Assembly: GCA_024230295.1 (NCBI GenBank)
Contig: JAAERN010000123.1
Coordinates: 1-57,340, forward strand
DNA length: 57,340 bases
Direction: 5' to 3'
Source of the DNA: Planctomycetota bacterium
GTDB lineage: Bacteria > Planctomycetota > Phycisphaerae > Phycisphaerales > SM1A02
In this document: piece after piece, positions 1-57,340 of the stretch
How the letters are laid out: every line of letters begins with the position of its first letter
Position numbering within the stretch: the stretch's first letter is position 1
Made by a program: the position numbers and the translations under genes
The notes under the pieces: generated by a model
What the model was told of the DNA's origin: nothing
Databases searched by the model: none
The model's input: the letters and a program-made list of their open reading frames with translations, nothing else

Positions 1-1
1 C

Positions 2-778
2 CTTGAAGCGGTCAGCGAGGCGGTCGGCCGGGCAACCGAGATGGGCAAGCCCGTCCTGTTCGTGCCGGGCATCCTCGACATCAACGATATTCAGACGGTG
101 GCCGGTATTACGGTTCTGGCCAACGTCGCCAAGACGGCGGCCCAGTACGACGCGCAACTCAAGGTGCCAACGGCCCGCTCGCTCGTGATGACCACGGCGC
201 GGGAAACGGTCGAGGCCGCCTACCTCGGCGAAGGTCGCCCCGACGCCTACAACGAAGACAACATTTACTACCTCACCGACGAGCAGTTTGGCTATACGGC
301 CGGCGTTCAGGGCGTGATGGTGCGAGAAGAACCCGCAGCCTGTTTCTACATGGGCGCGTTCTACGCCGAGTCGCTCATCCTTGCCGAGACGGCCAACTCG
401 ATCGGCGCCATTCAGGTGGCCGGTACGGCCATGCCGTCGCAGTTGCCATTCTTTGTGGCGGCCTGCGATTACACGCTCATCGGCGAGGAGTTCTTCGCCG
501 CGTCGGCCTATCTCTCGCATGACCCCGAACAACTCGGGTCGCTCAAGGGACAGGATGTCGGCAAGATCGTCGCCGCGGGATTGTTGGTTGTTGGCTGCAT
601 TCTGGCGACGCTGGCTGTGACCACAGACTGGCGGGGTGTGAAGATCGCCGAACTGTATATCTACGACAACATCCTCGGTAACGAAGGACTCGTCCCGAAC
701 GCAGACAAAGTGGCTGAGATCAATAGTGAACTCGAGTCGCTCGCCCAGCAACCTCATGGTGGGGGAGATGACTCATGA
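2..778 (+). CDS. Membrane-anchored protein resembling DUF6754, 5' truncated
   Basis: The frame is open to the left edge, so the N-terminus lies outside the window; an internal ATG at 41 is probably not the true start. About 258 residues are visible: a soluble alpha/beta-looking part, then one hydrophobic segment around nt 565-625 and a short hydrophilic tail ending in GGGDDS. It resembles the DUF6754 family by memory only; no catalytic motif is recognised. It is the first of four genes joined by overlaps or a 3-nt gap (ATGA overlap with the next), so the products probably form one membrane complex. Function unknown. Confidence 0.72.
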   Translation, partial: LEAVSEAVGRATEMGKPVLFVPGILDINDIQTVAGITVLANVAKTAAQYDAQLKVPTARSLVMTTARETVEAAYLGEGRPDAYNEDNIYYLTDEQFGYTAGVQGVMVREEPAACFYMGAFYAESLILAETANSIGAIQVAGTAMPSQLPFFVAACDYTLIGEEFFAASAYLSHDPEQLGSLKGQDVGKIVAAGLLVVGCILATLAVTTDWRGVKIAELYIYDNILGNEGLVPNADKVAEINSELESLAQQPHGGGDDS

Positions 779-1665
779 TCGCCAAGCGTACTATTCCACT
801 GTTCATCGCGGCCCTCGTCGGCGTGCTGATGATTGCCACATACTTTGTCCCCTATACAGAGCAGTGGGGCGCCGATGCGATGGAGATGTTCATCATCCTC
901 GCTGCCGCTGCGATGGTGCTCGGTGCGGGGAACTTGCTGCTGCTGAATCTCTCCAAGATCTCGAATCGCCAGCCCGGGTGGGGCTACGCGGGTATCACGC
1001 TGACGGCGTTCTTCGTGACGCTCATCATCGGTCTGTTCAAGATCGGAGCCATGCCAACACCATCGGCCCCGGACAACGCCTGGACGGCACCGGTCGTTCA
1101 GGATGGCTCGCCCTTCTGGTGGATCTACAAGTACGGCCTCGTTCCGTTGACGGCCACAATGTTCGCGATGCTGGCCTTTTACATCGCCTCCGCCGCCTTT
1201 CGGGCCTTTCGCGCCAAGAACGTCGAGGCCACACTGCTGCTCGGTACCGCGTTCGTGGTGCTGCTCGGGCAGGTGTATGCCGGTGTGTGGTTGACTGACT
1301 TTCTGCCGACGCTTGAGTCCTATGTGGCGACGATTCCCGCCGCCAGTCAAGATTTCGTGCTTGCGGTAGGAATGCAGATCAAAGCTGGAGTGCCGATCTC
1401 CGACGTGGTTGTCGGCGGCGTGGCCTATGCCGATATGGGGATCGAGCATCACGCGTTGGCGTTGGAGACCAGCAACTACATCGGTGGCTGGTGGTATCAA
1501 CTTCTCAACGGACTGCGGCTTGAGAACCTCACGCAGGTGATTCTTGACGTGCCGCAGAAGGCCGGTAACCGGGCCATCATGATCGGCATTGCACTGGGCA
1601 TCGTTTCCACCTCACTCAAGGTCATCCTTGGCGTTGACCGTTCATACCTCGGATCGGCGGACTGA
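775..1665 (+). CDS. Polytopic membrane protein, unknown function
   Basis: A 296-residue protein with about six predicted membrane helices: residues 7-25, 36-60, 68-91, 121-142, 152-173 and 263-285. A long extramembrane stretch lies between helices 5 and 6. The start is fixed by an ATGA overlap with the preceding gene. No family was recognised with certainty. The membrane cassette context (775-3731) suggests it is an integral subunit of a complex shared with its three neighbours. Confidence 0.75.
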   Translation: MIAKRTIPLFIAALVGVLMIATYFVPYTEQWGADAMEMFIILAAAAMVLGAGNLLLLNLSKISNRQPGWGYAGITLTAFFVTLIIGLFKIGAMPTPSAPDNAWTAPVVQDGSPFWWIYKYGLVPLTATMFAMLAFYIASAAFRAFRAKNVEATLLLGTAFVVLLGQVYAGVWLTDFLPTLESYVATIPAASQDFVLAVGMQIKAGVPISDVVVGGVAYADMGIEHHALALETSNYIGGWWYQLLNGLRLENLTQVILDVPQKAGNRAIMIGIALGIVSTSLKVILGVDRSYLGSAD

Positions 1666-1668
1666 CCC

Positions 1669-2541
1669 ATGTTGAATCTTCTCCGCAATCTCGACCGTCG
1701 TTTGATCTTCCTCATCATGGGCCTCGCAGTTGCTGTCCCGGTGCTAATGCGGTTTGAGCCACCGTCCGAAGTGACGATGATGGACCAGAACGTGTTCAAC
1801 GCCATCGAGGAGCTTCCCGACGGTTCCCGCGTGTTGCTGTCCTTTGACTTCGATCCCGGCTCGCAGGGCGAACTGCTGCCGATGGCGATGTCGTTTACAC
1901 GGCACCTCGCTGAGAAGAGGCACAAGATCTACTTCATGTGCCTGTGGCCACTGGGCGAACCTTTCATCGAAGACGCGATGAAACTGCTTCAGGAGGAGTA
2001 CCCCGACCTGCAGTATGGCACCGACTACATGTCGTTTGGCTACAAGCCCGGCGGCGAGGCGGTCATCAAGAACATTATTGTCGACTGGAAACAGCTCTTT
2101 ATCACCGACTCGCGTAAGCAGGATCTCAACGAGATTCCGATGACGAAGAAACTCAAGTCGGCCAAAGCCATGAATCTGTTCATCAGCATCAGCGCGGGTG
2201 ACCCGGGTACCAAGCAGTGGATCCAGTATGCCGCGAACCCCGCCGGCATTGCGATGGTGTCTGGCTGCACTGGTGTGCAGGCGCCACTCTTCTATCCCTA
2301 CATTCCCGAACCGCTCACCGGCCTTCTCGCCGCGATCAAGGGCGCCGCTGGCTACGAGAAGATCATGATCGAGCACTACCCATCGCTTAAGACGCCGGAG
2401 TTTGTCAAAGCCCGATTTTCATCAACGGCTGCCCAGCAGCGGATGGGGCCGCAGTTCGTCGCGCACCTGCTCATGGTCGCCCTCATCATCATGGGCAACA
2501 TAATCTTCTTTGTCGACCGAAGCAGAGGAGCCACTCGATGA
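1669..2541 (+). CDS. Bitopic membrane protein of the same cassette
   Basis: A 290-residue protein with a hydrophobic helix near residues 10-27 and another near the C-terminus (about 263-284). Between them is an alpha/beta-looking domain. It starts 3 nt after the upstream stop and overlaps the next gene by ATGA. The two anchors around a soluble core resemble a subunit that holds a domain at one membrane face. No motif was recognised and the function is unknown. Confidence 0.72.
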   Translation: MLNLLRNLDRRLIFLIMGLAVAVPVLMRFEPPSEVTMMDQNVFNAIEELPDGSRVLLSFDFDPGSQGELLPMAMSFTRHLAEKRHKIYFMCLWPLGEPFIEDAMKLLQEEYPDLQYGTDYMSFGYKPGGEAVIKNIIVDWKQLFITDSRKQDLNEIPMTKKLKSAKAMNLFISISAGDPGTKQWIQYAANPAGIAMVSGCTGVQAPLFYPYIPEPLTGLLAAIKGAAGYEKIMIEHYPSLKTPEFVKARFSSTAAQQRMGPQFVAHLLMVALIIMGNIIFFVDRSRGATR

Positions 2542-3731
2542 GCCAACATGACACAACACACGTCCCGGAAACGACCGGTGGTGGCTTGATCGGCTGGGGT
2601 GTCGGCCTGCTCGTGCTTGTGGCGGGCATGGTGGTTGCCGGTTTCATGCTCGACGCCGGGCAAGTATGGGTTGTCCCGGAGACACAGTCCTACCGAATGC
2701 TTGAACAGGTGGATCAGATTGACATCTGGGTTCCCGAGGATTCCCCGAAGGCGAAGTCTTTAGACGCTCAGGGTGTTCCGCTGGTCGAATCGGTCGTTCG
2801 CACTCTGGAGCCTGAATCCCTCGAACTGGCAGGTGGTGACAAGACGATTACGTCGACCACCAAGGTGATGTCGAGTCACTTCGTCGGTGTCCTAGTCACG
2901 GACGACTGGCAGAAGGCAGATGCATCGGGTCTGTTTGAGGCTGCTCCAAGTGGCTGGAAGGTGACTGGCCAGATATCAGAGTGGGAAACGGTGACGCAGT
3001 TGCCTGCAACTATCACGCCCGGTGATCGGCCTGAGGGCGCGGTTCTGAGTTGGAACCGCACCATCGGCATCTGGCTCGCGGCGATCCTGACGCTCTGCAT
3101 CATGTCCTTCCTCATCGGCGACAACCCCTTCTACAAGACAGCCGAGGCGCTCGTTGTAGGCGCGTCGGCGGCGTACTGGATGGTGTATTCCTTCTACACG
3201 GGCATCGTGGACAAGTTGCTGGTCAATCTGTTGCCGGGTCTGGTCCGTTCGTGGACGACGCCCGGGCTTGCTGACGACTATTCGTGGCACTGGATCTACA
3301 TCATTCCGCTGATTCTCTCGATCATGCTGGTGTGCCGCCTGCTCCCGAGCGGCGGCTGGATCGCCCGCTGGCCTCTGGCCTTCATCATTGGTGCCACCGC
3401 TGGCTTCCGATTGCTCGCCCACCTTGAGTCGGACTTCCTGCTGCAGATCAAGGGCACGATTACGTCGCTCTGGGCGGTCAACATCGCGGATCAGTTCCAA
3501 TTCTGGCCATCGATGAGTGCTGTCATCATCCTGCTCAGTGTGCTGGCGTGCCTGGTGTACTTCTTCTTCTCGATGGAGCACAAGGGCTTCGTTGGCAAGA
3601 CGGCCCGAGGTGGCATTCTGGTCCTGATGGTCACCTTCGGCGCGGCCTTCGGCCTGACGGTCATGGGCCGTATCACGCTGCTAACCGAGCGGTTTGATTT
3701 CCTGTTCAAGGATTGGCTGCATTTGCTTTAG
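2538..3731 (+). CDS. Polytopic membrane protein, last gene of the cassette
   Basis: A 397-residue protein. One N-terminal helix (about residues 16-38) is followed by a hydrophilic domain of about 130 residues, then about six helices in the C-terminal half (from residue 175 on). The start overlaps the upstream stop by ATGA. Nothing identifies a substrate. The pattern of one anchor, an extramembrane domain and a helix bundle would suit a transport- or secretion-like assembly with genes 2-2541, but this is inference only. Confidence 0.72.
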   Translation: MSQHDTTHVPETTGGGLIGWGVGLLVLVAGMVVAGFMLDAGQVWVVPETQSYRMLEQVDQIDIWVPEDSPKAKSLDAQGVPLVESVVRTLEPESLELAGGDKTITSTTKVMSSHFVGVLVTDDWQKADASGLFEAAPSGWKVTGQISEWETVTQLPATITPGDRPEGAVLSWNRTIGIWLAAILTLCIMSFLIGDNPFYKTAEALVVGASAAYWMVYSFYTGIVDKLLVNLLPGLVRSWTTPGLADDYSWHWIYIIPLILSIMLVCRLLPSGGWIARWPLAFIIGATAGFRLLAHLESDFLLQIKGTITSLWAVNIADQFQFWPSMSAVIILLSVLACLVYFFFSMEHKGFVGKTARGGILVLMVTFGAAFGLTVMGRITLLTERFDFLFKDWLHLL

Positions 3732-3802
3732 CGAGCCCTGGCAGGTAGTTCGGAGTCGGCAGCAGTCAGTCGGGGGGTCTGGCGGCCGAAGTAGGGGTGT
3801 TA

Positions 3803-3831
3803 TTGACAAAAAACACCGTCTCGCCTATTCT
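3803..3831 (+). promoter_or_regulatory. Near-consensus sigma70 promoter for the rpmF-plsX-fab cluster
   Basis: TTGACA at 3803-3808, a 17-bp spacer and TATTCT at 3826-3831. It lies 59 nt upstream of the rpmF start, after the stop of the membrane cassette. This is a full -35 match and a 5/6 -10 match at optimal spacing, in an otherwise GC-rich region. It probably drives rpmF-plsX-fabH and perhaps the whole fatty-acid cluster. Confidence 0.75.
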
Positions 3832-3890
3832 GCGTGGCTCGCTGGAGGCCCCACAGGGGCCGGAATCCAGCCTTTGAGGAGACCCCGACC

Positions 3891-4076
3891 ATGGCCGTTC
3901 CAAAGCTCAGGACATCCCCGGCCCGCAAGCGTAAGCGGCGGAGCCATCATGCCCTGTCGAGGACGAACCTCGTCGAATGTCCCTCGTGTGGCGCGACGAA
4001 GTATCCGCATGCGGCCTGCCGCGAGTGTGGATATCTCCGTCCCGGACTCACGTTGAAGACCTCCGGTACAGTCTGA
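3891..4076 (+). CDS. rpmF: 50S ribosomal protein bL32
   Basis: A 61-residue basic protein starting MAVPKLRTSP, as is typical of bL32, a structural protein of the large ribosomal subunit. Cys30, Cys33, Cys43 and Cys46 form the two CxxC pairs of the zinc-binding form. The upstream in-frame ATG at 3834 overlaps the promoter region and is rejected; the 3891 ATG has a GAGGAG ribosome-binding site at about 3876. It lies 4 nt before plsX, the classic rpmF-plsX-fabH order that links ribosome and lipid synthesis. Confidence 0.95.
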   Translation: MAVPKLRTSPARKRKRRSHHALSRTNLVECPSCGATKYPHAACRECGYLRPGLTLKTSGTV

Positions 4077-4080
4077 CCCC

Positions 4081-5097
4081 ATGAGACTGGGTGTCGATGT
4101 CATGGGCGGCGATCTCGCGCCGGCCCCGATCCTTGAGGGCGCGCTCGCTGCGATCCCGACCTTTGCCGAAGATGACCGTTTGGTGCTCTTTGGCGATGAG
4201 GCTGTCATTCGTAGGGGCATTGCTTCGGCCGGAGTCAGCGACGCACTGATTGAAATTGTTGCGACGACCAACGAGATCATCATGGATGAGTCTCCGGTTG
4301 AAGCGGCTCGTAACAAGCCCGACTCGGCGCTTGTGCAGATGGCTCGGTTCGCCGGTCCGAAGGCTGGCGACGACCGACTCGACATGGCCATCTCGGCGGG
4401 CAACACCGGCGCCTTTATCGCAGCGGCCCAGATGCACATGCGGCGACTCAAGGGCGTTGCTCGGCCCGGCATCGCAGCGGTCGTTCCGACCTTTGCAGGT
4501 CCCGTGACGTTCATCGACGTTGGCGCCAATATCGACCCCAAGCCTCATCATCTTCATCAATACGGTGTCATGGGTACCGTCTACGCGCGGCGCGTGCTCG
4601 GCATCGAGCAGCCCCGTGTCGGCCTTATGAACGTCGGCGGAGAAGAACAGAAGGGCACGGACAACATGAAACGTGCCCGCGAATTGCTTCGTGACGATCC
4701 CTCGGTCGACTTCGTCGGCTACGTCGAAGGTCGCGGCGTCTTTGACGGCGAATGTGATGTCGTCGTGTCGGACGGTGTGACAGGCAACGTCACAATCAAA
4801 CTCGCCGAGGGACTCAGCAAGGGCATCTTCAAGCTTCTCCAGAAAGAACTTGAGTCCCATGACCCGGCCTTTGTGAAGCAATTCTCGCCCATCGTGAAGA
4901 AACTCTATGCCGAGTACGACTACCACGAGTACGGCGGCGCACCGCTTATGGGCGTCAATGGTGGCTGCCTGATCTGCCACGGATCGAGCAAGGCCCGCAC
5001 GATCAGGAACGCGATTGGTGCCGCGCGGAGGTTTGTGGATCTTGGTGTCAATGCCCGCATTACTGAAATACTGAGTTCCCAAGAGGTTGAAGCCTGA
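4081..5097 (+). CDS. plsX: Phosphate acyltransferase PlsX
   Basis: A 338-residue protein. PlsX converts acyl-ACP and phosphate to acyl-phosphate, the acyl donor for PlsY in phospholipid synthesis; it is a peripheral membrane enzyme. The N-terminus (LGVDVMGGDLAP) and the later AISAGNTGA and VSDGVTGNV segments are family hallmarks, and the length is normal. It starts 4 nt after rpmF, and its TGA overlaps the fabH ATG by one base, which suggests translational coupling. Confidence 0.96.
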   Translation: MRLGVDVMGGDLAPAPILEGALAAIPTFAEDDRLVLFGDEAVIRRGIASAGVSDALIEIVATTNEIIMDESPVEAARNKPDSALVQMARFAGPKAGDDRLDMAISAGNTGAFIAAAQMHMRRLKGVARPGIAAVVPTFAGPVTFIDVGANIDPKPHHLHQYGVMGTVYARRVLGIEQPRVGLMNVGGEEQKGTDNMKRARELLRDDPSVDFVGYVEGRGVFDGECDVVVSDGVTGNVTIKLAEGLSKGIFKLLQKELESHDPAFVKQFSPIVKKLYAEYDYHEYGGAPLMGVNGGCLICHGSSKARTIRNAIGAARRFVDLGVNARITEILSSQEVEA

Positions 5098-6101
5098 TGG
5101 CGAAGCAGGTGCCCTGTGGGGTGCGGATTGCAGGCTGCGGCTCAGCTGTGCCGGACAAACGTCTGACCAACGCCGACCTTGCGGCCATGGTGGATACCTC
5201 CGATGAGTGGATCTGCCAGCGAACCGGGATTCGCGAGCGCCGCATCCTCGACCCCGACAAGGGAGAGACCCAACTGTGGCTTGCCACGACGGGGCTCCGC
5301 AATGCGCTCGACGATGCGGGCATGGCTGGCTCCGATCTGGATCTGGTGATTCATGCCTCCGTGACGTCGGAGATGGCGTGCCCTTCCAATGCGTGTCGCA
5401 TCGCTGCGGCCGTCGATGCGCAGCCAGCAGGGGCGTTTGACATCGTTGCCGCATGTTGCGGGTTCGTCTACGCCATGAATGTGGCCGATTCGCTCGTGCG
5501 AACGGGTCGCTACCGGTCGATCGGCGTGGTCGGATGCGATGCGATGACGACTGCCGTCGACCCGACCGATCGGTCCGTCGCCATTCTGTTTGGCGATGCT
5601 GCGGGCGCTGCGATTCTCGTTCGCGATGATGATCTCAACCGTGGGTGTATCCATCAAACACTGAATGCCGACGGTCGAACGTGGCCATCGCTGTTTATTC
5701 CTCGCAAGCCATCGGACCTTCCCCCGGACCGCGAGGACTCCGGCGCTCGCATGGGTACGCTTCGAATGGACGGCCGCGAGGTCTACAAGTTCGCCGTCGG
5801 GAAGTTCCGCGAGGTGATTGAAGACGCGCTCACCGCCACCGGCCTTGGCGTCGACGATATCTCGCAGTTTGTATGCCATCAGTCCAACATCCGCATCATC
5901 GAGTCCGCGATGGACAAGATCGGTTTGCCACCCGAAAAGGTGTATATCAACATCGACCGCTTTGGAAACAGTTCGGCCGGCTCGGTGGGGCTCTGCCTCG
6001 ATCAACTCTGGAAGGCTGGCAAGATCAACGAAGGCGAGACCATCATCATGGTTGCCTTCGGCGGTGGTCTGACCTGGAGCAGCAGCGTCTGGAAGGTCTA
6101 G
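5097..6101 (+). CDS. fabH: 3-oxoacyl-ACP synthase III (KAS III)
   Basis: A 334-residue condensing enzyme. It starts fatty-acid synthesis by joining an acyl-CoA primer to malonyl-ACP. The catalytic triad is visible as Cys120 (in AACCGF), His261 (in CHQSN) and Asn291 (in FGNSS). The QRTGIRERRI segment near residue 40 is also typical. It follows plsX with a 1-nt overlap. Immediately downstream lies a dockerin remnant instead of fabD, so the cluster is interrupted here by about 315 nt. Confidence 0.96.
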   Translation: MAKQVPCGVRIAGCGSAVPDKRLTNADLAAMVDTSDEWICQRTGIRERRILDPDKGETQLWLATTGLRNALDDAGMAGSDLDLVIHASVTSEMACPSNACRIAAAVDAQPAGAFDIVAACCGFVYAMNVADSLVRTGRYRSIGVVGCDAMTTAVDPTDRSVAILFGDAAGAAILVRDDDLNRGCIHQTLNADGRTWPSLFIPRKPSDLPPDREDSGARMGTLRMDGREVYKFAVGKFREVIEDALTATGLGVDDISQFVCHQSNIRIIESAMDKIGLPPEKVYINIDRFGNSSAGSVGLCLDQLWKAGKINEGETIIMVAFGGGLTWSSSVWKV

Positions 6102-6102
6102 T

Positions 6103-6306
6103 GGGCCGCTCAATAACTCTGACTGCCCGACCGACGTGCTCAGTAGCGACATTCAAGCCGAGATGAGTGGCGAAGTGGATATCAATGATGTGCTTGTCGT
6201 GCTCGGGAACTATCTGTGCGGTGACCCGTGCGTGGGCGACACGAACGACGACGGTATTGTGGACATCAACGATGTGCTGCAGGTGCTGGGCCTTCGGAGG
6301 CTGTGA
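6103..6306 (+). pseudogene. Remnant of a dockerin (type I) domain, C-terminal end only
   Basis: One frame ending in TGA at 6304-6306 encodes two half EF-hand repeats with the dockerin pattern: SGEVDINDVLVVLGNY, then GDTNDDGIVDINDVLQVLG. The second has the calcium-loop spacing (D-x-N-x-D-G-x-x-D-x-N-D). The frame runs upstream into the end of fabH with no plausible start for a secreted protein; the first ATG (6163) would leave 47 residues. In planctomycetes such repeats sit at the C-terminus of large secreted proteins, so this looks like the tail of a lost gene. A short expressed peptide cannot be excluded. Confidence 0.6.
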
Positions 6307-6416
6307 GTAGCGTAAGAGCGTTCCCCTATACCCTGACAGGGGGGCTCGGAGAGGCCAACCGCCAGTGGGAGGCTTCCTCATGCGCCGCAGCCGCAGCGAC
6401 CGTACCATACGGGCCT

Positions 6417-7358
6417 ATGACCACGATCAATGTGACAGCGATGTGTCCGGGCCAAGGTGCCCAGGCGATTGGAATGGGGCGAGGCTGGTACGACGCCAGT
6501 GAGGCTGCGCGGGCGATCTTTGATCGTGCCGACGCGGCGCTCGGTGACTCGCTTGGGGCGCCGCTCTCAACCCTATGTTTCGACGGCCCGGCTGAGGTGC
6601 TCAATCGGACCAACGTGAGTCAGCCAGCGATTTACACCTGCTCGGTGGCGTGCTGGCACGGGCTCTACGGTGACGACTCGGCGCCGCACGTGTCTGCTGG
6701 TCTTTCACTGGGTGAGTACACCGCGCTGCATCTCGCTGGTGCCTTTGGTTTCGAGGATGGACTGGAACTCGTATGCCGCCGCGGCGCGCTCATGCAGGAG
6801 GCCGCCGAGGCCAGTGATGGCGGCATGCTTGCCGTCATGGGCGCTACCGAGGAAGAGGCCGAGTCGCTGTGCGCCGAGGTCACTGCGAAGGGCGGCGTCC
6901 TGGTCCCTGCGAATCTCAACGCCCCTGGCCAGATTGTGCTTAGCGGCGATGCCGAGGCGTGCGACCGGGCAGCGACCGCGTGCAGTGATCATGGGTGGCG
7001 GGCAACGCCGCTGACAGTGGCGGGTGCGTTCCACTCGCCGCACATGGCGCCGGCCGCTGAGGCGATGCGTGATGTGCTTTTGGGTGTGCAAATACAGCCT
7101 CTGACCGGAGAAGTGTGGTCCAACGTGACCGCTACTCGCTACGCTGCGGGTGATGCCGAGGCGATGCGAGACACACTGGTTGCGCAGATCACGAGCCCGG
7201 TCAGATGGAGTACCCAACTTGCTGCGATGGTCGAGGCAGGATGTGAGGGATGGACTGAATTGGCACCAGGCAAGGTGCTCAAGGGATTGATGCGACGGAT
7301 CGAACGGTCTGCAAAGGTGAACAACAATGATCAACCGGACACGACGGTTTCATCCTAA
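6417..7358 (+). CDS. fabD: Malonyl-CoA:ACP transacylase
   Basis: A 313-residue enzyme that moves malonyl from CoA to acyl carrier protein. The N-terminal CPGQGAQ motif and the nucleophile elbow around Ser97 (GLSLGEYTAL, where many homologues have GHSLGEY) are clear; AFHSPHM carries the catalytic His. The frame is open from 6228, but homology begins at the 6417 ATG and the upstream part overlaps the dockerin relic. Its 3' end overlaps the following lipoprotein gene by 32 nt. Confidence 0.94.
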   Translation: MTTINVTAMCPGQGAQAIGMGRGWYDASEAARAIFDRADAALGDSLGAPLSTLCFDGPAEVLNRTNVSQPAIYTCSVACWHGLYGDDSAPHVSAGLSLGEYTALHLAGAFGFEDGLELVCRRGALMQEAAEASDGGMLAVMGATEEEAESLCAEVTAKGGVLVPANLNAPGQIVLSGDAEACDRAATACSDHGWRATPLTVAGAFHSPHMAPAAEAMRDVLLGVQIQPLTGEVWSNVTATRYAAGDAEAMRDTLVAQITSPVRWSTQLAAMVEAGCEGWTELAPGKVLKGLMRRIERSAKVNNNDQPDTTVSS

Positions 7359-8046
7359 ATTCTTGAAAGTGCTATTGGGTGCCGCAGTGTGCTTTGGAGT
7401 GGCAGCCTGTGGCGAGGATGCGCCGCCTCCAAAGAAGCAGGCACCTGCTAAGGCTGTCGAAGCTGGCCCTCCGCCGGCACGGCCAGTGGCGGAACTGATT
7501 GCCGAAAACGATATTGATGATCGCATTCGGATGGACGATCTGCTGGCTCCATCGACAACCGAGCAGCGACTTGCCGCGCTCAAGTTCTTCGATGGTTTTG
7601 CACGAGGTCGCGCTGACCAGATTCGTCCGTTCTTGGGTGATCTGGAACAAGAAGAACTAGCGGCATTGGAGGCGTCCGGCCAGTTGGCTCAGTTGTCTCA
7701 CGATATTGAAGGCATTGAGATTATGGCCGGTGCGAGCCACGAAGGGCAGCCGGCCTTATTGGGGCTGTACGAGTTTGCGGACCACATCGAGGGACAGATG
7801 TGGGAAATTCAAGGTGGTGAGGTTGGATTCATTCTTCATGCGGCTCCACTACCGCCTGGGCTCAGTCAGAGGCTGGGCGCCACTCCGTTTGAGGATTGGT
7901 ACGCAGCAGTTGCTGCGGAGCAGGACATGAAGAACGCCTCAGACTTGGGGGTGGAGCGAGCTCGCGCGATTGCCTCGGCGGAGGAGTTGCCGGATTCTGG
8001 TGGCGGCGACTCCGGTGGCGGGCCAAAGGGGCCGGGTGGTCGGTAG
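7327..8046 (+). CDS. Putative lipoprotein within the fab cluster
   Basis: A 239-residue protein with a lipoprotein signal: a basic N-terminus, a hydrophobic stretch, and the lipobox VAAC (Cys about residue 28), followed by a Pro/Lys/Ala-rich linker. The rest is acidic and has no recognised domain; the C-terminus is Gly/Asp-rich. The start lies inside the end of fabD (32-nt overlap, other frame), which implies co-transcription. A role in envelope lipid supply would be a guess from location only. Confidence 0.78.
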   Translation: MINRTRRFHPKFLKVLLGAAVCFGVAACGEDAPPPKKQAPAKAVEAGPPPARPVAELIAENDIDDRIRMDDLLAPSTTEQRLAALKFFDGFARGRADQIRPFLGDLEQEELAALEASGQLAQLSHDIEGIEIMAGASHEGQPALLGLYEFADHIEGQMWEIQGGEVGFILHAAPLPPGLSQRLGATPFEDWYAAVAAEQDMKNASDLGVERARAIASAEELPDSGGGDSGGGPKGPGGR

Positions 8047-8148
8047 TGAACACTGCCGTGCGGGGTGCTTGAACAAGTGGCGGGTATTATGCCCGGATTC
8101 TCGACTGATTGGCCAGCCAGGTGTGTTGGTCGACGTAGGAGTGAGTGA

Positions 8149-8904
8149 ATGACCCCTGCTGAGAGTGATAACAACCAACGCGTTGCAGTCGTGACTGGCG
8201 CCAGCCGAGGCATTGGCAAGGCGATTGCCGAGAGGCTCTGTGCTGACGGACACCATGTCGTGTTGGTTGCCCGTTCGGCCGAAGCGATCGAAACGCTTGC
8301 CGGTGAACTGGTTGGGAGTGGAGGTAGTGCCGAGGCATGCCCCTGCGATCTTTCAGATGATGCTGCAGCCGACGCGATGTTGGAGGGGGTCTTCGAGCGG
8401 CACGGCCGACTCGACATTCTGGTCAACAACGCTGGTATCACCCGCGACGGTCTTATTCTGAGAATGAGTGACGAGGACTTCGATGCTGTCCTCGGGACGA
8501 ACCTCCGGGCAGCCTTCAGATTATGTCGAGCAGCCGCAAGGCCGATGATGCGAGGTCGATGGGGCCGGATTATCAATATTGGCTCGGTCGTAGGCATAAT
8601 GGGGAATCCTGGCCAATGCAATTATGCGGCTGCCAAGGCGGGCCTCATTGGTATGACGCGATCGATCGGTAAGGAATTGGGCGGAAAGGGCATTACAGCC
8701 AATGTGATTGCCCCTGGATTCATAGAGACTGACATGACAGATGCACTTCCTGACCAACTCGTCAAGGAGGCAGTTGGTCGGTTGCCGGCTCGGAGGCTGG
8801 GGAAGCCCGAGGAGATCGCCCATTCAGTCTCATTCCTCGCCTCAGAAGGGGCGGGCTATGTGACGGGACACGTGCTGGCGGTGGATGGCGGAATGTTGAG
8901 CTAA
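8149..8904 (+). CDS. fabG: 3-oxoacyl-ACP reductase
   Basis: A 251-residue short-chain dehydrogenase that reduces 3-oxoacyl-ACP with NADPH in the elongation cycle. Cofactor motif TGASRGIG is at residues 16-23, NNAG about 90 residues in, and the catalytic set is Ser146, Tyr159 and Lys163. The C-terminal VDGGM is typical. It follows the lipoprotein by 102 nt and precedes acpP and fabF, so the assignment to FabG over other SDRs is well supported by context. Confidence 0.94.
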   Translation: MTPAESDNNQRVAVVTGASRGIGKAIAERLCADGHHVVLVARSAEAIETLAGELVGSGGSAEACPCDLSDDAAADAMLEGVFERHGRLDILVNNAGITRDGLILRMSDEDFDAVLGTNLRAAFRLCRAAARPMMRGRWGRIINIGSVVGIMGNPGQCNYAAAKAGLIGMTRSIGKELGGKGITANVIAPGFIETDMTDALPDQLVKEAVGRLPARRLGKPEEIAHSVSFLASEGAGYVTGHVLAVDGGMLS

Positions 8905-9018
8905 CGATATTGACCGAGGGAAAGTATTCGGTCCCCCGGGTTCGGTTCTCTGGCGCATGAAACTGTACAATCCGAGACATCAGCAGGGGCTGGTCCCTGA
9001 ACCTTAGGAGAGATTCCC

Positions 9019-9264
9019 GTGACGGAAGCAGAGGTTGAAGCCAAGGTCATCGAGATCGTGGCTGAGCAAATGGGTGTGGAGAAGGGCGAAGTCAGTCGTG
9101 ACACGAGCTTTGCCAATGATCTCAACGCCGACAGTCTCGACACAGTCGAGCTCGTGATGGAGTTTGAGGACGAGTTCGATACGTCGATCCCGGACGATCA
9201 GGCAGAGAAGATTCAGACCGTCGGCCAAGCGATCGACTACATCCTCGAAGCCGCAAAGGCCTGA
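9019..9264 (+). CDS. acpP: Acyl carrier protein
   Basis: An 81-residue acidic protein that carries growing acyl chains on a 4'-phosphopantetheine arm. The attachment site is Ser39 in the DSLDTVEL motif. The start is GTG at 9019, preceded by AGGAGAG. It lies between fabG and fabF, as in most bacteria. A separate promoter in the 114-nt gap upstream is possible (TACAAT at 8966) but no convincing -35 box accompanies it. Confidence 0.96.
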
Positions 9265-9302
9265 CGGCCTCTTCACCTTCTTTCGCGCGTCAGGATTCAC
9301 AT

Positions 9303-10556
9303 ATGTCCTCGATGGAGCGTCGTGTCGTCGTTACGGGTATGGGGGCCGTCACTGATTTGGGTGTCGGCGCCGCTGCCCTGTGGGATGGACTTAGACAAGG
9401 CCGTTCTGGTATTGGTCGCATCACTGCCTTTGAGCAGGACGATCAGTGGACGACGACAATCGCGGGTGAGGCGAGCGACTTCGACCCGTCGACATTCATG
9501 TCTACGCCAGAAGCCCGCAAGGCCGACCGTGCTTGCCAAATGGGATTGGCAGCGGCGGCTGAGGCAGTCGAAGACTGTGGGATCGACTTTACGCAGGGTG
9601 ATCCCTACCGTCGCGGTGTTGCGATCGGTTCCGGCATTGGGGGCATCCTGACGATCGAAACGCATTATGAACGCCTGCTTGAGAAGGGGCCCAAACGGCT
9701 CAGCCCGTTTGTGGTGCCGAAACTCATGGTCAATGCGGCTGCCGGGCAGGTTTCAATTCGCTTTAATCTCCGCGGCTGTAACACGGCTGTGGCGACTGCC
9801 TGCGCAACTGGCGGGCATGCACTGGCTGACGCATACATGATGATCCAGCGAGGGATGTCCGACGTAATGCTTGCAGGAGGCGTTGAAGCGGCCGTCTCGC
9901 GGCTCTGCATCGCAGCGTTCAGCGCCATGAAGGCGTTGTCCACAAGCAATGAGAATCCTCAGGCCGCATCGCGGCCCTTTGATCGAGATCGTGATGGCTT
10001 CGTGCTCGCTGAGGGAGCGGCCGTCGTGGTTCTCGAAGAGCTTGAACACGCCAAGGCCCGAGGCGCGGAGATCTATGCCGAATTGGTCGGCTTTGGTATC
10101 ACCGGCGATGCCCACCACATTGCGGCGCCGGATCCGGAGGGCACCGGAGCTGGCAAGGCGATGGAATTCGCGATGGCTACGGCAGGATTGAATCCAGATC
10201 AAATTGGATACATCAATGCGCATGGCACGTCGACACCGCTTGGAGACGCCGCGGAAGTCGCTGCAGTCAAGCGTGTATTCGGTGACCATGCGAAAACGCT
10301 GGCGATGTCATCGACCAAGTCGATGACCGGCCATGCGCTTGGCGCCGCTGGTGGCATTGAATCCGTGGCATGCGTGATGGCACTTCATCATGGCGTGCTT
10401 CCGCCAACCATTAATCTGGACAATCCAGATGAAGGAATGGATCTTGACTTTGTGGCGAATGAGGCGGCGGACCGGCAGGTTGATGCTGCGATCAACAATA
10501 CGTTCGGTTTCGGTGGCCACAATGTCTCGTTGATCTTCAAACGATTTGAGGCGTGA
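9303..10556 (+). CDS. fabF: 3-oxoacyl-ACP synthase II (KAS II)
   Basis: A 417-residue condensing enzyme that elongates acyl-ACP with malonyl-ACP. The Cys-His-His triad is visible: Cys167 (TACATGG), His307 (NAHGTST) and His344 (MTGHALGAAGG). ATGs at 9303 and 9312 are both possible starts. It is the last gene of the fatty-acid cluster. No enoyl reductase or dehydratase gene lies in the window. Confidence 0.96.
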   Translation: MSSMERRVVVTGMGAVTDLGVGAAALWDGLRQGRSGIGRITAFEQDDQWTTTIAGEASDFDPSTFMSTPEARKADRACQMGLAAAAEAVEDCGIDFTQGDPYRRGVAIGSGIGGILTIETHYERLLEKGPKRLSPFVVPKLMVNAAAGQVSIRFNLRGCNTAVATACATGGHALADAYMMIQRGMSDVMLAGGVEAAVSRLCIAAFSAMKALSTSNENPQAASRPFDRDRDGFVLAEGAAVVVLEELEHAKARGAEIYAELVGFGITGDAHHIAAPDPEGTGAGKAMEFAMATAGLNPDQIGYINAHGTSTPLGDAAEVAAVKRVFGDHAKTLAMSSTKSMTGHALGAAGGIESVACVMALHHGVLPPTINLDNPDEGMDLDFVANEAADRQVDAAINNTFGFGGHNVSLIFKRFEA

Positions 10557-10564
10557 GTAGAGAA

Positions 10565-10599
10565 CAAGGGTTTGGACGGTGATTGTGCCCGAACCCTTG
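10565..10599 (+). terminator. Possible terminator after fabF
   Basis: The inverted repeat CAAGGGTT / AACCCTTG has a loop of about 19 nt, in the gap between the convergent fabF and PagL-like genes. The T-tract downstream is weak, so it may act in either direction or not at all. Confidence 0.35.
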
Positions 10600-10646
10600 A
10601 TCTTTATTGATGATTGAGCGGCTCGTGTGCGCCGAGTTTGTGCACG

Positions 10647-11345
10647 CTAGAAAGGCAGACTCAGTCCGGTGTACACCAAGACACTGTCACGGCCCGGATT
10701 GTGCTGATACAACGATGCGTTTGAAATGTGATGCCAGCGGACGCCGACAATCCAGCGGCGGTCCTGCCCGACATCGAACGTGATGCCGAATCCCGCCTGC
10801 GGTGTGAAATTGAACTGCGAACCATCGGCTGGCACATTGTTGGTTGTGCCGAGCATGCCGCATCCGAAGTCGCCGTAGAAGGACCAGCCGTCACCCTTGA
10901 AGAGGTGCCACTGAAACAGCAGGTCCAGACTGGCACCAAAGGCGTTCTCGGTTTCCTGAGAGAATCCCCAGAGATGTATTTCTGGGGCAAAGGCAAAGTC
11001 GTCGACCAAGAACCACTGCATCCCGAGTCCGAGTCCGAATTCGTTGTTGCTCGTGTCCAGGACATCAATTCCCCAGTTGCCGGTGATGGACCATCGGGTG
11101 CTTCCCTCAGCCCCAAACGCCGTAGACGCCGTAGACGATGTATCACTCTCATCCTGAAGCCAAGACGATCTGCCTGAGACTCTCAAGGGAGGCAGATCGG
11201 TCCACGGGATTTCTGGGCTTGGAGAAGCGTCCGGTGTGGCTTCTACCGCAGCGGCCAATGCCGCGCGAATCGAGGCAACTGGCCGCGGGGGGGGAAGCAC
11301 TGCGGGCGTTGCGATTGAGGCAGTCAGAATGAATGCGATGGACAT
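10647..11345 (-). CDS. PagL-like lipid A 3-O-deacylase / acyloxyacyl hydrolase
   Basis: A 232-residue predicted outer-membrane beta-barrel. PagL enzymes remove the 3-O acyl chain of lipid A. The C-terminal HHISNASLYQHNPGRDSV segment matches the PagL active-site region (His-Ser followed by NPG), and the protein ends in Phe as outer-membrane barrels do. The frame opens at 11570, but the ATG at 11345 gives a signal peptide (MSIAFILTASIATPAV) and is preferred. It lies just downstream of the nucleosidase-like gene on the same strand. Confidence 0.72.
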   Translation of the reverse strand: MSIAFILTASIATPAVLPPPRPVASIRAALAAAVEATPDASPSPEIPWTDLPPLRVSGRSSWLQDESDTSSTASTAFGAEGSTRWSITGNWGIDVLDTSNNEFGLGLGMQWFLVDDFAFAPEIHLWGFSQETENAFGASLDLLFQWHLFKGDGWSFYGDFGCGMLGTTNNVPADGSQFNFTPQAGFGITFDVGQDRRWIVGVRWHHISNASLYQHNPGRDSVLVYTGLSLPF

Positions 11346-11380
11346 TGTCAGGATTCCTCCAGCATTGGCTCTGGCACAGG

Positions 11381-12043
11381 CTATCGGTAATTTGGTTCGT
11401 ATGGGGGAGAGGAATCGAGGGAGAACGCCGCGTCGAGCAACTTTACGACCTCCTGCATCGCCATCCGAGTCCGCCTTCCGAAGGCCATCAATGGGAGGAT
11501 GTCGCCAGGCCGGCGTGCGAGATCTAGTGTTGTCACCAGAGGCCGAAGATGACCGCTCGGTGAAAACCATCGGTCGCAGCCTGCGGGAAGATGATGCTCG
11601 ACACCGTCACTCACTCCCCGGACGATGGCCCATTGGTGGCCTGCGGCATCGGCTGCCTCGGCAAATGCATGAGATTCCATATCGACGATGTGGGCTCCTG
11701 TGCGGGCTGCCAACGCAGCCTTATCACTTGGTGTGGCAACGACTACATCAGCGCCTGTCACACGAATGCCCTCGGATAGGACGGGGCTCTTTCGTATTCC
11801 ACTCTGAGTGAACACCTCGCTGACGTAGTGAGCAGTGCCCGAGCCCATCTCCGGGACCAAGGCTCCAGCGACACCGGCGAGGACGAGCAGCCTGCCCGGA
11901 TCGACGGCCGCGACAGCACGCGAGATAGCGTCTGCGCCAATGCCGGTCGTAACCAGGGGCCAACCTCGCCGCAATGCCAATCGCCGCACGCGAGAAGCTT
12001 CCATATTGAGTGGACACAGAATGGTTGGTTGGGGCTGTTGCAT
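11381..12043 (-). CDS. Nucleosidase/phosphorylase-superfamily protein
   Basis: A 220-residue protein of the MTA/SAH nucleosidase fold. The VDMESHAFAEAA segment holds the Met-Glu and acidic residues that bind the ribose and base in this family, and the VLAGVAGAL segment near residue 55 is the early glycine-rich part. The short length and sequence also resemble adenosylhopane nucleosidase-like proteins (HpnG), but no hopanoid genes are nearby. It precedes the PagL-like gene by 35 nt. The exact substrate cannot be told from sequence. Confidence 0.65.
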   Translation of the reverse strand: MQQPQPTILCPLNMEASRVRRLALRRGWPLVTTGIGADAISRAVAAVDPGRLLVLAGVAGALVPEMGSGTAHYVSEVFTQSGIRKSPVLSEGIRVTGADVVVATPSDKAALAARTGAHIVDMESHAFAEAADAAGHQWAIVRGVSDGVEHHLPAGCDRWFSPSGHLRPLVTTLDLARRPGDILPLMAFGRRTRMAMQEVVKLLDAAFSLDSSPPYEPNYR

Positions 12044-12085
12044 GGGAGGTCGGGGAGTGTTCGATGCGGTATCATCCGCCGATCA

Positions 12086-12160
12086 GACCCCATCGTCTAG
12101 TCAGGTCTAGGACATCAGGTTTTCATCCTGGGAACAGGGGTTCGAATCCCCTTGGGGTCG
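12086..12160 (+). tRNA. tRNA-Glu (anticodon TTC)
   Basis: A 75-nt cloverleaf: acceptor GACCCCA (12086-12092) pairs with TGGGGTC (12153-12159), followed by discriminator G. The anticodon stem TCAGG/CCTGG has loop TTTTCAT and anticodon TTC at 12122-12124. The T arm is AGGGG-TTCGAAT-CCCCT. CCA is not encoded. A TATCAT box at 12070-12075 may be its -10 element. Confidence 0.95.
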
Positions 12161-12189
12161 CTTTGACGCAGTCTACGCAGGGGGCGGCG

Positions 12190-12738
12190 GTGAGGCAGTT
12201 GCTCTTGGTGCTCGCACTATTGTGGCTTGTGCCGCCGTTGAATGCCAGCGGACCCAATATCACCTCATCGGGGGACACTGTTGAGGTGCTCGGCGTTATT
12301 GATCAGATCGATGCCCTTGATCCAGGGTGGGGGGTCTGGGTCCGCCAAGCCGATGCTCAGCCAATACTTGTGACAGTGGATTCGATCCCAGAGGGGTTGT
12401 CTCAGCGGCAGCGGATTCGGGCGATTGGATTCCGAGGTGACGACTTGGTTCGTCAGGGTCGTGATGGCAGGCAACGTGCCTATCCGGTTCTACTCGCGTC
12501 TGAAATACAGCAGATCTTGCCGGGCGAGGCTGGCGGCTGGTTGTTCTGGCCGCTGCTCCTGTTGGTTGCGGTGGTGCTGATCCTGACCGGCAGATTTGGT
12601 GGCGGGAGTGCGAGGCGGGCGAGTGAGATCGACCAATCCGATCAATCATGGAAGTCGTTGGAGCCGACCGATCTACCGAAGGATCCGGCCGAAGCGCTGG
12701 CCGTATTGGCTCAGCGGGCCAATGAGGAAACGACATGA
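12190..12738 (+). CDS. Small signal-anchored protein upstream of aroB
   Basis: A 182-residue protein, start GTG at 12190. The frame is open from 12010 but would read through tRNA-Glu, so the earlier start is rejected. It has an N-terminal signal or anchor (RQLLLVLALLWLVPPLNA), a small beta-rich domain (about residues 30-100) that may be OB-like, a membrane helix near 118-136, and an acidic cytoplasmic tail. It overlaps aroB by ATGA. No family was recognised. Confidence 0.65.
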   Translation: MRQLLLVLALLWLVPPLNASGPNITSSGDTVEVLGVIDQIDALDPGWGVWVRQADAQPILVTVDSIPEGLSQRQRIRAIGFRGDDLVRQGRDGRQRAYPVLLASEIQQILPGEAGGWLFWPLLLLVAVVLILTGRFGGGSARRASEIDQSDQSWKSLEPTDLPKDPAEALAVLAQRANEETT

Positions 12739-13844
12739 GTCAACGGATCGCCGTTTTGTCAGAACATGGGCCATATGAGGTCGTGATCGGCTGTGGCGGT
12801 CTTCGCACGGTTGGCGATGTCATTCCGTCTGTGACCGCAGCGGACCGCTTCTTGCTGGTGGTGGATCAAGCTGTGGCCGCAACGCATGGCGCAGTTGTTC
12901 AGGCATCTCTTGGGCAAGATCGCGTTGCCGGGACAGTGGAAATTATTGCTGAAGAACGCCTCAAGCAGATGCAAGCTGTGGAAATGCTCTGGGACAGCGC
13001 GCTTGCCGCTGGCCTTGATCGCTCGTCTGCCATCATCTCTGTGGGCGGTGGTCTGACTGGCGATGTGGCGGGCTTTGCCGCGGCAACCTATATGCGTGGC
13101 ATCGATTATGTTCAGATTCCGACGACCCTACTCGCAATGGTGGACGCCTCGATTGGAGGCAAGACCGGAGTCAATCTGGCGATACCGAAGTCAGATCGAC
13201 TGGGGAAGAACCTCGCGGGAGCGTTTTGGGCCCCAAAAATGGTGCTTGTCGATCCTGAAACACTCGAAACGCTTCCGGTCCGAGAGTTGCGAAGCGGGCT
13301 GGCGGAGTGCGTGAAACACGGCGTCATTGCCGATCATGGCCTCTTGGAACTTATTTCATCCCGAGCTTCGTTATTGGTGTCCGGTGACGTCGATGCCGTG
13401 CTGGAGCTGTTGCCCCGGTCTATCGATGTGAAGCGTGATGTGGTGCAGGCGGATGAGCGGGAGCGAGGATGCCGCATGCTGCTCAATTTTGGACATACGT
13501 TTGCGCATGCCATCGAACCGATCGAAGAGCTCGATCTCACGCATGGAGAAGCGGTATCAATTGGAATGTGTGCTGCGGCATGGTGTGCGTGTAGGGTGGG
13601 TTTGTATGCACAATCGGATGCCGAAGCACTTGTGGCGCTCCTTGAGTCGCTTGGCCTGCCGACAGTCCTTCCCCAAACCGTTCCGATTGACTCGCTCTGT
13701 CTGGCGATGCGATACGACAAGAAGGTGTCCGGCGATCGAATGAGGCTCGTTCTTCCTACGCATGATGCGGCCGTTGTTCGGGACGATGTTTCGCAGCAGG
13801 ATGTCCACGCGGCATGGAGCCGGGTGATGCCAGTCGCCGGCTGA
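12735..13844 (+). CDS. aroB: 3-dehydroquinate synthase
   Basis: A 369-residue enzyme of the shikimate pathway that converts DAHP to 3-dehydroquinate with NAD and a divalent metal. The GGGLTGDVAGF glycine-rich NAD segment (about residue 98), the TTLLAMVDASIGGKTGVN block and metal-ligand regions (GLAECVKHG and LNFGHTFAHAIE) are all intact. The start overlaps the upstream stop by ATGA. The gene is followed 51 nt later by the ParA fusion gene. Confidence 0.96.
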   Translation: MSQRIAVLSEHGPYEVVIGCGGLRTVGDVIPSVTAADRFLLVVDQAVAATHGAVVQASLGQDRVAGTVEIIAEERLKQMQAVEMLWDSALAAGLDRSSAIISVGGGLTGDVAGFAAATYMRGIDYVQIPTTLLAMVDASIGGKTGVNLAIPKSDRLGKNLAGAFWAPKMVLVDPETLETLPVRELRSGLAECVKHGVIADHGLLELISSRASLLVSGDVDAVLELLPRSIDVKRDVVQADERERGCRMLLNFGHTFAHAIEPIEELDLTHGEAVSIGMCAAAWCACRVGLYAQSDAEALVALLESLGLPTVLPQTVPIDSLCLAMRYDKKVSGDRMRLVLPTHDAAVVRDDVSQQDVHAAWSRVMPVAG

Positions 13845-13895
13845 CGAATTCATCAGTCTGCAACTCAAGCGGCGCGGGATACGGGGCCGATAAGA

Positions 13896-15164
13896 GTGGC
13901 ACCGGCAAGCATCTCCGGTCGGATTGAGAGCCCCGTGCGCACCATTGCGATTGTCAATCAAAAGGGTGGTTGTGGAAAAACCACGACCGCGATCAACCTC
14001 GCCGCATTGAGTGCCAAGAGGGGAGCCCGAACGCTCCTGGTCGACATGGACCCGCAGTCGCATTGTGCTGCTGGTCTCGGTATTCCCGAGGAGGCCATCG
14101 AAGGGGGTACGACGAGTGTGATGCGGGGAGAGGCTGATGGCATTGATTCCTCAGAATTGTGCTGGGAGATTGGTCGCCGATTTCATGTGCTCCCGAGTAC
14201 CGTCCTGCTGTCAGCAGTCGAGGCACTTCGAACAGAGGACTCCGGGGAGGTGCAGGCACGTCTTGGTACGTTCCTTGCCAGCTGTCACGATCGGTTCGAT
14301 ATGTGCTTCATCGATTGTCCACCGGCACTTGGAATATTGACATTTGCCGCACTTCGGGCCGCGAGTGAGGCCCTGATTCCCGTCGAGACTGGTTACTTCT
14401 CATTGCAAGGGGCTCGTCGTCAATGGGACACCATCGACGCCATGGTTCGTCGACTCGGCAGACCACTGCCGAGGTGGATCGTTCCAACGATCCATGATCC
14501 GGCGTCGCGGTTGGCAGCCAAGATTCTTGAGACATTGACCGATGAGTTCGATCCTGCGATGGCTCCGCTGGTTATTCGCGAACACGAGTCACTTCGTGAG
14601 GCGGCCAGCCTAGGCCAGCCTGTCTGCGACTTTGAGCCCGGCGGATCAGCCGAGCAGGACTTTGATGCGCTACTGAATTGGATGGACAGTCTGCCGCAAG
14701 CGGAGTTCCCTGTGGCTTCCTCTGCGGCGCCGAGCTCCCGTGCAGGGGAGATTATGCAGCGGCTTACGACCATGCGGACCGATGTACCGCCCCCGGCCGA
14801 CCGACTGGCTCCGCTGCACTCGCCTCAACCGGATCCTCCATCAGAAGAGCCCTCAGCACCCGAGTACGGGGCAATCATGACGACTCAGGGTGTTCGATTC
14901 CGACAACCCGGCCGGCCTGACCAGATCGTCACTGTGTGCGGCGACTTCAACGGCTGGTCGACCTCCGCGACGCCGCTGAGATGGAGTGCCGCCGCTGGCG
15001 CCTTTGAGGCCATCGTGCCGCTACCACCAGGTAACTACCGCTATCAATTGGTGATTGATGGCCGACCAGGGCCCGACCCCTACGGCACCATGTGTGATGA
15101 AGTGGGTCAGGAGCATGTGGCTACCAGTCATGTGCAGGTCGAAACAGTTCTTCAAGAACCATGA
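13896..15164 (+). CDS. ParA-family ATPase fused to a C-terminal CBM48/AMPK-beta-like domain
   Basis: A 422-residue protein. Residues 15-265 are a ParA/MinD ATPase: deviant Walker A KGGCGKTT (23-30), LLVDMDPQS (A' motif) and FIDCPP (Walker B). After a Pro-rich linker (about 275-328), residues 332-418 match the early-set glycogen-binding domain: VCGDFNGW (347-354), the PPGNYRYQLVIDG turn and DPYG. Trp354 corresponds to the first sugar-stacking Trp of AMPK-beta. The positions of its Lys and second Trp appear as Gln and Pro, so sugar binding is uncertain. The start is GTG. There is no ParB gene nearby, so chromosome partitioning is unlikely; cargo positioning is a better guess. It is coupled by ATGA to the next gene. 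Confidence 0.85.
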   Translation: MAPASISGRIESPVRTIAIVNQKGGCGKTTTAINLAALSAKRGARTLLVDMDPQSHCAAGLGIPEEAIEGGTTSVMRGEADGIDSSELCWEIGRRFHVLPSTVLLSAVEALRTEDSGEVQARLGTFLASCHDRFDMCFIDCPPALGILTFAALRAASEALIPVETGYFSLQGARRQWDTIDAMVRRLGRPLPRWIVPTIHDPASRLAAKILETLTDEFDPAMAPLVIREHESLREAASLGQPVCDFEPGGSAEQDFDALLNWMDSLPQAEFPVASSAAPSSRAGEIMQRLTTMRTDVPPPADRLAPLHSPQPDPPSEEPSAPEYGAIMTTQGVRFRQPGRPDQIVTVCGDFNGWSTSATPLRWSAAAGAFEAIVPLPPGNYRYQLVIDGRPGPDPYGTMCDEVGQEHVATSHVQVETVLQEP

Positions 15165-16381
15165 CCCGCAGCCGCCGGGAGATCGAGGCACTGACGGACA
15201 TCCTTCTGGGTGAAGTGTCCGCCGCGACCAACCTTCCCGAGTCAGTTGCAGATCGCGTCGTGCTCCTTGCAGAAGCCCATCTTCCAGTGCGTGGAGTGCT
15301 GTGGAGGCTGGCTGCGGCCAATTTGGTCGCTGGGGGTACCCCTGCAACGCTCTTGGAACTTGACGACGGGCAGATTCACGTGACGGAACTGGGGGGAGCG
15401 ACGGGCGGTGAGGCGTTCAATACGCTCGAACATGTCATTGCTCGACCCGCCGCGGGCCACACATGGCTGGTGGCTGCGAGCGGGCCCTCACCGTGGGCAG
15501 GTGAATGCGGCTTCGTGGATGAGGTCGTTCTGCTGACGGGAGCCGATCAGGCTGCAGTCGTTGGGGCTTATCGCGCCGCGAAGCAAATAGTTGCAGAGGT
15601 TGGAAAGCCTGAGTTGAAGCTGGGCATTGTGATCGCCGGATCACCGCAGAGCATTGCGGAAGATGTCTGGGCCCGGCTCTCCGAGACGATCGAAATGCAT
15701 CTCGGGCTTCAGCCCTTCTATGCCGGAGCACTCCCCCAACTTGATGTTGCTGCGAGTCACGCTCGAGCTACGGTGCCTCTACAGGGAGCGAGGTTGGGTG
15801 TTCTCATCGATTCGATACGAGTTCGGGCAACAGCCGGCCAGCAAGAATCCACACCGCGCGGCGTGGACGAACCCGTTCGAACTGTCTCGCAGGCAAGCAT
15901 CACGCAACCGCCAACACGCGTTGAGAATCCAAAACCTCGCATCTCACCTGCTCCACCACCAGAAGTCAAAGTGCCGACCCTGGATGTGAGCGTGGACCAC
16001 CCCGGCTTGCCATCTTCGCAGCCCCAGGTCATGGCGGAGTCGGCTCAATCTCGTCTGCTGCCCCTCCCGAGTGGACTGAGCGTTCTGGAGCTTGAGACGC
16101 CGCTGCCTTCGGGCGTTCGATTGGCGCGTGACGCTGAGGGGGGACTCCATGTGCTCGCCTCCGAGTCGGATACCGCCTCACTAGAATCCGGGCGTCTTTG
16201 GGCGACGGCCCACATCGGTCTCTTGGCGGCCGCCATGCCGCTCATCGACGCCTCCAGGCCAGTTGTATGCGATGTGCTGGTTGAGAACATCCATCGAGCG
16301 GCTTCGCTTGCCGGAGGTGTCTGGAATGTACACCTGATTCAGGGCGATTCTTGCGTCCCAGTGCCCGATCCGCCGAGTTGA
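15161..16381 (+). CDS. Partner protein with a P-loop-less MinD/ParA-like segment
   Basis: A 406-residue soluble protein that overlaps the ParA fusion gene by ATGA. Residues about 95-175 read like the second half of a MinD/FlhG ATPase: a strand ending in SGPSPWAG, then DEVVLLTGADQAAVVGAYRA where MinD has the 'VTTPEP...AYALIK' pattern, then LKLGIVIAG. No Walker A is present. A Pro/Ser-rich linker (about 230-300) leads to a C-terminal domain with no recognised family. By inference it may be a non-catalytic partner of the upstream ATPase. Confidence 0.7.
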   Translation: MTRSRREIEALTDILLGEVSAATNLPESVADRVVLLAEAHLPVRGVLWRLAAANLVAGGTPATLLELDDGQIHVTELGGATGGEAFNTLEHVIARPAAGHTWLVAASGPSPWAGECGFVDEVVLLTGADQAAVVGAYRAAKQIVAEVGKPELKLGIVIAGSPQSIAEDVWARLSETIEMHLGLQPFYAGALPQLDVAASHARATVPLQGARLGVLIDSIRVRATAGQQESTPRGVDEPVRTVSQASITQPPTRVENPKPRISPAPPPEVKVPTLDVSVDHPGLPSSQPQVMAESAQSRLLPLPSGLSVLELETPLPSGVRLARDAEGGLHVLASESDTASLESGRLWATAHIGLLAAAMPLIDASRPVVCDVLVENIHRAASLAGGVWNVHLIQGDSCVPVPDPPS

Positions 16382-16430
16382 GTTCGCTGTTCGCATTGCC
16401 CCCACAGTGTGCCTCGGGTACCGTTCCCGA

Positions 16431-16877
16431 ATGGCGGATCGATCGCATCACACGCTATCCAAGGCGGGGCGAACACTTGCAGCTGCAACTGCGATTGTGG
16501 CGGCAGCTCCTCTTGTCGTTGCTTCGGAGTTGACGCCGGCATCGACAGGGATAGGTACTCACACAGCACTTGGTTTGCCCGCGTGTGGCTGGCAGGCGAG
16601 CATGGGTCTTCCATGTCCGAGTTGCGGCATGACGACCGCATTCTCACACACTGTTCGCGGGGACTTTCTGGCAGCCATGACCGCACAGCCCGCAGGAATG
16701 CTTGCCTGTATCGCCACAGCGATGGCAGTTGTCGGCGGAGCATATGCCGCGTGTACTGGAGCGCCACTTCAGCGAGTTCTCGGGTCAACAATTGGGACGA
16801 GGTTTGTGTGGGCCATGATCGGCGTACTGCTGCTTGGCTGGGGTTACAAAATGGCGCAGGCTGGAGGTCTGATATGA
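16431..16877 (+). CDS. DUF2752 family membrane protein
   Basis: A 148-residue protein carrying the DUF2752 hallmark CPSCGMTTAF, where two Cys and a following Thr lie between membrane helices (about residues 12-30, 85-108 and 123-140). The function of the family is unknown. Start ATG 16431 is preferred over an earlier in-frame ATG at 16407 because the shorter form begins right before the basic N-terminus. It overlaps the next gene (ATGA). Confidence 0.82.
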   Translation: MADRSHHTLSKAGRTLAAATAIVAAAPLVVASELTPASTGIGTHTALGLPACGWQASMGLPCPSCGMTTAFSHTVRGDFLAAMTAQPAGMLACIATAMAVVGGAYAACTGAPLQRVLGSTIGTRFVWAMIGVLLLGWGYKMAQAGGLI

Positions 16878-17608
16878 GGTTTCGTGGTTTCAACCTCCTG
16901 CTGCTCCCCGCAATTCTGTTGCAGGCTGGCTGCGCAGCTGGTTTGATGAGCGCTTTGAGCGCTGCGCTTGGAGCGAGTCAGGCAGGTGTGATCGGCGCAG
17001 CTGGCGCAGCTCAGAATTTCGACTATCAGAAGCTCAAGGAAGTTCTTCCTCGCTATGACGGGCTCGAGCATCAGACCGTAGCGGTTGTGGTGGAGGCGCC
17101 ACTTGATCTGCAATACCTCAAGCCGGATCTGCTTGATCAGATCGCCGGTGGATTGATGGCTCGGCTTTCTGAGCACGTGCCGGGCATATCCCTGATGCAT
17201 CCGCTTCACGTGAGGGATTGGCAATTCACGACGCCGCAGTGGAATGCACTGGCATTCAGCGAGATTGCCTCCGAGCTCAATGTGGACCGTGTTGTGCTCG
17301 TTGATGTCCAGGAGTTTCGCTTGCATCCTCGAGGCAATCGCTGGCTCTGGGAAGGTGTTTGCCGAGCGTCGATCGGGATCATCGAACGGGATGGTTACGA
17401 CCCGGATTCCTACGCGGATGCGTGGGAAGTCTCGGCGAAGTTTCCCGATATCGATGGGCTTGATCGGGACTCGGCTTCAGAGTGGGAAGTTCAGACGGGA
17501 CTGTTGGCAGAGTTCGTCAAGCAGTCGTCATGGCTCTTCTACACGCATCTTGAACCCAAGCATCCGGACAGGTACAACCCAAGCATGGATCCGGACCTCA
17601 ACCTCTGA
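16874..17608 (+). CDS. Lipoprotein, unknown function (first of pair)
   Basis: A 244-residue protein with lipoprotein signal ending in the lipobox LQAGC (Cys at about residue 20). A long N-terminal frame extension exists back to 16409 but runs over the DUF2752 gene; the ATGA overlap fixes the 16874 start. The mature part resembles outer-membrane assembly-type lipoproteins that act on secreted polysaccharide only in general style; no domain was recognised. The next gene overlaps by 1 nt (TGATG). Confidence 0.75.
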   Translation: MRFRGFNLLLLPAILLQAGCAAGLMSALSAALGASQAGVIGAAGAAQNFDYQKLKEVLPRYDGLEHQTVAVVVEAPLDLQYLKPDLLDQIAGGLMARLSEHVPGISLMHPLHVRDWQFTTPQWNALAFSEIASELNVDRVVLVDVQEFRLHPRGNRWLWEGVCRASIGIIERDGYDPDSYADAWEVSAKFPDIDGLDRDSASEWEVQTGLLAEFVKQSSWLFYTHLEPKHPDRYNPSMDPDLNL

Positions 17609-18300
17609 TGCGACTCAAGACTCCGATTTTGAACCGTAGATTTCGCCACATTGCCGTGCTTGGCTTGGTGGTCTCGGCATCCATTGTCAGCGGATGCAAT
17701 ATTGCCGGAGCAGTCGATGCGTTAACTCGTCCGGATCCGGTTGTAGAGGCCCAATACGAACTTGCAGCGAAGCCGACTGTCATTTTGTTCGACGACTACC
17801 GCAGCAGTATTGTGACGCCGGTTCGACTCAGACGCGATATCGCCGAAGAGGCCACTATCGTCTTGATGGAGAACCTTGATAGTCAGGACATGATCTCACC
17901 GCTTGATGCGATGCGGCTTGCTCAGAAACTTGATAAGCCCGGGAAACAGGCCGCCATTCACGAGATCGGGAAGGGTGTCGGGGCTGAGCAGGTCATCTAT
18001 GTGACACCCGCGCGATTCAGCATTCCAGCCATTGCAGGCACGGCCGATCCGACGGCGGCGTTTCGAGTGAAGGTCATCGACGTGGAGACCAAAGCGAGAG
18101 TGTGGCCTGATGATGATGCTGGTGGAGCGACTGGCTGGCCAATTCAGGTGGCGCTCAGCCGCGATGAGGCCATGTCGCTCTCATCCGACGGTCGTGGAGC
18201 GGTTTCCCGTGCACTAGCGACGAAGAGCGGCGATGAAATCGCGAGGCTGTTCATCGATACGCATTACAGCCAACACGGCAATCGTCTCATCGGTAAATGA
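17608..18300 (+). CDS. Lipoprotein, unknown function (second of pair)
   Basis: A 230-residue protein with signal and lipobox VSGC (Cys29). The mature part has an alpha/beta look, with VEAQYELAAKPTVILFDDY near the start and a segment near residue 130 (VGAEQVIYVTP) that is similar in style to the preceding lipoprotein (LNVDRVVLVDV). The two may be paralogues. The start overlaps the upstream stop by 1 nt, and its stop overlaps the next gene (ATGA). Confidence 0.75.
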   Translation: MRLKTPILNRRFRHIAVLGLVVSASIVSGCNIAGAVDALTRPDPVVEAQYELAAKPTVILFDDYRSSIVTPVRLRRDIAEEATIVLMENLDSQDMISPLDAMRLAQKLDKPGKQAAIHEIGKGVGAEQVIYVTPARFSIPAIAGTADPTAAFRVKVIDVETKARVWPDDDAGGATGWPIQVALSRDEAMSLSSDGRGAVSRALATKSGDEIARLFIDTHYSQHGNRLIGK

Positions 18301-19283
18301 GTTCCGTAGCGCACATCGTTTCGGGTCGCGCAGTATCCGCGCAGCCGGCCTTATTCGCAATTATGAAGGCTGTGGCTGCTGATTCCGGTGACATGATCGT
18401 GTCGGTTGGTCATGGATGTTCTGGTGCATCCGCAATCATTCCCATGCCTGCAGGCAGACCGGGACTGGCCAGAAGTGTCATGCGTAGGTGGAGCAGATCA
18501 CGGGCGGGCGAGTCTACGCTTGTGGCGTGGGACGCCGACTCGCTCGCGGTGGCAGCCGAGAGTTCGTTGAGAGTCGTAGCAGTGCTTGATGGTTTCCCAG
18601 AGGGTGGCGCGACTTGTTCGAGGACGTTGCGAATCCTGAGGGATCAGTGCATTCCACTCTTGGCGACATCGAGGGCTCAACTTGATTGCGGTCAATGGAG
18701 TGCCCGAACCTTCGTGGCGCCTCCGTGTCTTCCTGTCAACGACGGAGGTATGGATCGTTCTGATCGGCAGGGGAGAATTGTGGTGGCTGCCTCGCCTTTC
18801 GGATGCGGAAGAATGCGGCCGGTGCTCGACTTGTGTGGTCGATTGAAACTGATGGGGCGCAGCGTCGACCTTCTGATTTCAGGCGAGCCTGGTGACGCGA
18901 ATGATGTGATTCGAATGTTGCACCAGTTGGGCGTGGACCGTGTGGCACGTTGTCGTGCCTGTGATGTAGATGCTTTTGTGGGGCACGATACCCATGTGTA
19001 TTGCGCCAGCGGCGGACTTGGAAGTACGGCGGCGGTTGTTTCTGCATTGAAGTATTGGATTGCGGGCGCAACATTGTTGTTGCCAGCAGGGCATCCTGCA
19101 TCAGAGTGGTTAAGTGGACTCGGCGGCGTCATCGAAAACGTGGATAGCGATCCTGATGCCGCAGTGCGCATGGTTCTTGGGAATCATGATGAGGGTGAGG
19201 ATCGAAGCGAAGTAGCTGAGGCAATGGCGATTCGCTTTCGGGAAGAACTCAATGAACTCACGCAGCGCAAGTCACTCCAGTAG
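18297..19283 (+). CDS. Glycosyltransferase-like protein, unassigned
   Basis: A 328-residue soluble protein. The C-terminal half has a GT-B-like pattern: a strand after a linker (RIVVAASPFGCG), a helix with GRLKLMGRSVDLLISGE, then a region with VYCASGGLGSTAAVVSALKY and a glycine-rich close. No signal peptide is present. This is a fold-level impression, not a firm family match. It is the last of a four-gene operon with a DUF2752 protein and two lipoproteins, and its stop overlaps the convergent amidohydrolase gene by 12 bp. Confidence 0.6.
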   Translation: MSSVAHIVSGRAVSAQPALFAIMKAVAADSGDMIVSVGHGCSGASAIIPMPAGRPGLARSVMRRWSRSRAGESTLVAWDADSLAVAAESSLRVVAVLDGFPEGGATCSRTLRILRDQCIPLLATSRAQLDCGQWSARTFVAPPCLPVNDGGMDRSDRQGRIVVAASPFGCGRMRPVLDLCGRLKLMGRSVDLLISGEPGDANDVIRMLHQLGVDRVARCRACDVDAFVGHDTHVYCASGGLGSTAAVVSALKYWIAGATLLLPAGHPASEWLSGLGGVIENVDSDPDAAVRMVLGNHDEGEDRSEVAEAMAIRFREELNELTQRKSLQ

Positions 19284-20399
19284 CTGCTTAAAATTGCTGG
19301 CTGCCGTGTGGTAGAGCGAAGTGAGTTGGGGTGTTGAGAGCTTGTGACCTCGAAGCTGCGGCGCATCTGTCGGTTTGAATCTGTCGGGCGCAGTCATATG
19401 CAAATCGGGATCCGATATGGTCGAGGGGCCATCGTGGCTCGTTTCAAACAGCGTTCTGAGTGCCCAGTACCGGCTCGCGTACAGAGCGTGGGCATCGCGA
19501 GGGGACGATGATTGGGCGGCGCGGGAACCCTCATGAATCTGGTCCGTCACATGTGCTTCTTGAGCGACGATGTCAGAGCCAAATAGAATTCGGCCGGTCC
19601 ATCGATCTAGGAAGTCTGAGAACGCGGCTTTGCTGTGGTCTGAAATAGTCCTCACCATCCACTTGGTCGCACTCGTATCGAGATGGAGATTTGGGTGGCG
19701 GGAGAGCAGCCCATCGAGCCAAGCGAGGTCCTCAGGCCATCCTCCCAGATGTGCTGCAATCCACGGCACGTGGTAGGTGTCGAGCATTCTCTCAAGAGGC
19801 ACGTACTGATCTCGCTTGGTTCCGTAACGGCTGCTATCGGCGTACGTGGTTGCGAACCACGTGTCCGGATCACCGACGTGCGTCATGAAGGCCATGCCGA
19901 GGTCGCTGGCGAGCTGCATTTGCTCGCGTCGAATGGGGCCATCGAGATCCATGAGATCCCTCCGGCCTGCTTCGATGGCAAGATCTCTCGCGCGAGGAGC
20001 AGCCCAGAACTTGATGATTCTGGATCCATGTGCGTGGAACTGCTCAATGTCACCTAGGAAGCCCTCGCCCATGGCATGGAGTGGGTCCAGATCGCCGAAT
20101 GTTGGTTGGGCGATGAACTTGACGCGGTCACCGAGCGTGCGCTTGACTGAATCCAGTTCATGCAGCGGCGTCATGGACCATGATTCGACAATGCCGAATT
20201 GATTGGCGACCTCGCGGTAGATCTCAACTGCTGATTCCCCTCGAAGGTGTACATGCGCATCGATAATGCCGATGGGTGGCGGGCCGAGCCGCTCGGCCTC
20301 CGCGGCGAAGTCCAGATTCAGTCGATTGAACTGTGGGCGACTGTCGCATGGCTGATGACACGTGGTGGCGGGCGGTGTGCAAGCATTGCGTGACGGCAT
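19272..20399 (-). CDS. Amidohydrolase-2 family metal-dependent hydrolase
   Basis: A TIM-barrel hydrolase of about 375 residues. HxH metal ligands are in IIDAHVHLRG, further His residues in FMTHVGD and IAAHLGGWPED, and the late Asp in ILFGSDIV. The start is uncertain: GTG at 20453 or ATG at 20399; neither has a clear ribosome-binding site. The family acts on amide, decarboxylation or phosphoester-type substrates; the substrate here is unknown. Confidence 0.78.
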   Translation of the reverse strand: MPSRNACTPPATTCHQPCDSRPQFNRLNLDFAAEAERLGPPPIGIIDAHVHLRGESAVEIYREVANQFGIVESWSMTPLHELDSVKRTLGDRVKFIAQPTFGDLDPLHAMGEGFLGDIEQFHAHGSRIIKFWAAPRARDLAIEAGRRDLMDLDGPIRREQMQLASDLGMAFMTHVGDPDTWFATTYADSSRYGTKRDQYVPLERMLDTYHVPWIAAHLGGWPEDLAWLDGLLSRHPNLHLDTSATKWMVRTISDHSKAAFSDFLDRWTGRILFGSDIVAQEAHVTDQIHEGSRAAQSSSPRDAHALYASRYWALRTLFETSHDGPSTISDPDLHMTAPDRFKPTDAPQLRGHKLSTPQLTSLYHTAASNFKQLLE

Positions 20400-20490
20400 G
20401 GAGTGCAATCGTATCGCGGCATGGACTTGGCTGCGGCGCAGGATTCCGCGCACACAACAGCACTACGCAGGAAATCGTGTTTCCTGGATC

Positions 20491-20976
20491 TCAGTTTGAG
20501 GCGATCATGTTGGCCGGCACTCTGTAATCGGCTAGGGCGGCAGGGCTGCAGAGCCCAGACGCGACGACCTGGCCGATGTAGATTCGGTGCGAACAGTCCG
20601 GTGCCAAGTGACCGACCAATTCGCAGTCGAGCCAGAACCGGCCTCGTCTAAGGATGGGAGATCCGGTGACGCTGGTCATCAGCCGCATGCCGACAAAGGG
20701 ATCTTCATCGTGTGGGGGTGGCGGATTGAATCGCCGCGGAATGAGGCGGTCATTAGGGTCCAACGCCGTCAGGGCAAAGGTCCGCCCGTCACGAATCAAT
20801 GGTTCGATCTCTGTACCGCGGGGGACCGCCACCGTGACAAGCATCGGAGAATCGCTGCACTGCTGCGCCCATGCGGTCACAAGCCCCGTGCGCAGGTCAT
20901 CGACCTGCGCCGTTAGAAGGAACGGATGCTGGGGGAGTGAGGCTGTGATGGCTGGATCAACCGCGTGACCGTCCAT
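20491..20976 (-). CDS. Flavin reductase-like (FMN-binding split barrel) protein
   Basis: A 161-residue protein with the split-barrel pattern of flavin-reductase-domain proteins: FLLTAQVDDLRTGLVTAWAQQ near the start (the region that holds FMN), then PMLVTVAVPRGTEIEPLIRDG. The frame extends to 21225, but ATG 20976 fits the domain start. It may be a flavin reductase or flavoredoxin-like. It lies 91 nt upstream of the amidohydrolase on the same strand. Confidence 0.7.
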   Translation of the reverse strand: MDGHAVDPAITASLPQHPFLLTAQVDDLRTGLVTAWAQQCSDSPMLVTVAVPRGTEIEPLIRDGRTFALTALDPNDRLIPRRFNPPPPHDEDPFVGMRLMTSVTGSPILRRGRFWLDCELVGHLAPDCSHRIYIGQVVASGLCSPAALADYRVPANMIASN

Positions 20977-21307
20977 GGTGGCGACTCCGTAAAGAAACAA
21001 GACCCGGGGCGGTCCCGAGCACGCGGCGTTGTGGGCCGAGTAACTCAGTGTGCGCCGATATTGACGGCAAGCGAAAGAAATCCAGCCGAAGACGGCGATC
21101 ACACCATCAATCCTGATAGGGTTCTGTTCGGGTCTATCTGGACTGTTCTTGCGTCCTCGGGGATCATTTGCAGGAAAAATGGCATGGAGTGTTGTGGTGT
21201 GGGGCAGAGTGGGGTAGTTTCCCATCCGATAGAGGTGAGGCTACCGATGCCTGAAACAACCAACTTCGATCGCATCGGCCAACAGGAACCGAACCGAGGA
21301 CACTCAA
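20977..21307. other. Intergenic region between a minus-strand flavin-protein gene and mraZ
   Basis: No gene is supported here; open frames crossing it have no domain. It holds the divergent control regions of the flavin-protein gene and mraZ, including the TGGGG repeats described separately. No confident sigma70 pair was seen. Confidence 0.6.
21200..21214 (+). promoter_or_regulatory. MraZ operator-like direct repeats
   Basis: TGGGG occurs at 21200-21204 and 21210-21214, a 10-bp period, 93 nt upstream of mraZ. MraZ of other bacteria binds repeated TGGGN units at this spacing in its own promoter. A third unit at 21190 is poor (TGTTG). The match is short, so the call rests on position before mraZ. 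Confidence 0.6.
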
Positions 21308-21787
21308 TTGCTATTCACTGGCGAGTACGAGCACACCATCGACGCGAAGTATCGGCTGGCAATCCCAGCCGAGATTCGTGCTGGTCTCGATGCAGCCAAG
21401 CACGGCACCGCGTTCTACGTGGCGCCTGGGACCACGGATACGCTCTGGCTCTGGCCGGAGAGGCTCTTCGAGCGGATGGCTCAAGCTTCAGAGGCTTCGC
21501 TGCTTCCGGACGAGGACTTGCTCGAATTCGAGGAACTGCTGTACTCACAGGCATCCCGAGTGGAAATCGACAAGTCGGGACGCATACGGCTCCCGGAACG
21601 ATTGGTGCGGCAGGCATCGCTGGGCTCGTCTGTAGTGCTTCTGGGAGTCAAAGACCATCTCGAACTTCGCGATCCCGAGCGATGGGCGCGGCAGCGAGAC
21701 GAAAAGCTGGCCAAGCAGGCCGAAATCATGATGAGGGCTCGCCGCGTTCTTCAGCGTGGCCGGTCCGATCAGAAGGGGGAACGATGA
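21308..21787 (+). CDS. mraZ: Transcriptional regulator MraZ
   Basis: A 159-residue DNA-binding protein with two AbrB-type repeats. The TTG start at 21308 gives MLFTGEYEHTIDAKYRLAIP, the family N-terminus; the second repeat is RVEIDKSGRIRLPERL (about residues 84-99). MraZ normally heads the dcw division and cell-wall operon and represses itself. Here no rsmH, ftsL or other dcw gene follows; a structured RNA-like region and then csrA (opposite strand) follow, so this copy is an orphan. Confidence 0.93.
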   Translation: MLFTGEYEHTIDAKYRLAIPAEIRAGLDAAKHGTAFYVAPGTTDTLWLWPERLFERMAQASEASLLPDEDLLEFEELLYSQASRVEIDKSGRIRLPERLVRQASLGSSVVLLGVKDHLELRDPERWARQRDEKLAKQAEIMMRARRVLQRGRSDQKGER

Positions 21788-21799
21788 CCCGGGTTCGTT

Positions 21800-22128
21800 T
21801 GCGTCGGGCTGACGGACGACTTGGACGGTACATAGGCGAGCGCTGCACGGACGCTTCTCGCCGCAGGTCAGGCCAAGGATGGCCAGCTTGACGGAGGGCG
21901 TCCGATCCGCCGACCGGAACCCGGCGGATCGGACGACTCCCGGTGTACCAGCGAGCCATGGACGGCTCGCGTAGGGCAGTGGCACGCACCACGCGGCACG
22001 GATAGCCGCGTGCCCTGCCTGCCCGCGGGCAAACGCCTGCGGTGGATCTTCATCGGTTCGCTTCAGAAGGCGGACCGACTCCTTCCCGGTTCGTGACGCG
22101 TCCCACCACGCGTCACGAACTTTTTTTT
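21800..22128 (+). ncRNA. Candidate CsrA-sequestering RNA (CsrB/RsmZ-like), uncharacterised
   Basis: No credible CDS occupies this stretch. It contains consecutive hairpins whose loops carry GGA: weak 21803-21820; 21835-21862 (GGCGAG/CTCGCC); 21871-21884 (GGCCA/TGGCC, AGGA tetraloop); 21899-21935 (14-bp perfect stem, loop ACCGGAACC); 21951-21970 (GCGAGCC/GGCTCGC, loop ATGGAC); 21990-22012 (CACGCGGC/GCCGCGTG, loop ACGGATA). Two more stems (22025-22040 and 22054-22077) lead to a terminator. Twelve GGA occur in 21781-22128 by eye; six are in the ANGGA form that CsrA binds. csrA lies 64 nt beyond, on the other strand. The 5' end and promoter are unknown; it may be processed from the mraZ transcript. 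Confidence 0.65.
22089..22128 (+). terminator. Strong intrinsic terminator
   Basis: A perfect 12-bp stem, GTTCGTGACGCG (22089-22100) with CGCGTCACGAAC (22109-22120), loop TCCCACCA, followed directly by eight T (22121-22128). The T-tract sets plus-strand polarity. It ends the candidate RNA and probably the mraZ transcript. Confidence 0.92.
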
Positions 22129-22191
22129 GTGCGCGGCCAAGCAGTAGGGCAGTAGAGCACCCTACGGACCGCTTCACGGCTTGCCAGTGCG

Positions 22192-22404
22192 CTACGCCCC
22201 TGGCTGAATTTTGCCTACTACATTCGGATTCTCTGCCAGAATCTGATCTGCAACTTCGCGGCGGTGTACTTCAACCTCTCGAGGGAAGTCCATCGCGAGC
22301 CGGACCCGATCTCCCTTGACTGATGCGATCCGAACGATTCCTACGGGATTGGCGGGATCACCAATCACGACCTCTTCGCCTTCCCGGCGTGTAATAACCA
22401 ACAT
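22192..22404 (-). CDS. csrA: Carbon storage regulator CsrA
   Basis: A 70-residue RNA-binding protein that binds GGA motifs in mRNA leaders and regulatory RNAs. The ATG at 22404 gives MLVITRREGEEVVIGD, the conserved N-terminus; an upstream extension to 22536 is not homologous. A good ribosome-binding site (GGAGGG) precedes it. It converges with the candidate GGA-loop RNA at 21800-22128, which makes functional pairing plausible. A NifU-domain gene lies about 210 nt upstream on the same strand. Confidence 0.93.
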   Translation of the reverse strand: MLVITRREGEEVVIGDPANPVGIVRIASVKGDRVRLAMDFPREVEVHRREVADQILAENPNVVGKIQPGA

Positions 22405-22612
22405 GCTCCGGCCCTCCTGCCGATATGTGCCGTCCTGACTTTGTTCGAGGCCCACCAGCGCTCGATCCACCATGACGCAGCGTACACCACACAGGGGCTC
22501 TGTCCAACCCTGACATTGAACTGGATACCAAGCCATCCCCTTTATGGCCCCATAATGGGGTTCAGCAATCAGGGAGCCGCTCAGAATGTGTCGCTGAGGG
22601 CCGCGGTGACCC

Positions 22613-22867
22613 TCAGGCTACGGCAGTGACGGCGGTGATTTCGGGGACTCGCTCGACAAGATTTTTTTCGATTCCCAGTCGAAGTGTCAAGTGAGCAGAG
22701 GGACATTCGATGCACGCCCCAAGCATTCGGATTCGCACCTCGCCGGAATCCGTGATCTCAACCAACTCGATATCGCCACCATCTGCCTGAATGGCTGGTC
22801 TGACAGCGTCCAAGACGGCAAGAACGCGCGACTGAACAGAATCTGGTTGGGAGGAGGAGTCGACCAT
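22613..22867 (-). CDS. NifU C-terminal-domain Fe-S scaffold protein
   Basis: An 84-residue single-domain protein of the NifU-like family, which bind or transfer Fe-S clusters. The motif GACIECPSA contains the CxxC pair (Cys52 and Cys55), and the segment PAIQADGGDIELVEI is typical. No other suf/isc gene is in the immediate vicinity, though a cysteine desulfurase-like gene lies at 39993-41207. Confidence 0.88.
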   Translation of the reverse strand: MVDSSSQPDSVQSRVLAVLDAVRPAIQADGGDIELVEITDSGEVRIRMLGACIECPSAHLTLRLGIEKNLVERVPEITAVTAVA

Positions 22868-23006
22868 TGCCTAGGTAGGCTAATGCACCGAGCCAGAAGT
22901 CCGCAAGGACTTCGGGATCGGTCTTGATCTCCTGCTCCACCCGTTTCTCTCACCCAAAGCCACCACACCAAGCACAAACACAACGCCAGCACACCGGATT
23001 CGTACT

Positions 23007-24500
23007 ATGCCATATATGTTGATGACGAAGCACAGGCACCTAAATGGCGCAGTTTGGGAACGCACACGCACTTACCGCACTCCGCTGATGCTGTTGCTGT
23101 TGATGGCGATCGCGAGTTGCCAGACCACCATCACCGATCCGGCAGCAATGTTGGTGAAGTCAAGCGTGTCGGCCACGACTCATCAACGATCGCTTCACAT
23201 GATCATGGGTGGCCCGCAGCCGCTGTCGGAGGAATCCGTCGATGCCGTGCAGGGGCTGGCCTATCGCCCCGGATACCGGGAAGATATTCGCGTTGAGGGC
23301 CTGCAGTTTCTCCTACGATCCGACCGACAGCAACTGCTGACGACACTTCGCCGCAGGTTGCCCCGCGTCACCGATCACGATTGGCTTCGACGCCTGTGCC
23401 GATTTGTCAGTGACAACGACCTGACCGAACTCGACGAGGCACTGGTGAGCAGTTGGGGACGACCGTGGACAGCGGGGCTTTCCGAGGATCAGCGACCTGA
23501 ATTTCTTGCGCTTCGCGCCATGCATGGACCAGGAGCGCCCGCGAGAATTGTCTGGGATACGTTCCGCGCCGCGAACCGCCCTTCACAGAAAGGTCTGCGG
23601 TTCAGATGCTGGGATCTCCTGCACCGCTTGGGGCAGCGAGATCAACTCATTGCCATGGTGTCTGAGGCTCCCACAGATGACAATATCACTGCCCAGCGAC
23701 TCCACGATGCCGTCAACGCTTTTGGAACAGTTCCTTGGAACCGCGAAGAAATGCTGTGGGTTGAAAAGCTCGGTGAGCCGAGCAGGCGCCAGTGCTGGGA
23801 TGCCGCTGCCGATGCAGCTCGCACGCTCACTCCAGAGCGGCGGAGTTCTTTGGAAATCCGAGACCTTCCCGTACTGGCTGCTGCTGCTCGCCATATGCCG
23901 GAACTGCTCGCCTCAAACGAGGAGACGCTGTACACCGGAGTGGCTTCGCGTCTGGTAGGGCAGCAGCACTTCCGCGAAATCGATCCCGGATTCCTCCCAG
24001 GGCAGGAATTGGACAACCGGCTTTCGTCACATCGTGATTCGCTGACTTGGGGTGATCTTGTGGCAATGCGCATCGCTCAGGAAGCACTGGCACTGCCACA
24101 GGTACGCGCCCACATCTTCAGCTTCGCGGATCGAGACCATGCCGATGAGACAACGGAGTACGGCGGTGTCATTGATCTTGACGAGCAGCGACGTTTCAAC
24201 GTGCGTGAGTTTCCCCCAAGAATGCGTATGCACGACCGACGCTTCGAGGCTTCGCAGGACATGTTTGATGCGGGCTATACCGCGCTGTTCCACTTTCACT
24301 TTCATGCTCAGAAGCAGCGCAATGGCGCCCATGCCGGCCCCGGTGCAGGCGACATGGCCTATGCCAACAGTACGCGAGCCAATTGCCTCGTCATGACCTT
24401 TCTCGATGAGAACACGATGAACGTCGACTATTACCGTCACGATGGCGTCCTCGTCGACTTGGGAATCATCGTTCGCCCGGCGGCACGTCAGAGTGCTTGA
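23007..24500 (+). CDS. Lipoprotein with a JAMM-like metalloprotease tail
   Basis: About 497 residues. A lipoprotein signal ends in AIASC, so the mature protein is probably membrane-tethered; starts at 23007, 23016 or 23022 are possible. The middle is helical and unrecognised. The C-terminus carries HFHFH (His429, 431, 433) followed by GPGAGD ending at Asp449, resembling the JAMM pattern HxH...(P)SxxD. The usual Ser is replaced by Gly and the spacing is longer, so activity is uncertain. It lies 8 nt before the dapF start and is likely co-transcribed. Confidence 0.6.
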   Translation: MPYMLMTKHRHLNGAVWERTRTYRTPLMLLLLMAIASCQTTITDPAAMLVKSSVSATTHQRSLHMIMGGPQPLSEESVDAVQGLAYRPGYREDIRVEGLQFLLRSDRQQLLTTLRRRLPRVTDHDWLRRLCRFVSDNDLTELDEALVSSWGRPWTAGLSEDQRPEFLALRAMHGPGAPARIVWDTFRAANRPSQKGLRFRCWDLLHRLGQRDQLIAMVSEAPTDDNITAQRLHDAVNAFGTVPWNREEMLWVEKLGEPSRRQCWDAAADAARTLTPERRSSLEIRDLPVLAAAARHMPELLASNEETLYTGVASRLVGQQHFREIDPGFLPGQELDNRLSSHRDSLTWGDLVAMRIAQEALALPQVRAHIFSFADRDHADETTEYGGVIDLDEQRRFNVREFPPRMRMHDRRFEASQDMFDAGYTALFHFHFHAQKQRNGAHAGPGAGDMAYANSTRANCLVMTFLDENTMNVDYYRHDGVLVDLGIIVRPAARQSA

Positions 24501-24507
24501 GGCCCCC

Positions 24508-25326
24508 GTGGAACTCTCGTTCGCCAGTTGGCATGGGCTTGGCAATGATTACGTCATCGTGTCATCGGTTGAGTGTGCTCATCTTTCTTCTGAGTTGCTG
24601 GCGGTTGCCATATGTGATCGCCGCCGTGGAATCGGCGCCGATGGCATGCTTCTTGTTTCAGAACCAACGGACAGTCCGGGCGAGTTTCGAATCTTCAACG
24701 CCGATGGATCCGAGGCAGAATTGTGCGGCAACGGACTGCGATGCGCCGCGGCGATGTGGGCCGATCGTCTCGGCATCGATGACTTGCGAATGACATCGGC
24801 GGTTGGCACACACACAGCGCATGTCCGAGCCGTCGACACTCACGTGTGGCAGGTCGAGATGGATTTGGCTCCGGTAGTCTTGGAGCCTTCATGCGAGATC
24901 TGTGTTGGGGAAGAGACTATTCAAGTTCATCGGGCAATCGCCGGGAATCCACATGCCGTGGTGCTTGTTGACGAGGTGTCCGAGTCCGGGCGACTCGCGG
25001 TGATTGCTGCTGCAGTGCGATCCAGCATTATGTTCGATCGGGGTGTCAATGTTCATCTCGCTTGCCGGACGGACCACGGCCATGTGTCGATGTGGTCTGA
25101 TGAGCGCGGCGTGGGAGCGGTCGAGGCATGTGCGACGGGGGCGGCGGCAGTTGCTGTCATCGTGTCTGGTGCTCAATCTAATGCGGCGAGCACTTGGAGT
25201 GTCCGCATGCCTGGGGGAACGCTGAAGATGACACTGCCATCGGACGGTGGCTCAGTCCACATGGCCGGCCCAGCCGAGCGCATCTGTTCTGGCTTCTGGA
25301 ATCCACCTGCTAACGCTACCCTGTAA
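24508..25326 (+). CDS. dapF: Diaminopimelate epimerase
   Basis: A 272-residue enzyme that converts LL- to meso-diaminopimelate for lysine and peptidoglycan. The two catalytic cysteines are visible in GNGLRCAA and EACATGA. The start is GTG 24508, 8 nt after the lipoprotein stop; the open frame from 24442 is shadow. It is followed by the C45-family gene (3 nt). Confidence 0.92.
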   Translation: MELSFASWHGLGNDYVIVSSVECAHLSSELLAVAICDRRRGIGADGMLLVSEPTDSPGEFRIFNADGSEAELCGNGLRCAAAMWADRLGIDDLRMTSAVGTHTAHVRAVDTHVWQVEMDLAPVVLEPSCEICVGEETIQVHRAIAGNPHAVVLVDEVSESGRLAVIAAAVRSSIMFDRGVNVHLACRTDHGHVSMWSDERGVGAVEACATGAAAVAVIVSGAQSNAASTWSVRMPGGTLKMTLPSDGGSVHMAGPAERICSGFWNPPANATL

Positions 25327-25329
25327 ACC

Positions 25330-26409
25330 GTGACGAATCTGCTTCAACTCGCCATGATCAAAGTGGATGGCTCCGCTCAGCGCATGGGTGAGGCGATCGG
25401 CGCATCGCTCGCCACAGAGATCGCCTCGATGATCGACCGGCGGTGGACTGCAGCGTCTTCATATTGCGAACTTCGCGGGCGAGGAAGTATTCAGGAGATG
25501 ATCTCTGCGGGTCGTGCCTGCCTCGACCTGCTTCGGGACTGGGACCCTGCGGGCTGGGATGAACACGTGGCGACGGCAGCGGCCGCCTCGGTCGATGCCG
25601 CGGAGTTGTACGCCGCAGCGAATTACAGTGATATGCGTGATCTCGTGTGTCTTGCGCCCGGTGAAGAGGGGTGTACATCTCTGGCGATTCCGCCACAGGC
25701 GTCACAGGATGGGGCGGTGCTTGTGGGGCAGACGTGGGATCTCCATCCACTCGATGTCGACTCAGTCGTAGCGGTCCATCGAATTCCGGACATTGGGCCA
25801 GAGACATGGAGTGTGACGATCGCTGGTGCGCCGACGCTGATTGGCATGAATGTACACGGTGTCTGGACGGGAACGACGAATATCAAGGTGCAAGGCGGCC
25901 GTCCGGGAATCGGATACATGAGCCTGCTGCATCGCGCGATTCGATGTGGCGATCGAGAAGAAGCAGCATCGGTGATTCAACACGCGCCGCGTTGTGCAGC
26001 GCATACGTATCTTCTCGCAGACGCGGGCGGCGCCATCGAACTGGAATGTACGGCGTCAACAACGCGGCGGAGAGATGTGGTCGAGAAGCCGATCGTCCGA
26101 ACGAATCATTGCTTTGACGCCGGTCACATTAGCCAAGAATCGGAGCTTCCGACATCAAGTAGCGTTGCTCGGTTTGAGCGTGCGAGTGACTTGACTTCGT
26201 CGGGCAAGTTCAGCGTGGATGCGATCCGCCAAGTTATGTCTGACCGAACTGATGGTGTTGACTCCATCTGCCGCTGGGAAGACGATGGCGAACTGACGGC
26301 GACAAACGCCTGCGTCATCGGCGTTCCGGCGATCCGGCGGCTGGACGCGTGCCGCGGACCCGCAGATCGTGGTGAATGGGTGACCCTTCCATTCTCAACC
26401 GGCACGTGA
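25330..26409 (+). CDS. C45-family acyltransferase/peptidase (AAT-like)
   Basis: A 359-residue Ntn-hydrolase relative of isopenicillin-N acyltransferase. The nucleophile is Cys115 in EEGCTSLAI, where the family self-cleaves to free the Cys at the new N-terminus. GWT-like aromatic and NVHG segments follow. The GTG start lies 3 nt after dapF. Its substrate is unknown; family members move or remove acyl groups from amines. The neighbouring arginine-succinylation genes suggest an amine or acyl-amino-acid substrate, but that is inference. Confidence 0.75.
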   Translation: MTNLLQLAMIKVDGSAQRMGEAIGASLATEIASMIDRRWTAASSYCELRGRGSIQEMISAGRACLDLLRDWDPAGWDEHVATAAAASVDAAELYAAANYSDMRDLVCLAPGEEGCTSLAIPPQASQDGAVLVGQTWDLHPLDVDSVVAVHRIPDIGPETWSVTIAGAPTLIGMNVHGVWTGTTNIKVQGGRPGIGYMSLLHRAIRCGDREEAASVIQHAPRCAAHTYLLADAGGAIELECTASTTRRRDVVEKPIVRTNHCFDAGHISQESELPTSSSVARFERASDLTSSGKFSVDAIRQVMSDRTDGVDSICRWEDDGELTATNACVIGVPAIRRLDACRGPADRGEWVTLPFSTGT

Positions 26410-26415
26410 ACTACC

Positions 26416-27828
26416 ATGGGGGGCATGAGTGACACCCTCGCCTCGATTGAAAGTGCCCGACAGACATTGCTCCGAGAGTTGACCGCGGTCAATGCGGACA
26501 TCACCGAACCGAGGCCGGGCGACCCTGCAGCCGCCTCGCTGCTCGCCGACTGGGCAGCGCGGCTGGCCGACGTGCGTGGTCGTCCTGGCTTCTATCCGAC
26601 CATCGGAAGTGGCCGGGGCCGAGGTGCATTGGTCGAGTTGGTCGACGGCTCGGTCAAGTGGGACATGATCACAGGAATCGGGGTCCACGGATTCGGACAC
26701 GCCGACCCAGATCTTCTGGGCGTGGCTCTGCAGGCGGCAGCTCAGGACACCGTGATGCAGGGCAATCTGCAGTGCAATACCGAGGCTGTGCTGTTTGCCG
26801 AGCGGCTCAGAGAAGCAGCCCGAGTTGGCGGCGCGGACATGGGGCACTGCTATCCGGCGTGCTCGGGAGCCATGGCGAACGAGAACGCGCTCAAGGTGTG
26901 CATGCAGGCGCGGGATGGGGCGCCACGCGTCATTGCCTTTCAGGACAACTTCATTGGTCGAACAGTGACGCTCTCGCACATCGGTGACAGCCCCGGTCAT
27001 CGCGAAGGAGTTCCGCAGTCGATCGAAGTCGATCTTCTGCCATTTTGGGACCCAGCAGATTCAGAGGGGTCTTCTCAAGAAGCCCTGAGCACATTGCAGC
27101 ACGTGCTGGCGGCCCATCCGGGCGGACACTCATGTTTCGTCATGGAACTTGTTCAGGGCGAAGGAGGCTTTACACCGCCGCCGCGATCGTTCTTTGTTCC
27201 GCTGCTTGAAGTAGCGAAGGAGGCTGGCGTCCTGATCTGGTTTGATGAGATCCAGACGTTTGGCCGGACAGATCGAATGTTCCGGTTTGAAGGGCTTGAG
27301 CTCGGACCCTATGCAGACATCGTGACGGTTGGCAAGATGACGCAGGGATGTGCCGCCATGTGGCGAGTGGACCACAACCCGAGGCCAGGTCTTTTAAGCG
27401 GAACGTTCCTCGGATCAACCGTGGCGATGTCGGTCGGAACGCGCGTGTTGGATCGACTTGCTGATGGCGGTTACTACGGGCCCGATGGCCGAATTGCGGG
27501 CTTGCACCGGGCGTTTGAGAACCGTTGCCGAGAACTCGTGGCGCAGCATCCGGAATTCTTTCCTGAGGTCAAGGGCAGGCGGGGGTCTCTTCCGGTTTGG
27601 GGTGGCACCGGCGGCATGATGCGGCTGACGCCGTTTGGTGGAGCTCGGGATGCCATTGCCTCTCTGGTAAGGAGGCTCTTTGATGCTGGCGTGATCACTT
27701 TCTTCTGCGGGCACGATCCATATCACCTTCGCATGTTGCCACCGATCGGCGTGCTTGAAGTTGAACACTTGGAATCGGTCATGGACATCGTCGGTCAGTG
27801 CATCGTGTCCCAAGGCGAGGGAATCTGA
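26416..27828 (+). CDS. Class III PLP-dependent aminotransferase
   Basis: A 470-residue transaminase (start 26416 or 26425). The PLP Lys is about residue 307 in VTVGKMTQ, with LIWFDEIQTFGR carrying the cofactor Asp. It stands directly before astA and astD, so it may act as the succinylornithine transaminase of the AST pathway, although its sequence is unlike typical AstC as far as I can judge. A lysine or ornithine 6-type transaminase is the alternative. Confidence 0.75.
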   Translation: MGGMSDTLASIESARQTLLRELTAVNADITEPRPGDPAAASLLADWAARLADVRGRPGFYPTIGSGRGRGALVELVDGSVKWDMITGIGVHGFGHADPDLLGVALQAAAQDTVMQGNLQCNTEAVLFAERLREAARVGGADMGHCYPACSGAMANENALKVCMQARDGAPRVIAFQDNFIGRTVTLSHIGDSPGHREGVPQSIEVDLLPFWDPADSEGSSQEALSTLQHVLAAHPGGHSCFVMELVQGEGGFTPPPRSFFVPLLEVAKEAGVLIWFDEIQTFGRTDRMFRFEGLELGPYADIVTVGKMTQGCAAMWRVDHNPRPGLLSGTFLGSTVAMSVGTRVLDRLADGGYYGPDGRIAGLHRAFENRCRELVAQHPEFFPEVKGRRGSLPVWGGTGGMMRLTPFGGARDAIASLVRRLFDAGVITFFCGHDPYHLRMLPPIGVLEVEHLESVMDIVGQCIVSQGEGI

Positions 27829-27832
27829 AACA

Positions 27833-28864
27833 ATGTTCGTCGTCAGGAATGTGGTTCCAGCGGATGTCGAGCAACTTCTTGAGCTCGCCGAGACTGTTCA
27901 CTCAAGCAACCTTCCTCCCGATCCCCAGGCGATGGCAGATCGTATCGATCACTCGCTGGCCTGCTTTCAAGGGAGAGATGTTGAGGACGCGGCGGTGTAC
28001 ATGTTTGTGCTTGAGGACACCGATACGGGCCGTGTCGCGGGAACTTCCAGCCTTGTGACAGGCAAGGGCACGCCAGATCGACCACGATTGTTCCTTCGTG
28101 TCCGCAAGCGTGAACACTACAGCCGTGATTTGCAGGCGGGGCAGGTGCAAATGACACTCCAACTTGGTCAGGACTGCAGTGGTCCGACCGAAATGGGGGG
28201 CTTGGTTCTTGGCGAGGAATGGCGAGGTGGGCCGCACAGGCTGGGATCGCTTCTGAGCAAGATGCGTTTCGCCTTCATTGGCGTGCATCCAGATCGCTTC
28301 TCGCCTCGGCTTATCGGTGAGATCATGGGAAGTCTCACCCAGGACGGCCGCACCATGCTCTGGGACCATCTCGGTCGGCGGTTTATCAACCTGTCGTATC
28401 TCGAAGCGGATGCGTTTAGTCGTACCAGCAAAGAGTTCATCCTGTCGCTCTTTCCCAAGGATGAGATCTATGTTTCGCTGCTTCCCCCGGAGGCGCGTCG
28501 ACTCATTGGTCGAGTTGCTCCCGAGGCCGTGCCGGCAATGCGCATGCTTGAGCACCAAGGATTCCAACGTTGTGACGAAGTCGATCCGTTTGATGGCGGA
28601 CCCCATATCGAGGCCGATCGAGATCAGGTGCCACTTGTCCGCGATACCGAGATCCGCACACTCTGTGCTATGGGAAGCGGAACTACTGAGTTGCATGAGT
28701 GCCTGCTGGGCAATCTTGAGAGTGATGGGTTTCGCGGCGTTCGTGCGAACGTTGAACTGCGGGGTGACGATGAAGTTGCGTTGCCCGACGATACTGTGGC
28801 CGCACTGCGAGTTTCAAAGAGTGGCCGAGTCAGCGTGACCCGCGTGGGTCGGAGCGGTTCATGA
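27833..28864 (+). CDS. astA: Arginine N-succinyltransferase
   Basis: A 343-residue enzyme that makes N2-succinyl-L-arginine from arginine and succinyl-CoA, first step of the AST arginine degradation pathway. The conserved GDLFDGGP-like segment appears as DPFDGGPHIEA, and the LTEMGGLVL-like block as PTEMGGLVL. The ATG at 27833 starts MFVVRNVVPAD, preceded by a 4-nt gap; the extension from 27755 is shadow. It overlaps astD by ATGA. Confidence 0.9.
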   Translation: MFVVRNVVPADVEQLLELAETVHSSNLPPDPQAMADRIDHSLACFQGRDVEDAAVYMFVLEDTDTGRVAGTSSLVTGKGTPDRPRLFLRVRKREHYSRDLQAGQVQMTLQLGQDCSGPTEMGGLVLGEEWRGGPHRLGSLLSKMRFAFIGVHPDRFSPRLIGEIMGSLTQDGRTMLWDHLGRRFINLSYLEADAFSRTSKEFILSLFPKDEIYVSLLPPEARRLIGRVAPEAVPAMRMLEHQGFQRCDEVDPFDGGPHIEADRDQVPLVRDTEIRTLCAMGSGTTELHECLLGNLESDGFRGVRANVELRGDDEVALPDDTVAALRVSKSGRVSVTRVGRSGS

Positions 28865-30351
28865 TTGAGAGCTTCGATGTCATCGCTGGCAACCGCGTAG
28901 CCCTCAGCGGATCCGGGGTTCAGTCTCGGAACCCGGCCGATCTTGAAGAAGTGCTCTGGCAAGCTGACCCGGTGTTGAGTCATGTTGACGAGGCCGTGAC
29001 TTGCGCGGCCTCGGCGCAGCGGACGTGGGCGGCTGCAGATCCAAGTGACCGGGAAGGCATTCTCCGCCGATTCGCCGAGATCACAGCAGAACGAGCCGAC
29101 TCGCTGGCAAAGATCATTCGCCTTGAAGTCGGAAAGACGAAATCTGAATCCGCTGCTGAAGCTGGAGCGTTGGCGGCCAAGGTGAAGATCACCATCGAGG
29201 GGCCAGGGGCAGCTCGTGTAAGGCCGTTTGAACTGGCTGTGACCGACACGAGAACCGGTCAATGCCGTTTCAAACCGCACGGCGTGATGGCAGTCATCGG
29301 GCCATTTAACTTTCCGATGCATCTTCCGAATGGACAAATTGCGCCAGCCCTTCTGGCTGGAAATGCGGTTGTGTTCAAGCCAAGTGAGCAAGCGCCGGCG
29401 TGTGGTCAGGCACTTGTGGAGTGTCTGCTGGATGCTGGTATTCCACCGGGTGTCGTCTCTCTGGTTCACGGTGAGGCCGCAGCAGCCCGCCGCCTTGTTG
29501 AGCACAATGGCGTCGACGGTGTGTTGTTTACGGGTTCATGGGCGGTTGGTCGATCGATTCTTGAAGCAACGCTCGACGATCCCGGCCGGATCGTCGCGCT
29601 TGAACTGGGGGGGAACAACCCGGCCATCATCATGCCGGACGCCGATGTGGCTCAGGCGGTCATCGAGTGCGTAAGGGCGGCCTTTGCGACGGCTGGCCAG
29701 CGATGCACGTGTACGCGTCGGATCATTGTGCACAGAGACATTGCGTCACAGTTCATTCCAGCACTGGCTACTTGCGCCTCGACGCTTCTGGTGGGTGATC
29801 CTTCGAGCAACGAACCCATCTTCATGGGGCCGATGATCAGCGCGGCGGCGAGAGACCGGGTTCTCGATGCGCAGTCGAGATTGCTACGTGCCGGCGCCAA
29901 GATAATTGTGCCGTGCTCCCAACTTGATTCGCCCGGCGCGATGCTCACTGCAGGGGTCGCCGAAGTAGACTCATTCATCGACGGATCCGACGAGGAAGTC
30001 TTCGGTCCGCTCGTGCAAGTGTGCGTGGTTAACTCGCTCGACGAAGCGCTGCGGGAGGCCGCGGCAACTCGATACGGCTTGGCAGCGGCGATCTTCTCGC
30101 GGGATCGATCGGTTTTCGAAAGGGCGATGCAAGAACTGAAAGTCGGGTGCCTCAATTGGAATAACGGTACTGCCGGGGCGAGTAGTGCGTTGCCATTTGG
30201 CGGCGTGGGCTGCAGTGGGAATCATCGGCCAGCGGCCGCATTCGCCCCGGATTTCTGCGTTTTTCCTGTGGCGAGCTTAATGGAAACAGGAAGCGAATCT
30301 GTCGTTCCTGAGGGCATGCAATGGGACGATCGGTGGCTTGGTGATGCCTGA
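28861..30351 (+). CDS. astD: N-succinylglutamate 5-semialdehyde dehydrogenase
   Basis: A 496-residue aldehyde dehydrogenase that oxidises succinylglutamate semialdehyde to succinylglutamate in arginine catabolism. General base Glu248 (ALELGGNNP) and nucleophile Cys282 (GQRCTCTRR) are intact. ATGA overlap with astA fixes the start. It overlaps the tilS gene 3' side by a few nt. Confidence 0.9.
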   Translation: MIESFDVIAGNRVALSGSGVQSRNPADLEEVLWQADPVLSHVDEAVTCAASAQRTWAAADPSDREGILRRFAEITAERADSLAKIIRLEVGKTKSESAAEAGALAAKVKITIEGPGAARVRPFELAVTDTRTGQCRFKPHGVMAVIGPFNFPMHLPNGQIAPALLAGNAVVFKPSEQAPACGQALVECLLDAGIPPGVVSLVHGEAAAARRLVEHNGVDGVLFTGSWAVGRSILEATLDDPGRIVALELGGNNPAIIMPDADVAQAVIECVRAAFATAGQRCTCTRRIIVHRDIASQFIPALATCASTLLVGDPSSNEPIFMGPMISAAARDRVLDAQSRLLRAGAKIIVPCSQLDSPGAMLTAGVAEVDSFIDGSDEEVFGPLVQVCVVNSLDEALREAAATRYGLAAAIFSRDRSVFERAMQELKVGCLNWNNGTAGASSALPFGGVGCSGNHRPAAAFAPDFCVFPVASLMETGSESVVPEGMQWDDRWLGDA

Positions 30352-31366
30352 AGGCAAGGCCATGTCTGCAGAGGTCGCCCGGCATCCCGTGGTTGCCCAA
30401 GTAGCCTCGGGGCTTGCTGCGGTCACGCCGAGTACTTCACGCGGAGTCGTAGCAGTGAGTGGGGGTCGTGATTCCATGGCGTTGATGGCTGCGATGTCCG
30501 TGATTTTCGCAGGTGAGCGGGAGGGGGCATGTGTTGTTGCCCATGTACATCATCATCAACGATCGGAAGCCGATGAGGAGTGTGAACTGGTTCGTCATAC
30601 GGCCAGCAATCTTGGACTCGCGTTTGAAGTCAGACATTTAGATCTTCCTTGCGGCGCTTCACCTGCTTCGCTTCGCGCCGCACGGTACGCGGCGCTGATC
30701 GATGTAGCCATGTCCACCGATTCATCCTGGATCGCGACCGCACATCAAGCACAGGATCAATTGGAAACAGTGCTACTGGCAATTGTTCGAGGCGCAGGTC
30801 CGACCGGTCTTGTTGGCATGGACTCAAAGCGAGAACTGACAGATGGCATCATGCTGGTGCGGCCGATGCTTGAGGTCGATCGCTCCGAGGCAGCATCACT
30901 ATGCAAACGAGCCAGCATCGTCTGGTGTGATGATCCGGGAAATGTTGATCCAAACACACTCCGAGGCCGTCTACGCCAAGAGGTTCTTCCAGTGCTCGAA
31001 TCGATGCGGCCCGGTGTTGCGAGAAGACTCTCAGCGACGCGCGATATCCGAAGCGCGGCGGTCGATGCGCTCGCTGCGGCGATTCCCGAACCGAACGATG
31101 GCGAGTGGCCGAGGGATCTCTTGTCGCCCCTGCCCTCCGGGCTGCTGCGGGCGACGATTCATGCTGCTGCCGTCGGTTTGGCTGGCGGTGCCGATGTGAT
31201 CGGATCCGAACCTGTTCGAGCGGCGGCGGAGGCGGTCAAAGATTCACGCATGCACCGGCGGATCTTTGAGCTTGGCGGAGGCGTCGTACTGGTTCTGGAG
31301 GCGCAGCGGGCTCGGATCGACCGTGTTCAGCCGCCGGAGGGGATCGATGCTCGCCCACCCATGTAG
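30344..31366 (+). CDS. tilS: tRNA(Ile)-lysidine synthase
   Basis: A 340-residue PP-loop enzyme that converts C34 of tRNA-Ile(CAU) to lysidine using ATP and lysine. Motif SGGRDS is at residues 39-44 and HQAQDQLET follows. Starts at 30338 (TTG), 30344 (ATG) and 30362 (ATG) are possible; the overlap with astD favours 30344 but 30362 has a better ribosome-binding site. The 3' end overlaps the convergent serS by 40 bp. Confidence 0.88.
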   Translation: MPEGKAMSAEVARHPVVAQVASGLAAVTPSTSRGVVAVSGGRDSMALMAAMSVIFAGEREGACVVAHVHHHQRSEADEECELVRHTASNLGLAFEVRHLDLPCGASPASLRAARYAALIDVAMSTDSSWIATAHQAQDQLETVLLAIVRGAGPTGLVGMDSKRELTDGIMLVRPMLEVDRSEAASLCKRASIVWCDDPGNVDPNTLRGRLRQEVLPVLESMRPGVARRLSATRDIRSAAVDALAAAIPEPNDGEWPRDLLSPLPSGLLRATIHAAAVGLAGGADVIGSEPVRAAAEAVKDSRMHRRIFELGGGVVLVLEAQRARIDRVQPPEGIDARPPM

Positions 31367-32733
31367 GGCTGAAGGACCTCGGGGATCGCAATGCTGCCGT
31401 CTGATTGTTGGTGCAATTCGAGCAATGGGACGAGGATCCGCGGGCTAGCGATCACTGTGTTGTTCAGTGACCAGCAGAACGTCGTTGTGCGATCAGCGTC
31501 TCGATATCGCAGATTCAGCCGTCGGCACTGATAGTCGTGGAGTCTGGAGGCGCTGTGCGTCTCCCCCCAGTCACCCAAGGGGCGGTCATCTCCATCGAGT
31601 TCGCCCCGTCCCGGCATCCAGCATTCGACATCGATCATGTCCGCGTTTTTGGACCCAAGATCTCCGGTACAACACTGCAGCAAGCGGTACGGAAGTGCCA
31701 GTCGCTGCAGGATGGACTCGACAGTGGTAATCATGTTGGCGTGATGCGCTCGTTCTTCTTCAGCATCAGCCTTGCAGATGACCACCTGCTCGACCTTGTC
31801 GAACTGATGAATACGGTAGAGCCCGGCGGTGTCACGTCCAGCCGCGCCAGCTTCTCGGCGGAAGCAGGTCGATCGTGTGGCGATCTTGATCGGCAATTGC
31901 TCGGCATTGAGGATCTCGTCGGCATGAAGCCCCATGAGACCAACCTCACCGGTTCCGGTCAGATAAAGATCCTGCCCTGCGCCGCGGCTTTCCTCATCAA
32001 CTTGATAGGCCTGAGGGCGTCCTTCTGGGAAAAACCCAGTGCCGATCATGCACTCCTCGCGGACGAGGACAGGTACGGACATCGGCGTGAAACCCTGTTC
32101 TTCCGTGATGACGTCAAGGGCGAATCGCAGTACGGCCTCGTGGAGCCGGAGTCCATCGCCGACAAGGCTGTAGTGACGAGTACCGCCGACCTTGACTGCG
32201 CGTTTGAAGTCAACCAGACCGAGAGACTCGACGAGATCAAGATGCGTCTTCGGCGAGAATCCCCGCTGCGATTCGAACGATGTCGTCGGGTCGAAGCCAT
32301 CGGGTGACCAGCGGCGGAGTTCGACGTTGTCTTCGGCGGAAGCACCCCGAGGCACGCTCTCGTCGGCCGGCAGTGGGACGTGGAGGAGCAGTTCCTGGAA
32401 CGGGCCGTCGATTTCGGCGACTTCCGCCTCGGCCTCCTGTATGAGGCGTTTGAGCTCGGCGGGTCGCTGTTCAAGTACAGCGATCTGTGCTTCGATCTCG
32501 GCGCGATTCTGGTCGTCGGCTTTCTTCAACTGGCCCTTGAGTTTGCCGAGTTGGGGACCGACTTCCTTAGAGACTCGTTTTTGCTCGGCCCGTGCCGACT
32601 CCTGCCTTGTCAAGGCCTCCCGTCGCTTGGCGTCGAGTTCGACGAGTCTGCCAATATCAACGTCAATGCCCTTGTCACGAGCACCACAGATGAATCGTTC
32701 GGGGTCTTCCCGCAAGGCCTTGAGGTCGATCAT
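31327..32733 (-). CDS. serS: Seryl-tRNA synthetase
   Basis: A 468-residue class II synthetase. It charges tRNA-Ser (one such tRNA is at 57231). An N-terminal coiled-coil arm (about residues 30-110) precedes the catalytic core with FRREAGAAGRDTAGLYR (motif 2) and the C-terminal motif 3. Starts 13 nt after NAD kinase, so it is the last gene of the minus-strand operon. The 3' end overlaps tilS tail to tail. Confidence 0.95.
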   Translation of the reverse strand: MIDLKALREDPERFICGARDKGIDVDIGRLVELDAKRREALTRQESARAEQKRVSKEVGPQLGKLKGQLKKADDQNRAEIEAQIAVLEQRPAELKRLIQEAEAEVAEIDGPFQELLLHVPLPADESVPRGASAEDNVELRRWSPDGFDPTTSFESQRGFSPKTHLDLVESLGLVDFKRAVKVGGTRHYSLVGDGLRLHEAVLRFALDVITEEQGFTPMSVPVLVREECMIGTGFFPEGRPQAYQVDEESRGAGQDLYLTGTGEVGLMGLHADEILNAEQLPIKIATRSTCFRREAGAAGRDTAGLYRIHQFDKVEQVVICKADAEEERAHHANMITTVESILQRLALPYRLLQCCTGDLGSKNADMIDVECWMPGRGELDGDDRPLGDWGETHSASRLHDYQCRRLNLRYRDADRTTTFCWSLNNTVIASPRILVPLLELHQQSDGSIAIPEVLQPYMGGRASIPSGG

Positions 32734-32746
32734 GCGGGGAGTGTAC

Positions 32747-33649
32747 TCACCGGAACACGGGTGGCGCGGCCCATCGCATGCGTTCGAGCAGGATGCGCCA
32801 GAACGGCTCGTCGGGGCGAGTCACCATGGGGATGGTCTGGGCGTGTCGCCTGATGGCGATCCGGTCGCCTTTGGATAGTTTGGAGTGCTGTTGGCCGTCG
32901 AGTACAAGCATTGTGCCTTCATTTCCACGAGTCAGTTCCAGATCGACGCCTGTTTGAGCGTCCAGCACGATGGATCGAAATGCGAGCGACTGTGGAGCCA
33001 GCGGAGATACGACGAGCGCACCGACGCCTGGGCCGAGAATCGGTCCGCCAGCGGAGAGATTGTGCGCGGTCGACCCGGTCGGTGAGGCGACGATCAGCCC
33101 ATCTCCTCGCATTTTTGGTCCGGGAACACTGCCGATACTCAGTGCCAGTTCAATCATGCTGTATGGAGGACCGCTTGTGACGACCGCATCGTTGACCGCG
33201 ACAGTGGTCACGCTGCCTTGAGCCGATTCATGGGTGACCTGCATCACCATGTGATCTCTTACTGGAGGAGCGCCGCCGAACACATCGTCAGCGAACTTTC
33301 GGAGCGATGCATGATCAAACGCGGCAAGAAAACCGAGGCGGCCGCAATTCACACCGACGAGCGGGATGTTACGACCAATCAATCGCCGTGCCTGTGAGAT
33401 TACGGCACCATCTCCGCCGACAACGATGGCGAGATCGGCTTCGCAGTCGTCCGGTAGTGGCGCGTCTGCAGTAGAAGCCTCAAGGTGAACGGTTCGCCCC
33501 CACGTGGAGAGATCTGGTTCAATCTCGCGAAGAACTGCCGCGACGGAGTCTCGGGAAGGATCCGCAAGGACCAGCAATCTTGGCCGTGTGCCAGAGGTCA
33601 TGGCTGCAGTATCCCGCATTGTTGAATCGGATGTCGGCCGGCCACTCAT
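32747..33649 (-). CDS. nadK: NAD kinase
   Basis: A 300-residue kinase that makes NADP from NAD. The GGDG motif is at residues 78-81, followed by GVNCGRLGFL and the later SPTGSTAHNLSAGGPI. The ATG at 33649 overlaps the upstream ABC ATPase stop by ATGA; the open frame to 33910 is shadow. The usual NE of the family reads as ND here (AVNDAV). Confidence 0.92.
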   Translation of the reverse strand: MSGRPTSDSTMRDTAAMTSGTRPRLLVLADPSRDSVAAVLREIEPDLSTWGRTVHLEASTADAPLPDDCEADLAIVVGGDGAVISQARRLIGRNIPLVGVNCGRLGFLAAFDHASLRKFADDVFGGAPPVRDHMVMQVTHESAQGSVTTVAVNDAVVTSGPPYSMIELALSIGSVPGPKMRGDGLIVASPTGSTAHNLSAGGPILGPGVGALVVSPLAPQSLAFRSIVLDAQTGVDLELTRGNEGTMLVLDGQQHSKLSKGDRIAIRRHAQTIPMVTRPDEPFWRILLERMRWAAPPVFR

Positions 33650-34593
33650 GCAACGATACCTTTTGTGTGGTGCATGAATGCAGTTTCGAGATTGACCTGG
33701 CCACGCTGGAATTGACTGAGTCGGAAGCCCGCTGTTATCAGACGAGCAGGGATTTCGGCTGCGGCGATGGGTCGGTCCCGATCTACGGTCACGTGTAGGA
33801 CATCCACCCCGTTGGTCTTGACGACTTTGACTCGGGAGATGCCTTCGGCCTCCGTAAGCAGTTGTGCTGCCTCGGAGGATCGTTGTTCGACGATGACTTC
33901 GTACTCGCAACCGGCCTCTGCTGCTTCAAGTGCAGACTGCATCGATCCAGAGAAGCAGAGCTTTCCTTGCTCAATGATTCCGACAGTGTCGCAGAGTTCG
34001 CTCAACTCACTCAGGATGTGTGAAGAGATGAGAATGGTCTTGCCCAATCGTTGCAACTCTTTGAGGAGTTCGCGGATTTCAATCCTAGCGCGTGGGTCTA
34101 ACCCCGATGCTGGTTCGTCCATCAGAAGCACTTGTGGATCGTGCAGTAGCACGCGGGCGATAGAGAGTCTTTGGCTCATGCCTCGACTGAGACCGTCGAC
34201 TTGCGATCCCGCCTTGGTTGTCAGGTCAGTCAACTCCAACGCTTCCGCAACGACGGTTCTTCGCTTTGAACCATGGATCCCATAGCAAGCAGCGAAAAAC
34301 TCAAGATACTCCGAGACGAGCATGTCGTCGTAGGTTCCAATGAAGTCTGGTACATAGCCGATGATTGGTCGAATCAGCGAGTTCTGGTAGCCGATCGTCA
34401 AGCCGTCGATTCGAGCTTCGCCCCAAGACGGTTTGAGCAGTGTGGAGAGGATTCTGATCGTCGTCGTCTTTCCAGCACCGTTCGGTCCGATGAATCCAAA
34501 GCATGCCCCCCGATCGACTGTCAGGTTGAGGTTGTCAAGTGCGATCAGATCGCCGTAGGTTCGCGTGAGGTTGATTGTCTCGATGATTGGCAT
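33646..34593 (-). CDS. ABC transporter ATP-binding protein
   Basis: A 315-residue ATPase. Walker A GPNGAGKTTT (36-45), signature LSRGMSQRL and Walker B LLMDEPASGLD are intact. The C-terminal tail of about 90 residues resembles ABC-2-type drug or lipid exporters (CcmA-like). No classical permease gene is in this run; the upstream 770-residue membrane protein may be the membrane partner. It precedes nadK by ATGA. Confidence 0.88.
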   Translation of the reverse strand: MPIIETINLTRTYGDLIALDNLNLTVDRGACFGFIGPNGAGKTTTIRILSTLLKPSWGEARIDGLTIGYQNSLIRPIIGYVPDFIGTYDDMLVSEYLEFFAACYGIHGSKRRTVVAEALELTDLTTKAGSQVDGLSRGMSQRLSIARVLLHDPQVLLMDEPASGLDPRARIEIRELLKELQRLGKTILISSHILSELSELCDTVGIIEQGKLCFSGSMQSALEAAEAGCEYEVIVEQRSSEAAQLLTEAEGISRVKVVKTNGVDVLHVTVDRDRPIAAAEIPARLITAGFRLSQFQRGQVNLETAFMHHTKGIVA

Positions 34594-34605
34594 ACTGCGA
34601 TAGTT

Positions 34606-36918
34606 CTATTGCCTCGGTGGCCATTGTTCAACGGTCGGGGACACATCTGGGAGCGGAAGTATCCATCGCAGCATCGTCAAGCCGCCTGTTGCTTGGATGG
34701 GGGATTCGTCGAGAAGCAGCGGCACGGGGAGATCGGTGTCGTCAATGAAACCACTAATCAGCAGCATTGGACTTCCGAGTCTAGCACCCAAGTCCAATTG
34801 GCTGCCAAATACTCTGTGTACATCCGCGTGGATCTGCTGGCTGCCCACCGTATTTGGATCCATCTGCCAACCGGGAGGTGTGGCAAGCCGGTACAACGTG
34901 AGGATTTCAAACGTCGTCGCAGTTTCAATTGTCCCTATGTGGACTCCAGAGGATCTCTTGAGTGACTGGACGTGGTCAGCGAGGGACTGAGCGAGTTGTG
35001 GCCCCTTCAGGGCCTGCAATGAGAACTCTTGTTCGGGGTTGACTGGCCGAGACAACTTCCATGACCAAGCTACAACGGGCATGTGGCCGGAGTCGACTGC
35101 ATTTGTCCATGTGATCGGGGAGGTTTCCCTGGGGTAACGCCTGCTCTGAATCCACACGACGGAGACGTTCTTCAGTGGTCTTGGCCCGGAATATCGAAGC
35201 GTGCCCTCAAGGCCATTAGGACTGACATGCACGGGCTGAACGATCTCTATTTCGGGAAGGGATGAGTCTGGTGCCAAGGGACCGATCCACTCGAGTTGCA
35301 CGCTCGTCGATGTGGACCTTGCTTTGATCGGGAGGGACTCAGGACGGTTCACATCTGCGATCAGAGTGTCGGAGTCCGCGAATCCAATCGCGGGTTGGCC
35401 GCTTGGAATCCACGGTGCCAGCATTCCTCTGCCTTCTTCGGCCGGGACGCTGAGCTCGTGCGTGTTCACGCCTGGAATTCGGACATCGATCCATGATCGA
35501 ACCATGCTCTCGGGTGTACCGACCACCTTATCGACGATCGACATATGCAGTGCTTCCGGAGATTGCAGACTCACGACGAGCCCGGCAAACCATCCGATGA
35601 CTCCGCCTATCCCTCCAAGAATCGCAAATATGGGCCACGCCAGATCTCGGCGATGAAGTCGACCGAGCACGATCCACAACACCGGCCCTCCAATGAGCCA
35701 GCATATGCCGAGCCATAGAATGACGATCGACAGTCGGCTGCCTGCCGCGACGGTCCGCCGAGTTGCCCATGCAATCTGGCTGTCCTGTACGGAGGTACCC
35801 CATAAGTTCGAAGATTTTCTTGCAATCTTGCTGATTGCGGCGAGCTCGCGGAGCGTCGGAGCGTCGCCTCGCCTGGCAAGAACCGGATTCCAGAATGTTG
35901 CGGCAGCGGGGAGTGGCCCTTGAGCTGCTCCGTCTGACCGTGCACTTTGGACGATCGGAGACGTCAGGTCCAGGCCGATGAGTGTCAACCGTCCGTGCCC
36001 CACAGGTCGAGCAATGGCGATGGGGCGGCCATCCGGAAGGTTGAGAACGGTGTGCCATGGACCAGTACCGGTAGTCGTGGCTGGAAATGGCCGACAGGTC
36101 ATTTCGGTGCCGGGCGTTATTCGGAGTTGATCTGGCGAAAGCAGTTGCAGAATCTGTGACGTGTAGAGGGCCTCCTGCTCCGGAAGGTCCGGCAACAGTG
36201 CGTGGAGTGATCCTCCAGTTCGAGCGAAGCGGCCTCCGCGTCCCCGGTCAGGGATCGAAACAATGAGATGGCCGCCTGCCTCCATCCAATCCTGAATCAC
36301 CGACTCGCGATGCGGATCTGGTACTTCCTGATCTCCGGTCCACAACAATGTGGATGCCGCGGAGAGCCCCTCAGGGCGGTCTGGAAGTTCGTCCGGAGTC
36401 AGCAACTTGACCCGCGAGTCGATGTGACTCCAGCGCGGATCCATTGGATTGGTCGCAGCGTCGTAAGATTCAAGTCCGAACCCACGACTTCCAACAACGA
36501 GCATCAGATCCGAGCCCTCGGGCAATTGGCCGGTCATTCCGGCTGTGCTTCCAATCGGCGATGTGAGAAGCGGGATGGCCTCGCCTTGTCGGCGAACACG
36601 AATACGTCCGGCTGAGTCCTCTCCTCTTGGAACAACGTTGTAGATCCAGGCTGTTGCCGGTTGTCCAGCGAGCGGTATAGCCCGCTGTTTCACGAGTGTG
36701 TCACCGTCAGGAGTTTCAGTCTCCCACTCCAGCAGATAGGTGCCTGGGGTGAGATCTCCAGGATCGATGAGTACTTGAATGCCAGCAGGTCGGCCGATTG
36801 GCAGGATGTCGCCAACGCCCTCGTGAAGAATCGTGAGTTGGGGCGTCGCGGCAGAGATAGCCTCGCTGACTGCAGCGAGCCACACGAGCACGATCGTGAT
36901 CGTGTGGGAGAGGGTCAC
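34606..36918 (-). CDS. Large signal-bearing membrane protein next to an ABC ATPase
   Basis: A 770-residue protein. The GTG at 36918 overlaps the M20 peptidase stop by GTGA and gives a signal peptide (residues 1-25). An extracytoplasmic N-terminal half includes a glutamine-amidotransferase-like stretch (LLWTGDQEVPDP, then GGHLIVSIPDRGR) at about 185-235. Two helices follow around 395-418 and 430-452, then a C-terminal beta-rich domain. It lies 12 nt upstream of the ABC ATPase gene, suggesting a shared complex, perhaps for export or envelope remodelling. Family not recognised. Confidence 0.65.
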   Translation of the reverse strand: MTLSHTITIVLVWLAAVSEAISAATPQLTILHEGVGDILPIGRPAGIQVLIDPGDLTPGTYLLEWETETPDGDTLVKQRAIPLAGQPATAWIYNVVPRGEDSAGRIRVRRQGEAIPLLTSPIGSTAGMTGQLPEGSDLMLVVGSRGFGLESYDAATNPMDPRWSHIDSRVKLLTPDELPDRPEGLSAASTLLWTGDQEVPDPHRESVIQDWMEAGGHLIVSIPDRGRGGRFARTGGSLHALLPDLPEQEALYTSQILQLLSPDQLRITPGTEMTCRPFPATTTGTGPWHTVLNLPDGRPIAIARPVGHGRLTLIGLDLTSPIVQSARSDGAAQGPLPAAATFWNPVLARRGDAPTLRELAAISKIARKSSNLWGTSVQDSQIAWATRRTVAAGSRLSIVILWLGICWLIGGPVLWIVLGRLHRRDLAWPIFAILGGIGGVIGWFAGLVVSLQSPEALHMSIVDKVVGTPESMVRSWIDVRIPGVNTHELSVPAEEGRGMLAPWIPSGQPAIGFADSDTLIADVNRPESLPIKARSTSTSVQLEWIGPLAPDSSLPEIEIVQPVHVSPNGLEGTLRYSGPRPLKNVSVVWIQSRRYPRETSPITWTNAVDSGHMPVVAWSWKLSRPVNPEQEFSLQALKGPQLAQSLADHVQSLKRSSGVHIGTIETATTFEILTLYRLATPPGWQMDPNTVGSQQIHADVHRVFGSQLDLGARLGSPMLLISGFIDDTDLPVPLLLDESPIQATGGLTMLRWILPLPDVSPTVEQWPPRQ

Positions 36919-38312
36919 GCGCCACCAGCCTCCGCGAGTGCCAGCACGACTGCCGCATGGGACCGTGCTCCACCCGTGTAGCAATCAATGTTGAACTTCT
37001 CGTTTGGTGAGTGCACACGATCATCGTCAAGTCCGAAGCCGATCAGCAATGAGTCAGCACCGAGAATCTCTTGGAACGATCCCACGACAGGAATCGATCC
37101 GCCGCATCCAACAAGCACGGCTCGACGATTCCAAATGCGTTCGAGTCCGTACTGCGCTGCCTCTAGCCATGGCGATTCGTCGGCAACTTGAATTGCGGGG
37201 TTGGCACCGTGTGACTCGATCGTCCATCGGCATCCAGCGGGCGTGTGCTGTTGGAGATGTGTTCGAAGTGCCGCTTCAATGGCGTCTGGATCCTGCCCCG
37301 GCACGAGCCGGCAGCTGAACTTTGCAGATGCCTCAGCCGGAATAACGGTCTTGGCACCCGCACCACCGTAGCCACCGGTGATCCCGTTGATATCCAATGT
37401 CGGCCGCGACCAGATTCGCTCAAGCACGCTGCGACCGCATTCGCCCGTTGAACGATCCAGACCGGCTTCAGCGAGAAAGGCCGACTCGTCGAACCCGAGA
37501 TTTTTCCATTCCTGCTGCTGCGATTCAGAAGGCTCGTAAACGCCGTCATAGAACCCATCGACCGTGATGCGCCCATCGGAGTCGTGCAGATCTCCGAGAA
37601 CCTTGGCGAGTTCATTGAGCGGATTGACGACGGCGCCGCCAAACATGCCGGAATGCAAATCATGGGACGGCCCATGTAGCGTGACATCGAGGTAGACCAT
37701 TCCGCGAAGCATTGTTGTGATCGCTGGTGTATTCGGATCCCACATGCCGGTGTCGGAGATGACACATACGTCACATCGCAACTCATCAGCATGTGCGGCG
37801 AGGAAAGGGTCGAGGCTCGGACTTCCGCTCTCTTCCTCGCCCTCCAGCAGAACCGTGACACGAACAGGTATCCCACCACCCACTTCATTCCAGGCGCGAA
37901 GCGCCTCGACGAACATCATGAGTTGCCCTTTGTCATCGGCCGCGCCCCGTGCCACGATGCGGGCTGGCCCGTCAGTGTCGACAATCACCGGCTCAAACGG
38001 AGCAGCATTCCACAGATCCAGTGGATCCGGCGGTTGGACGTCATAGTGTCCGTAGTACAGCACGTGTGGCCCATCGGCCGGGCCATTTGAATGGGCCACG
38101 ACCATCGGGTGTCCGCTCGTGGTGTGTACTGTCGCTTTGAGGCCCGAGTCTTCAAGCATCGCGGCGCACAATTCGGCTGCGGCATGGACATCGTTGTCGT
38201 GGGCAGGATCGGTGCTGATACTCGGGATTCGAAGCAAGTCGAACAGACGCGCTATCTGCGCATCGTGCGTGGCGTCGAGGTGGGCGAGCACGGCATCGAG
38301 TCGATCTGACAT
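36915..38312 (-). CDS. M20-family dipeptidase/aminoacylase-like peptidase
   Basis: A 465-residue zinc peptidase. YYGHYDVQPPD (metal His and Asp), ARGAADDKGQ and GEEESGS (the metal and catalytic Glu region) are clear, as is the dimerisation domain following. M20 enzymes cleave dipeptides or acyl-amino acids in the cytoplasm. The protein has no signal peptide. It is coupled to the following gene by GTGA overlap. Confidence 0.9.
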   Translation of the reverse strand: MSDRLDAVLAHLDATHDAQIARLFDLLRIPSISTDPAHDNDVHAAAELCAAMLEDSGLKATVHTTSGHPMVVAHSNGPADGPHVLYYGHYDVQPPDPLDLWNAAPFEPVIVDTDGPARIVARGAADDKGQLMMFVEALRAWNEVGGGIPVRVTVLLEGEEESGSPSLDPFLAAHADELRCDVCVISDTGMWDPNTPAITTMLRGMVYLDVTLHGPSHDLHSGMFGGAVVNPLNELAKVLGDLHDSDGRITVDGFYDGVYEPSESQQQEWKNLGFDESAFLAEAGLDRSTGECGRSVLERIWSRPTLDINGITGGYGGAGAKTVIPAEASAKFSCRLVPGQDPDAIEAALRTHLQQHTPAGCRWTIESHGANPAIQVADESPWLEAAQYGLERIWNRRAVLVGCGGSIPVVGSFQEILGADSLLIGFGLDDDRVHSPNEKFNIDCYTGGARSHAAVVLALAEAGGA

Positions 38313-38350
38313 CGGGGTAGTTCTCTCTTTCGGTGGAGCAATAATTCAGT

Positions 38351-39400
38351 TCAAAAGCCGTGCCAAGGAAGGCACTGGGGATCAACATAGTCCTCCGCCT
38401 CCTGAGCGCAGCGGATGACTCCGTCTTCGAGCGAGATGACGACTGGAGGTGTGATCAACCAGTCCACGCCGATCGGCAATTCGACCTCGCCGCAATCAAG
38501 ACAGGGGTTCTCAAGCGTGCCCTCTTCGATGAATCCATCCTTGTTCTCGGGAATCGCAACGAGCGTGGTCGGTGCGGGTGGATCAAACGAGAAGTATTCG
38601 AGCAGAAGTTCGTTGCAGTGCTCGCATGTTCGGCTGTAGAGAATCAGATACTGCTTGCCAGATGTGATGGAGTCTGGAAGATTGGGAATCCACGAGAGCA
38701 GATCAATGTCGCTCATGTGTTGTCCGGGCCAGTCTGATGTGTTGATCGAGTAGTAGGCGGGGAGGGTGACAGCGGGACTGCCGTTGTTTTCATTGGAGGT
38801 GGCTGAAGTTTCGCCATCCTGCGTCGGTGTGTCGACGACGACTGTGACGCCCGTGGCGCCGCCAAGCACTCGCGTGAACGCCACAATGCCCAACACTGCC
38901 GAGAGAAGCGTGACGAGCGCCCAGCTGGCCCGATCGTTCATAAGCGGGATACTTCGTACTGGGAGTGCCACGACCAAAATAAGTAGCGTCAGATCGATCG
39001 ATAGCATGAGCCACGGTGGGGGAGACACGCTGCCAAGGCATCCGCAACTTGTCACGTTGCCATTGAACATTTCATAGAGAAGCACCAGGCAGAATGTGAG
39101 CAGCATGAGGACGGCAGTGCCTCGGGCGAGTCGTGGAAGGAGCACCATGACGGCGATCGCAGCAAACTCGATAGCGATAAAGAAGGCGAGCGCCACGTGC
39201 AGGTCGAACCCGACGGACTCAAGAAGTCCCCTGAGGTGCTCCGGCAGCAACTTTGGGGAACGCTCAACCAGTTTGGTGGCTGCTCCCGCGGTGATCCAGA
39301 TCGGCACAATGCAGCGAACGAGGATCAGGCCAATGAGGCCCGCGACTCCTTGAGCCGACGCGGTGGCCGGAGGCTGCTCCCGAAGTGTGGGAGTCGTCAT
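38351..39400 (-). CDS. MauE-like membrane domain fused to a thioredoxin-like domain
   Basis: A 349-residue protein. Residues 20-170 form four helices with the MauE/DoxX-type pattern, including a CGC (TSCGCLGS) before the fourth; MauE-type proteins help disulfide formation in maturation of quinoproteins. Residues about 230-340 are thioredoxin-like with CEHC and a further CLDC. The start overlaps the gmhA-like stop (ATGA). It probably serves periplasmic thiol/disulfide exchange. Confidence 0.7.
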   Translation of the reverse strand: MTTPTLREQPPATASAQGVAGLIGLILVRCIVPIWITAGAATKLVERSPKLLPEHLRGLLESVGFDLHVALAFFIAIEFAAIAVMVLLPRLARGTAVLMLLTFCLVLLYEMFNGNVTSCGCLGSVSPPPWLMLSIDLTLLILVVALPVRSIPLMNDRASWALVTLLSAVLGIVAFTRVLGGATGVTVVVDTPTQDGETSATSNENNGSPAVTLPAYYSINTSDWPGQHMSDIDLLSWIPNLPDSITSGKQYLILYSRTCEHCNELLLEYFSFDPPAPTTLVAIPENKDGFIEEGTLENPCLDCGEVELPIGVDWLITPPVVISLEDGVIRCAQEAEDYVDPQCLPWHGF

Positions 39401-39996
39401 GACGCGATTTCCTGCTCGGGGCTGGCGGTGGCCCATTGTTCCACAGCTTCACAGATCAGGTGAATGACAACTTGATGCGCATCCTGAATGAATGCGGAAT
39501 CGGTTTCGTCAACGACGAGGGCATGATCGCACAACTGGCGGCACTTTCCGCCATCACCTCCAAGAAGTCCAATGGTCAGACAGTCGAAAGATCGCGCGGC
39601 TTCCAGTGCGCGAACAAGATTCGGGCTGTTCCCAGAAGTTGACAAAACGAGAAGCACATCCTTTGGCCGAGCCATGGCACGCAGCGGTCGTTCGAACACG
39701 TACTCGAACCCATAGTCGTTGGCGATGCACGTCAACGCAGTTGGATCGGATGCGAGCATCGCCGAAGCGAGTGGCCGGCGGTCATCGCGGTATCGACCTA
39801 CAAGTTCCTCGGAGAGATGCAGTGCCTGCGCGGCAGACCCGCCGTTGCCTGCGGTCCACACGGTACAGCGATCGCCGAGTCTCTCAATGATGATGTCACT
39901 AATGCGGGCGATGCTGCCGAGGTGACCGGCAAGTGATTGAATCGTGCTCAGGGATCCCTGAAGTCTCTGCTCAAACATGTCGTGTGAATTCCTCAT
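39397..39996 (-). CDS. gmhA: Phosphoheptose isomerase-like SIS-domain protein
   Basis: A 199-residue SIS protein. GmhA isomerises sedoheptulose 7-phosphate to D-glycero-D-manno-heptose 7-phosphate for LPS core. The segments AGNGGSAAQALHLSEEL and VLSTSGNSPN (phosphate-binding) are typical. The 39996 ATG overlaps the upstream stop by ATGA; the longer frame to 40251 is shadow. A DiaA-like SIS role is the alternative. Confidence 0.85.
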   Translation of the reverse strand: MRNSHDMFEQRLQGSLSTIQSLAGHLGSIARISDIIIERLGDRCTVWTAGNGGSAAQALHLSEELVGRYRDDRRPLASAMLASDPTALTCIANDYGFEYVFERPLRAMARPKDVLLVLSTSGNSPNLVRALEAARSFDCLTIGLLGGDGGKCRQLCDHALVVDETDSAFIQDAHQVVIHLICEAVEQWATASPEQEIAS

Positions 39997-41207
39997 GCGG
40001 GGATTGCGAACTGAGTGGAGCAAGCAGTTTCCTTCGCCAGTCCATCGGCGGCAACTTCTACGTCCTCGATCGACGTAAAGGGTCCAATGCTCAATCGGAA
40101 GGCTCCGCCGGAATCCAGAGTTCCGAATGTTCGGTGCGCTGCGGGAGCGCAGTGGATGCCGGGTCGGCCGAGGATGCCATGGTGGGTCTCCATTCGGCGA
40201 GCGAGTTCCTCTGGGGCGACGTTCTCGGTCACGATGCTGTACACACCGCATCGGTTTTCGGGATCTGTTGGCCCAAGCACCGTGATGGTATCGATCATCA
40301 ACAGTCGCTCCAGCATGAAGGCCGTCATTTCTCGGTCACGCTGGTAGAGCGACTCAGTTCCCTCAGCTTCGATCCACTGCAGCGCAGCATCCAATCCAAC
40401 GATCCCCGGCATGTTGTGCGAGCCGGACTCATACCTGTCTGGCATCGTGGTTGGCTGGATGTCCAGTTCACTCCGTGAGCCGGTTCCACCGAGGCGAACT
40501 GGGGCAACCTTGGATTCCATGCCCGGCCTCATCCACAAGCCACCGATACCCAGCGGGCCGAGAAGCCCTTTGTGTCCAGGGAAAGCCAACAGGTCGATCC
40601 CCATGTCGTCGACGTCCACGTGTCGGTGCCCGATGGTCTGCGCCGCATCGACGAGCAGCGGTACTCCTGCCTCCTGGCACCGCGTGCCAATTGCATCAAT
40701 CGGCTGCACGGAGCCGGAGACATTTGATCCGTGATTGATGGCAACCAAGCGAGTGTCGGCTTCAATGGCTGCCATGACCGCGTCGGGTTCAATCAGTCCA
40801 GTGCGTGGGTCGGCTAGAACACGGGTACATCGGACTCCATCCGCTTCGAGATCTCGGAGGGGGCGTAGTACGGAGTTGTGGTCCATGGCGGTCGTGACGA
40901 TGTGTATGGATTGTTCTTGCCGGCGGGCACTTCTGCATGTGCCTTCGATGGCGAGGGAAAGCGCGTCAGTGCAGTTGAGCGTCAGGACGATCTGATCGGG
41001 AGTCTCGGCGCCGATGAGTTTGCAGAGGTTCAGCCGACAGCGGTCCATCAGAGAGGCTGCATGCCGCACTTCTTCGTAGGCACCGCGGCCAGGGCTGGCA
41101 CTAATCCCCTTGAGCCAGTTCTGGGTGGCCCACGCAACGGAAGGGGCCTTCGGCCAACTGGTTGCGGCGTTGTCGAAATAGCGTCTTGGGCTCGACTCGC
41201 CGTTCAT
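39993..41207 (-). CDS. Cysteine desulfurase-like class V aminotransferase
   Basis: A 404-residue PLP enzyme. YFDNAATSWPKAP at the N-terminus, FPGHKGLLGPLG (PLP Lys) and GRPGIHCAPAAHRTFG (active-site Cys loop) match the class V cysteine desulfurase subgroup that includes SufS-like TIGR01977 proteins. It removes sulfur from cysteine for Fe-S or thio-cofactors. The start ATG 41207 is preferred over the longer frame. It heads the eight-gene minus-strand operon down to serS. Confidence 0.82.
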   Translation of the reverse strand: MNGESSPRRYFDNAATSWPKAPSVAWATQNWLKGISASPGRGAYEEVRHAASLMDRCRLNLCKLIGAETPDQIVLTLNCTDALSLAIEGTCRSARRQEQSIHIVTTAMDHNSVLRPLRDLEADGVRCTRVLADPRTGLIEPDAVMAAIEADTRLVAINHGSNVSGSVQPIDAIGTRCQEAGVPLLVDAAQTIGHRHVDVDDMGIDLLAFPGHKGLLGPLGIGGLWMRPGMESKVAPVRLGGTGSRSELDIQPTTMPDRYESGSHNMPGIVGLDAALQWIEAEGTESLYQRDREMTAFMLERLLMIDTITVLGPTDPENRCGVYSIVTENVAPEELARRMETHHGILGRPGIHCAPAAHRTFGTLDSGGAFRLSIGPFTSIEDVEVAADGLAKETACSTQFAIPA

Positions 41208-41232
41208 GTGGGGGAGTATAGCCTCGGCGTTC

Positions 41233-41253
41233 CCGGCCTCTCGGCGAGGCCGG
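41233..41253. promoter_or_regulatory. Perfect inverted repeat between divergent genes
   Basis: CCGGCCTC / GAGGCCGG with loop TCGGC lies between the divergent cysteine desulfurase-like gene and the secreted protein gene. It may be an operator or a fortuitous GC palindrome. A TACACT box at 41270-41275 could be a -10 element for the plus-strand gene. Confidence 0.3.
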
Positions 41254-41347
41254 TCCAATGGGCGACCTGCTACACTCGCCTCTCCCGGCACGCGGGTTCG
41301 AACTGTGCTGTCGGAGCCTTGATGTACGTGATACAGGAGTCGGCTGG

Positions 41348-42829
41348 ATGTTTGTGATGCAGGCAGGAGCAGTGATTCTTATTGGTTCGGCCCTAGCGGT
41401 CGAGTCAACGAGCGTGACGCCAGTGACCTTGGCGGCACGATTGAATGAGCACGCCTCGGTCCAGGCCAGTGCCGAGGAATCAGGCTGGACAGTCTTGGGA
41501 CCAGCACTTCGCACTTTGCCCGCGCCACCTGATGCGGCAGCTTCCACAGGTGCATTCAGCATCTGGCCTGGAATGGCTGATTGGGACGCATGGTCTGCCT
41601 GGGCGGCATCACAATCAAGTTTGAAAGCGGCTATTCAGACAGCGGCCCAGCGACCAATTTTTGGTCTGCAATATGGACGGGAATCTGTTAGCGAAATCGA
41701 CATTGAAAAGGGCCTCTTCATTGACTTTGGCCAGGCCGACGATCGGTTGGTTCTTCCAAAATTCAATTATCTAGATGCTATTGATCGGATGACTCTCTGG
41801 GTGACAACCGAAGCCTATCGCATGTGCGAAGAAGGCAAGGCCAGTGACGGCCTAACGCTTCTGCTCGACAACGTCATGGTGTTGCGGCGCATCGCGGACC
41901 GTGAGTTTGTGGAAGAGAAGGAAACCGCCATTCGACTGATGTCGCAAGGGCTCGGGGTCATGCGCGATTTGATGTATCGCTATCTGGATGACATTCCGGG
42001 TGGCGAGTTGACGAAACTGTCGCTGCATGAGATCCCCTCGCTTCGCCCGGGCCGTGCGAGCCTGTTCATGCCCGAGCACGATCGGCGGCTGGCGGAAGCG
42101 TTTCTTGAGAATGCATTCAACGAGCAGCTTGGCACAGCTGATCCAGAGGAATTTCAAGCCGTGTTCACGGAAGTGCAGGCGGGCGGCAAACCCTTGCAGC
42201 GGTTTGGTGCTCGGCGTCGATGGGCTGATTTACAGGCATCGCACGATAGCCTCGAATATTCACGAGATCGTCTCGGGCTTATCTTCGATGATTGGTGGCG
42301 GCGGTGGAGATCTAACGATATCGATCAACTTGGGCGACTTATTCTCAATCAGCAGTCGCAGTTTGAACTCCTCAATGTCGCGAGATTTGCATCGCTTGAT
42401 GCTGTTGTTCATGACATGAGTGGATTGTTCGAGGCTCGAGATCGCCTGTTGATGGATGTCAATGCAACATCCATATCGGCTGGCCTGGCGGCTCACAAGG
42501 CCATCCGAGGCGTCTATCCCCAGGAACTTCGTATGGTCTTCGGAGTCACTGCAGACAAGCAGTGGGCGATTGACACGCATGCCCAAATCAGCGAGGGGTA
42601 CCGGCCGTGGTTTGTGTACCGATTCATTGACAAGCCTCGGCCGCTGGATATTGGCACAACGCGAGTGATAGTTCCAGCAGGAACCGGATTGTTGTACAGT
42701 CGGGGTCTCGACGGCCTCGATGACCTTGCTGTGTTGCACGCGGATGAGCGAGGATGGGGTGATCTGATCATTTGGCCACCACCACGTAATTTGCTCCGTG
42801 AGACAGGTAAAGATGCCGCCGAAGAGTGA
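41348..42829 (+). CDS. Secreted protein, unknown function
   Basis: A 493-residue protein with a signal peptide (MFVMQAGAVILIGSALAVES). The mature part is rich in helices and has no recognised domain. The frame is open from 41258, but ATG 41348 fits the signal peptide. It precedes trxB by 32 nt, so co-transcription is likely. Confidence 0.65.
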   Translation: MFVMQAGAVILIGSALAVESTSVTPVTLAARLNEHASVQASAEESGWTVLGPALRTLPAPPDAAASTGAFSIWPGMADWDAWSAWAASQSSLKAAIQTAAQRPIFGLQYGRESVSEIDIEKGLFIDFGQADDRLVLPKFNYLDAIDRMTLWVTTEAYRMCEEGKASDGLTLLLDNVMVLRRIADREFVEEKETAIRLMSQGLGVMRDLMYRYLDDIPGGELTKLSLHEIPSLRPGRASLFMPEHDRRLAEAFLENAFNEQLGTADPEEFQAVFTEVQAGGKPLQRFGARRRWADLQASHDSLEYSRDRLGLIFDDWWRRWRSNDIDQLGRLILNQQSQFELLNVARFASLDAVVHDMSGLFEARDRLLMDVNATSISAGLAAHKAIRGVYPQELRMVFGVTADKQWAIDTHAQISEGYRPWFVYRFIDKPRPLDIGTTRVIVPAGTGLLYSRGLDGLDDLAVLHADERGWGDLIIWPPPRNLLRETGKDAAEE

Positions 42830-42861
42830 GTCGGGCGAAGGCCGAGGCTGGAGTGCCAATC

Positions 42862-43836
42862 ATGAGTGAACCACGTGATATTGAGCAAGTTGTCATTGTC
42901 GGAAGCGGTCCGGCGGGCTGGGCCGCAGCGATCTATGCGGCTCGTGCAGATTTGGAACCGCTGTGTTTGATCGGTGTGCCGCGGTCGAATCCGGCGCCCG
43001 TACTGCCCGGCGGCCAACTCATGCTGACAACCGAGGTCGAAAACTACCCAGGATTCCCTGAGGGAATCACCGGCCCGGACATGATGGCGAACTTTCAGAA
43101 GCAGGCTGAGCGATTCGGTACGCGAATCCGCGGTGTTGACGTTACAGCGTGCGACTTTTCTTCCCAGCCGTTTGCTTTGACGACGAGCGAGGGGGATGCG
43201 GTGAAGGCAGCGTCGGTGATCATCGCCACGGGGGCCACGGCCAATTGGATCGGACTGGAGAATGAACTTCGGCTGGCGACATCCGGCGGCGGAGTCAGTG
43301 CGTGCGCCGTGTGTGACGGTGCGCTTCCGATGTTTCGTGATCAACCGCTGGCGGTCGTTGGTGGCGGGGATAGCGCTATGGAAGAGGCCTCCTATCTTGC
43401 CAAATTTGCTTCGAAGGTGTACGTGATTCATCGCCGTGACGCGCTGCGTGCATCGAAAACGATGCAGGATCGTGTTCTCTCGAACGACAAGATCGAAGTG
43501 GTATGGAACAGCGGCGTTGTCGATGTCCTCGGCGATACCAGAATCGAAGCGATCGAGTTGGAGAATACGGTTACGGGCGAGCAGTCACGGCTTGACGTAC
43601 AAGGTCTCTTTATTGCGATCGGGCATACGCCAGCGACGCAGTTCCTTGAGGGAAGCGGCGTGGCGTTGGACGAGCCGGGCTATGTGCTCGTGGACGGCGA
43701 GTCGACGCGTACGAATATCGAGGGCGTCTTTGCGGCCGGGGATGTCGCGGACTCCATTTACCGGCAGGCCATTACCGCAGCCGGCATGGGATGCAAGGCG
43801 GCGCTCGATGCCGAGCGTTGGCTTGCTGAACACTAG
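42862..43836 (+). CDS. trxB: Thioredoxin-disulfide reductase
   Basis: A 324-residue FAD/NADPH enzyme that reduces thioredoxin. The FAD motif VGSGPAGWAAA is at the N-terminus, the redox pair is Cys148-Ala-Val-Cys151 (usual CATC), and the NADP motif is GGGDSAMEEA. The C-terminal FAAGDVAD is present. ATG 42862 starts MSEPRD; an upstream frame extension is not needed. Confidence 0.93.
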   Translation: MSEPRDIEQVVIVGSGPAGWAAAIYAARADLEPLCLIGVPRSNPAPVLPGGQLMLTTEVENYPGFPEGITGPDMMANFQKQAERFGTRIRGVDVTACDFSSQPFALTTSEGDAVKAASVIIATGATANWIGLENELRLATSGGGVSACAVCDGALPMFRDQPLAVVGGGDSAMEEASYLAKFASKVYVIHRRDALRASKTMQDRVLSNDKIEVVWNSGVVDVLGDTRIEAIELENTVTGEQSRLDVQGLFIAIGHTPATQFLEGSGVALDEPGYVLVDGESTRTNIEGVFAAGDVADSIYRQAITAAGMGCKAALDAERWLAEH

Positions 43837-43874
43837 AACGAGAGGACGTGGCCTCTTCGTATTGGCCACCCTGA

Positions 43875-45164
43875 TTATGAGTCCGGGGCAATCCGTGTCA
43901 TGATGCGGGCACCCACCGCATCGCCCCAGACATTCACTGTCGTTCGGCACATATCCAGAATGCGGTCTACGCCGAGGATGACACCGATGGCTGCAACGGG
44001 AAGTTCAGCCGCCCCGCCAAGACTTGCGTTGACCGCTGCGATGACGATGACCATGGTGACGAGTCCAGCTGACGGAATTCCGGCAGCACCGACAGCGGCG
44101 AGCGTCGCGGTGATGACGACCAACAGAACTTGTCCGAGGCCGAGTTCGATGCCATAGAGTTGGAAGAGGAAAAGCACAGCGACGGCTTCGTAGAGCGCCG
44201 TTCCGTCCATATTGATCGTCGAGCCGAGCGGCAACACGAAGTTACTCGCCTGTTCGGAGCACTCGCCTTCATCAATAGCAGTTTCGATCGTCACCGGAAG
44301 CGTGGCGCTGCTCGAGTCGGTTCCGAAAGCCGTGAGCAGGGCAGGTTTCATCTTCGCCATGAAGCGGTAGGGGGAAACGCGACCGAAGAGCCATAGGATC
44401 AGCGGAAGCACAATCAGTCCGTGGATGGCGAGCCCGAGGAAGACTGTCGCCATGTATCCACCGAGCGGCCCGGTGAGGTTTCCAAGCCCAATGCGGCCGA
44501 CGGTCCAGGCCACGAGAAAGAAGACGCCGATCGGCGTAAGCCAGATGACCCATTGCACAAGGATCATCAGCGCCTCGAATCCAGCATCAAAGAAGTCGCG
44601 AGCTGCGCGGGTTCGCTCGCCTCCTGCAGCGAGCGCAAGTCCCAACCCAATGGCAAAGACAATGATTCCAAGCGGCCGGCCGGCGCTCATTTCGTGGACG
44701 ATGTTTGACGGAATGAGTTGGTAGAGGATATTGGTCCAAGTTCCGCCCATGGTCTTGTTGTCGACCTTGGACTGAAGGCTGTTGTCGGCCGAGAATGCAA
44801 TCTCACCGGTTGCTCGTACCGATTCTTGCACGTCGACCGGAAGGTCGCCGGGATTGATCGCCTGCACCAATGTTGCGCCGATCGCGACAGCAATCAGCAT
44901 CGTGGCGAAGTAGTACACAAGTGTGGCGCCGCCAAGGCGGCCCAACTTTGCGGGGTCTCCGATTCGCGTGATTCCAGCAATGACGCTGAAGAGCACCAGC
45001 GGAATTACGAGCAGTTTGAGCGGGCGAACCAGCACAAGATCGCCCGCCACCTTGGTCCAGTGATCACCGCCGATCGCGTTGCCATAAAGGAGGAATTCGC
45101 CGACGAGCGACCCGAGCACCATGCCGACCACAATGAGAATCGTCAGAATTGTGGTGGGTTTCAT
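43875..45164 (-). CDS. Dicarboxylate/amino acid:cation symporter (DAACS family)
   Basis: A 429-residue transporter with eight predicted helices and two re-entrant loops of the glutamate transporter fold. The serine-rich hairpin (TDSSSATLPVT), the NMDGTALYE region that binds sodium, and the later GIPSAGLV stretch are intact. It probably imports glutamate, aspartate or C4-dicarboxylates with sodium or protons. It follows aspS by 57 nt on the same strand. Confidence 0.92.
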   Translation of the reverse strand: MKPTTILTILIVVGMVLGSLVGEFLLYGNAIGGDHWTKVAGDLVLVRPLKLLVIPLVLFSVIAGITRIGDPAKLGRLGGATLVYYFATMLIAVAIGATLVQAINPGDLPVDVQESVRATGEIAFSADNSLQSKVDNKTMGGTWTNILYQLIPSNIVHEMSAGRPLGIIVFAIGLGLALAAGGERTRAARDFFDAGFEALMILVQWVIWLTPIGVFFLVAWTVGRIGLGNLTGPLGGYMATVFLGLAIHGLIVLPLILWLFGRVSPYRFMAKMKPALLTAFGTDSSSATLPVTIETAIDEGECSEQASNFVLPLGSTINMDGTALYEAVAVLFLFQLYGIELGLGQVLLVVITATLAAVGAAGIPSAGLVTMVIVIAAVNASLGGAAELPVAAIGVILGVDRILDMCRTTVNVWGDAVGARIMTRIAPDS

Positions 45165-45221
45165 GGTGTGGTCTCCTGCTCACCTAGTCAACGCTCAACT
45201 GTCTCTACTAGAGAACTCACG

Positions 45222-47006
45222 CTACTCCGCAGCAACCTGCTCCAGGCAGCGAACCTGCAGCTCCTCCAACTGGGCATCGTCGACCGGCCCGGGCGCCTCG
45301 GTCATGAGATCGGCCCCGTTCTGGGTCTTTGGGAATGCGATTACGTCTCGAATGTTGTCGGTGCTTGTGAGCAGCATTACGAGTCTGTCCAGACCGAACG
45401 CAACACCGCCGTGCGGCGGAGCGCCTTGCTGCAGCGCGTCGAGCAGGAATCCAAACTTGGATCGCTGCTCTTCTTCACCAAGACCGAGAATCTTGAAGAC
45501 TCGTTCTTGCACACTGGAATCATGGATACGGATTGAGCCGCCTCCAACTTCCGATCCGTTGAGCACCATGTCGTAGCCTGCGGAGACGACGTTTCCAGGA
45601 TCGCTTTCGAGTTTCTCGATATCTGCCTCGATGGGTGCAGTGAACGGGTGGTGTTCACTGAGCCAGCGTTGTTTGTCTTCACTCCAGCGGAACATGGGGA
45701 AGTCGACGACCCACAATGCCTTCCATGCCGTGGTGTCCACGAGATCCAGCTCGCGGGCGGCATGCAATCGGACTTGCCCTAGCGACTCGCAGGCGGTCAG
45801 CCATGAATCGCATCCCATAAGGATCGTGTCGCCAGGCTCCACCTGAAGCGTGGCCGAGAGTTCGTCCGCGACGCCATCGATGAATTTCGCGACGCCGCCC
45901 TCGAATCCGTTGTCCGTAACCTTGGTCCAGGGCAGCCCGCCTGCTCCATGCGTCTTTGCGGTTTCCTGAAGCATGTCGAGCTTCTTGCGGGTCAGTTTGT
46001 CGGCCGAATTTGGTACGCGGATCGCCTTGACGACGCCGTCGTCCTTTGCGAGCGCAGACGCAAAAACTTTGAAGTCTGTCTTTCTGGCGATCTCGGAAAT
46101 GTCCACCAGATTGAGTCCGAACCGCATGTCTGGTCGATCTGTCCCCCACTCGTCGATGGCTTCGCGCCACGGCATGCGGGGAATATCGCCGAGATCGAGG
46201 CTGAGCAGATGCTTGAAGATGCGCCGAATGAACCCGGTCATGATTCGGAGGATCTCATCGCGATCGACGAACGACATTTCCAGATCGATCTGCGTGAACT
46301 CGGCCTGCCGATCCGCTCGGGGATCTTCGTCACGCAAGCACTTGCAGATCTGCAGGTATCGATCGCATCCAGCAATCATGAGAATCTGCTTGAAGATCTG
46401 TGGACTCTGTGGGAGCGCATACCACTTGCCGGGATAGATTCGAGATGGGACGACAAAGTCGCGGGCGCCCTCGGGAGTGCTTTTGATGAGCAGCGGCGTT
46501 TCGACCTCTAGGAAGTCAAGCGCGTGAAAGTACTCACGAGTAAGCATCGAGAGTTTGTGGCGCATCTGTAGAGTTCGCTGCATCGACGGGCGGCGGAGAT
46601 CGATGTATCGATGTTTGAGCCGGGCTTCTTCCGAGACCTTGGTCGCTTCGTGATCGTCCGGAAGAATTGGCGGGTTGTTGGCGCGCGAGAACACTCGAAC
46701 GCTGGTTCCCCGTACCTCGATCTGGCCAGTTTCGAGTTTCTTATTGATGCCGCCTTCGCGGAGTCCGACACTGCCGATGACCTGTACAACATCCTCTCGC
46801 CGTAGCGATCGGGCCAGTTTCATGACTTGCTCGTCACAATCCTCTTGATCGAAGACGGCCTGAGTCAGGCCCGTTCGATCGCGAATATCGATAAAGACCA
46901 GTCCTTTTCCCTGATCACGAAAAGTATTGACCCAACCACACAGAGTGGCTTCTGTATCAACATGATCAGGGCGGAGTTCGCCGCAGGTATGGGTGCGCAT
47001 GGGCAT
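45222..47006 (-). CDS. aspS: Aspartyl-tRNA synthetase
   Basis: A 594-residue class II synthetase of bacterial type, with an N-terminal anticodon-binding OB domain ([12 protein letters not shown] onward), the core, a GAD insertion and motif 3 ([12 protein letters not shown]). A strong ribosome-binding site (AGGAGGT) lies ahead of the ATG at 47006. It may also charge tRNA-Asn; no asnS or gatCAB is in the window to judge. Confidence 0.95.
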
Positions 47007-47104
47007 TGAAACATACCTCCTCTCGTTGCGTCATCGTGTCCCCGGCGGTTAGAACCGAGGATGGTACTGGCCGCCGCCGCCGCAAGCGAGGCGGACACTA
47101 CGCT

Positions 47105-48265
47105 ATGCTCCCCGTCATGCCGACCGAACCAGAGAATACTGGACCAGTCGTTCTGTTTACGGCCTTTGAGCCTAGCGGCGATGCCCTAGCAGCCCCGGTC
47201 ATAAAGCGAATTCGGGAAGACCATCCCGAGTGGGTCGTGTATGCGTGGGGTGGAGAGGCTATGGAAGCAGCCGGGGCTCGAATGGCTGGCCGCACAGCTG
47301 GCGACGGAGTCATGGGGCTGGGAGCGATTGCGCATGCAAGGCGTGTTGGTAAGCAGGTCAAGGCAATCCGCCGATGGATCAAAGGCTGCCGGTTGATGGT
47401 CCACGTTCCTGTTGATTCGCCGGCTGCCAACTTTCCGATTTGCAAAGCCAGCCGCAAGGCGGGGGCAAAGATTGTGCATCTGGCCGCACCTCAGATGTGG
47501 GCATGGGGATCTTGGCGGATCAGGAAGCTTCGCAAGCTGACGGATCATGTTCTCTGCCTTCTTCCGTTTGAGCCAAGATGGTTCGGTGAGCGAGGTGTCA
47601 AAGCGACATTCGTGGGGCATCCGGCAATCAATCGTTCGATGGATCCGGAGGAAATTCACAGGATGCTCCACGGTCTTCCTGGCGGCGCACCGAGGATTGC
47701 GCTGTTCCCGGGATCTCGCACACAGGAAGTGCGCCGAAACATTCGGATGCTGGCGTCGATCTTCGTTCAGTTGCGAGATTTGCATTCCACGATGTCGGGT
47801 GTCATCGTGGCATCATCAGAATCTGTGGCAAACACCATCCATGGTCGACTCGGTGAGTTTCCGATGGGACTGAGCATGGTGACCGGGATGCGGGACGAAG
47901 CGATTGCATGGTCTGATCTGTCGATTGCCGTGTCTGGGACGGTAACGCTTGACATTATGCGGCAGTGTCAACCGATGATCGGTGTGTACAAGACGGGTTT
48001 TCTCTCGTGTATCGGAGCGAAGCTTCTGTTGCGGACATCTTATAAATTGCTTCCAAACATCATTGCCGATGATGACATCGTTCCTGAGTATGTCCCATGG
48101 TGTCGCGGTCCCGCTCGGATTGTTACAAAGGCGCATTGGTTGCTCAACGATTCAAGACGTACCGCAGAGCAGCAGCAGGGGCTTCGCCGCGCACTGGGGA
48201 CCTATCGCGGTCACGACTTTGCTCGTCAATCTGCTGATGTGATCGCTGCCACGGTCCGTCGATAG
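47105..48265 (+). CDS. lpxB: Lipid-A-disaccharide synthase
   Basis: A 386-residue GT-B glycosyltransferase that joins UDP-diacylglucosamine and lipid X to make the lipid A disaccharide at the inner membrane. Motifs EPSGD, APQMWAWG and LFPGSRTQEV match the family. Starts at 47105 and 47117 are likely; the frame to 47006 is shadow. It is divergent from aspS and is evidence for an LPS-bearing cell. Confidence 0.9.
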   Translation: MLPVMPTEPENTGPVVLFTAFEPSGDALAAPVIKRIREDHPEWVVYAWGGEAMEAAGARMAGRTAGDGVMGLGAIAHARRVGKQVKAIRRWIKGCRLMVHVPVDSPAANFPICKASRKAGAKIVHLAAPQMWAWGSWRIRKLRKLTDHVLCLLPFEPRWFGERGVKATFVGHPAINRSMDPEEIHRMLHGLPGGAPRIALFPGSRTQEVRRNIRMLASIFVQLRDLHSTMSGVIVASSESVANTIHGRLGEFPMGLSMVTGMRDEAIAWSDLSIAVSGTVTLDIMRQCQPMIGVYKTGFLSCIGAKLLLRTSYKLLPNIIADDDIVPEYVPWCRGPARIVTKAHWLLNDSRRTAEQQQGLRRALGTYRGHDFARQSADVIAATVRR

Positions 48266-48281
48266 TGATCAGTTGCCACAT

Positions 48282-48947
48282 TCACATGTGGTGCACGGGG
48301 TAGATCCGAAATACGCAGCACGTGTTTCCGAGCCGATCCTGAATGGCGAGAGTTCGTTCGGCGGGAGCTCCAATTGGAAGCCCGTGGTCAATACATCGAT
48401 TCTGCCAGATACCCAGATCGTTGTTCGCTACTTCGCGAGTTGCAGTCCAGAGAACGATGAGGAGTGCTGCATTGAGAATCATCGAGTCTTTGGCGAGTTT
48501 CGAGACATCTGAGCGAACTGTCCCCAGCAACTCGCTCGACCAGGCAGCGTTCGGTCCTTCTGGAGTGAACTGTGCGACCGTTTTGACCTCCAGCCAGTAG
48601 GCGCGATTGAGCGGCACGGCATCCGGATCGTCGAACAACGTTGCTGCCGCCTGAGGATCCTGAAGTGGCCGCTTGCTAGGTGTAAGAACGAGATCACAGC
48701 GGCGACCCTCGGTGCGTTTTCGCCTTTGCCGATCGCTCGGATAACGCTGTTCGCGATGTACGCCGAAACCTGCCTGCTCCAGCGAGTCAGCGATAATTGG
48801 GTGCAAAGCCACCTCGTCCAAGGCATCGATGCCCGAAACTTCCTGCGCGGACCGATCGAGGTCTACTCTCGCCTCAAGGCCAGCGGCGATTGCGTCAGCG
48901 ACGTCGCCTATATGCCATCGAATGTCGACATGTTCACTCGCCGGCAT
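48282..48947 (-). CDS. PD-(D/E)XK-like protein, unknown function
   Basis: A 221-residue protein. RRCDLVLTP followed about 40 residues later by YWLEVKTVAQF gives a D...ExK pattern of the PD-(D/E)XK nuclease fold. No helicase, methylase or toxin gene adjoins it, and the fold also contains non-nucleases. The ATG at 48947 lies inside the end of the AGCS symporter gene (14-nt overlap), suggesting coupling. No specific family was identified. Confidence 0.5.
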   Translation of the reverse strand: MPASEHVDIRWHIGDVADAIAAGLEARVDLDRSAQEVSGIDALDEVALHPIIADSLEQAGFGVHREQRYPSDRQRRKRTEGRRCDLVLTPSKRPLQDPQAAATLFDDPDAVPLNRAYWLEVKTVAQFTPEGPNAAWSSELLGTVRSDVSKLAKDSMILNAALLIVLWTATREVANNDLGIWQNRCIDHGLPIGAPAERTLAIQDRLGNTCCVFRIYPVHHM

Positions 48948-50766
48948 TGTCGCGTTGCTTGATCTCACCGTTACGAAGCCGTCTGAAGTAGCCGTGCCAT
49001 GCTGCCATGGCCGTGCCGCCAAAGATGAGCATGATGGGTATGTTGACCCACAGCATCAGGCCTGTTCCGAGATCGGAAAGGTTTCCGATTTCCTTGGTCG
49101 TTGTCACGATGCCGGCAGTCGCTACGAGGATGAGTAGGCAGTAGATCACCTTGTAGATGCTGACCGCCCACTCTCCCAGCAGGAACACGATGCCTTGTTC
49201 ACCGTAGTAGGACCACGAGATCATGGTGCTGATGGCGAACAGCCACGATGCGATCAGAATGAACCAGTTACCGACACCCGGGAACTGCCGGTTGATAGCG
49301 TATGCGGTCAGTGTCGCGCCCTTGTAGTCCTCATAGATGACGGGAGCCGCAAGTGTCGGCAGACCGCTTTGAATCAGCGACGACCAGTGGACCACTTCAC
49401 TCTTGTCACTTTTGATGAGATCCCAGCGGATGTAGGGAGCGGCCTCTGATTCCTCGGGGAGGACAATCGACCCGGTCATCATGACACGGTTTGATGCGGT
49501 TGATTCGTTGTCACCTCCGCCCTGAGCGATGACGAAGACGGAGTCGCCATGCTTCCAGGGACCGCCGAGTTCAACACCTCGGGCAGTGCGTTCCGGAAGG
49601 TCGGTCTTGCCGTAGACGCGCTTCTCTGAATCTATCGTGAAAGTAGTCGGCGGGCCGAGTGTCCACGATCGATGTGTGGTGCCATCGCGATCCTCTTCGT
49701 GAATCTGAACGAGGGGGACAGGATCGAAAACTCCGTCACCGCCCGCTAGGCCCTCGCCACGGGTCAGGGCTCCGGTCGAGAGGATCACCAGTGCGGTCAA
49801 TGTACATACCACGATCGTGTCGATGAACGGCTCAAGTCCGGCGACAACACCTTCGCTGACTGGCTCATTCGTTTGCGCTGCAGAGTGAGCGATTGGTGAG
49901 GAGCCCTGTCCGGATTCGCTAGAGAACAGTGCACGTTTCATACCCCAGAGCAGGGCCATTGCCGCGGTACCACCGATGAACGCGCCGCTGGCTTCTGCCG
50001 GGTTGAAGGCGCATCGGAAGATCAGGGCGATAACGTCCGGGATGGCGCCGAGATTGAACCCAAGGACGACGAGCGCGATCACGACATACAGAACGCACAT
50101 GAATGGAACAAGTACGCCTGCGACCGAGCCGATGCGTTTGATTCCTCCGAGAATGACCATCGCGACAAGAACGGCCAGAATCAGGCCGGTCACGTATTCG
50201 GGCATGTCCATGACTTCGCGGGTGATGTCCCCGACGCTCCACGCCTGAAACATATTGCCACCTGTGACGGCGGAGATGAGAAGTGTCAGGCAGAACAAGA
50301 CGCCAAGGAACTGTCCGAGGGGGCCGAAACCCCATTTCTTGAGGCCTTTGGCCACGACGAACATCGGTCCGCCGTGGGGGTTGTCCGGGTCGGACGTGTC
50401 ACGGAACAGCATGGACTGCGTGACTTCAGTGCTCTTGAGCGCCATGCCGACGATTCCCACGATCCACATCCAGAAGACGGCGCCCGGGCCACCGATCGCA
50501 ATGGCGATGGCGACGCCTGCGATGTTGCCGAGGCCGACGGTTGCGGAGAGTGCTGCGGAAAGCGCTTGGAAGTGACTGATTGCGCCAGGATCATCAGGAT
50601 CGTCATACTTGCCCGCCGTTACCGCCACGCCGTGTGTCAGGGCGCGGTATTGAGAAATACCGCTCCAAAGCGTGAAGAGGAGTCCGACTGCAAGAAGGAT
50701 GTACAGCATCCAGTCAGTCCAGATATAGCCATTGATGGTTTCGAGAGTTTCGTTGAAACGATCCAT
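48934..50766 (-). CDS. Sodium:alanine symporter (AGCS family) with an extra domain
   Basis: A 610-residue transporter. SATVGLGNIAGVAIAIAIGG and the surrounding helices are the AGCS signature for Na+-coupled alanine or glycine uptake. Usual members have about 450-540 residues; here an insertion of about 145 residues (about 335-480) falls before the helix that begins ISWSYYGE. The insertion is hydrophilic and beta-rich and probably faces the periplasm. It follows the NSS transporter gene by 30 nt. Confidence 0.85.
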   Translation of the reverse strand: MDRFNETLETINGYIWTDWMLYILLAVGLLFTLWSGISQYRALTHGVAVTAGKYDDPDDPGAISHFQALSAALSATVGLGNIAGVAIAIAIGGPGAVFWMWIVGIVGMALKSTEVTQSMLFRDTSDPDNPHGGPMFVVAKGLKKWGFGPLGQFLGVLFCLTLLISAVTGGNMFQAWSVGDITREVMDMPEYVTGLILAVLVAMVILGGIKRIGSVAGVLVPFMCVLYVVIALVVLGFNLGAIPDVIALIFRCAFNPAEASGAFIGGTAAMALLWGMKRALFSSESGQGSSPIAHSAAQTNEPVSEGVVAGLEPFIDTIVVCTLTALVILSTGALTRGEGLAGGDGVFDPVPLVQIHEEDRDGTTHRSWTLGPPTTFTIDSEKRVYGKTDLPERTARGVELGGPWKHGDSVFVIAQGGGDNESTASNRVMMTGSIVLPEESEAAPYIRWDLIKSDKSEVVHWSSLIQSGLPTLAAPVIYEDYKGATLTAYAINRQFPGVGNWFILIASWLFAISTMISWSYYGEQGIVFLLGEWAVSIYKVIYCLLILVATAGIVTTTKEIGNLSDLGTGLMLWVNIPIMLIFGGTAMAAWHGYFRRLRNGEIKQRDNAGE

Positions 50767-50796
50767 GAGTTTCTCCGCTGCTGCAATGTCCCGCGG

Positions 50797-52620
50797 TTAG
50801 TGCAGAATGTTGAAGACAATTTCGTTGACGTCGATCAGCCCTGCTTTGTCGAGCAGCACGATCATGACGAGTAGAGGAGCCACAAACCGAATCAGTACAA
50901 GCCATGCTCCCGCAATTGGTCCGGACATGTCGGAGAGTTCGGCCTGGCGCAGCCGCTCGGGCATGACCCAGCCCGCATACAAGGCGATGAACAGGCCGCC
51001 GAGTGGGAGCATCCAGTTGCTTGTGAGCAGGTCCATGGTGTCGAAGAAGGACTGCCCGTACCCGGGCAACCAGGACACCATCTTGAAGCCTTCGGAGTTC
51101 GCAAAGGCCGTGATAATGCCGAAGGTGAAGATGGCGATGCCCATCGTCCACGTGGCTCGCATGCGCGTCCAGCCTCGGGCGTCTATCAGGTACGAGGCGA
51201 CGACCTCCAGCAGCGAGATGGCGCTTGTGAGGGCCGCAAAGACGAGCAGGCCAAAGAACACGATGCCCAGCATCATGCCGAGTTGTCCCATCTCGGCAAA
51301 TGCAAGAGGCATGCTCATGAACACGAGCCCCGGACCGCTGCTTGGATCCTGACCGTAGGAGAAGATGATCGGGAACATCATGAGGCAGGCAAGCATCGCA
51401 ATCGCGGTGTCGAATCCCGCGATGGCGACGGACTCACCAAGCAGGCCGCCGCTCCCTTTTCGTTGATACGAACCGTAGGTCAGCATGGCACCCATGCCGA
51501 GCGAGAGTGTGAAGAAAGCGTGTCCGAGTGCTTCGAGTACGCCGCGCGCCTCGAGCGCATTCGGGTCCGGTGTGAAGACGAACGAGATAGCGCGGCCGAA
51601 CCCTGGCTGGAATGCGCCGTAAATCACCAGTGCGACGATGCAAGTCATCAATAGCGGCATGAGGATGGTGCACGTCCGTTCGATGCCGCCTCCGATTCCG
51701 GTTGCGACAACCAAGATGGCCAGGAACATGAATATCCCTGCCCAGAAGGTGCTGGTCCAACCGTCACCAAGCAACCCAGTGAAGACGGCGGTGACTTCTT
51801 CGCTGATGAGTGTGCGGCGCTTCAAGGTCGTTGCGGCGTCACGCACCTCCTCGTCAGACATCGCTGCCACTTTGTCAACGGCCGCCGTCTTTGCTGCGGC
51901 GACAGCCGCATCGCAGTCCGCGAGTTCGGGCTCGACGATGCGAACAGCGTCGGCGATGAGTGGATCCTCAAGCAGGAGTTCGGCATCGACCCCAGAGAAT
52001 TCCATCACGTGCTGGTAATCAGCCCATGCGTCTGCTGTGGAAGGTGAGAAACGACGCTTCCAACTCTGGATGGCGTCGGCAACCGGCTCTTTGGCAATGC
52101 TGCTCGTGAGCGTGACTCGCATCTGATCGATGGGCTCTGTTGCCCGGTAAACCAACGCCGATTCTTCGGCCCGCTCGCCGATTGGGTTGGTAAACCCAGC
52201 GACGGACTTGAGCGTGTAGTCCATCGCCCATCCGGCCACCACGACATAGAACGAAAGAATCAGAAAACCGGCGATGATTCCGAGCCAGCCAACGGCAGAC
52301 CAGACGGTGGATCCGCCCTGCAGTTTCTTGAATGCTTCGACGGGCTGGGCCTGCCCTGCTCGGCCAATCATGATTTCGGCGATCAAGATTGGTAGGCCGA
52401 CCAAGGCGATGCAGACGAGATAGATGAGGACGAAGAGCCCGCCGCCGTTCTCGCCGGTGATGTACGGGAACTTCCAGATGTTGCCGAGTCCGACGGCAGA
52501 GCCCGAGGCGGCGAGAATGAAGCCGATTCGGCTTCCCCACTGGGCCCGACTTCCTTTGCTTGTCGTCCTTCCGTCCCTGTCGTCGCTCATGTGGCGCTCC
52601 ATAACCGGTTCTGAACCCAT
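50797..52620 (-). CDS. Sodium-dependent NSS/SNF-family transporter with an extra domain
   Basis: A 607-residue neurotransmitter:sodium symporter homologue for amino acid uptake. WGSRIGFILAASGSAVGLGNIWKFPY is the TM1 signature with sodium sites. Bacterial members usually have 440-510 residues; here about 140 residues (about 145-285) are inserted in the extracytoplasmic loop between TM3 and TM4, rich in Ala and Glu and predicted helical. The ATG at 52590 (MSDDRDGR) is an alternative start to 52620. Confidence 0.85.
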   Translation of the reverse strand: MGSEPVMERHMSDDRDGRTTSKGSRAQWGSRIGFILAASGSAVGLGNIWKFPYITGENGGGLFVLIYLVCIALVGLPILIAEIMIGRAGQAQPVEAFKKLQGGSTVWSAVGWLGIIAGFLILSFYVVVAGWAMDYTLKSVAGFTNPIGERAEESALVYRATEPIDQMRVTLTSSIAKEPVADAIQSWKRRFSPSTADAWADYQHVMEFSGVDAELLLEDPLIADAVRIVEPELADCDAAVAAAKTAAVDKVAAMSDEEVRDAATTLKRRTLISEEVTAVFTGLLGDGWTSTFWAGIFMFLAILVVATGIGGGIERTCTILMPLLMTCIVALVIYGAFQPGFGRAISFVFTPDPNALEARGVLEALGHAFFTLSLGMGAMLTYGSYQRKGSGGLLGESVAIAGFDTAIAMLACLMMFPIIFSYGQDPSSGPGLVFMSMPLAFAEMGQLGMMLGIVFFGLLVFAALTSAISLLEVVASYLIDARGWTRMRATWTMGIAIFTFGIITAFANSEGFKMVSWLPGYGQSFFDTMDLLTSNWMLPLGGLFIALYAGWVMPERLRQAELSDMSGPIAGAWLVLIRFVAPLLVMIVLLDKAGLIDVNEIVFNILH

Positions 52621-52678
52621 GCAGCGCCATCATAAGGGAGTCGCAGGGTCGTGTCGGTGAGACCGTACCATGCCCTGT

Positions 52679-53671
52679 ATGCACGCACCCTTTCGCTTGC
52701 AGAGCGATCTCGCCCGTGTTGTCGAACGCGGTTTTGCCTTTGCGCTTGGAGTCGGGGGTGGGGGACTTCGACCGCGGCGAGTGGGTTGGTCGCGGCGAAG
52801 CCTGCCTGTCGACCTAGGGCCACCGGAGGTGCAGAGTTACACCATCGTCGTCTCACATGAGTTTGTCAGGCCGCTGCTGATGGAGTTGATGCGATCACTG
52901 CCGCGGCAGGTGGCAGGCATTCTCGAACTGGGGAGCCGCGATGCGTACCGAGAGGTTGATGTCTTTCTCGGTCCACCAATCCCAGCGGGCCTCTTTCGCG
53001 GTACGTGGGATCTCTTCGAGCCCATTTTTCTGGAGGATGCATCTTTTGGCGTTGGGTTCCACTGCCCTGATCCTTATCTGGAGATCTTTCTCGATCCGGA
53101 CAAGCGCATCCTTGTGCATGTTGACCAGAGCGCAGCAGACTGGGTCGAGGGGATCTTGGCCAGATTCGACGTCGAGTATCGGAGGGAAGAGGATTTGCAA
53201 TCAGTGCGACCGGTTGCCGACCTCGCCATCCGCCCGATCCTGCAACCTGTGCCCGGCTTGATGTCCGACACGGATCATCTGTTGATGGAACTCCGCGCAG
53301 CATGGGACCTAGCACTCGATGAAGACCCTGACTCCAATCTGGATGCCCGAGGCCGTGACATCGGTTACACGATGTGGCGGGGACTCGTATTCGTTGATCA
53401 GGAGGATCCGGCAGGAAGGCGATACGGCAATGCTCATGTGTGGGGCGTGGCGACGTGCAGGCGAAACATGCAGAAGCTGATAGAGCGGCACATCTCAAAT
53501 GATCACGAGTGGGAGTATCGTGAACTGCTCAATCTTGATCGCGTGGCGCTGGACGATCGTCCTGCGGAACTTGATGATGTGAAGGTCATACTCGATCACC
53601 CGCAACTCCTTTTGTACAACGTCGAGGTCATTGGGACTGCGCCGGATCGGTGGGACTTCGTAGATGACTAA
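52679..53671 (+). CDS. Protein of unknown function
   Basis: A 330-residue soluble protein; 52670 and 52679 are both ATGs. No signal peptide or membrane helix is seen. It has an acidic C-terminal third with a repeated style of DEDPDSN- and DDRPAELDD-like segments. It overlaps the YkgJ-type gene by 8 nt, so they are probably co-transcribed, and is divergent from the NSS gene. No domain recognised. Confidence 0.65.
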   Translation: MHAPFRLQSDLARVVERGFAFALGVGGGGLRPRRVGWSRRSLPVDLGPPEVQSYTIVVSHEFVRPLLMELMRSLPRQVAGILELGSRDAYREVDVFLGPPIPAGLFRGTWDLFEPIFLEDASFGVGFHCPDPYLEIFLDPDKRILVHVDQSAADWVEGILARFDVEYRREEDLQSVRPVADLAIRPILQPVPGLMSDTDHLLMELRAAWDLALDEDPDSNLDARGRDIGYTMWRGLVFVDQEDPAGRRYGNAHVWGVATCRRNMQKLIERHISNDHEWEYRELLNLDRVALDDRPAELDDVKVILDHPQLLLYNVEVIGTAPDRWDFVDD

Positions 53672-54122
53672 ACAAGCGTCGCGCTGGTACGACGGCGGTC
53701 TGCAGTTTGAGTGTTCGCGGTGCGGCAACTGCTGTACCGGGCCTCCCGGTGCCGTGTGGTTTTCTGCCGATGAAGGGCGGGCCATGGCTGCCGTACTGGG
53801 TATTTCCGAGGAGACCTTCCACCGCCAGTATGCACGGCAGATTCGTGGCAAGTGGTCGCTTCGGGAGACGAGGACGAGCCGCGGCATGGACTGCGTCTTT
53901 CTGACGACCGATGAGCAAGGCAAGGCGGGCTGCCGTCTGTATGGTGCCCGGCCCTCTCAATGCCGCACGTGGCCGTTCTGGCCGGAAAATCTAGAGTCTC
54001 GGCAGATGTGGGAGGCGGTCCGAAAGCAGACTCCGTGCCCAGGCATGGGACATGGCGGGCTGGTGAAGATCGATGAGATACTCGCTCGGCTGGGTGAGAC
54101 ACCGAAGAATCCAGATCTCTGA
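53664..54122 (+). CDS. YkgJ-family cysteine-cluster protein
   Basis: A 152-residue protein. The CSRCGNCCTG cluster near residue 17, GMDCVFL, GCRLYGARPSQCRTWPFWP and later Cys form the CxxCxxCC(x)n pattern of this Fe-S or zinc cluster family. Function in the cell is unknown. It overlaps the upstream gene by 8 nt. Confidence 0.88.
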   Translation: MTKQASRWYDGGLQFECSRCGNCCTGPPGAVWFSADEGRAMAAVLGISEETFHRQYARQIRGKWSLRETRTSRGMDCVFLTTDEQGKAGCRLYGARPSQCRTWPFWPENLESRQMWEAVRKQTPCPGMGHGGLVKIDEILARLGETPKNPDL

Positions 54123-54218
54123 ACATTGGGTGGGCCGCTCGCGTAGGATGCCACATTCCGCTTCGAGCGGAGCGCCGAAATTGATCAGGAAGCCGGGGAT
54201 TTCGAAGAGGACCCTTCT

Positions 54219-55376
54219 ATGGCACGAATGAAACGAATGGTTGGTGTGCTGGCAGTTGCAGTGACGGGATCGAGCCTCTTGGCGATGGCCGAGACTGGCG
54301 AGCCGACCGCCGCTGCGAGTCCGCCGTCTGAGATGCAGTACATCCGAATGAACACCAACAAGGGTGACATGGTCATCATGTTGGATCCCGTCGCTGCGCC
54401 GCTGACGGTGGAGAATTTTACGAGCTACGCGAAGAAGGGTGCCTATGACGGCACGATCTTCCATCGTGTGATTCCAAACTTTATGGTGCAGGGCGGCGGC
54501 TTCGCGCCGGGGCTGAAAAAACAGCCTACCGATGCACCCGTCAAGAATGAGTGGAAGAATGGCCTCAAGAATGAGCGTGGCACGATTGCCATGGCTCGTC
54601 TTGGAAGGCAGCCCGACTCGGCGACGAGTCAGTTCTTCATCAATGTGGAAGACAACAAGGCACTCGATCTTCCACGCGATGGAGCCGCGTACGCGGTGTT
54701 TGGAAAGGTCGTGGCCGGAGATGGTGTTCTCGATGCGATCAAGGCGGTCAAGACGGGCCATGCCCATGGCCCTGGCGGCGGTGAGTTCGATGACGTTCCG
54801 GTCGAGGATGTCGTGATTGAACAGGTCACGATGCTCACTCCGGCAGAAGCAGAGGCGATTTCAACTGGCTGCACGAGTGGCACGGATCAGTGGCGGACCA
54901 CGCAACTGGCCGCAGCAGATGAAATGAAGAAACAAGCCGAGCAGCAGTCTGCCCGGCAGGAGAAACTGACGATGAGCGTGGACAACGTATTGGCAAACCC
55001 GACCGAACTTCCCGGCGAGGCTGTTGGCGACAAGGCAAGCAGCAGCAGCGACACCGGTTTGGCATGGTTTGATTTGGAAGAGGGCTCCGGTGCCGCGCCA
55101 GCTTCACCGCAGACAACCGTTCGTGTGCACTACACGGGCTATCTGATCGACGGCACCAAATTCGATAGCAGTGTCGACCGCGGCCAGCCAATCGACTTCC
55201 CACTCAATCGGGTCATCCCCGGCTGGACCGAAGGCGTCGGCTCGATGAAGGTCGGCGGCAAGCGGAAGCTCGTGATCCCGTCGGCCCTTGGGTACGGCTC
55301 AAAAGGAACACCAGGTGGCCCAATTCCGCCAAACGCGACGCTGGTCTTTGACGTGGAGTTGCTCGAACTTCCCTGA
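54219..55376 (+). CDS. Exported cyclophilin-FKBP fusion peptidyl-prolyl isomerase
   Basis: A 385-residue protein with a signal peptide (residues 1-25). The first domain (about 40-205) is a cyclophilin: [13 protein letters not shown] with catalytic Arg83 and the SQFFIN segment. A linker follows, then a FKBP domain (about 285-385) with [18 protein letters not shown], the VIPGWTEGV segment and [13 protein letters not shown]. Both isomerase classes in one chain is uncommon. It probably aids folding in the periplasm. A strong terminator follows. Confidence 0.88.
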
Positions 55377-55415
55377 CCGGACAGGCCCCTTCAGAGGTCT
55401 AAAAAGAGTGATTTC

Positions 55416-55456
55416 CCGGCGGCCAGCCACGAAAGTGGTTGGCCGCTGGCGTTTTT
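55416..55456 (+). terminator. Intrinsic terminator after the PPIase gene
   Basis: A stem of about 15 bp (CCGGCGGCCAGCCAC at 55416-55430 with GTGGTTGGCCGCTGG at 55435-55449, two G-T wobbles), GAAA tetraloop, then C-G and five T (55452-55456). Confidence 0.88.
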
Positions 55457-55497
55457 CATGGCATGGTTAGGTAACTCCGCACCTGAGAGGCGTATAT

Positions 55498-56241
55498 GTG
55501 GAGAACCAGCCGAATCATCGGTTGATCGGATGTTGTCCGTCCGATATACCTGATGACACAGGAGGATCACGTCGGCCGCTGTTCTCGTCAGAGAGGCCCC
55601 GACCCGGCATGACGGTATTGACTGGCTTTCTCGATGACCCGGTGCTCGTACTCAACCGCGGATACGCGGCGACCCGTGTCGTACCTGTTCGTCAAGCCTT
55701 CGTCCTCCTCTTCCGACGCGTCGCAGAAGTTATTTCGATCGTCAACGGGCGGTGGGAACAGTTTGATCTGTCCTCGTGGTTGGAGATTGCTGAACTGCAG
55801 CGGATGTACGAGCAGGGTGAATATGAGTGGGTTCGTACGGCATCGAAATACGTGGCCGTGCCGCGCATCATTCGTGTGCATTGCTGCAATCGGAGCCCCG
55901 ACCATCACGTGCCGTTGAATCGACGGAATCTCTATGCGCGGGACGGCAACAAATGCCAGTACTGCGGCACTCGATTCCCGACAGCCGAACTCTCCATTGA
56001 TCACGTATTGCCTCAGTCTCGAGGTGGTGAAAACAGTTGGCGTAACCTTGTGTGCGCCTGCGTTCGATGCAATGCCCGCAAGGGAAACCGCACGCCACGG
56101 GAGGCGGGGATGGATTTGATTCGAGAACCACACAGGCCGAAGACGAGCCCCGACCGATCGGTTCGGTTGCGTCGTCGGCATTACGAAGCATGGAAGGTCT
56201 TCCTGAATGAAGCGTATTGGACCGTCGAACTGCGCGATTGA
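55498..56241 (+). CDS. HNH endonuclease-domain protein
   Basis: A 247-residue protein. Zinc-finger HNH: CQYCGTRF, then the catalytic LSIDHVLPQSRGG, then NLVCACVRCNARKG. The N-terminal DPVLVLNRGYAATRVVPV is typical of a small HNH family common in planctomycetes; the exact role is unknown. GTG 55498 has an AGAGG ribosome-binding site at 7 nt spacing; ATG 55609 is the alternative and lies right before the family N-terminus. Confidence 0.85.
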   Translation: MENQPNHRLIGCCPSDIPDDTGGSRRPLFSSERPRPGMTVLTGFLDDPVLVLNRGYAATRVVPVRQAFVLLFRRVAEVISIVNGRWEQFDLSSWLEIAELQRMYEQGEYEWVRTASKYVAVPRIIRVHCCNRSPDHHVPLNRRNLYARDGNKCQYCGTRFPTAELSIDHVLPQSRGGENSWRNLVCACVRCNARKGNRTPREAGMDLIREPHRPKTSPDRSVRLRRRHYEAWKVFLNEAYWTVELRD

Positions 56242-56409
56242 AATCATCTATTGGTTGATGATGACCGGCTTGTATGTGCCGGAACCCGTCCCGGTCAGTT
56301 GGGGGCACTCGCCTCGCGATGTGTATCGATGTTCGGAAAATACAGCGCCTCTGTCGAGGCGAGCGAGGCAGCAGGGCCGCTCTAAGCGTTGAGTCAGTAA
56401 TCAGGGGAT
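56242..56409. other. Intergenic gap between convergent HNH and truB genes
   Basis: No gene is supported. Several GC inverted repeats occur (for example CGCCTC / GAGGCG at 56346-56361 and TGACCGG / CCGGTCA further left) but none is followed by a T-tract in either direction, so terminator calls are not made. Confidence 0.5.
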
Positions 56410-57147
56410 CTACGGGCAGGGGGGCGTGATCCGGGCAAGCGCATCGTCGATCGAAATGAGGTCGGCCTGAGTGAGGGGATCCGGGACGTCATCGAGCGTG
56501 ATGGCTTCATCGAGCGTGAATGGCCCTACGGCGGTGCGGGTGATGCGTCGGCAGCAACCGCCGGTCCCGAGCCGCGTGCCGAGATCACGGGCGAGTGAGC
56601 GGACATAGAACCCTTTGGCGCATTTGATCTCAACCGTGGCGATGGGCCATGTGTATGCGATGAGCCGGATGTGATCGACTCGAACCGGACGGGGGGGTAA
56701 TTCGACGGGCTGATCTTTTCTCGCAAGCGCGTAGGCACGCCGACCACCGATCTTGACCGCGCTGAACGCCGGGGGCTGTTGCAGGAACTCGCCGCTGAAT
56801 GTACTGAGTGCCGCCTCGACGGCAGCGTGATCAGGAGGCGTGTCGACCCTGATCGTGCAGGCATCGCCTTCCAGATCATCAGTTCGCGTTGTGATGGAGA
56901 GGTCGATCTCAGTTTCATAGGCCTTGTCGGTGGCGACGACCTGCTCAAGGAGTTTGGTGGCACGCCCCAGGCCGAGAACGAGGACACCGGTGGCGAGCGG
57001 ATCAAGCGTCCCGCCGTGCCCTGTTTTGGTGCGTCCTGCTCGCCGGCGGACCACCGACACGGCGCTCATCGAGGATGGCCCCGCGGGCTTGTCCAGAACG
57101 AGAAATCCGGTGGGCTTGGGTATGGTGGAATCGGATCCGCTGCTCAT
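56410..57147 (-). CDS. truB: tRNA pseudouridine(55) synthase
   Basis: A 245-residue enzyme that makes the universal pseudouridine at position 55 of tRNA T loops. Catalytic motif HGGTLDPLATGVL (Asp) is at about residues 44-56, with the LQQPPAFSAVKIGGRRAY and FYVRSLARDLG segments. The C-terminal PUA domain of E. coli TruB is absent, so this is the short form. tRNA-Ser is divergent from it. Confidence 0.93.
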   Translation of the reverse strand: MSSGSDSTIPKPTGFLVLDKPAGPSSMSAVSVVRRRAGRTKTGHGGTLDPLATGVLVLGLGRATKLLEQVVATDKAYETEIDLSITTRTDDLEGDACTIRVDTPPDHAAVEAALSTFSGEFLQQPPAFSAVKIGGRRAYALARKDQPVELPPRPVRVDHIRLIAYTWPIATVEIKCAKGFYVRSLARDLGTRLGTGGCCRRITRTAVGPFTLDEAITLDDVPDPLTQADLISIDDALARITPPCP

Positions 57148-57188
57148 ACTCCGGAGGGTATCGGCGAGCGAGAGAAGGGAAGTGGTGG

Positions 57189-57218
57189 TTGTCGTGAAGG
57201 GGCCCGTCCCCGTACAAT
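57189..57218 (+). promoter_or_regulatory. Candidate promoter of tRNA-Ser
   Basis: TTGTCG at 57189-57194 and TACAAT at 57213-57218 with an 18-bp spacer, 12 bp before the tRNA. The -35 matches four of six and the -10 five of six positions. Confidence 0.5.
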
Positions 57219-57230
57219 CCCGGACCCTCT

Positions 57231-57318
57231 GGGCAGGTGACCGAGCGGCTGAAGGTGCAGCACTGGAAATGCTGTGTACGATTTTTTCGTACCGTGGGTT
57301 CGAATCCCACCCTGTCCG
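57231..57318 (+). tRNA. tRNA-Ser (anticodon GGA)
   Basis: An 88-nt cloverleaf with a long variable arm. Acceptor GGGCAGG (57231-57237) pairs with CCTGTCC (57311-57317, one G-T), discriminator G at 57318. Anticodon stem CAGCA/TGCTG with loop CTGGAAA and anticodon GGA (57265-57267). T arm is GTGGG-TTCGAAT-CCCAC. CCA not encoded. Confidence 0.95.
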
Positions 57319-57340
57319 TTGCGGCCCGCGTCAGCGGCCC

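Follow-up and report, generated by a model that had tools for sequence, protein, structure and literature searches.

Directly behind mraZ in an ocean planctomycete, a row of hairpins presents ANGGA loops on the mraZ strand and ends at an intrinsic terminator (Table 1). The row is real and conserved, and its assignment as a predicted CsrA-type binding array is strongly supported; that it serves as a decoy RNA soaking up CsrA, a so-called sponge, is probable, since its hairpins are shaped like CsrA sites and such rows are kept across the order. The locus lies in the 57,340-nucleotide stretch of DNA that was analyzed (hereafter, the window), and the genome encodes two CsrA proteins. In a preliminary description, the row was taken for a possible sponge RNA beside csrA. 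A csrA gene is indeed next door in the window, but the fixed neighbor of the array is mraZ, not csrA.

Table 1. Features of the mraZ-csrA2 locus, in window coordinates.
Feature	Position	Strand	Basis
mraZ promoter candidate, TTGTGG-17 nt-TAGTTT, the 17 nt including two TGGGG repeats of the MraZ-box type	21192..21220	+	sequence
mraZ	21308..21787	+	Pfam MraZ, 83.8 bits
Weak hairpin, hexaloop ACGGAC, interrupted stem	21835..21862	+	local fold
ANGGA hairpin, GGCCAAGGAUGGCC, perfect 5-bp stem	21871..21884	+	hairpin scans, fold
ACGGA outside local hairpins	21891..21895	+	sequence
14-bp hairpin with ACCGGAACC as its loop (not ANGGA, as GGA has no A at -2)	21899..21935	+	fold
ANGGA hairpin, hexaloop AUGGAC, perfect 7-bp stem	21951..21970	+	hairpin scans, fold
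ANGGA hairpin, loop ACGGAUA, perfect 8-bp stem	21990..22012	+	hairpin scan, fold
Intrinsic terminator, 14-pair stem (outermost pair G-U) and T8	22088..22128	+	terminator scan
csrA2, divergent CsrA paralogue (start codon position set by alignment)	22192..22404	-	Pfam CsrA, 52.4 bits
csrA2 leader hairpin CGGC-AGGAGG-GCCG, Shine-Dalgarno GGA in the loop	22409..22422	-	fold

The row begins just past the end of mraZ, which is the gene on the same strand. Positions 21788-22130 (343 nt) contain 12 GGA and six ANGGA, the same numbers that had been counted earlier in about 350 nt; shuffled sequences have on average 7.5 GGA (SD 2.0) and 1.26 ANGGA, and six ANGGA are reached in about 1 of 1000 shuffles. 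Under a hairpin rule that was set once (stem of at least 5 bp, loop of 3 to 9 nt) and also run in stricter and looser versions, three ANGGA-loop hairpins are found in this region against 0.083 expected, a number reached in 0 of 2000 shuffles, and none is found on its other strand. No other 350 nt of one strand in the 57-kb window has three such hairpins. The fold of 21750-22140, a check suggested in the preliminary description, was run and gave a z-score of -5.7. Six GGA-loop hairpins had originally been proposed, and four of them hold GGA in a clean loop. Among these, the perfect 14-bp stem was found as described, and its GGA loop is kept in eight of nine aligned rows of the genus; the hairpin at 21951 shows a double change from C-G to U-A in two of the nine. 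The hairpin at 21835 does carry GGA in a hexaloop and is weak, with a loop closed by 2 bp only (z -0.6), while the one at 21803 has to be given up because the local fold of 21800-21818 puts GGA inside the stem. The ANGGA at 21891 is single-stranded with respect to local hairpins, as had been stated. In the strict form of the scan (hexaloop ANGGAN on a stem of at least 4 bp), the window array amounts to two strict hexaloops plus one heptaloop, which is counted against the sponge model. The hairpin at 21990-22012, folded in isolation, reaches a z-score of -1.5 only.

In a search of 61 genomes, array DNA was found in the genome itself and in seven of the eight other members of the genus; the eighth (G003, 87% complete) has no array and no mraZ match either, and further matches are short and weak. 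Most hairpins are kept in the aligned rows of the genus. RNAalifold on nine rows finds 25 of 106 pairs changed on both sides in at least one row, with a small covariation term (-1.4 of -133 kcal/mol), so that support at the genus level comes chiefly from sequence conservation. Across the family, MraZ is encoded in 140 of 151 genomes at 141 places, 90 of which were read (family counts leave out the other 51), and a CsrA match follows 275-806 nt past the mraZ stop codon in 81 of the 90 loci; five of the other nine stop at a contig end. One mraZ-csrA spacer was taken from each genus with csrA in reach, giving 38 genera, in which csrA is convergent to mraZ in 31 and runs in the same direction in seven. 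Strict hexaloops in these spacers number 99 on the mraZ strand and 0 on the reverse strand, with 1.5 in shuffles (maximum 4); the loci are related by descent, so that the hairpins counted in them are not independent of one another. All 38 genera have one or more strict ANGGA hexaloops on the mraZ strand and 33 have two or more, which bears out the expectation, set beforehand, that GGA loops would be conserved in relatives in the neighborhood of csrA or mraZ. The scan under the original rule, looser than this form, finds 107 ANGGA hairpins in sense, two in antisense, and 4.8 in shuffles, and in it five genera have no more than a single hairpin. ANGGA hairpins occur at a density of 5.76 per kb in the spacers; the remainder of these loci has 0.30 per kb of one strand. 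Stems vary between genera; the ANGGA loops stay.

The family consensus of the loop, C-ANGGAY-G, has the published form of the high-affinity CsrA/RsmE site, a hexaloop ANGGAX set directly on a stem (PMC4005645; papers with PMC numbers are cited here from excerpts). When only GGA is imposed, 72% of cases have A at -2 and 73% have C at -3, compared with 16% and 31%, respectively, in shuffles and 7% and 33% on the reverse strand. The high-affinity motif of CsrA is also given as CANGGANG (PMC4894983), and the consensus from SELEX is RUACARGGAUGU (PMC7652899). Most of the SELEX winners have stems of four bp or fewer (PMC7652899); unlike these, many of the array stems in the family are longer than 4 bp, which is counted against the assignment.

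The terminator and its T8 run were identified on the strand on which they had been reported, with a longer stem, 14 pairs instead of 12 (stem 22088-22121, T run 22121-22128). There is a second, weaker terminator-like match upstream of mraZ. Past the final hairpin, a terminator is present in 25 of the 38 genera, and none was found in 12; all seven spacers with csrA2 beyond in the same direction have one, which is weak in one case. In the search of 61 genomes, its DNA was matched in two further genera. As a separate observation, the primary sequence of the stem at 22088-22121 is largely kept in five genera (g52, g53, g8, and g5 compared), which is more conservation than a terminator requires. 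Furthermore, its loop CCCACC (22102-22107, plus strand) and GGTGGG in the leader of csrA2 (22451-22456, minus strand) are complementary. Both motifs occur in 11 of the 38 genera and singly in 17 and 15, where about seven would be expected to have both if they were independent; this may reflect pairing between the RNAs or mere kinship within a clade.

Beyond the T run, csrA2 follows after 63 nt, close to the 64 nt reported earlier, and is convergent to the hairpin row. The adjacency holds, but csrA2 is on the minus strand and is therefore not downstream in the same transcript. The association of the array with one of its two neighbors can be read from families f2 to f6 of the order. Families f2, f3, f4, and f6 provide 22 genomes with a position for both genes, and in every one of them mraZ and csrA2 are separated by 20 kb or more or fall on different contigs. 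Behind mraZ, 26 loci of families f2-f6 have 50 hairpins in sense, two in antisense, and 4.2 in shuffles, with at least one in 22 loci. At 23 csrA2 loci of the families with separated genes, no comparable row was seen by eye (at most five scattered matches in 3.2 kb), and a NifU-like gene is near csrA2 in 20 of them; CsrA loci of family f3 were left out of the counts. Within the genus, G008 has csrA2 on another contig and its array still behind mraZ. As the row stays with mraZ where csrA2 is apart, and not with csrA2, the array belongs to mraZ, and its assignment as a csrA-linked element was rejected.

Outside its own order but within the class, the array is weaker. Among the mraZ places that were fetched, to which the class and phylum counts apply, 58 CsrA-bearing loci of other orders have 94 hairpins in sense, three in antisense, and 10.9 in shuffles, with at least one in 48 loci. 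Before the next long open frame, the figures are 63, two, and 6.3; the remainder, 25 of 88 in sense (one in antisense, 3.7 in shuffles), are in possible coding sequence. The 29 loci from the phylum's other classes are near background, with 10 hairpins in sense, three in antisense, and 6.3 in shuffles. Two loci of family f32 in another class (L292 and L305) have two ANGGA hairpins each behind mraZ; their genomes carry five CsrA matches, and this could be a separate case.

Upstream of mraZ, TTGNNN-16..18-TANNNT is found in 29 of 30 family loci (2.8 expected), and TGGG-N6-TGGG, which we take to be MraZ-binding repeats, in all 30 loci tested (0.9 expected), sitting between the TTG and TANNNT elements of the promoter. 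These repeats are found in 18 of 26 loci in families f2-f6 and in four of 27 in other orders. TTGNNN-TANNNT, a pattern derived from the family mraZ promoters themselves, was also looked for in the stretch that covers the final 150 nt of mraZ and continues up to the first hairpin, and it occurs there in 0 of 90 loci (0.9 expected). A scan for sigma-70-like promoters, one that does not pick up the mraZ promoter either, had no match in 21100-22600. The distance from the mraZ stop codon to the start of the first hairpin is 12-40 nt in 17 of 89 loci. Since the mraZ promoter pattern is the only one recognizable, the array more likely forms the 3′ portion of the mraZ transcript than a small RNA gene in its own right, and one transcript with mraZ and the array is the simplest reading. 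Control by GacA/UvrY acts through a box of the pattern TGTAAG-N6-CTTACA. Five matches to it with up to three mismatches in the window are at chance level and none is within 20 kb upstream of the array, so that a GacA/UvrY-controlled Csr RNA was rejected as a candidate.

The mraZ transcript would thus start at the promoter crossed by the MraZ-box repeats, presumably under the control of MraZ, run through mraZ, and end at the terminator near 22128, and its untranslated 3′ tail (~21788-22128) would fold into the hairpin row presenting ANGGA loops. CsrA dimers, in the family mainly the csrA2 product, would bind these loops and be held away from mRNAs of lower affinity. The dose of the sponge would follow mraZ transcription, or the sponge would be a cleaved 3′ fragment of the mraZ transcript. 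We consider it fairly likely that the 3′ tail titrates CsrA in this way, in the family chiefly the second CsrA, apart from the FliW-linked CsrA.

Alternatively, the array may be a CsrA target and not a sponge: CsrA would stabilize or destabilize mraZ mRNA and thereby control MraZ. That the array stays with mraZ where csrA2 is elsewhere, and that no separate promoter pattern is seen for it, would agree with such a role, which we nevertheless hold to be unlikely, because several high-affinity loops past a stop codon are an unusual arrangement for regulating translation; the repressive sites that have been described overlap the region where the ribosome binds (PMC7652899, PMC4894983). Besides, the two roles can coexist, as in Campylobacter, where flaA mRNA is both target and titrator of CsrA (PMC4894983). 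The array would likewise be a sponge if it were an independent small RNA gene of the CsrB/RsmZ kind, transcribed from a promoter that lies within mraZ or directly behind it. Its terminator and hairpin plan resemble RsmZ, a cleaved or separately started RNA of ~300 nt would look no different in sequence, and its promoter could be of another type. Such a gene is doubtful in view of the 0 of 90 promoter patterns before the first hairpin, the short distance of that hairpin from the stop codon in some loci, and the empty sigma-70-like scan, with the qualifications given above for both patterns. Chance or a DNA-level repeat (REP-like elements or structural palindromes), for which GC-rich palindromes are common enough in such genomes, is very improbable, because palindromes are strand-symmetric, yet 99 ANGGA loops are on one strand and 0 on the other, the loops are kept from genus to genus as their stems change, and the genome has a single array match.

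For a sponge carried by the mraZ transcript, the partner in the same genome would be one of two CsrA proteins. CsrA is encoded in 59 of 61 family genomes, in two or more copies in 46, and the one beside mraZ is the second paralogue, CsrA2. It has a four-residue insertion, in most aligned sequences a GKIRP-like tail, and Ile in place of Leu4, which is counted among the RNA-binding residues of CsrA; the equivalent of Arg44 and its region are kept, so that a CsrA with an RNA-binding residue is present in the genome. Arg44 contacts RNA in RsmE (PMC4005645). In its own leader, csrA2 has a hairpin with the Shine-Dalgarno sequence in the loop, and similar ones with AGGAG in the loop (GGGC-AGGAG-GTCC and variants) are found in 35 of the 38 genera; an SD-loop hairpin is present in 12 of 12 tested leaders versus 2.4 with shuffled flanks, the leaders being related and not independent. 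It is likely a site of CsrA autoregulation. FliW is encoded in the genome itself and in 112 of 151 family genomes. Canonical CsrA1 (at least 75 bits) is found in 47 of 61, each time on the same contig as FliW; a canonical CsrA beside FliW was observed at G000:C1:59313-59913 and likewise in relatives. In 13 of the 61 genomes, neither FliW nor CsrA1 was found, and 12 of these keep CsrA2.

The array is not tied to CsrA2 alone, since family f5 has no CsrA2 in nine of nine genomes, yet five hairpins in four loci; another CsrA may be its partner there. In other orders, CsrA was not found in six genomes of family f92, nor in G440 and G518. The six f92 genomes tested (bins 74-95% complete, from a single family) have zero hairpins, where only 1.3 would be expected from shuffles, and this is consistent with joint loss of CsrA and array in one family. 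G357 has no hairpins and only a degenerate CsrA match, yet G440 (87% complete) and G518 (76%) have three and five hairpins. Over 67 loci of other orders, the presence of CsrA is associated with hairpin count (one-sided Mann-Whitney p 0.012), kinship being uncorrected and G357 scored by hand as lacking CsrA despite its degenerate match at the family cut-off.

Several features of the Csr/Rsm class are found here, namely, several GGA motifs in hairpin loops, of the high-affinity ANGGA hexaloop type, and, in the window, an intrinsic terminator after the array. In RsmZ, A(N)GGAX is presented by several stem-loops whose stems are closed by C-G, and a rho-independent terminator follows (PMC4005645). 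The plan of CsrB, RsmY, and RsmZ invoked in the preliminary description thus fits best for RsmZ of Pseudomonas (relatives RsmX and RsmY), which shares the ANGGA stem-loops and the terminator, and less closely for CsrB. The planctomycete array differs from the RsmZ type in phylum, in its place behind mraZ, and in having no GacA-type box nearby, Rfam match at threshold, or recognized promoter of its own. CsrB of Escherichia coli is likewise a long RNA with many GGA loops (22 GGA in 369 nt), but the same scan (stem of at least 5 bp) finds 0 ANGGA hairpins and seven with GGA in it, whereas the array has ANGGA loops on longer stems. An Rfam search of the window returned no Csr family at gathering score, and in a permissive search of the array the best Csr-type match was RsmW (13.8 bits vs 52); membership in the CsrB, CsrC, and RsmX/Y/Z/W families was rejected for want of a match at threshold.

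The nearest precedent is flaA mRNA of Campylobacter jejuni, in which ANGGA hairpin loops titrate CsrA in a FliW-bearing species (PMC4894983). Both are ANGGA hairpins in species with FliW, carried by an mRNA in C. jejuni and, in the proposed model, by the mraZ transcript here; titration by the array is a prediction. The two loops of flaA are in its 5′ leader, where one covers the ribosome site, in contrast to a 3′ row behind a cell-division gene with a second CsrA. The family shares FliW and canonical CsrA1 on the same contig with the FliW-CsrA switch, and departs from it in the 13 genomes in which neither was found: of the 12 that keep CsrA2, all nine whose spacer was read (G009, G013, G035, G073, G074, G077, G078, G079, and G082) have at least one ANGGA hairpin.

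Csr antagonist RNAs have been described for Gammaproteobacteria, and many bacteria with CsrA have no homologues of them (PMC4894983); planctomycetes are among the phyla possibly using FliW instead (PMC4682653), and joint action of FliW and small RNAs on CsrA in any species was left open in PMC7652899. No description of a Csr sponge RNA in planctomycetes was found in the open-licence PMC literature, as excerpted, in agreement with what had been said at the outset. Sponge control of Csr has so far been known mainly from gammaproteobacteria. The array stands in an unexpected place and phylum, in a lineage that encodes FliW, two CsrA, and a candidate sponge together. The candidate decoy is located in an mRNA 3′ tail and would link the mraZ regulator to Csr control. 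In its widest form, a proposal to which we give about an even chance, the 3′ tail of mraZ mRNA in Phycisphaerae would be a conserved CsrA sponge that couples a cell-division transcript autoregulated by MraZ to the Csr system; in the family, it would serve CsrA2 apart from FliW-CsrA1, with RNA and protein antagonists side by side on two paralogues.
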